Virus record (IMG/VR): IMGVR_UViG_3300035180_000559
Span: 1-24,622 of that record
Source of the DNA: a virus
DNA: 24,622 bases
Strand: one strand, 5' to 3'
Shown here: positions 1 to 24,622 of the stretch, in pieces
How the letters are laid out: each line of letters opens with the position of its first letter
How positions within the stretch are numbered: the first letter of the stretch is position 1
Notes under the pieces: generated by a model
The model's database searches: none
What the model was told of the DNA's origin: nothing
The model's input: the letters and a program-made list of their open reading frames with translations, nothing else
Position numbers and translations under genes: made by a program

Positions 1-1
1 G

Positions 2-433
2 TCGCTGCTGAATAAGTATGTTCCGTTCCTGAATGCGCGGGTTCAGTTCTACTTGCAAATGTTGGGATTACCACATGCAGTAGAGTTCCAAGAAGACTTG
101 ACAGCAAAGATTTCTCATAACAGCGTAGAGATGAAGTTTGGCAATCTATCAACAGGCCAGAAAGCTCGTGTTGACTTTGCTTTCTCTGTGGCGTTTAAGG
201 ATGTTCGTGAGCGTCTGCATGGTCGAACCAATATCTGCATGTTTGATGAGGTGTTGGACTTTGGACTGGATGCTATTGGTGTTGTCGCATGTGCAAAGGT
301 TATCAAGTTCCTTGCAAAGACAGAAGGTCTATCAATGTACGTGATCTCACACCGAAACGAGGTGGAACGTGTATTTGACCGCAAAATGACAATTCAGTTG
401 ATTAAAAAGTTCTCATATGTACAGGAGGAGTAA
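2..433 (+). CDS. 46: Recombination endonuclease subunit, gp46-like (SbcC/Rad50 type), C-terminal part
   Basis: The reading frame is open from base 2, so the gene starts upstream of the window; only about 143 C-terminal residues are visible. The frame contains an ABC-ATPase signature (GNLSTGQKAR), a Walker B strand with catalytic Glu (NICMFDEV), a D-loop (LDFGLD) and an H-loop (VISHRNEV), in the order expected of the C-terminal ATPase lobe of SMC/Rad50/SbcC proteins. In T4, gp46 pairs with gp47 (Mre11-like) to resect DNA ends for recombination-dependent replication. The T4-like gene content that follows makes gp46 the best name; a generic SbcC homologue is the alternative. The next gene starts 30 bases downstream, and the resolvase beyond it has a related recombination role. 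Confidence 0.88.
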   Translation, partial: SLLNKYVPFLNARVQFYLQMLGLPHAVEFQEDLTAKISHNSVEMKFGNLSTGQKARVDFAFSVAFKDVRERLHGRTNICMFDEVLDFGLDAIGVVACAKVIKFLAKTEGLSMYVISHRNEVERVFDRKMTIQLIKKFSYVQEE

Positions 434-437
434 ATAG
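430..437 (+). promoter_or_regulatory. Weak late-promoter-like box GTAAATAG
   Basis: GTAAATAG overlaps the gp46 stop codon and sits 26 bases before the next start codon. It matches the T4 late consensus TATAAATA at six of eight positions. A strong SD (GGGAGG, 451-456) follows with good spacing to the ATG at 464. The box could be chance overlap with a stop codon. Confidence 0.3.
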
Positions 438-463
438 ACGATACGCATCAGGGAGGTTAGATC

Positions 464-790
464 ATGGAACAATATCGTGCTGGGCAGACTTTGTACATTG
501 AAGCCTCGGAGGCCGAGGCAACAGAAGATGCGTGGTGGTTGGATCAAACTATCTCAAAGGTAGTTCGACACAATACCGACACAGACGTTGTGTATGTTGT
601 TGTACGTGATCCTACCGCTCCAACAATCCGCACGTGGATGAGTCCTGCAACGTTTCAGGACGAGCAACGGATGTGTAGCTCATGGACACAAACGTTCAAA
701 CTCCACAATCTAGAACACACGCTTCGTATTGATCTTCCGATAAACGATCATCGTTACACACTGAAAGAACGGATCGCCCTGTCAAAGTAA
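464..790 (+). CDS. Hypothetical protein, 108 aa
   Basis: I do not recognise this protein. The ATG at 464 has a strong SD, GGGAGG, seven bases upstream. The product is soluble-looking and mixed alpha/beta, with an acidic N-terminal half (EASEAEATED near residues 13-22), a run of valines that reads as a beta strand (VVYVVV), and no signal peptide, membrane segment or obvious metal site. It lies between a gp46-like gene and a RuvC-like resolvase on the same strand, so a role in DNA metabolism is possible by context only. Its stop codon directly abuts the inverted repeat that controls the next gene. Confidence 0.75.
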   Translation: MEQYRAGQTLYIEASEAEATEDAWWLDQTISKVVRHNTDTDVVYVVVRDPTAPTIRTWMSPATFQDEQRMCSSWTQTFKLHNLEHTLRIDLPINDHRYTLKERIALSK

Positions 791-841
791 GGTATCACCC
801 CTAAAAACGCATCTTAAATAAGGTGCAATATAGGGGATACC
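791..841 (+). promoter_or_regulatory. RBS-sequestering hairpin with a late promoter in its loop
   Basis: The left arm GGTATCACCCCTA (791-803) pairs with the right arm TAGGGGATACC (831-841): 11 base pairs with a two-base bulge (CA, 796-797). The right arm contains the SD (AGGGGA, 832-837) of the resolvase gene starting at 843. The loop (804-830) contains a late-promoter-like box (813-820), whose predicted start near 826 lies between the arms. Read-through transcripts would carry both arms and hide the SD; transcripts from the internal promoter would lack the left arm. The pairing is visible; the regulation is inferred. Confidence 0.65.
813..820 (+). promoter_or_regulatory. Late promoter box CTTAAATA
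   Basis: CTTAAATA matches the T4 late consensus TATAAATA at six of eight positions. By T4 spacing, transcription would start near 826, leaving a short leader with an exposed AGGGGA SD before the resolvase ATG at 843. Confidence 0.5.
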
Positions 842-842
842 A

Positions 843-1325
843 ATGCAGCGAATATTAGGCGTAGACCAATCTTACACCAGCTCCGGCTTTTGTGTAATCG
901 ATGAAAGCGGTAGTGTGATTGAGTTTGGAACATTCAAGTCTGCAAAGGCTATGGATGTGTATGACAGAGCGACCCAGGTTGCCACGTTCATTGCCGACAA
1001 GGCAATCGAACACAACGTGAAGCGTGTCAACATAGAAGGATTAGCATTTGGTATCCGTGGGGACGCCACCCGAGATCTCGCTGGATTACTGTTTACAATC
1101 ATCACAACGTTGCGTAAGCGATGTGGTACCGCGCCGGTGACGGTTATAGCACCAACTTCGTTGAAGAAGTCTGCAACTGGCTCTGGAAAGTCTGATAAGG
1201 CAGCAATGATTGCAGCTGTTCCAGCCGATGTAATGCAAGAATTCATAGAAGCGAAGTACAAGAAGACAACTGGATTGAGTGATATTGTGGATGCCTATTG
1301 GCTTGCAAAATTCAAACCAAACTGA
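843..1325 (+). CDS. RuvC-like Holliday junction resolvase
   Basis: This 160-aa protein has the RuvC/RNase H-like nuclease layout: first acidic residue in ILGVDQS (D8), second in NIEGLAFG (E65), and the C-terminal pair in LSDIVDAYWLA (D147, D150). The segment ATGSGKSDKAAM (111-122) matches the basic loop of bacterial RuvC. Length is close to cellular RuvC (about 170 aa). RuvC cuts four-way junctions symmetrically; in a phage this clears branches before packaging. T4 uses the unrelated endonuclease VII (gp49), so this looks like a non-homologous replacement. The start at 843 has the SD AGGGGA six to seven bases upstream, inside a hairpin. The gene is the last on its strand before a convergent gene pair. 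Confidence 0.88.
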   Translation: MQRILGVDQSYTSSGFCVIDESGSVIEFGTFKSAKAMDVYDRATQVATFIADKAIEHNVKRVNIEGLAFGIRGDATRDLAGLLFTIITTLRKRCGTAPVTVIAPTSLKKSATGSGKSDKAAMIAAVPADVMQEFIEAKYKKTTGLSDIVDAYWLAKFKPN

Positions 1326-1562
1326 AACAAACAGTATAACTGGAAACGTCAGGCGATGATACCCTTCTCTCGCCGGTGTGGGAACAGATTGCGTCCGCAA
1401 TAACGAGCCCGTGGTATGAAGCCCACAAAAGTAGACCAGCTTGGGAGTAATGCCCACTTTTTCGTGCAATCCTGTGATGCCCAGGACGCGAGGTATGTTC
1501 CAAATCAACTGCGAAAATGTGGGGAGGGGATTAGTATTACTTCCCGATAGGGAGTTCAAATG
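1326..1562 (+). other. Gene-free stretch rich in hairpins, candidate structured RNA
   Basis: No convincing gene lies here on either strand. Several short stems can be drawn: GGCGA/TCGCC (1352-1356/1370-1374), GTGGG/CCCAC (1378-1382/1422-1426) enclosing ATTGC/GCAAT (1388-1392/1397-1401), TGGG/CCCA (1442-1445/1453-1456), TCCTG/CAGGA (1470-1474/1482-1486) and TCCC/GGGA near 1543-1554. GGAA (1342-1345) could close with TTCC (1498-1501). I checked by eye for tRNA, tmRNA, 6S and RNase P hallmarks and recognised none. It may be a long structured 3' UTR of the resolvase transcript, a small RNA, or unremarkable spacer. Confidence 0.4.
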
Positions 1563-1609
1563 AAACAGCCACAATGCCGGAACGAAGCTGAACGGCATTG
1601 TGGCTGTTT
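1563..1609. terminator. Bidirectional terminator-like hairpin between convergent genes
   Basis: AAACAGCCACAATGCC (1563-1578) and GGCATTGTGGCTGTTT (1594-1609) are perfect reverse complements: 16 base pairs with a 15-base loop. A-runs on the left and T-runs on the right give a short U tract on both strands. It lies between the end of the + strand resolvase unit and the end (1621) of the - strand gene pair. The U tract is short, so it may act partly as a 3'-end stabiliser. Confidence 0.75.
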
Positions 1610-1620
1610 GCGTAGCCAGT

Positions 1621-1848
1621 TTAGTACGTTGGATACATCTTCTTGGCTTCAACTTCAAGACGCTTTTCAATGAATTCACTGACGGTTTCTCGTTCAACTA
1701 ATGTCATTTCAAACATGTCTTTGTATTGGACAGATCCACGCATAAAATACACTAATTGAACAATCGCTGAAAGGATACGCTTGCGTTCCTGGTTCATCTG
1801 ATCAAACATCCGTCGGACATCGTCAGATGAACCATTACGAAGCGTCAT
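1621..1848 (-). CDS. Small protein, and -1 frameshift extension of the upstream gp26-like protein
   Basis: If started at its own ATG (1848), this frame encodes 75 residues from MTLRNGSSDD to KKMYPTY. It is highly charged and predicted helical, without a membrane segment. That ATG overlaps the stop of the upstream gene (ATGA), and no good SD precedes it. The frame is also open upstream of the ATG and is exactly the -1 frame of the upstream gene, entered through the heptamer at 1857-1851. A -1 shift would make a 341-aa fusion (265 + 76 residues). Translational coupling and frameshifting are both possible. I do not recognise a family; the position recalls the GT extension of tail assembly chaperones in other tailed phages. 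Confidence 0.75.
   Translation of the reverse strand: MTLRNGSSDDVRRMFDQMNQERKRILSAIVQLVYFMRGSVQYKDMFEMTLVERETVSEFIEKRLEVEAKKMYPTY
1791..1833 (-). promoter_or_regulatory. Candidate frameshift-stimulating hairpin
   Basis: On the - strand mRNA, GGTTCATCTGA (1833-1823) pairs perfectly with TCAGATGAACC (1801-1791): 11 base pairs with a 21-base loop that contains a small TCC/GGA stem. It begins 17 nt after the slippery heptamer. That is longer than the usual 5-9 nt spacer, but the length and perfection inside a coding region are striking. Confidence 0.6.
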
Positions 1849-2645
1849 GTAAAAAAACTTACTGGATTTGCAGCGACCTGAACAACCATTTCCTCCTTGC
1901 AGTCTTGGCATGTCTGTTGTGTTGTAAAATCCACACCCCATTGAGTGATGTTTTGTGCAGCTTGTTCAAGATTACGCTTCCATCCGAGAGGCAACATTGT
2001 AACCCATTCACGAATAAACGCCTTGTCTTCTGTATCATCAACACGACGAACCACACTGGCTAATGTATTGATAACGAGCATTTCAGCTTCATCTTGCGTA
2101 ATATTGTCTGTCTTCGTTAGTGCCGCCGATTGATACAGCTCAATCACATTTCCATATGTAAGTGGCTTCAATGTTGCAAGTTGACCGTTCGGCAATGTTG
2201 CTTTGTACTCTTCATTGACAGTAGTTGGATCAATCGACTTGGTTGACCGGATCATCTTTTGCATATCTACTTGGTACGTGTGATTCAAAGCACCAGGACA
2301 CGTATGCTGATATGTAACCTCCATTTGTGGTCCAAATGAGACAAGTCGCAAGCATACAAGCAGGAAATCAACATCCTTTGCAATAAGTTCTGTTGGCTTG
2401 ATCACTTGTGGAATGCAGTGAGTAAAAATCTCTGCAATCGCCTTGCCTGACAATAGCTTATCGGGTGTACTCAAAATAATCTCATCGATTGCAGTCATTG
2501 GATGAACTTCAACCTCACCATTCTTTACCCCATCTGCAAGTTCACCATTAAGGTAAAAAATGCCTTGTGAAGGTAGGCGGAACGTTTCACCTGGGATGCG
2601 AAGACGTTCGAGTAGTGGATTTACATGCTGTGGTGTATCTGACAT
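1845..2645 (-). CDS. gp26-like baseplate hub / candidate tail assembly chaperone
   Basis: This 266-aa protein looks like the T4 baseplate family that includes gp26. It has an N-terminal segment around LPSQGIFYLNGE (residues 24-35), then VEVHPMTAIDEIILSTPDKLLSGKAI (46-70, paraphrased from the family pattern), a cysteine at 116, and a C-terminal CxxC (C246, C249). T4 gp26 is 208 aa and required for the baseplate hub. The ATG at 2645 has the SD AAGGAGAC and a late-type box upstream. The gene ends in AGT TTT TTT ACA TGA, overlapping the next frame, and contains a perfect -1 slippery site. Its neighbour across a divergent promoter region is the tape measure gene. This recalls the frameshifting G/GT chaperones that coat tape measure proteins, but the chaperone role is inferred. 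Confidence 0.7.
   Translation of the reverse strand: MSDTPQHVNPLLERLRIPGETFRLPSQGIFYLNGELADGVKNGEVEVHPMTAIDEIILSTPDKLLSGKAIAEIFTHCIPQVIKPTELIAKDVDFLLVCLRLVSFGPQMEVTYQHTCPGALNHTYQVDMQKMIRSTKSIDPTTVNEEYKATLPNGQLATLKPLTYGNVIELYQSAALTKTDNITQDEAEMLVINTLASVVRRVDDTEDKAFIREWVTMLPLGWKRNLEQAAQNITQWGVDFTTQQTCQDCKEEMVVQVAANPVSFFT
1851..1857 (-). promoter_or_regulatory. -1 ribosomal frameshift slippery heptamer T TTT TTT
   Basis: In the upstream reading frame the - strand reads AGT|TTT|TTT|ACA|TGA. The seven T residues therefore fall exactly in the X XXY YYZ register for tandem -1 slippage. After slippage, translation continues as TAC ATG ACG into the 1621-1848 frame and bypasses the TGA two codons later. 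The register and the frame relation are directly visible; use of the site is inferred. Confidence 0.65.
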
Positions 2646-2667
2646 TTACTGTCTCCTTGTGATATGT

Positions 2668-2676
2668 GTATTTAGC
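2668..2676 (-). promoter_or_regulatory. Late promoter box (GCTAAATAC on the - strand)
   Basis: The - strand reads GCTAAATAC about 25 bases before the gp26-like ATG, followed by the SD AAGGAGAC. CTAAATA matches most of the T4 late consensus. It is divergent from the + strand box at 2702. Confidence 0.55.
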
Positions 2677-2701
2677 AAGACTTTTCCATTTGGGAACCAG
2701 T

Positions 2702-2709
2702 GATAAATA
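2702..2709 (+). promoter_or_regulatory. Late promoter box GATAAATA
   Basis: GATAAATA, seven of eight to TATAAATA, lies 25 bases before the tape measure start. It gives a leader with an AAGGG SD (2719-2723). Confidence 0.7.
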
Positions 2710-2733
2710 TGATCAACCAAGGGTAATTGCAAC

Positions 2734-4998
2734 ATGGCTACTGCTGATATCACACAACTTTCACAAGAATTAGGTCAACTGACTCGCGTTTTGCGAGATA
2801 TGGTTGCTGCATCTTCTCGTACTGTTGCCGCTCAACAAGCAAACTACATGTCGCAGCTGGATGTCAATGAACAGCTGGAAGAATACAAGAAGCAGATGAC
2901 ACAAGGTAAGGCTCTCACAAAGAAGCAAAACCAGCTACTTGATGAAGCTACCAAGTTGAAGAAAAAAGAAATTGCAGCTGAAAAAGAATACGCAAAAGCA
3001 GTTAAGGAAAACCTTGCACTCCTTAAAAGAAGGAACGTATCAGATTCAGACAAAGCAAATAGTGCACGAAAAGTATTGCAGACACAAAGAGCATTATCTA
3101 CTGCATCTACCAACTCTGCGGCTGCAACAAGTGCGCTAACAAGTTCGATGGGTGGATTGGTAAAGGGTACAAACTTTGCCGGTGCCGCCTTAATGTGGTT
3201 TGGGTCAACTCTTAAAACCGCGATTTCTCACGCAAAAGACCAGATTGTTGCAAACCAGGGAATGGTTGAAGGCACAGGAAGCTTGATTGGTGCACTTGCT
3301 AAGCAACAAGACGAAGCTCTCAAATTTGGACTTTCCGGCGCCGATTTTGCAAAGACGATTTCTGAAAATCGTCAAATGGTCAATGCAATGGGTGGCACAT
3401 CTGCGGCTACCAAGCAGGTTGAGTCCAGTATGCTCAGCTTCTATGCAATGACCGGTGATCGCTCTGTGGCGTTTGCTGCCTTGACAGAATCAATGACGTC
3501 GTTTGCTCAAAAGGGAGTAAAGCCAACTCAAAGCGTTCTTGAATCTTATACAGCGGATGTAAAAACTCTTGCTGCACAAACAGGAATGAATCAACAAGCG
3601 GCACGCGCATTTTATGATGACATTGCAAACGATGTTAATTCGATTGATATGCTGCGTTCAGCTCGTACAGAAGACAGAGCTGCACTGTTACAAAACCAAC
3701 GTGACCTTGTTCAACACTCAATTGCAATTGGTATGTCAGCCGAGCAAGCAAAAGAAGCTGCAAAGATGATGAATAAGATGGTTGGAGCAAAGCCTCTTGA
3801 TCGTCTGAAACAAGCTGCAAAAATTCGAGCACTTGGCGGTGCAATGGGAATTAGTGGTGCTGAGGAAGCTGCGAAAGCTGTTTCCATGGGCAAGCGCGGA
3901 ACACCAGAGCAACAAAAAGCAAACCAAGAAGCAATTGCGAAGTTTAGTACTGCAATGGCAAACAGAATGGACCAGGCTGCTCAACAAGGGCTTGGATCAG
4001 AAATTTTTGCAACGCAGTTGGTAGATAAGTTAGGACTCGAAGACCTGTATGGTAAAGGCAGTGCGTTTTCAACAACACTTGGTGATACACTGGCTAAACC
4101 ACTGGCAGAAGTCAAAGCTGCGTATGTTGATGCGTCGAAAGATATAGTTTTGAAGATGGGATACCACGCAGAACTGCTATACGACCAAGCAAAACTAATA
4201 GTATCAGGAACCAACTATCTTGGACCGATAGCAGCGGGCGTAGCTGCAATAGGTGCTATGTTGTTGGGTGGTAAGGCTATGGATCTTTTAGGTAAAGGTG
4301 CTGGTAAACTGCTTGGAAAAATGGGTGGTGCTGCTGGGACAGCAGGCAAGGCTGCTGGAACAGTAGCCGAAGGCGCCGCGGGCGCTGCTGGAACAGTAGG
4401 TAAAGCTGCTGGAACAGCAGGTAAGGCTGCTGGTGTTCTCGGCAAAGCTGGCACACTGTTAAAGGGTGCCGGAGTTGCTGGTGCTGTGCTGGATGCTGGG
4501 ATGGGTGTTAACGATCTGATGCAAGGTAAGGCACAAACAGAAATACCATCAGGAATGGACATGATCTCGCCAATGCGTTGGGGAATGTACGCGGGCGATA
4601 AGATCAACAAAGGCGCAGAAGGGTTGATGGGTGGCCAATCAATTGGCAGTAAAGTTTACGATTGGATGAATCCTGGTGCAGGAGCAGCACTAACGCAACC
4701 AACAACACCAAAGAAAGATGATAAAGCTGCTGAGGCTGCTAAGAAGGCTTCTGATTCAGCAGAAGCCACAAAGAAAGCAACACTGTCGTCAGCAGATGGT
4801 ATTGCCGCTCAGGTTAAACAAATGGATACATCCAACGATTTCCTCAAACGAATTGCTGATATGACTGAACAGCAACTAACGCTTGCAGAAAAACAGCTTG
4901 TTGCTATGACGATGACGGATACTGAGAAAACAAACAGTGACAGCCGCTCCAAACTGAGGAGCGACAATAAGTTTGGCGCTCAATACAACTATGTATAA
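2734..4998 (+). CDS. Tail tape measure protein (gp29 role)
   Basis: This 754-aa protein has the composition of a tape measure: Ala/Lys/Gln-rich, mostly helical. A coiled-coil-like charged region spans about residues 45-110. A small hydrophobic stretch follows near 140-165, and a stronger hydrophobic segment near 495-515 (GPIAAGVAAIGAMLLGG). Next comes low-complexity Gly/Ala with repeated AAGTAGKAAGT-like units (about 529-570), then a Lys/Ala-rich linker (about 655-690) and a helical C-terminus. By the rule of about 0.15 nm per residue it predicts a tail near 110 nm, similar to T4. The start at 2734 follows an AAGGG SD. It sits divergent from the gp26-like frameshift gene and before the portal gene. 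I see no sequence match to T4 gp29 that I could defend; the assignment rests on architecture and context. Confidence 0.75.
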   Translation: MATADITQLSQELGQLTRVLRDMVAASSRTVAAQQANYMSQLDVNEQLEEYKKQMTQGKALTKKQNQLLDEATKLKKKEIAAEKEYAKAVKENLALLKRRNVSDSDKANSARKVLQTQRALSTASTNSAAATSALTSSMGGLVKGTNFAGAALMWFGSTLKTAISHAKDQIVANQGMVEGTGSLIGALAKQQDEALKFGLSGADFAKTISENRQMVNAMGGTSAATKQVESSMLSFYAMTGDRSVAFAALTESMTSFAQKGVKPTQSVLESYTADVKTLAAQTGMNQQAARAFYDDIANDVNSIDMLRSARTEDRAALLQNQRDLVQHSIAIGMSAEQAKEAAKMMNKMVGAKPLDRLKQAAKIRALGGAMGISGAEEAAKAVSMGKRGTPEQQKANQEAIAKFSTAMANRMDQAAQQGLGSEIFATQLVDKLGLEDLYGKGSAFSTTLGDTLAKPLAEVKAAYVDASKDIVLKMGYHAELLYDQAKLIVSGTNYLGPIAAGVAAIGAMLLGGKAMDLLGKGAGKLLGKMGGAAGTAGKAAGTVAEGAAGAAGTVGKAAGTAGKAAGVLGKAGTLLKGAGVAGAVLDAGMGVNDLMQGKAQTEIPSGMDMISPMRWGMYAGDKINKGAEGLMGGQSIGSKVYDWMNPGAGAALTQPTTPKKDDKAAEAAKKASDSAEATKKATLSSADGIAAQVKQMDTSNDFLKRIADMTEQQLTLAEKQLVAMTMTDTEKTNSDSRSKLRSDNKFGAQYNYV

Positions 4999-5002
4999 CA
5001 GT

Positions 5003-5032
5003 TTGACAGCCTATTTTTTGTCAACATAAATA
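5003..5032 (+). promoter_or_regulatory. Composite promoter: sigma70-like -35 with late box CATAAATA
   Basis: TTGACA (5003-5008) is a perfect sigma70 -35 element, 16 bases before CATAAA (5025-5030), a four-of-six -10. The same bases form the late box CATAAATA (5025-5032). TTGACA also pairs with TGTCAA (5019-5024) as a small hairpin after the tape measure stop. The late box is the more secure call; the sigma70 reading may be chance. The portal start at 5068 follows an AGGA SD. Confidence 0.55.
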
Positions 5033-5067
5033 ATCAACACGCCACAGATAGCACATAGGAACCAAGC

Positions 5068-6735
5068 ATGGCAAAGTTTGCTGATTACTTCAAGGTCGTA
5101 ACCCCGAAGCCGGGCGTGACGACAATGTCCGATAGCCAAAATCTTGGCGATCAGGGCACCTATGCAAATTACACTTGGTATCAACGCCTTGTTCAAGGAG
5201 CTGCATCTCGAATCACACGGTATCGTGAATATGATTTGATGGATAACGACGTTGAAGTTGCTCGTTCGTTGGATACCATTGCAGAAGAAATGATTGGATC
5301 TGATCCAAACTCTGATCTTCCAATTGAGTTGGTGATTGATGGTGAAAAAGACACGAACATTCCAACGTCCGTTGTAATGACACTACGTGCAGCTCTCCGA
5401 TACTGGAATACGCTGCACGATTGGGAAAATCGACTATTCAAAATCTCACGCGTTACCATTAAGTACGGCGACTGCTTCTTCATTCGCCACAAAGATACAG
5501 CTCGGTGGGAATACATTCATCCAAAACAAGTTGTTGCAGCGATCGTTGACGACCGTGATATGACGCGTGTAGTTGGGTGGCAGATCAAGCGTGATACAAA
5601 AACTCCAAACTCTCCGTACAATCAGCCTACCGGACACTTTGGTAATTATTCAAACGAATTGGTTGACACATTTAGCACAGATGAAGTAGTTTGGTTCACC
5701 CTAAATGATGATATTTCCGAAGCAGCACCATTCGGAGAATCAATTCTCCGTGCAGTGTACCGTGCCCAAAAGCAAAAAGAACTGCTTGAAGATGCTATTA
5801 TCATCTATCGTATCCAACGTGCTCCTGAACGGCGTGTGTTCTATATTGACGTGGGTAAGATGCCACCACAGCGTGTTAAATCATACCTTGAAGGTATCAA
5901 GAACGAAATCCGCCAACGTAAGATTCCTACGTACGGTGGCGGGACAGACCAAGTTGATTCTGTGTATAACCCACAACAAATGAGTGAAGACTTTTTCTTT
6001 GCTCAGCGTCCTGATGGTGCTGGTAGTAAGGTTGAAACACTGCCAGGTGGCCAAGGACTTGGTGAACTTGCTGACCTGGAATACTTCCAGTGGAAAGTAT
6101 TCCGTGGATTGCGTATTCCTCTGTCATACATGCGTGAAGGCCAAGATAATGCAATGATGTCCGATGGTAAGACAGGCGTTGCATACATTCAAGAACTGCG
6201 CTTTGCGATGTACATCAAGCGGTTGCAGGGATATATGAACCGGGTGATTGACAAGGAATTCAAACGGTACCTACGCGCCGCTGGAATCAATATCGACCCA
6301 ACGATCTTTCACATTAAGTTGAATGAGCCAGAAAACTTTGGTATCTACCGTCAACAACAATTGGACAACGATTTGTTGACTACATACTCACAAGCAAATG
6401 GAATTGAACATTTGTCGAAGCGCTTTGGTCAGAAGAAGTTCTTGCAAATGACTGATGAAGAAATTCTGTTGAACTTCCGTCAGCGTACAGAAGAGCTTGG
6501 TCTTGATCCAGATGGAGATGTCAAGGCTAATATGCTCGCTGTGTACGGTCCTCCACCAGCAGAAGGTGGAGCAGGAGACGCTTTGGGTGGCGGTGGTATG
6601 ATGGCAGGCACATTGGGCGGTCCCGGTTTTGATCAGCCAATTGGAGGTGCTGAACCTCCAATGGGTCCCGAAACTGGAAACGCTCCTGCTGCGGTTCCAC
6701 CCGGAAATAGTGGTTCTCCACCGCCCGTTCAATAA
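5068..6735 (+). CDS. 20: Portal vertex protein, gp20
   Basis: This 555-aa protein matches the T4 gp20 portal family in length (T4: 524 aa) and in recognisable segments. These include YNPQQMSEDFFFAQRPDG, then SKVETLPGGQGLGELADLEYF (around residue 310-340, shown in part), the RGLRIPLSYM region, and a C-terminal LNEPENFGIYRQQQ stretch. The portal dodecamer occupies one vertex, nucleates prohead assembly and is the docking site for terminase and neck proteins. The last 65 or so residues are a Gly/Pro-rich tail (GPPPAEGG, GGGGMMAG, PPGNSGSPPP) that looks disordered. The ATG at 5068 has an AGGA SD. The gene begins the capsid block and its stop codon lies in the loop of the hairpin at 6724-6751. Confidence 0.95.
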   Translation: MAKFADYFKVVTPKPGVTTMSDSQNLGDQGTYANYTWYQRLVQGAASRITRYREYDLMDNDVEVARSLDTIAEEMIGSDPNSDLPIELVIDGEKDTNIPTSVVMTLRAALRYWNTLHDWENRLFKISRVTIKYGDCFFIRHKDTARWEYIHPKQVVAAIVDDRDMTRVVGWQIKRDTKTPNSPYNQPTGHFGNYSNELVDTFSTDEVVWFTLNDDISEAAPFGESILRAVYRAQKQKELLEDAIIIYRIQRAPERRVFYIDVGKMPPQRVKSYLEGIKNEIRQRKIPTYGGGTDQVDSVYNPQQMSEDFFFAQRPDGAGSKVETLPGGQGLGELADLEYFQWKVFRGLRIPLSYMREGQDNAMMSDGKTGVAYIQELRFAMYIKRLQGYMNRVIDKEFKRYLRAAGINIDPTIFHIKLNEPENFGIYRQQQLDNDLLTTYSQANGIEHLSKRFGQKKFLQMTDEEILLNFRQRTEELGLDPDGDVKANMLAVYGPPPAEGGAGDALGGGGMMAGTLGGPGFDQPIGGAEPPMGPETGNAPAAVPPGNSGSPPPVQ

Positions 6736-6751
6736 ATACTTACCGAACGGG
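6724..6751 (+). promoter_or_regulatory. Hairpin enclosing a late promoter at the portal gene end
   Basis: CCCGTTC (6724-6730) pairs perfectly with GAACGGG (6745-6751). The 14-base loop holds AATAAATA (6731-6738) and the portal stop codon. No U tract follows, so it is not a classic terminator. A transcript started by this box (about 6744) would lack the left arm. Confidence 0.5.
6731..6738 (+). promoter_or_regulatory. Late promoter box AATAAATA (first of tandem pair)
   Basis: Seven of eight to TATAAATA, upstream of the gp67-like gene. It lies in the loop of the 6724-6751 hairpin and overlaps the portal stop codon, so chance is possible. Confidence 0.5.
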
Positions 6752-6761
6752 ATAGCGTCCC

Positions 6762-6769
6762 AATAAATA
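6762..6769 (+). promoter_or_regulatory. Late promoter box AATAAATA (second of tandem pair)
   Basis: A second box 31 bases after the first, giving a leader with a small hairpin (GGCTTT/AAAGCC, 6777-6792) before the SD AAGGAG (6809-6814) of the gene at 6823. Confidence 0.6.
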
Positions 6770-6822
6770 AATCACCGGCTTTGCATAAAGCCATCACTAA
6801 GTTCTGACAAGGAGCATGTTAA

Positions 6823-7104
6823 ATGAACAAGCAAATGAAGCAACATCTTGAAGCAGTGGTTGAGGCTCTGGTTGAGCAAGATACAACAGCAGCCAAGGCT
6901 GCATTTCACGACTATCTACGTTTGAAGTCGCAATCAATTCTTCTCGGCGAAGCTGCTGAGGAAGAGTCTGATGACGAGGGCGACAAAGAGCCTGATGGCG
7001 ACAAAGATGACAAGAAGTCTGACGATAAGGACGACAAGAAGGCTCCTCCTTTCGAAAAGAAAGACAAGAAAGACGACAAGAAAGACAAGGGCGACGACGA
7101 GTAA
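6823..7104 (+). CDS. 67: Prohead core protein, gp67-like
   Basis: This 93-aa protein has a short helical N-terminal half (residues 1-43) followed by an extremely charged Asp/Lys/Glu tail (from about residue 45 to the end), the same plan as T4 gp67 (80 aa). It lies in the expected place between portal and protease genes. In T4, gp67 is part of the scaffolding core and is cut to small internal peptides by gp21. A gp21-type site is present at LLGE (residues 40-43) just before the acidic tail. The SD AAGGAG is eight bases before the start. No separate gp68-like gene follows, unlike T4. Confidence 0.82.
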   Translation: MNKQMKQHLEAVVEALVEQDTTAAKAAFHDYLRLKSQSILLGEAAEEESDDEGDKEPDGDKDDKKSDDKDDKKAPPFEKKDKKDDKKDKGDDE

Positions 7105-7131
7105 TTCGCCGTTTGAATAGGAGTCTTTACC

Positions 7132-7767
7132 ATGTCAGCAATTCTACTCGTTGAAGAACTAAACCCGTCGGAAGCACGGGTTGTTAGTGAATCGTCAACA
7201 GACGGTAAGTCTATGTGGCTTAATGGCATCTGCATGCAGGGCGCCATTAAGAACCGCAATGGTCGTAATTATCCAACCTCGGAAATCTCCGAAGCTGTTC
7301 GTGTTGCTATGGCACGAATCAAGGAAAATAATGGCATTTTTGGCGAACTTGATCACCCACAGTCATTGAACATCAATAGTGATCGCATTTCACATGCAAT
7401 TACAGAGATGTGGATGAATGGAAACAACGCATTTGGCAAGGCTAAGTTGCTTAATACTCCAATGGGGTTGATTGCACAGGAACTGTTGAAGAGTGGTGTA
7501 AAGATTGGGGTATCAAGTCGTGGTGCAGGTAATGTCAACGAAAGTGGTGATGTCAATGGATTCCAATTCATTACGTACGACATTGTTGTTACACCAAGCG
7601 CCCCAAATGCATATCCAGGAATGATGTATGAGTCGATTGAACAAGCAAAGAACGGTGGAAAGATTCTGACATTGGCTGAACAGCTTCGTCAAGATCCAGC
7701 CGCTCAAAAGTACTTCAAAAAAGAGATTATGAAGTTTCTTGAAGCAGGCTTGTTCGCAAAGAAGTAA
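7132..7767 (+). CDS. 21: Prohead core serine protease, gp21
   Basis: At 211 aa this matches T4 gp21 (212 aa). The N-terminal region contains GICMQGAIKNRNGRNYP (33-48), typical of the family. A candidate catalytic His lies in GELDHPQ (H75), Ser in GVSSRG (S128/S129), and Asp in YDIVVTPSAP (D150). The family (peptidase S77/U9 type) matures the prohead by cutting scaffold and capsid proteins after (L/I)xE, then self-degrades. An AGGAG SD lies 7 to 12 bases before the start. The gene is 27 bases after the gp67-like gene, in the same unit, and is followed by a strong terminator. Confidence 0.93.
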   Translation: MSAILLVEELNPSEARVVSESSTDGKSMWLNGICMQGAIKNRNGRNYPTSEISEAVRVAMARIKENNGIFGELDHPQSLNINSDRISHAITEMWMNGNNAFGKAKLLNTPMGLIAQELLKSGVKIGVSSRGAGNVNESGDVNGFQFITYDIVVTPSAPNAYPGMMYESIEQAKNGGKILTLAEQLRQDPAAQKYFKKEIMKFLEAGLFAKK

Positions 7768-7793
7768 CAAAATCCGGAATTTTCCGGTCCCAC

Positions 7794-7822
7794 AAAAACC
7801 CGCAGGAATACGCGGGTTTTTT
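7794..7822 (+). terminator. Rho-independent terminator after gp21
   Basis: AAAAACCCGC (7794-7803) pairs with GCGGGTTTTT (7812-7821) around an 8-base loop, ending in a T run. A second small hairpin, CCGGAATTTTCCGG (7774-7787), lies just upstream. Confidence 0.9.
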
Positions 7823-7863
7823 AATGAGTACGGGCACGTTTTTGAAACAAATTTGACCGGCAC

Positions 7864-7871
7864 CATAAATA
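7864..7871 (+). promoter_or_regulatory. Late promoter box CATAAATA
   Basis: Seven of eight to TATAAATA, after the gp21 terminator and 44 bases before the gp22 start. It probably also drives gp23, which has no box of its own. Confidence 0.7.
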
Positions 7872-7914
7872 AAATACACAAGAATCACGAGTGTGACTTG
7901 TCAAGGAGACATAA

Positions 7915-8847
7915 ATGGACGAACTGCTAAAGAAACTACTTGCCGCGGAAGTACTGACCGAGGAAACGAAGCAAGAGCTAGAAGCAGCTTTCAAGGGACA
8001 GCTTACAGAAGCTTTCGAGAAGGCACGCGCAGAGGCTCAAGCGACAGTTACTGCTGAACTGAATGAAGCTTGGTTGACTGAACGTGATACTCTGATTGAA
8101 GCACTTGACGCAAAGGTCACAGAAGCTCTGACAGAAGAACTGTCGGAACTGCGTACTGATATCGAACGTTTCCGCGACCTTGAAGCAGAATATGCTGTCA
8201 AGCTCGTTGAAGCAAAGGGTGAAATGGCTGTAACGTTGAAGAAAGACGTTGGCCAGTTGATTGAAAAGCTTGACAACTTCCTCGAAATTCGCCTGTCGGC
8301 AGAAATCGAAGAACTCCGCGAAGACATCACGGAAGTCAAGAAGAACGAATTTGGCAAGAAGGTGTTTGAATCGTTTGTTGCAGAATTCAAGAAGCACTAT
8401 GCTGGTGACGACTCCGTCGAAGCAAAGCTGACTGAAACTGAACAACGTCTTGCAGACGCGCTTGCAACTCTTGAAGAGTCGGAAAAGAAGGCTGCAAAGC
8501 TGGAACGCTCGATCAAGATGGAAAAAGTTTTGGCACCTCTCTCGGGCCGCACGAGAGAAGTCATGGAAGCAATCCTAAAGAATGTGGATACCCCACTGAT
8601 GGAAGATGCTTACAAGACCTACGTAGGTAGAGTGCTCAAAGAAACAGCTGAAAAGGCTGTGACCTCAGAGAAGGAAGAAAAAGTACTAGCTGAAGGTGAG
8701 AAGAAAGAAGTGCGCGGCGTTGTAAAGAGTGGCGACAACAAAGCCCAGCAAGAAGAAGAAGTAGTCTTCGAAGCTGCGGAACAAAAACAGCCAACAATTT
8801 CTGACGCTGATAAGCAACGGTACCGTCGTCTTGCGGGCCTTGTCTAA
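7915..8847 (+). CDS. 22: Prohead scaffolding core protein, gp22
   Basis: This 310-aa protein is rich in Glu, Lys, Ala and Leu and appears almost entirely helical/coiled coil, as expected for T4 gp22 (269 aa). It lies between protease and major capsid genes, as in T4. Several LTE triplets (for example residues 14-16 and 30-32) fit the gp21 cleavage rule, consistent with complete degradation of the core during maturation. The C-terminus (RYRRLAGLV) has the short basic-hydrophobic ending I associate with gp22 relatives; that part is recall rather than comparison. The SD AAGGAGAC lies five to eleven bases upstream of the start. Confidence 0.88.
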   Translation: MDELLKKLLAAEVLTEETKQELEAAFKGQLTEAFEKARAEAQATVTAELNEAWLTERDTLIEALDAKVTEALTEELSELRTDIERFRDLEAEYAVKLVEAKGEMAVTLKKDVGQLIEKLDNFLEIRLSAEIEELREDITEVKKNEFGKKVFESFVAEFKKHYAGDDSVEAKLTETEQRLADALATLEESEKKAAKLERSIKMEKVLAPLSGRTREVMEAILKNVDTPLMEDAYKTYVGRVLKETAEKAVTSEKEEKVLAEGEKKEVRGVVKSGDNKAQQEEEVVFEAAEQKQPTISDADKQRYRRLAGLV

Positions 8848-8893
8848 TTCTAACCGCTAGTAAAAGCAAACAACATCTCAAGGAGAGATAAAC

Positions 8894-10336
8894 ATGAATG
8901 AACTATTTGAAAACTGGTCCGAAGTTAAGGACGCCCTGCTCGAAGGTCTTGATTCTTCTAAGAAGCAAATCGTCGGCACGCTGCTGGAAAACCAGAAGCA
9001 ACACATCCTGGCAGAAACTGCAGCCGCAGGTGCTGTAGCAGCAAACGACATCGCAGGTTTCCGCAAGATCCTGATCCCGATGATTCGCCGTATCATCCCA
9101 GGTACAATCGCAACTGAAATCGTTGGTGTTCAGCCAATGCAAGGTCCAGTTGGTCTCGTTTACACGATGCGTTACAAGTACGGTGAAGGCGTTGCAGTAC
9201 CTGCTGCTGGCCAAGCTGGTAACCCATGGACAGCAAACGGTTCCGATGGTACGATTGCAGCTAACGCCGAAATGTTCGGTAACAACCCAGTTCTGCGTCA
9301 GTTCTACTCTGGCGCTGCTGGTGCTTCTGTTGGTGACGGTGGTGCAGCTCAACCTGCAGGTGCTTCTGGCATCACAAATGCAGCAGCTGACGAAGCTGAC
9401 ATCCAAGGTAACGCATCACGTGGTGCATGGCCTTCAAGCTTGCCAGCAACAAACACTTCGCTGTTTGGTCCATATCCTTCATCGGGTGTTGACGCAATCG
9501 GTCAGAAGTATGCTGGTCGTCTGTACGGTGGTTCAGGTTCCTTCATTGAAGGTTCCGGCGGTCGTTCAGTAAAGCTGGAAGTTGTGTCGCAAGCTGTTGA
9601 AGCTTCAACACGTAAGCTGCAAGCTGGTTGGACAGTCGAAGCTATGCAAGACTTGAAGAGCCAGCACGGTCTCGACCTTGAGTCGGAACTGTCGCAAGTT
9701 GTTTCAGCAGAAATTGTGCAAGAAATCGACAGCGAAATCCTGTCTGACCTGATCGCTTTGGCGGGCACGGTTGGTACATACGACTACGCAACGATCGGTC
9801 TGGGACCACAGTACCAGCCAGCATACCTCGGCGATCGTTTCGCTAACCTGGGTATTGTGATCAACGCAGTCGCAAACGAAATCGCACGTAAGACACGTCG
9901 TGGTGCAGCCAACTTCATCGTTGTTTCACCAATGGTTGTGTCGATCCTGCAATCGGCAGCTAAGTCGGTGTTCGCACCTGCTGTTGCTGGTTCGTTCAAG
10001 GGTCCAAACAACACGATGTTGGTTGGTACACTGAACGGTTCGATCAAGGTTTACTCGTACCTGTGGAACCAAGTCTCTGGCTTGGGTGCAGCAGTTAACG
10101 ACGTGATCCTGGTTGGATACAAGGGTGGCAACGGTGAAACGGATACTGGATACTTCTACTGCCCATACATCCCCCTGATGTCAAGCGGTGTTGTTATCAA
10201 CCCAGTAACGTTCCAACCAGTCGTTTCGATGATGACACGTTACGGCAAGACAGCGTTCACGCAGTCGGAAACGTCGCTCGGAAACAGCGCGGATTACTAC
10301 GGAAAGATTAACGTTGCGAACTTCCAGTTTGCATAA
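8894..10336 (+). CDS. 23: Major capsid protein, gp23
   Basis: This 480-aa protein corresponds to T4 gp23 (521 aa), an HK97-fold capsid subunit. The N-terminal scaffolding peptide ends in HILAE|TAAAG, a gp21-type (L/I)xE site after E41, predicting a mature subunit of 439 residues. Later segments typical of the family include RIIPGTIATEIVGVQPMQGP (about 68-87) and the stretch around SVKLEVVSQAVEASTRKLQA (225-245). Codons are strongly biased to C-ending and otherwise preferred forms compared with the unknown genes nearby, as expected of the most abundant protein. The SD AAGGAGA lies eight bases before the start. It is probably transcribed with gp22 and ends at a strong UUCG terminator. No gp24-like vertex paralogue is in this window. 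Confidence 0.96.
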   Translation: MNELFENWSEVKDALLEGLDSSKKQIVGTLLENQKQHILAETAAAGAVAANDIAGFRKILIPMIRRIIPGTIATEIVGVQPMQGPVGLVYTMRYKYGEGVAVPAAGQAGNPWTANGSDGTIAANAEMFGNNPVLRQFYSGAAGASVGDGGAAQPAGASGITNAAADEADIQGNASRGAWPSSLPATNTSLFGPYPSSGVDAIGQKYAGRLYGGSGSFIEGSGGRSVKLEVVSQAVEASTRKLQAGWTVEAMQDLKSQHGLDLESELSQVVSAEIVQEIDSEILSDLIALAGTVGTYDYATIGLGPQYQPAYLGDRFANLGIVINAVANEIARKTRRGAANFIVVSPMVVSILQSAAKSVFAPAVAGSFKGPNNTMLVGTLNGSIKVYSYLWNQVSGLGAAVNDVILVGYKGGNGETDTGYFYCPYIPLMSSGVVINPVTFQPVVSMMTRYGKTAFTQSETSLGNSADYYGKINVANFQFA

Positions 10337-10357
10337 GTTTCTCCTATCGGAAGAATC

Positions 10358-10382
10358 AAAAGGCCACTTCGGTGGCCTTTTT
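10358..10382 (+). terminator. Rho-independent terminator after gp23
   Basis: AAAAGGCCAC (10358-10367) and GTGGCCTTTT (10372-10381) form a 10-bp stem capped by a TTCG tetraloop and followed by T residues. Confidence 0.95.
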
Positions 10383-10433
10383 CTTTGTATTGGTGTATAC
10401 GTCAGTCGTTTTTGAACTTACTCTCCTTATAAC

Positions 10434-10441
10434 AATAAATA
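10434..10441 (+). promoter_or_regulatory. Late promoter box AATAAATA
   Basis: Seven of eight to TATAAATA, 37 bases before the 116-aa gene at 10479; followed by an AAAGGCGAG SD region. Confidence 0.6.
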
Positions 10442-10478
10442 TCCCATATAACAACTGCGTAAAGGCGAGTTCACTAAA

Positions 10479-10829
10479 ATGCAAAAACTGACATTCAAAC
10501 AATATGTGGAGAGTAAGGACCAACTGCTGCGTGCAATTGAGAACGTTCCTACTTCCGTTATTGAATATGAGGTTAAGAAGTACTGCTCGCTACCTGTTGG
10601 AGAAACCGAAGATGAGAAGTCACTAATCGGGCTTAAACCAAAGAACAAGGTAATTGTCGAATGGAAATACGACAATCCTAACCAACCAACGCCAGAATCA
10701 ATACGTACTGTTGGTCCTCATGATATTCACGAGGATGAAAAGTTCGCAACATTTTGGTCAGGTGTTAAATTAGCAAAATGGCTTGCAAGACATGCCAACA
10801 GGGGAGAACAAAATGGCCACAAAGTTTAA
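10479..10829 (+). CDS. Hypothetical protein, 116 aa, possible capsid-targeted internal protein
   Basis: I do not recognise the family. The N-terminus MQKLTFKQYVES resembles in pattern the short capsid-targeting sequence of T4 internal proteins (Met-Lys-x-aromatic-x-x-aromatic-hydrophobic-x-Glu), which gp21 removes. The rest is charged and soluble, with a beta-like KNKVIVEWKYDN segment (residues 55-66) and a helical C-terminus around WSGVKLAKWLARHAN. The gene lies directly after the major capsid gene behind its own late box. It overlaps the next gene by 17 bases, suggesting coupled translation. The internal-protein idea is an inference from a 12-residue pattern and is weak. Confidence 0.7.
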   Translation: MQKLTFKQYVESKDQLLRAIENVPTSVIEYEVKKYCSLPVGETEDEKSLIGLKPKNKVIVEWKYDNPNQPTPESIRTVGPHDIHEDEKFATFWSGVKLAKWLARHANRGEQNGHKV

Positions 10830-11397
10830 TATGATTCAGCAGGCAACAAAGTTGCACAAGACAAATCTACAAGAATCACAAGCAATTGTGGCATACATGG
10901 CTGTTGTAGCTGAACAACAGCAAATTACTACGGAAGTTCTTGCAGAAAGTGTAACAAGTTTGCTCGCAAACATCGCTGTTACTGTGCAGGAAGGTAAGCC
11001 AATTAAGCTAATGCACCTCAATTCTGTTGCAGCGTTCATGGCAGGTGTTGACGCGATGGCCGACGCGCTCCCTAATTCACAAGACGAAGAAAAGAAGCAG
11101 AATACTCTGCGTGTGCTTGCTGTTGCTGGATTGGGCGCTGACGGGTTTGTCAATATGGCAACGATGCCAATTGTTAACCTTGGTGCTCGTAAGGAAGATC
11201 TGAAAGCAAAGTACATGACTCTTATTCAAGACTATATGGCTTCTCAACAGAGTGGAAAGCCTAATGGAACTGCACTAATGGCTGCAACCCGTCAACTTCA
11301 ATTTGCTGTTGATCGTGCAATGCGTGGTGCCTCTTCACCTCGTCCAATTGCAGCCGCGGGTCCTTCACGTACAGGTTCATCACCGTCGCATATGTAA
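10813..11397 (+). CDS. Hypothetical protein, 194 aa
   Basis: The start at 10813 (MATKFNMIQQ) is preferred over an upstream in-frame ATG (10783) because AGGGGAG lies just before it. The protein is mostly helical, with an Ala/Val-rich middle (QITTEVLAESVTSLLANIAV, residues 35-55), a Gly/Ala-rich segment (VLAVAGLGADG, about 97-107) and a Ser/Pro-rich basic tail (SSPRPIAAAGPSRTGSSPS). No membrane segment or catalytic motif is evident. It overlaps the preceding 116-aa gene and ends at a strong terminator, forming a two-gene late unit after gp23. A minor capsid-associated role is possible by position only. Confidence 0.8.
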   Translation: MATKFNMIQQATKLHKTNLQESQAIVAYMAVVAEQQQITTEVLAESVTSLLANIAVTVQEGKPIKLMHLNSVAAFMAGVDAMADALPNSQDEEKKQNTLRVLAVAGLGADGFVNMATMPIVNLGARKEDLKAKYMTLIQDYMASQQSGKPNGTALMAATRQLQFAVDRAMRGASSPRPIAAAGPSRTGSSPSHM

Positions 11398-11415
11398 CTC
11401 ACCACTGTTGTTATC

Positions 11416-11443
11416 AAAAAAGGTCACTCGTTGACCTTTTTTT
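11416..11443 (+). terminator. Rho-independent terminator
   Basis: AAAAAAGGTCA (11416-11426) pairs with TGACCTTTTTT (11432-11442) around a 5-base loop, ending in a run of T. Its right arm is also the -35 region of the next promoter. Confidence 0.92.
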
Positions 11444-11459
11444 GTTTCTGGAATATAGT
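11431..11459 (+). promoter_or_regulatory. sigma70-like promoter overlapping the terminator
   Basis: TTGACC (11431-11436), a 17-base spacer and TATAGT (11454-11459): five of six at each hexamer with ideal spacing. No ATAAATA late box lies in this intergenic region, so the next two genes may be read by unmodified host polymerase. Confidence 0.65.
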
Positions 11460-11461
11460 GC

Positions 11462-11485
11462 GCCCCACTGATACAAATTAGGGGC
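11462..11485 (+). promoter_or_regulatory. Leader hairpin covering the SD of the 63-aa gene
   Basis: GCCCC (11462-11466) pairs with GGGGC (11481-11485) around a 14-base loop. The right arm is the likely SD (AGGGGC) for the ATG at 11491, so the leader may repress translation when folded. Confidence 0.4.
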
Positions 11486-11490
11486 AGTTA

Positions 11491-11682
11491 ATGACCACAC
11501 CTGTACAACAATTCGATTTTACGCGATCGTACTTGGATTACGCACTTGCTTCGGCAGATTCGTTTGAATACAAGATGGGGCTATTGGAGCAGATTGAATC
11601 AACGATCGAAATAATGTACCAAGTTGGAGCTACGACAATTAAGCCCATTTATTTGATGACTGACGATGACCTTGTACACTAA
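11491..11682 (+). CDS. Hypothetical small protein, 63 aa
   Basis: I do not recognise it. It is an acidic, helical small protein (MTTPVQQFDF to TDDDLVH) with regularly spaced aromatic and hydrophobic residues and no membrane segment or cysteine. The ATG at 11491 follows AGGGGC with six-base spacing, inside a small hairpin. It is 17 bases before the 214-aa gene and both appear to be expressed from the sigma70-like promoter at 11431-11459. This suggests an early or constitutive function rather than a virion part, but that is inference. Confidence 0.65.
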   Translation: MTTPVQQFDFTRSYLDYALASADSFEYKMGLLEQIESTIEIMYQVGATTIKPIYLMTDDDLVH

Positions 11683-11699
11683 CCCAGGAGTACCGTAAT

Positions 11700-12344
11700 A
11701 TGCTGACAGAACATTTCATTCCCGCAGAATTAGCTCAACTCAAAGAAGGCATTCGACGATATATCCGATTGATGGGGCTGATTTACGATCCAAATCCACT
11801 GGTGTGGAACAAGTGGTTTACTGACGAAGGTGATGTTAAAGCCGCTTTGCGTTCTGTGGCTGATGCAATGAAGGGAACTGAACCAATGATTGGTAAGCGC
11901 AAGTACCAAGGCGTTGACTACAATGCTCCTCGTGAAGTCAACAAGCTGCTAACTACGTACTTGACGTCTGGCAAAGATAGTAGCGAATCAGCCCTGCTTA
12001 AAAAGCGGAATTTACCAATGTTCTTGCTGGTCATTGAACCGACGATCGCATTGTTTTACAAGTTCGATCACCCTACGATGATTGCGAATGCAGATGCGGT
12101 AGTTGAGGATGTGTGCAATTTGGTGGATCAATGCACGGATTACGGTACGTATGACGATGCGCTTGTTGCACAGCATCAGGTATACGCACTGATTCACGAG
12201 CGTGAAGCTGAACGTAAGGCAATTGCGGCGGCAAAAAGTCGTCGCAAGAAGTCACGCGACCCTGTTGCAGAACTGATGGCATCACTTGGGCTAAACACCG
12301 AAGATGATCAACAGGATGAACACGATGAATTGACGTACGCGTAA
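11700..12344 (+). CDS. Hypothetical protein, 214 aa
   Basis: I do not recognise the family. The ATG at 11700 follows a CAGGAG SD. The protein is soluble and mainly helical with many Trp/Tyr/Phe in the first third (NPLVWNKWF, residues 32-40). A hydrophobic core near 106-120 (MFLLVIEPTIALFYK) is too short and interrupted for a sure membrane helix. A basic patch lies at about 185-197 (KSRRKKSRDP) and the C-terminus is acidic. The basic patch could contact nucleic acid. It shares a unit with the 63-aa gene and is followed by a perfect 13-bp terminator-like hairpin. Confidence 0.8.
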   Translation: MLTEHFIPAELAQLKEGIRRYIRLMGLIYDPNPLVWNKWFTDEGDVKAALRSVADAMKGTEPMIGKRKYQGVDYNAPREVNKLLTTYLTSGKDSSESALLKKRNLPMFLLVIEPTIALFYKFDHPTMIANADAVVEDVCNLVDQCTDYGTYDDALVAQHQVYALIHEREAERKAIAAAKSRRKKSRDPVAELMASLGLNTEDDQQDEHDELTYA

Positions 12345-12365
12345 CAGCAAATCGCCAGCGCTTCC

Positions 12366-12394
12366 CGAAAATAGTGCCTGAGGCACTATTTTCG
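12366..12394 (+). terminator. Terminator-like hairpin
   Basis: CGAAAATAGTGCC (12366-12378) pairs perfectly with GGCACTATTTTCG (12382-12394) around a 3-base loop. The T run is inside the stem rather than after it. It separates the unknown-gene block from the neck block. Confidence 0.75.
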
Positions 12395-12403
12395 TCTCTG
12401 ACA

Positions 12404-12411
12404 GATAAATA
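12404..12411 (+). promoter_or_regulatory. Late promoter box GATAAATA
   Basis: Seven of eight to TATAAATA, 20 bases before the long neck-protein gene, with a TGAGGA SD (12420-12425) between. Confidence 0.7.
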
Positions 12412-12431
12412 TGCTCAACTGAGGAAAAAGT

Positions 12432-15386
12432 ATGAGCACATTTGATATTGTCACTGACGCACCTGGATTGCTTCGCGCCGAATCGATCAACATTACGTTG
12501 AAATTCGATAGGACAGGGCCAACAACTGGTCGTGTTAGTTGGAATATCCCAACACCAGCAGCTGGTTGCACGGCAGAGACACAAGCATACTGTGGTATGG
12601 TTGTTACTTTGGATACAAAGGCAGCGGCCGCAGGAAAGAGTCCTGTAAACGGAACAGTGTATAGCTCCGATCCAACCGCTGATTCAAACTTGTTTGCTGG
12701 CGATTTGATTGCTACTGCAATGGTAATCGGTGCGTTTTACCAAGACAAGACCACAACATACTTTGATATCACAGGACTAAAAGCAAATACGCCGTACTTT
12801 GTGTCAGGATATCCAACTGATTGCCAGTTGCGCTATTTTGCACCGGGTGTTCATGCATATTCAACAGACTATGTCAATCGCGGATCTGATGGAACACACG
12901 GCACACAGGTAGTAGTTCTTAACTCCTCTGCGTCAGCAATGGGTGTTCAACCTACTGACTCAACTGGTCTTCTTGCTGCTACACCGTATGATTTGATTGT
13001 TCAACTTGGTGTATTGCCAAAGCCAAACAAACCAGTTGATTCGGTTGATTGCAACCCATCAGCTCCGATCTATACACTGACAATTGACGGGTCAACTGCG
13101 TCAACATACGAAGAACTTGTTGCTGCTCTCAACCAACAATTCGCTCTGTTATCAGGTGGACCAATAGGCCCAACAGCTCCTAACACTGGAACCTACTATT
13201 GGAACGCCTCACAGAAAAAGTTGTTCTTGTGGAATGGATCAGCACACGTAGAAGTACCAGTTATCTACAATGCGACAGATCCAACGCTTGCACCAATTGG
13301 TGCATATTGGCTAAACACAACAACGAACGTTCTGTCGATTTGGGACGGATTGGTGTGGACTGCTGTAATTGTAATTGATCACTCTGTCAACCCAGCGCTC
13401 CCACCCGCAGATACTTCATACTGGTTCAACGGCACGACTGCGTTCCTTTGGAACGGTACTACATGGTGCCAAGTATCAACAACCGTACAGGCTGCTGATC
13501 CATCTTTGGCAATCAATCCTCCTGATGGTTCGTTCTGGTATAATCCAACAGCGGAAACTCTGTACAAGTGGAATAGTTCGCTTGATATGTGGGGGGTGAC
13601 GACAGCTGTTCAATCGCTCACAAATCCAAATGCCTTGGTAACCGGTACGTTTTGGCTGGAAGAAACATCAAATATCCTGCGTAAGTTTAATTCTCCAAAT
13701 CCAGGATTCACAGGAAATGAACAGGAAAATGTTTCGTTCTCGGAAATAGCACCAGCTCTGCCAGCACCAGGTAAGTTGTGGTACAATCCAACAACAATGG
13801 AGTTGTTTGAGCGTAATTCGCTAAACACACTATGGGTCCAGCAAGACGTGATTGTCTTCCCATTTGATCCTACCGTACGAGCAACGTGTGATGTATGGTG
13901 GGATACTACAAATGATCTGTTGAAAGTTTGGAACATATTGACATCAACGTGGGTGACAGTAGCACATTTCTTCCAGCAAACAATCGATCCAGCTGTCGCC
14001 CCTGTTATGGTGGAAGGCGCAACGTGGTATGATACTGACACCGGTGTCCTGTATGTGTGGGAAAACAACTGCTTCAAGGTAGCAACGTTCGTCAACTTCC
14101 CAACAGATCCAACACTTGTTCCTAACGGAACTGTATGGCACAACACAACAGCAAACACATGGTTTGTTCGGAGCGCAGGATCTTGGTTATTGATCTCTCC
14201 AATCAAATCTCTAACAAATCCTCTCGTACCTCCAACTGGCACATTCTGGTTTAATTCAACCAACCAAGGATTAAGCCAGTGGAACGGTGTTGCATGGGTG
14301 TCGCTGACATATTCATCAACACCACTAACCCCATCAACAGGAAGTCTGTGGTATAACACAACTACCAGCATGTTGATGACGTGGGATGGATATGCGTGGG
14401 TACCAGCAACTCCTATCGCTACTGTTGAGCTTGATTGTAATGGCAATTTGCTGTTCACAGACACTCACATTGGAAGCACGTCGTATGTTGGAATTAACTC
14501 CGATAGCTCCTTGCTGTTGGCGCTTGCAACTACGTTTACTGTTCACAACTCTAAACCGGGTGTTGATGGGGTATCTGATGAACCGTCGTACACAGAAATT
14601 GGTATTGGTACTGATGGAACAGACTCTGTAAGAAACGCAATTGTCAATGACATTCGGTACGAGCTTGGATATCCAGTTGTTGATGTGGAATTGACAAAAG
14701 AGCAAATGGATTATGCTGTCAGTCGTGCTTTGAGTGAGCTTCGCCAGCGTTCTGGTCTTGCATACAAGCGCGGATTCTTCTTCATGGGCATCAAGGCAAA
14801 TGAACAGCGGTACAATCTGACGAACAAGATATCTGGAATGAACAAGATTGTTGATATTTTGGGAATATACCGACTGACATCCTCGTTCCTTTCATCAGCA
14901 CACGGCGCAGGTGTGTATGGACAAATTGTGTTGCAGCATATGTACAACATGGGTACCTTTGACCTGTTGAGCTATCACATCATGGCAGACTACACAAAAC
15001 TGATGGAAATGTTGTTCGCAGCGCGACTGACCTTCAACTGGAACGAGCAAAAACGTGAAGTTTGGATTCATAACAGGTTTGCTTTATCTGAAAAGATGGT
15101 ATGTATTGAGGCAACAGAAGAACGCACAGAGCAAGACTTGATGACAGATCGTTATTCAAAAGCATGGATTCGTCGTTATGCAACAGGTGTGTGCCGAATT
15201 ATGCTATCAGAAATTCGTGGCAAATTCTCAACATTACCAGGCGCAAGTGGCTCTGTCACACTAAATGCAGGAGAACTGCGTCAAACAGGCCAGGCAGACA
15301 TTGATGGATGTATCGCTGATATTGAGTCGTATGTTGCTGATAAGCCAGAAGAATACGGTATGGCAACACAATTCACATTTGGATAA
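12432..15386 (+). CDS. Neck protein gp13 fused to a large repeat-containing N-terminal region
   Basis: This 984-aa protein has three parts. Residues 1 to about 190 look like a beta-sandwich, possibly fibronectin III-like (SWNIPTPAAGC, FDITGLKANTPYFVSGY). Residues about 250-660 hold eleven Trp-rich repeats of the form G-x-x-W-[YFL]-N-x-T-T-x-x-L-x-x-W-[ND]-G-x-x-W at roughly 35-50-residue spacing. Residues about 730-984 match the plan of T4 gp13 (309 aa): DIRYELGYPVVDVELTKEQ near 740-757, then a mid-domain with QHMYNMGTFDLLSY and a C-terminal helical part. gp13 sits on the portal with gp14 and seals the filled head. The extra 700 residues are much larger than anything on T4 gp13 and suggest an adhesin or collar decoration built into the neck. 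The start follows a TGAGGA SD. Confidence 0.78.
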   Translation: MSTFDIVTDAPGLLRAESINITLKFDRTGPTTGRVSWNIPTPAAGCTAETQAYCGMVVTLDTKAAAAGKSPVNGTVYSSDPTADSNLFAGDLIATAMVIGAFYQDKTTTYFDITGLKANTPYFVSGYPTDCQLRYFAPGVHAYSTDYVNRGSDGTHGTQVVVLNSSASAMGVQPTDSTGLLAATPYDLIVQLGVLPKPNKPVDSVDCNPSAPIYTLTIDGSTASTYEELVAALNQQFALLSGGPIGPTAPNTGTYYWNASQKKLFLWNGSAHVEVPVIYNATDPTLAPIGAYWLNTTTNVLSIWDGLVWTAVIVIDHSVNPALPPADTSYWFNGTTAFLWNGTTWCQVSTTVQAADPSLAINPPDGSFWYNPTAETLYKWNSSLDMWGVTTAVQSLTNPNALVTGTFWLEETSNILRKFNSPNPGFTGNEQENVSFSEIAPALPAPGKLWYNPTTMELFERNSLNTLWVQQDVIVFPFDPTVRATCDVWWDTTNDLLKVWNILTSTWVTVAHFFQQTIDPAVAPVMVEGATWYDTDTGVLYVWENNCFKVATFVNFPTDPTLVPNGTVWHNTTANTWFVRSAGSWLLISPIKSLTNPLVPPTGTFWFNSTNQGLSQWNGVAWVSLTYSSTPLTPSTGSLWYNTTTSMLMTWDGYAWVPATPIATVELDCNGNLLFTDTHIGSTSYVGINSDSSLLLALATTFTVHNSKPGVDGVSDEPSYTEIGIGTDGTDSVRNAIVNDIRYELGYPVVDVELTKEQMDYAVSRALSELRQRSGLAYKRGFFFMGIKANEQRYNLTNKISGMNKIVDILGIYRLTSSFLSSAHGAGVYGQIVLQHMYNMGTFDLLSYHIMADYTKLMEMLFAARLTFNWNEQKREVWIHNRFALSEKMVCIEATEERTEQDLMTDRYSKAWIRRYATGVCRIMLSEIRGKFSTLPGASGSVTLNAGELRQTGQADIDGCIADIESYVADKPEEYGMATQFTFG
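13179..14411 (+). repeat. Eleven degenerate Trp-rich coding repeats
   Basis: Within the long neck protein, eleven units recur: for example GTYYWNASQKKLFLWNG, GAYWLNTTTNVLSIWDG, GSFWYNPTAETLYKWN, GTFWFNSTNQGLSQWNG and GSLWYNTTTSMLMTWDG. The DNA has diverged, so this is an old expansion at the protein level. The pattern resembles beta-rich, possibly sugar-binding repeats of tail fibres. Confidence 0.85.
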
Positions 15387-15428
15387 ACGTGTTGTGGGTA
15401 AGAAAAACACAAATTTATAAAGCACACA

Positions 15429-15436
15429 TATAAATA
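15429..15436 (+). promoter_or_regulatory. Perfect late promoter TATAAATA
   Basis: The only exact match to the T4 late consensus recognised in the window. It precedes the 381-aa structural gene. A 5' hairpin (AAGATT/AATCTT, 15446-15460) lies near the predicted transcript start and a GGAGA SD follows. Confidence 0.85.
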
Positions 15437-15481
15437 CTCTCACCAAAGATTCTTAATCTTATTTTCTTTCTGGAGACAGCA

Positions 15482-16627
15482 ATGGCACAAGTTCCTGGCG
15501 CATTCATTCAAACAGCAGACGTTACGTTCGATAACGCTCTCGATCTCGTTCTACAAGTTGAGGCAAACCCTGGCTTCGCAGTTGTTGACTACGGTGTCCT
15601 TCCTGCCGAAGGCGGCACGGCAACTGGTCTCGTCGGCGCAACGACATACACAGCATCAGCCAACGTTGACGGTACTCCTCGTGCAATTTCGATCCTTGGA
15701 TCAGCTGCACAAACGTTCACGACTCTGATTGCAGAAATCAATACTGACATCTCAACGTGGGCAACAGCAGCTCTGGTTGGTGGCAAGCTTGTTATCACCA
15801 GTTTGGCAGCAACTGCTTCATCGTCCGTTGTAATCACTGACGGTTCAGGCTCAACAGCACTGTTCGCAAACGTCAAGGGTGCAAACTTCGGTCTGGTATC
15901 AGTCAAGTCGACGCCAGCTGCACTCGTGTATGTTCGCTACAACTCAATGGACGGTGCTCTACAAGATGAGTGGGAAGCAAAGGCAGCAGTTCTGTCACCA
16001 ACCCAAACGTTCAAGACGTATGCATCTGATGCGTTCACGGTTGCTGGTACAGGCGTTGTTGCTGCATCTCCAATGAGCGTAGCAGCTGCTACGTATGACC
16101 TAACAGTTACTGTCAACTCTGTTCCTAAGTCAGTTGCAGTCGCAGTTGTTGGTGGTGAAACATTCGCAACGTTCCTGACAAAGTTCAACACAGCTCTGAA
16201 AGTTGCATTCCCTGCACTGACGGCAACTGTTGTAGCTACATCAAACTTGCTGACGTTCAACGTCACAACGAACGTTCCGGGCAACGTTGCAACCGCAGTC
16301 CCAGCAGTTACAGCTGGTTCAGTGCTTGACCTCATTGCTGCTCTTACAGCAGTTGCAGCTCCAATCGACTTTACAGCAGCACTTGTTGCTGGTACGGCTG
16401 GTACAGAAGGTACTGTTGGTACATCCAGCACGCCAGCTGCATACAAGGCACTTCTGTTGTCGACAAAGGCAAACACAGGCACTCCAATGTGGACACTGAT
16501 CCCACCGGGCGCGTTCTTCACACGCCGCGGAACTAAGCCAGCAGCACGTGGTAATGCACGCCTGGTGAACGTGTACTACAACGGTTCAGCATGGGTTGAT
16601 TACACAACTGACCTCGCAATTGCATAA
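15482..16627 (+). CDS. Probable abundant virion structural protein, 381 aa
   Basis: I do not recognise a named family. It is Ala/Thr/Val-rich, very low in charged residues, and reads as beta-rich, with two related units. Residues about 55-125 and 200-270 each run Y-x-[LS]-x-x-V-[DN]-G/S, then a [QE]TF[AT]T block, a helix with [IF]NT, and a beta hairpin (KLVITS, NLLTFNV). The C-terminus (PPGAFFTRRG to WVDYTTDLAIA) is distinct. Codon choice is strongly biased, as in the capsid gene, and the promoter is the perfect late consensus, so high expression is likely. Its place between the gp13-like and gp14-like genes suggests a neck, collar or head-decoration role. That function is inference. Confidence 0.75.
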   Translation: MAQVPGAFIQTADVTFDNALDLVLQVEANPGFAVVDYGVLPAEGGTATGLVGATTYTASANVDGTPRAISILGSAAQTFTTLIAEINTDISTWATAALVGGKLVITSLAATASSSVVITDGSGSTALFANVKGANFGLVSVKSTPAALVYVRYNSMDGALQDEWEAKAAVLSPTQTFKTYASDAFTVAGTGVVAASPMSVAAATYDLTVTVNSVPKSVAVAVVGGETFATFLTKFNTALKVAFPALTATVVATSNLLTFNVTTNVPGNVATAVPAVTAGSVLDLIAALTAVAAPIDFTAALVAGTAGTEGTVGTSSTPAAYKALLLSTKANTGTPMWTLIPPGAFFTRRGTKPAARGNARLVNVYYNGSAWVDYTTDLAIA

Positions 16628-16645
16628 CCTGTGTAATCGCTTCCT

Positions 16646-16653
16646 CATAAATA
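16646..16653 (+). promoter_or_regulatory. Late promoter box CATAAATA inside a terminator arm
   Basis: Seven of eight to TATAAATA, upstream of the gp14-like gene at 16706. Its last five bases are the first bases of the terminator's left arm, so transcripts starting here (about 16659) cannot form the terminator. Confidence 0.65.
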
Positions 16654-16683
16654 ACCCGAGACGTCAAACTCTCGGGTTATTTT
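16649..16683 (+). terminator. Rho-independent terminator overlapping a late promoter
   Basis: AAATAACCCGAG (16649-16660) pairs perfectly with CTCGGGTTATTT (16671-16682) around a 10-base loop, followed by one more T. It should stop transcripts of the abundant 381-aa gene. Confidence 0.85.
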
Positions 16684-16705
16684 CATTTGGGGCAAAGGAT
16701 TCATA

Positions 16706-18277
16706 GTGACTGATTGCGTAACAAAACCATCTGGCGAAATTTGCCCGCCTGCATCAGGCTGGGCTTCTTGTCGTCCTTGGGATATGTCCCAACAGACGCG
16801 TATTTCGTGCTACGCGGACAGTCTAATTGAAGAGTCATTGCAGATTGCCGGCGCGCAAGTCAATGTGTATAAGTTGTTGGGCGTACACGAACAAACGAAG
16901 CTGGTTGACTTGACAAGCGATGGTACACCAATTTCTGGTGGATCTGCTCCCAACTATCCAGCAAGCAATGCTTTCACCACATACGCGAACGAGTGGCGTT
17001 CAAAGCAAACAGGAGCTGCTGCAACCGTTGCATCCGCGTATATCGGCTATGATTTCGGTGTTATCAAGTTGCCAAACGGTAGACAGCGATACGGAGTTGA
17101 TGCTCCCCTTCGGCAACACATAACAGCGATTAAAATCAAGCAAAGCAGCAATCCTATCCGGCGTGTAGCAAAAGTTCGTGTTGAGCGGTCTGAAAACGGA
17201 ACGGAATGGTACGGCGTCGCTGTGCTAACGCTACCAAATGATGATGTTCTCAATACATTGCATTTTAAGCACTCTGTGCCAATGCGGTTTTGGAGGCTTC
17301 GTCCAATTGGTTTTGTTGGAACAGAATGTGACAGCTGGGGTGTTCAGGCGTTAGAGATGTTTGACTACTCTTTGACGCACATCAGCAACATTCAAGACAA
17401 AATCTTGATGGAAAATCGCGACCGTAACTATGCTGAAACAGCTGTCCTGTTAAAAGGATACTACGAGCTTTTGAGTGTGGCAACGGATCTAACACGGTTT
17501 GGTATTGAGATCCCAACAGCGAACTATCAGATTCGAGTCAATTTTAATGCCGCAGTGGCAAAGCTCGGCCGCCCTGTTGTGATTGGTGATATTATTGAAC
17601 TGCCAAGCGAAACCCAGTACACAACCGACCTGCGTCCAATCAAGCGGTACCTTGAAGTAACTGATGTGACGTGGGATTCTGCGTCGTATACGCCTGGTTG
17701 GATGCCAACAATGCTAATGTTGACAGCTCAACCTGCTCTTGCCACCCAAGAAACACAAGATATCTTCGGAGACCTTGCCCAAACAGTTGATACGTCGGGA
17801 TTGTTTAGCACGGATGACGGTAACAATCAAAAGTATCAAGACTTCTCCGCTGTTGATCAAACGATCAAAGCAACGGCTGCGACACAAGTACCAGAGCGTG
17901 GAAGCGAAGGATCAAACACAATTCGTGAGTTCACGGAAGCGGAACTTACACAAGCTGGCATAGATGGATTCCCTCATTTGAACAAGTTAGGTTTCAACCG
18001 CAAAGGATTGTACGTTGAAGATGCAATCCCTCAAAATGGTGATCCATACACAGAATCGACAATCCTTCCTGCAACCGCAGCCAATGGTGAATACCATCGC
18101 CTTGTGTATGAAGGCACTGCAAAAGATGTTCCAGCTCGCTTGTATCGTTGGTCAACTACAAAGAATCGTTGGATATATCTGGAAACCGACCGTCGTCGGC
18201 AATTCAATGATCAAAAAGTAAGACTTGATGAATATACAACCAGCCCGACCAAAACGTCGGCCCGAAAGGTAAAGTAA
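16706..18277 (+). CDS. gp14-like neck protein with an inserted discoidin-like domain
   Basis: The GTG at 16706 follows AAGGA with good spacing; no better start is seen. The 523-aa product can be read in three parts. Residues about 55-220 resemble an F5/8 type C (discoidin-like) jelly roll: ASNAFTTYANEWRSK, YIGYDFG, AIKIKQSSN, VRVERSENGTEWYGV and MRFWRLRPIGF. Residues about 240-355 resemble T4 gp14 (256 aa), with a FGIEIP segment and RPVVIGDIIELP before a KRYLEVTDVTW strand. Residues 360-523 are an acidic linker ending in a Trp-containing beta unit (RLYRWSTTKNRWIYLETDR). T4 gp14 joins gp13 at the neck. The position between gp13-like and gp15 genes supports the assignment. It ends one base before the gp15 start. 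Confidence 0.65.
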   Translation: MTDCVTKPSGEICPPASGWASCRPWDMSQQTRISCYADSLIEESLQIAGAQVNVYKLLGVHEQTKLVDLTSDGTPISGGSAPNYPASNAFTTYANEWRSKQTGAAATVASAYIGYDFGVIKLPNGRQRYGVDAPLRQHITAIKIKQSSNPIRRVAKVRVERSENGTEWYGVAVLTLPNDDVLNTLHFKHSVPMRFWRLRPIGFVGTECDSWGVQALEMFDYSLTHISNIQDKILMENRDRNYAETAVLLKGYYELLSVATDLTRFGIEIPTANYQIRVNFNAAVAKLGRPVVIGDIIELPSETQYTTDLRPIKRYLEVTDVTWDSASYTPGWMPTMLMLTAQPALATQETQDIFGDLAQTVDTSGLFSTDDGNNQKYQDFSAVDQTIKATAATQVPERGSEGSNTIREFTEAELTQAGIDGFPHLNKLGFNRKGLYVEDAIPQNGDPYTESTILPATAANGEYHRLVYEGTAKDVPARLYRWSTTKNRWIYLETDRRRQFNDQKVRLDEYTTSPTKTSARKVK

Positions 18278-18278
18278 A

Positions 18279-19052
18279 ATGGCATACCGTCGTGATGGAT
18301 ACTACTATGACCAACAATTGAAGAGCTACATTCTTCAATTTATGGCTATTTTCTCTGGATTGCAAGTGCAAATTGGGAAATGGAACGACAAAGATGAGCG
18401 TCTAATTTCTGTTCCTATTCACTATGGTGCACAAGACCGGGTTGTTGCTTCGATTCTATCCGATAATACCCAGAATAAACCACTTCGTCTGCCAGTAATG
18501 AGCGCGTATTTGCGAAACCTTACAATGGCGAATGGACGGATGGCTGGCACAGGTACGGAGCGTCGGAAAGCATATATTCCCGTTGGTGGCCTGATCCCCG
18601 ATGATATCGAAGTGATTCACCAGCGCCGTCCAGTTCCCTATGATCTGGATTTGGAGTTGTCGATTTACGCCAGCAATACTGATCAACATTTTCAAATTCT
18701 CGAACAGATTCTCCCATTGTTTGATCCACAGTTAAACATTCAACTATCAGATGCTCCGTTTGATTGGACACGACTGACCCATGTGTTGTTAACTGGCTCA
18801 CAAATGGATAGCCCGTATCCAATTGGAGTAGATCGCCGCATTATTCAAAGCACATTGACGTTTTCAATGCCAATTTTTGTTGATACTCCTGCTGATATTC
18901 GTAAGGACTTCATTCAAAAAATCTTTATGCGAATTGGTGCTATCAGCACCGGTACGGACATCACTGATAGTTTCGAGATCATTGGTGATCTCGACGGTCA
19001 AAATATTCCTTACGAGCTGGTACAAGATGCAACTGATCTAACAGTTAAGTAA
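18279..19052 (+). CDS. 15: Tail sheath stabilizer and completion protein, gp15
   Basis: This 257-aa protein is a clear relative of T4 gp15 (272 aa). Recognisable segments are the N-terminal YYYDQQLKSYILQFMAIFSG (8-27), then VPIHYGAQDR (46-55), MSAYLRNLTMANGR (74-87), RPVPYDLDLELSIYASNTDQ (116-135) and LEQILPLFDP (140-149). Next comes DWTRLTHVLL and a TLTFSMPIFVDTPADIRK stretch. gp15 hexamers cap the tail tube and sheath and join tail to head. The ATG at 18279 comes one base after the preceding stop codon, with an AAAGG SD inside the previous gene, indicating co-translation with the gp14-like gene. Confidence 0.93.
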   Translation: MAYRRDGYYYDQQLKSYILQFMAIFSGLQVQIGKWNDKDERLISVPIHYGAQDRVVASILSDNTQNKPLRLPVMSAYLRNLTMANGRMAGTGTERRKAYIPVGGLIPDDIEVIHQRRPVPYDLDLELSIYASNTDQHFQILEQILPLFDPQLNIQLSDAPFDWTRLTHVLLTGSQMDSPYPIGVDRRIIQSTLTFSMPIFVDTPADIRKDFIQKIFMRIGAISTGTDITDSFEIIGDLDGQNIPYELVQDATDLTVK

Positions 19053-19077
19053 AATTGAGAGTTATTTGGGACCGCTG

Positions 19078-19085
19078 GATAAATA
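19078..19085 (+). promoter_or_regulatory. Late promoter box GATAAATA
   Basis: Seven of eight to TATAAATA, 34 bases before the tail sheath start, with a CAGGAG SD following. Confidence 0.7.
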
Positions 19086-19119
19086 TCTATAACCAATCTT
19101 CAATTGACAGGAGTGTCAG

Positions 19120-21354
19120 ATGGCTAACCTAGTTTCCCCCGGTGTAAGTGTTACAGTAACGGATGAATCGTTTTTCATTCCTGCTGCTGCTTCGACCGTT
19201 CCCTTGATCTTCATCACAACAGCTGATGAAAAAAAGCAACCAAATGGAATTGCTGACGCCGCTGGTACGTTTGAAAGCAACGTAATTCGCACTGTTACTT
19301 CATTGAAGCAAAGCACAGAACTGTACGGCATTCCTCGCTTTCTTGCTGATAGCAGCGGAAATCAACAACACGGCGATGTTCGCAATGAATACGGCGTATT
19401 TGCTCTGAATCAATTCCTCGGAGTTGGCAATCTGGCATATGTTGTTCGTGCAAACGTCAACTTGAATGACAACCTCACAGACATTCGTGTGATGTGGGAT
19501 ACAAAGATGCAAGAAGCAGCATACGTGCTGGAAAACTTGGTCAATGCGTATTTGAATGAATACAACCACACAAACGGCTTTATTCCAAGTACTGTCAATG
19601 CTATCAATACACAGTCAACAACTCGTATTGCAACACTTGGCTCCGTCGTTGGTGGTTCGTTGTATACGGACGGCACATACACGAACGTTCCACTAACGGG
19701 TGGAACGGGAACAGGTGCGAAGGCAACGATTACTGTTGCGGGTGCGGCTGTTATAACAGTAGTGCTAACCAGCCACGGTTCAGGATATGCCGGTGGTAAC
19801 TCATTGACAGCATCTGCTGCTCTGATTGGTGGCACGGGTTCAGGATTCTCTGTTCCTGTGGCTACAATTGGTGGACTGGTTGGTGGTACACTGTACTCAA
19901 CCGGCACATACATGAATGTCCCATTGACAGGCGGTACAGGCACGGGCGCAACAGCAAACATTACTGTTGCCGGTGGTACTGTAACGATCGCAACGCTGGT
20001 AAACAAGGGTTCAGGGTACAGCGTTGGCGATACGTTGTCTGCGTTGAGTTCAAACGTCGGTGGTCCAGGTGCTGGATTTAGCATTGGTATTGCAACCCTC
20101 ACATCGTACAAACAAACTGTTGATCAAACAGCATTCTTGTCACTGGCAGCAACTGCTGATGCATTCATTTGGCAAATGTTCTCGTTCAAGAACTCACAAG
20201 CGTCATTTACTAATGATTTCACATCTGCTCCAAAGAACATCTATGCAAATGGATACTCTGCTCCTGCAACAGGCCTGTTTATTGGACTGACTGGTGATGC
20301 GGCTGATTGGGTTTCGAATGTGACTGGTAGTGTTGTTGGTACAGAATGGACAGCAGCAGAAGCATCTTCAACGTTGCTTGGTGCAGCCGATTCGTTCAAG
20401 TACACAGCTGAATTCCTGAATCAAACCAGCCTTGGTGCTAATGATGCAGCACGCCGTGTTGCTGTTATTACAGCGCTTGCTGCATCGATCAACAGCAATA
20501 CTGATATTCGCTCTGAAACGTACGAGTTCAACTTGATTCTGTGCCCTGGTTTCCCAGAGCTCGTTGACGAAATGATCAACTTGCGTGTAGACATTCAAGA
20601 CGAAGCATTCGTAATTGGTGATGTTCCATTCGACAAGACACCAGAAGACGTTGCACTTTGGGCAGCTACTGTATCACGCCGTACTTCACCAGGCTTGGCA
20701 TACTACTACCCACACGGGTTTGCTTCAAACCTCGACGGAACAGACGTATTTGTTGCCGCATCTGGTATCGCTCTGCGCACAATGGCATACAGCGATGAAG
20801 TATCCGAGCTGTGGTTCGCCCCAGCTGGTACACGTCGTGGCTTGGTATCTGGTGCTTCAAACATTGGTTATGTGACAGGTACACTTGGCACAGCAACAAC
20901 GTTTAATGAAGTTGCTCTTAACCAAGGTCAACGTGATAACTTGTACAAGTACTTCACAAATATCAACCCAATCGTGTTCTTCCCAGGACGCGGCATTATT
21001 GTGTGGGGTCAAAAGACTTCTGCGCCTGATGCTTCGGCACGTGACCGTATCAACGTAGAGCGTTTGATTGGTTACATCCGTCGTCAACTACGTAAGAACA
21101 CAATGTCGTTCATCTTTGAACCGAACGACCAACTAACACGTGATAACCTGAAAGCAACAGTTGATGGCTTCCTCGGAGATTTGATTGTCAAGCGCGGTCT
21201 GTATGACTTTGCTACGGTCTGCGATGAGTCCAATAACACGCCTGATCGGATTGACCGGAATGAACTGTACATCGACATCGCTTTGAAGCCTGTTCGTGCA
21301 GCTGAATTCTTGTACATCCCAATCCGCATTGTTGCGACCGGCGCACAAATCTAA
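19120..21354 (+). CDS. 18: Tail sheath protein, gp18, with inserted tandem domain
   Basis: This 744-aa protein is the contractile sheath subunit (T4 gp18: 659 aa). The N-terminus LVSPGVSVTVTDES is the typical sheath start. FGVGN-like core text appears as QFLGVGNLAYVVRANV (98-113). The C-terminal sheath core is clear: NINPIVFFPGRGIIVWGQKT (about 622-641), SARDRINVERLIGYIRR, and a final IDIALKPVRAAEFLYIPIR. Residues 171-324 are an insertion of two tandem 77-residue units that T4 gp18 does not resemble. The insert is probably displayed outward like the variable domains of other sheaths. The SD CAGGAG precedes the ATG. gp19 follows after 27 bases. Confidence 0.95.
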   Translation: MANLVSPGVSVTVTDESFFIPAAASTVPLIFITTADEKKQPNGIADAAGTFESNVIRTVTSLKQSTELYGIPRFLADSSGNQQHGDVRNEYGVFALNQFLGVGNLAYVVRANVNLNDNLTDIRVMWDTKMQEAAYVLENLVNAYLNEYNHTNGFIPSTVNAINTQSTTRIATLGSVVGGSLYTDGTYTNVPLTGGTGTGAKATITVAGAAVITVVLTSHGSGYAGGNSLTASAALIGGTGSGFSVPVATIGGLVGGTLYSTGTYMNVPLTGGTGTGATANITVAGGTVTIATLVNKGSGYSVGDTLSALSSNVGGPGAGFSIGIATLTSYKQTVDQTAFLSLAATADAFIWQMFSFKNSQASFTNDFTSAPKNIYANGYSAPATGLFIGLTGDAADWVSNVTGSVVGTEWTAAEASSTLLGAADSFKYTAEFLNQTSLGANDAARRVAVITALAASINSNTDIRSETYEFNLILCPGFPELVDEMINLRVDIQDEAFVIGDVPFDKTPEDVALWAATVSRRTSPGLAYYYPHGFASNLDGTDVFVAASGIALRTMAYSDEVSELWFAPAGTRRGLVSGASNIGYVTGTLGTATTFNEVALNQGQRDNLYKYFTNINPIVFFPGRGIIVWGQKTSAPDASARDRINVERLIGYIRRQLRKNTMSFIFEPNDQLTRDNLKATVDGFLGDLIVKRGLYDFATVCDESNNTPDRIDRNELYIDIALKPVRAAEFLYIPIRIVATGAQI
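19630..20091 (+). repeat. Two tandem 231-bp coding repeats inside the sheath gene
   Basis: Unit 1 is 19630-19860 and unit 2 is 19861-20091, each exactly 77 codons. They share (Y)-[TM]-NVPLTGGTGTGA, ITVAG, and GSGY followed by G-[ND]-[ST]-L; the ends are GGTGSGFSVPV and GGPGAGFSIGI. DNA identity is moderate, so the duplication is not very recent. Confidence 0.92.
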
Positions 21355-21362
21355 TCTAAATA
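21355..21362 (+). promoter_or_regulatory. Possible late promoter box TCTAAATA
   Basis: Six of eight to TATAAATA, between the sheath and tube genes and 19 bases before the gp19 start. It would give a very short leader with the SD AAGGAG. It may allow extra gp19 expression, or be chance. Confidence 0.4.
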
Positions 21363-21381
21363 GCCATACAAGGAGATAAGT

Positions 21382-21972
21382 GTGAGCACAATCAACGATA
21401 TCGGCATCCCAGGCGTAGGTTCAGGTATCCTACATCCAAAGCAAAAAAACCGCTGGCGTGTAACGTTTGCTAATATGGGCGGCGGCACTGACAGCCAACC
21501 TGTATCAATGCAAGCGATTAACATCAATCGTCCAAAGTTGACATTCGCAAAAGTTGAACTTCACCGTTACAACTCTGTGTCGTATGTTGCAGGAAAGCAC
21601 TCGTGGGATCCAATGGCTCTCACAGTTCAGGACGACGTCACAGGTTCAGCTTCACAAGTAATTCAAGCACAACTGCAAAAGCAACAGTGGTTGATTGGTG
21701 CAGAAGGCCAATGGCTTGCAGCAGCTGGTGAAGGTTCAATCTACAAGTTTGTTACATATCTCGAAATGCTTGACGGCAACGATCAAGTTACCGAGCGCTG
21801 GACAATGGAAGGCTGCTGGTTTGAAAACGTTGACTGGACAGAACTTGACTACTCAACAGCTGACCCAGTAACAATTGTTATGTCAATCAGCTATGATCAC
21901 GCACGCCAGAATATTGGTGGATATGCGCAAGGTCAAGGCATCGCTTCTGGTGGTGCTGGTAAGATCGGTTAA
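21382..21972 (+). CDS. 19: Tail tube protein, gp19
   Basis: This 196-aa protein matches T4 gp19 (163 aa). The GTG start at 21382 follows AAGGAG at six to seven bases. Typical tube text includes QKNRWRVTFANMG (21-33), INRPKLTFAKVELHRYNSVS (49-68), HSWDPMALTVQDD (73-85) and ERWTMEGCWFENVDWTELDY (138-157). gp19 hexamers stack on the baseplate initiator around the tape measure and form the DNA channel. The Gly-rich C-terminus (YAQGQGIASGGAGKIG) is an extension of unknown purpose. Codon bias is strong. A UUCG terminator follows. Confidence 0.93.
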   Translation: MSTINDIGIPGVGSGILHPKQKNRWRVTFANMGGGTDSQPVSMQAININRPKLTFAKVELHRYNSVSYVAGKHSWDPMALTVQDDVTGSASQVIQAQLQKQQWLIGAEGQWLAAAGEGSIYKFVTYLEMLDGNDQVTERWTMEGCWFENVDWTELDYSTADPVTIVMSISYDHARQNIGGYAQGQGIASGGAGKIG

Positions 21973-21989
21973 GCCTGATCACGATTGTA

Positions 21990-22019
21990 GAAAAGCACGC
22001 TTCGGCGTGCTTTTCTTTT
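21990..22019 (+). terminator. Rho-independent terminator after gp19
   Basis: GAAAAGCACGC (21990-22000) pairs with GCGTGCTTTTC (22005-22015), an 11-bp stem with a TTCG loop, followed by TTTT. Confidence 0.95.
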
Positions 22020-22032
22020 AGTGTTTGCTGTG

Positions 22033-22040
22033 CATAAATA
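22033..22040 (+). promoter_or_regulatory. Late promoter box CATAAATA
   Basis: Seven of eight to TATAAATA, just after the gp19 terminator and 24 bases before the next start; GAGGA SD between. Confidence 0.7.
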
Positions 22041-22064
22041 AGTACGTTACCCAGAGGAATTAAC

Positions 22065-23507
22065 ATGGCTGATCCACGTACCTATACTGTCAAACAATGC
22101 GAACCTGCTTATCTACAAAAGAGTGGAGCAGGAATTGCAGGTTCGACTGCTGACCGTCGCGACTTCTTCAACTCCATAGGGAAGATTGGTGACCTGCAAG
22201 TGTTGAATAGCATTGGCGGCGGGAATATAGGCAAGGGACTGCGTAATCTTAACAGCATTTCAAACTCAATTCGTGTTGGAACCGGCGCCCTTCCAACATC
22301 TATCGGAACATCAATTGACACAGGTGCAAACTGGGTCCTGCAACAAACAGGAATTGCACCAACAGTGGTTAATATGTTGCGTCCTTTGAATCCAGCGATT
22401 GCAAATCAAGCATATGGACAGGCAAAACAAGTATACTCCAAAGTTAAGGCGGGAAATTTCAAGACCACTGATATTCCTTCTGCACTACAAGACTTTCAAA
22501 ATTTAGAGCGGTTAGGGCGCAATATTTTTACCCCCGGCGCAGGTGATGCACAAACAGCACTTGGTGAACATTGCGAGGCTTCTCCATACGCAGTTGACCT
22601 GATTGCACGTGCTCCTAAATTCAAGTTCTTGTTTGTTGTCCAATTTATTCCCGATGCAGGATACGGCCCACTTGGCGATCAAGACTTTGGTCCACTTGAT
22701 ATGGCATTTACTGTCAAGCGATCGTCACGTCCAAATATCAAGTTTCACCACGAAGATGTGAACTATTACAACTTCCGCACCAAGGTGGTTACAAAGACAG
22801 AGTTTGATGAAATGAACATGTCATTTCACGATGATACAATGAATGTTGGTACACGGTTCTATCACTCATACATGCGAGCAATGTCACCAATCACTGGAAT
22901 TGAAGCGTCAGGAGCCCAGTCAGATATGCTGGAACAGGGAGGTATGGATTTCGTTGACAATACATTAAGCGCTAATCAAATCATTAACCAAATTGCAGCA
23001 AGTAAGTATGCAGCCTCATCAGGAACGTTGGTTAATGATCGTAAGCAAGTATTCAGTGAAATTCGTATCTATCACCTATTCGACAACGGCAATCGGATGA
23101 ATGTTTGGCGTTTTTTCAACCCACGAATCTCTGCGCTAAATTTGGATGAATTGGACATGTCTGTTGGCAACGAAGGGTCAGAATTATCTCTCACGTTCAA
23201 CTATGACAGCGTATTCCTTGATCCAGATGTATCCCTTGCATCTGCCAATAAGTATAACCTCAAACAAACACAACGTGGTGGAGTGTATCCTCTTCGCTAC
23301 AACGGGAATGCAACGAAGGGTAATAGTCCAATTGACGCAGTTACTAACATTGGTTCAAGTGGATCAGCAGCAGACTTGCTTGGACCTCTTAAAAATGCAT
23401 CTAATCAAGTTGCCAGCTTGGGTAAATCCGCTGTTGCATCTGTTGCTGATCTTGGAACGAAATTCAGCAAAGCGATTACGAGCCTTCCGTTTGGTGGTAG
23501 TGGTTAA
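22065..23507 (+). CDS. Baseplate tail-tube initiator-like protein (gp54/gp48 type)
   Basis: This 480-aa protein has a Gly/Asn/Ser-rich N-terminal extension (about 1-165), a central beta domain and a Gly/Ser/Ala-rich C-terminus (about 415-480). The central part contains PKFKFLFVVQFIPDAGYG (about 184-201), KRSSRPNIKFHHEDVNYYNF (about 219-238), MNMSFHDDTMN and IRIYHLFDNGNRMNVWRFFNPRI. This resembles the tail-tube fold, where T4 gp54 (320 aa) and gp48 are gp19-related proteins that start tube growth on the baseplate. It lies directly downstream of gp19. I favour a gp54-like initiator; a gp48-like junction protein is the alternative. The ATG at 22065 has a GAGGA SD. Confidence 0.68.
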   Translation: MADPRTYTVKQCEPAYLQKSGAGIAGSTADRRDFFNSIGKIGDLQVLNSIGGGNIGKGLRNLNSISNSIRVGTGALPTSIGTSIDTGANWVLQQTGIAPTVVNMLRPLNPAIANQAYGQAKQVYSKVKAGNFKTTDIPSALQDFQNLERLGRNIFTPGAGDAQTALGEHCEASPYAVDLIARAPKFKFLFVVQFIPDAGYGPLGDQDFGPLDMAFTVKRSSRPNIKFHHEDVNYYNFRTKVVTKTEFDEMNMSFHDDTMNVGTRFYHSYMRAMSPITGIEASGAQSDMLEQGGMDFVDNTLSANQIINQIAASKYAASSGTLVNDRKQVFSEIRIYHLFDNGNRMNVWRFFNPRISALNLDELDMSVGNEGSELSLTFNYDSVFLDPDVSLASANKYNLKQTQRGGVYPLRYNGNATKGNSPIDAVTNIGSSGSAADLLGPLKNASNQVASLGKSAVASVADLGTKFSKAITSLPFGGSG

Positions 23508-23509
23508 TC

Positions 23510-23947
23510 ATGGCTGGCAGTAGGTTTTCCCAAGGAAAATATACTCCAATCAATCCACACAAGTATGTTGGTGATGTGGATAAGATTCGGTTTATGTCGT
23601 CGTATGAACTTGCAACACACAAGTTTTTTGATGGAAACGAACGAGTCCTTCGCTGGTCAAGCGAAGAAATAGCAATTCCATACTTGAAACCCACTGACAA
23701 TCGTGTGCATAAATACTATCCGGATTACTGGGTAGAATACATCAACAAAGATGGCGTAATCATACAGGAAATCATTGAGGTTAAGCCAGCAGCTCAAACA
23801 CAAGCACCGCGCAAAAACCACAAACATGCTCTGTATGAACAACTGATGTTTGCTGTTAATGTTGCAAAGTGGCAAGCGGCCCAGTCGTTTTGTAAGGCTC
23901 GAAATATATCGTTTCGAATCATCACAGAGAAGACGATTTTCAAATGA
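23510..23947 (+). CDS. 4: Head completion protein, gp4 (TnsA/PD-(D/E)xK-like)
   Basis: This 145-aa protein closely follows T4 gp4 (also called 50/65; about 150 aa): SQGKYTPINPHKYVGD (7-22), FMSSYELATHKFFDGNERVLRWSSEE in outline (28-53), YYPDYWVEY (69-77), IEVKP (89-93), and a C-terminal AKWQAAQSFCKARNISFRIITEK. In T4 gp4 is needed to complete filled heads before tail joining. A nuclease-like motif is visible: E33, P71-D72, then E90-V-K92, as in PD-(D/E)xK enzymes of the TnsA type. Whether it cuts DNA is not shown by sequence. It starts two bases after the preceding stop with no strong SD, and its stop overlaps the gp16 start (ATGA), so coupled translation is likely. Confidence 0.9.
   Translation: MAGSRFSQGKYTPINPHKYVGDVDKIRFMSSYELATHKFFDGNERVLRWSSEEIAIPYLKPTDNRVHKYYPDYWVEYINKDGVIIQEIIEVKPAAQTQAPRKNHKHALYEQLMFAVNVAKWQAAQSFCKARNISFRIITEKTIFK
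23708..23715 (+). promoter_or_regulatory. Possible intragenic late box CATAAATA
   Basis: An ATAAATA box preceded by C lies inside the gp4 gene, about 230 bases before the gp16 start. It could give extra terminase transcription or be a chance coding match. Confidence 0.25.
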
Positions 23948-24378
23948 ACATTACCACACAACAAAAGCTCGTCGATCATCCTCTGGAAGATATCTTTGAC
24001 ATTGAGTCGGGTACAACAATGGTTGAGTACAAAGAAGTACTCCCAGCAGAAGTTGTGTCAATGCCTACGTACGATGCGAAAGATGACGAGATTGAAGTCA
24101 AATTGGAAGAGATTTATACTGTTGCAATGGGACAAGTCAGCGTTATCAGCGATGAACTCGAACGCGTTGAAGGTAAGTTCAAAGCACGAATGGGTGAAGT
24201 GACAGCAACAATGTTGAACGTAGCTCTTGGTGCTGTTCGTGAAAAGTCTGTGCTAAAAATGCACAAAGATAAGCTAACTCCAATTCCTGGAACTGCTACA
24301 CATACAACCAACAATAACCTGATTGTTGCTGACCGGAACGAGATCCTCCGGGCACTCCTCGATAAGACCAAAAGGTAA
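23944..24378 (+). CDS. 16: Small terminase subunit, gp16
   Basis: This 144-aa protein has the plan of T4 gp16 (164 aa): an acidic N-terminal region (residues 1-50), a central helical oligomerisation core (about 50-100, LEEIYTVAMGQVSVISDEL and ATMLNVALGAVREKSVLKMHKDK in part), then a polar linker and a short C-terminal segment (DRNEILRALLDKTKR). The small terminase recognises or loads concatemeric DNA and stimulates gp17. The ATG overlaps the gp4 stop as ATGA. Its own stop codon lies in the hairpin that precedes gp17. Confidence 0.85.
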   Translation: MNITTQQKLVDHPLEDIFDIESGTTMVEYKEVLPAEVVSMPTYDAKDDEIEVKLEEIYTVAMGQVSVISDELERVEGKFKARMGEVTATMLNVALGAVREKSVLKMHKDKLTPIPGTATHTTNNNLIVADRNEILRALLDKTKR

Positions 24379-24407
24379 CCCTACCTTTTATGCGGGTAAA
24401 TACCTGC
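24370..24407 (+). promoter_or_regulatory. Two adjacent hairpins at the gp16-gp17 junction
   Basis: AAAAGGTA (24370-24377) pairs with TACCTTTT (24382-24389) around ACCC. GCGGGT (24392-24397) pairs with ACCTGC (24402-24407), including one G-U pair, around AAAT. The ATG at 24408 follows directly, and its only SD-like bases (GGG, 24394-24396) are in the second stem. The first stem covers the gp16 stop codon. Confidence 0.5.
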
Positions 24408-24622
24408 ATGGCCAAATCCAAAAACCCATTTCTTAAACGTGCGAACGAGCAGTATGAATATACTGCTGAGCAGGTTATGGAGCTTTCCAAATGCATGGAA
24501 GATCCAGAGTACTTCATTGACAAGTACTGCCAGATTCAAACAGCAACGGAAGGCTCAATTCCGTTCTCTTTGCGTCCGTACCAGCGAAATATTGTCCGCA
24601 CGTTTGCTGACAACCGACTCTC
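24408..24622 (+). CDS. 17: Large terminase subunit, gp17, N-terminal part
   Basis: The frame is open to the end of the window (71 complete codons). It reads MAKSKNPFL, then YEYTAEQVMELSKCMEDPEYF, DKYCQIQTATEGSIPFSL and RPYQRNIVRTFADNRL, matching the N-terminal region of T4 gp17, whose adenine-binding/Q-motif region precedes the Walker A ATPase. gp17 is the packaging motor ATPase and headful nuclease. An in-frame ATG at 24390 would add six residues (MRVNTC); neither start has a strong SD. Both starts lie next to the hairpins at 24370-24407, and the gene probably depends on coupling to gp16 translation. Confidence 0.92.
   Translation, partial: MAKSKNPFLKRANEQYEYTAEQVMELSKCMEDPEYFIDKYCQIQTATEGSIPFSLRPYQRNIVRTFADNRL

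Follow-up and report, generated by a model that had tools for sequence, protein, structure and literature searches.

The gp26-like gene of the window, by which we mean the whole 24,622-nucleotide stretch of viral DNA analysed here (IMG/VR record IMGVR_UViG_3300035180_000559), ends in two overlapping reading frames that specify, at sequence level, a short product and an extended one in the manner of lambda gpG and gpGT. We are highly confident that -1 frameshifting at this locus yields a gpG/gpGT-type pair of tail assembly chaperones, the slip itself being a predicted step. The features concerned are as follows, with coordinates, strand, description and basis.

1563..1609, strand not assigned: 17-bp perfect inverted repeat, terminator-like, directly 3' of the -1 frame stop and between convergent genes (sequence reading)
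1621..1851, minus: -1 frame C-terminal (T-like) domain, 76 codons past the slip plus stop (translation; alignment with 28 relatives; coding bias)
1777..1845, minus: stem-loop beginning 5 nt past the heptamer and enclosing an 11-bp hairpin (fold)
1845..2645, minus: gp26-like gene, short form (TAC-N), 266 aa, with the end NPVSFFT (ORF)
1846..1848, minus: -1 frame ATG that overlaps the stop codon TGA (ATGA); a 75-aa protein of its own could arise here by coupled restart (sequence)
1851..1857, minus: zero-frame slippery heptamer T TTT TTT, codons 2 and 3 being Phe-Phe (sequence; conserved)
2653..2658, minus: AAGGAG, ribosome-binding-site-like, 7 nt 5' of the gp26-like ATG (sequence reading)
2734..4998, plus: divergent neighbour of 754 aa, tape-measure candidate (position beside the portal gene and size)

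The gp26-like gene and its two products

The minus-strand gene ends GTA AGT TTT TTT ACA TGA, with the T-run at 1857-1851 in the X XXY YYZ register and a single zero-frame codon (ACA) between the run and the stop. The -1 frame reads TAC ATG ACG and so on over 76 codons, with its stop at 1623-1621, and the predicted products are a short form of 266 aa and a long form of 341 aa (265 plus 76). A previous sequence-only reading of this DNA had described the heptamer in the right register at the end of the gene, a -1 frame open across it for 76 codons and products of these two lengths; the heptamer was found where it had been placed, and translation confirmed the open frame and both lengths.

The gp26-like protein is matched by the Pfam family PF12322 (T4_baseplate) over residues 47-265 with E 3.4e-9 and 37.2 bits, which is above the curated cut-off of 24.5, and by phrog_150 with E 8e-14. 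By these two profiles the window gene is a member of the T4 gp26/gp51 family. T4-type portal and major capsid genes and genes for tail sheath and tail tube (the latter at 21382-21972) are also present in the window, and one PF12322-like place was found in the 24,622-base record, which is a fragment of a genome. Rfam and tRNA scans of the window gave no match. Scanning positions 1400-2900 for promoters and terminators gave no sigma-70-like promoter and a single terminator-like site within the gene, which corresponds to the chance expectation; the terminator scan, with its loop limit of 8, missed the 17-bp inverted repeat at 1563..1609.

Under the proposed mechanism the majority of ribosomes would complete the 266-aa short form, and in a minority the two tRNA-Phe decoding Phe-Phe on U UUU UUU would slip back one base together, possibly assisted by the stem-loop 5 nt downstream. 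The slipped ribosomes would read 76 more codons and produce the 341-aa long form with its C-terminal T-like domain. The short form may serve as a coat for the tape measure protein, and recruitment of tail tube subunits may fall to the T-like domain. We infer the slip, its efficiency and the roles of both products, the roles by analogy with lambda.

Conservation of the heptamer and coding of the -1 frame

A tblastn search gave 65 phage records, all below 60% identity and largely from jumbo phages (RaK2, GAP32, 121Q, PA5oct, XacN1 and their kin), of which 17 were fetched. Six further records from other searches and 277 further loci from IMG/VR scans brought the total to 300 gp26 loci; the scans A3, cyanophage and A5 are represented by the best 80 of at least 518, 598 and 599 confirmed relatives, respectively. 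A viral contig scan with the window protein as sole query found no relatives. Seven loci running off their contigs (L050, L058, L061, L064, L117, L222 and L230) were excluded, and 293 were readable to the stop.

A zero-frame TTTTTTN with an open -1 frame was found in 200 of the 293 relatives, among the matches listed: 16/16 in the RaK2 group, 74/75 in the window group, 80/80 in cyanophages (the best 80 of at least 598), 12/20 in the Atu group, 15/17 and 3/6 in the named records, and 0/79 in the +1 group, so named for the frame that holds its tail domain. For the tblastn-fetched records, the 15 of 17 have TTTTTTC or TTTTTTT, and in the remaining two (GXN1 and LR756508) the +1 frame carries the tail domain. 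Among loci of the RaK2, window and cyanophage groups, which were chosen by protein similarity alone, 170 of 171 have the heptamer. In two of the 200 loci the contig ends before the -1 frame does. Four near-identical contigs with weak matches (L212-L214 and L218) belong to neither type: the -1 frame is not open in them, and a T-like +1 frame is missing as well.

Loss of the heptamer or of the frame relation among relatives had been named in advance as evidence against a frameshift, and in the window group 74 of 75 loci keep both. The exception, L043, keeps the frame with another heptamer: it is without T6 and without Phe-Phe, and has C CCT TTA three codons upstream instead, with a TAA of the -1 frame directly before it and that frame open exactly from there. 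On the tree it is the sister of the window (support 91/68, not a starred branch), and we read this single contig as an apparent case of a moved slip site. The heptamer C CCT TTA is also known from Giardia virus.

Including the window, 201 loci of the -1 type were collected, and after 29 repeats of an identical 150-nt context had been dropped, 172 distinct contexts were obtained. The heptamer is TTTTTTC in 167 of these, TTTTTTT in four and TTTTTTG in one, and ten kinds of codon precede the T-run (AGT 83, TCT 29, AAT 26, GAT 11 and others). Slippage of RNA polymerase on the T-run, in place of a ribosomal slip, would suit the seven Ts of the window, but six Ts, the length in the 167 TTTTTTC contexts, are short for efficient polymerase slippage. 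The fixed codon register, and the hairpin 5-8 nt downstream in part of the relatives, also suit ribosomes better, and we regard a polymerase origin as very improbable.

Since Phe-Phe is itself conserved, F264 and F265 being invariant or nearly so among relatives and T4 gp26 also having the pair, the T-run could have been kept solely for these residues, with the heptamer as a by-product. We scored the last zero-frame Phe-Phe near the stop, the heptamer not being a criterion. In the RaK2, window and cyanophage groups together, Phe-Phe is present in 147 of 148 distinct ends (the exception is L043), and all 147 read T TTT TTY (C 146, T 1). After clustering at 70% identity, all 46 clusters with a Phe-Phe end in the three groups, L043 not counted, have NNT TTT, while Phe is TTT in 71% of cases elsewhere in the gp26-like genes of the relatives; under same-gene codon usage the chance for the 46 clusters is log10 P of about -17.5, a rough figure whose strength is overstated by shared ancestry. 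In the +1 group, by contrast, Phe-Phe is present in 73 of 76 distinct ends and the -1 heptamer in none of the 73; the base before Phe-Phe is T in four of them, all four with TTC next. T4, which encodes the long partner of gp26 separately, likewise has GAG TTC TTT in gene 26, with Phe-Phe and without the heptamer. Judged from these counts, the heptamer is conserved beyond the need for Phe-Phe, and an explanation by the two residues alone is hardly credible.

A further question is raised by the ATG at 1848-1846, which overlaps the stop and was not mentioned in the sequence-only reading. A coupled restart at this ATGA is a real alternative in the window, and two separate genes, the second giving a 75-aa protein by translational coupling and with no frameshift, would account for the ATGA overlap at 1848-1845, for the same overlap in Phosso, Atu_ph07 and L204, and for the separate small gene overlapping the stop that is annotated in Phosso, 121Q, BF, XbC2 and Kaldavass. 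However, this ATG is preceded only by AAG, at 9 nt, and by the T-run, and it is missing in the nearest relatives: the codon at its position is ATA in L042, TCC in XacN1 and CGA in RAS14, and in L043 the first start of the -1 frame lies 104 nt past the stop. The -1 ORF of PA5oct (73 codons) has no ATG, GTG or TTG, rarer starts being outside this count. In 67 of the 172 contexts the -1 frame has no start ahead of the slip, and past the slip a start either is missing or comes 10 or more codons into the domain.

The stretch ahead of any start is also informative. From the zero-frame stop to the first ATG, GTG or TTG, 93 of 161 differences fall at third positions of the -1 frame (30 disjoint pairs, p 2e-10), and 134 overlapping pairs gave 281, 164 and 630 differences by position. 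Because this third-position bias appears before any start codon, the pre-start stretch is probably read in the -1 frame by ribosomes coming from the zero frame. Two separate genes would leave both this coding signal and the conserved heptamer unexplained, and we consider such an arrangement improbable.

An independent gene of 106 aa starting in the -1 frame from ATG 1941 was also considered and rejected as a general solution, because in 149 of the 172 contexts the -1 frame contains no ATG, GTG or TTG ahead of the slip; the window is among the other 23.

The two devices may also act together: besides the 341-aa fusion from frameshifting, a certain amount of free T-like protein (75 aa) would come from coupled restart at the ATGA. 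The window, Phosso and Atu_ph07 each carry both signals. Against this, a last codon ending in A followed by a TGA stop gives ATGA automatically, and the ATG is not kept in the four nearest relatives, so that the relatives do not share a need for a free product. We give this combination a minor share of the probability, and a separate 75-aa protein in the window is possible as an extra rather than as the shared arrangement.

The stem-loop downstream of the heptamer, at 1845-1777, has a folding energy of -35.4 kcal/mol and a z of -5.5, and none of 200 dinucleotide shuffles was equally stable. The 11-bp hairpin previously noted at 1833-1823 with 1801-1791 is real, but it is the inner part of this larger stem-loop and not the whole structure. 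In the relatives, the mean folding z past the heptamer is -1.06, compared with -0.16, -0.24 and -0.28 in upstream controls (171 contexts), and contexts with z under -2 amount to 24% past the heptamer and 4-8% in the controls. The main hairpin starts 5-8 nt past the heptamer in 59 of 171 contexts, compared with 11, 20, 21 and 33 of 172 in folding windows shifted upstream; it starts at 0-2 nt in 58 of 171 contexts as well. A striking hairpin is absent from most relatives, and the RaK2 group has no folding signal past the heptamer (10 contexts, mean z +0.08). Since the RaK2 group is free of signal and hairpins also start at 0-2 nt, stimulators appear to vary or to be absent in many relatives. A downstream structure at a short spacer is present in the window and in part of the relatives, as a putative stimulator.

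A second lineage, with a +1 frame tail domain

In a second lineage of the PF12322 family, the +1 frame and not the -1 frame holds the tail domain, behind a TTT-Y site, in at least 84 distinct contexts. There were 88 candidates, from which three repeats and L278, whose +1 frame is closed, were dropped. In all 84 contexts the open +1 stretch includes a zero-frame TTT with T or C as the next base, the sites being TTT TTT TGG CCT (52), TTT TTT TAC CCT (15), TTC TTT TGG CCT (4) and others (13), and every one of them permits tRNA-Phe to move from TTT to TTY at +1. Five +1 ORFs have no common start past the slip, and a third-position bias of the +1 frame was found before any start (140 of 276 differences, 28 disjoint pairs, p 2e-9). 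A -2 slip was considered as another route into this frame; it fits TTT TTT T and does not fit TTC TTT T or TTT CTT T, and because of these misfits a +1 slip is preferred.

On a tree of 63 proteins, which is unrooted, the three states need 3 changes compared with 21.6 in shuffles. LR756511 (L025), a -1 record, lies inside the +1 part of the tree with moderate support (88/53 and 90/31).

The sites are distributed among phages as follows. NNT TTT TTY, suited to a -1 slip, is seen in the window and its jumbo relatives and in cyanophages, with TTT TTG in phiM9. TTT-Y, suited to a +1 slip of tRNA-Phe, is seen in Microcystis phage Mel-JY01, Flavobacterium phage immuto, SP-15, GXN1 and many metagenomic contigs. 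Two genes, one of them a permanent fusion, are represented by T4 gp26 and gp51.

We consider it likely, at a lower level of confidence than for the chaperone pair of the window, that the PF12322 family has found three solutions with one Phe-Phe end, namely a -1 slip, a +1 slip and two genes with a permanent fusion, and that the register of the T-run changes by one base with the direction of frameshifting.

Chaperone identity and comparison with known systems

An AlphaFold2 model of the gp26-like protein of the window (pLDDT 89.7) was compared with 350,542 PDB chains by Foldseek, and the top two rows were weak matches to 2ob9, the tail assembly chaperone of HK97 (E 0.35 with prob 0.80, and E 0.91 with prob 0.69). 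In a second look at 628 Foldseek rows, 3klu had Z 6.3 and 2ob9 Z 6.2, followed by 4.7 and 3.3; the 2ob9 match covers 93 residues at rmsd 3.8, and a Z under 8 is below the clear level of the tool. 3klu is YqbN, a tail chaperone of the XkdN type. Besides the two chaperone rows, 3klu and 5ir0, the fold search gave nothing prominent. In the PA5oct record the portal protein and a neighbouring structural protein carry an ESI-MS/MS note and the gp26-like protein does not, which is expected of a chaperone and is regarded as a hint.

From its position and size, the divergent neighbour at 2734-4998 would be the tape measure gene. Profile searches gave no convincing family match for it, and BLASTP of this candidate against the PA5oct and Phosso neighbours gave no usable similarity. 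A gene of similar size occupies the counterpart place in PA5oct, 121Q, RaK2 and GAP32, but not in XacN1, RAS14 or Atu_ph07. The counterparts in the RaK2 group belong to phrog_14121, 'virion structural protein' (head and packaging), and that of GAP32 has a weak tape-measure match (E 0.028). An annotated tape measure gene lies directly downstream in immuto and SP-15, both of the +1 class.

T4 gp26 and gp51 match PF12322 with E 8.8e-64 and 3.9e-52, respectively. Residues 147-246 of gp51 match phrog_634, which is also matched by seven of seven -1 domains (six cyanophage-group loci and phiM9). Because these -1 domains match the family of the gp51 tail, T4 gp51 looks, on sequence grounds, like a permanently fused long form. 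None of 29 jumbo -1 domains matches phrog_634, and eight of the 29 match phrog_18291 (function unknown); the T-like domains of the jumbo groups are weakly similar to the gp51 tail (hhalign prob 7%).

Frameshifting of -1, -2 or +1 in tail assembly chaperone (TAC) genes is established across tailed phages, with T4 as the stated exception, according to the available part of a review (Atkins et al., 2016, PMC5009743). The tail chaperones of T4-like phages were identified by Vladimirov, Gautam and Davidson (2022, Virology 566:9-15), as stated in the accessible parts of PMC10885494 and PMC12846349. The former describes, in that part, T4-like phages that use a short gene and a fused long gene instead of frameshifting, and the latter describes poly-T -1 signals in TAC-N genes of T4-like phages as known, citing Vladimirov et al. 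(2022). The frameshift and chaperone reading proposed from the sequence alone is well supported by comparison, but its claims to novelty were not upheld: as far as these partly available sources go, poly-T -1 sites in T4-type gp26 genes, of which it had known no example, are apparently published, and the recasting of gp26 as a tape measure chaperone goes back to 2022.

In a literature search from which subscription journals were mostly excluded, we found no frameshifting paper for the tail chaperones of RaK2-, GAP32- or PA5oct-like phages, and no report of a +1 class in the PF12322 family. The word 'frameshift' is absent from PMC6892783, PMC5259590 and PMC7247149, 'ribosomal frameshift' occurs in PMC7412058 solely in a dnaX reference, and the accessible parts of PMC10448857 and PMC12859696 hold nothing on the PF12322 gene family. 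The fetched records of the lineages of the window do not annotate a frameshift. The window is therefore a further predicted case of the TAC frameshifting already known, in lineages without an annotated frameshift.

The comparison indicates that frameshifting is widespread as the source of the long tail chaperone in T4-type phages outside the group of T4. Small genes labelled 'gp51' or 'hypothetical' behind gp26 in jumbo phages and cyanophages would, on this reading, be -1 extensions and not genes, and T4 would look like a lineage that uses two genes instead, on a tree without an outgroup. Since the direction of frameshifting differs between lineages, the PF12322 family provides a natural experiment.

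Compared with known systems, T4 belongs to the same PF12322 family as the window but has a short gene and a fused long paralogue of it, encoded on opposite strands, and its gene 26 is without the heptamer. Phage 0305phi8-36 resembles T4, with G and GT as two paralogous genes (gp143/gp144); no frameshift is reported in the available part of its description, on which this comparison is based (PMC2147016). The poly-T -1 sites of T4-like phages appear, from the accessible part of PMC12846349, to be the same device in the same gene family as in the window. The same source, in that part, describes phage Adele and Andersonviridae, other phage families than that of the window, in which -1 frameshifting is conserved and occurs at a T-rich site, GTTTTT, where the short chaperone gene ends; they were compared by description.

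A close parallel in design is lambda, whose gpG binds the tape measure protein and whose T part binds the tail tube protein, as given in the available part of Atkins et al. (2016, PMC5009743), which cites Xu, Hendrix and Duda (2004) on frameshifted tail assembly chaperones. The window differs from lambda in its sequence family (PF12322), in a heptamer of the T6-7 type and in a gene divergent from the tape-measure candidate, and it shares with lambda a short form together with a predicted rarer form extended in the -1 frame by a T-like domain.

Tail genes and an inverted repeat in the window

Besides the gp26-like gene, the following features of the window are considered here.

1609-1593 with 1579-1563: perfect inverted repeat of 17 bp, seen in the sequence, between convergent genes and just past the -1 frame stop
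19120-21354: tail sheath gene
21382-21972: first tail-tube-like gene, 196 aa, phrog_4542 match
22065-23507: second tail-tube-like gene, 480 aa, phrog_4542 match

The inverted repeat (1609-1563) is terminator-like, but the minus strand carries no long T-run there. Residues 154-353 of the tail sheath resemble portions of fibre, baseplate and virion proteins (phrog_5342, phrog_6005 and phrog_438), and may perhaps constitute an inserted surface domain. The two tail-tube-like genes are adjacent.

Loci departing from the usual -1 arrangement

Around the stop of the gp26-like gene in L043, the locus that is the window's sister on the tree, the T6 heptamer is absent. Three codons upstream lies C CCT TTA, exactly where the -1 frame opens, and here the slip site may have moved and be of another type. 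In four near-identical contigs (L212, L213, L214 and L218), the gp26-like match is weak, and no -1 extension or T-like +1 extension follows it; these contigs perhaps represent another arrangement or a false relative.

The +1 lineage of the gp26-like family

In a second lineage of the family (loci L223-L302, L009, L013, L020, L021, L022, L215-L217 and L220; 84 distinct contexts), the +1 frame downstream of TTT-Y encodes the tail domain; this lineage is possibly unreported so far. In the three -1 groups (RaK2, window and cyanophage), 146 of the 147 ends have TTC as their second Phe codon, whereas all 73 ends of the +1 group have TTT there; the two classes differ in run length as well as in register. 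The +1 lineage provides a natural contrast with the -1 class.
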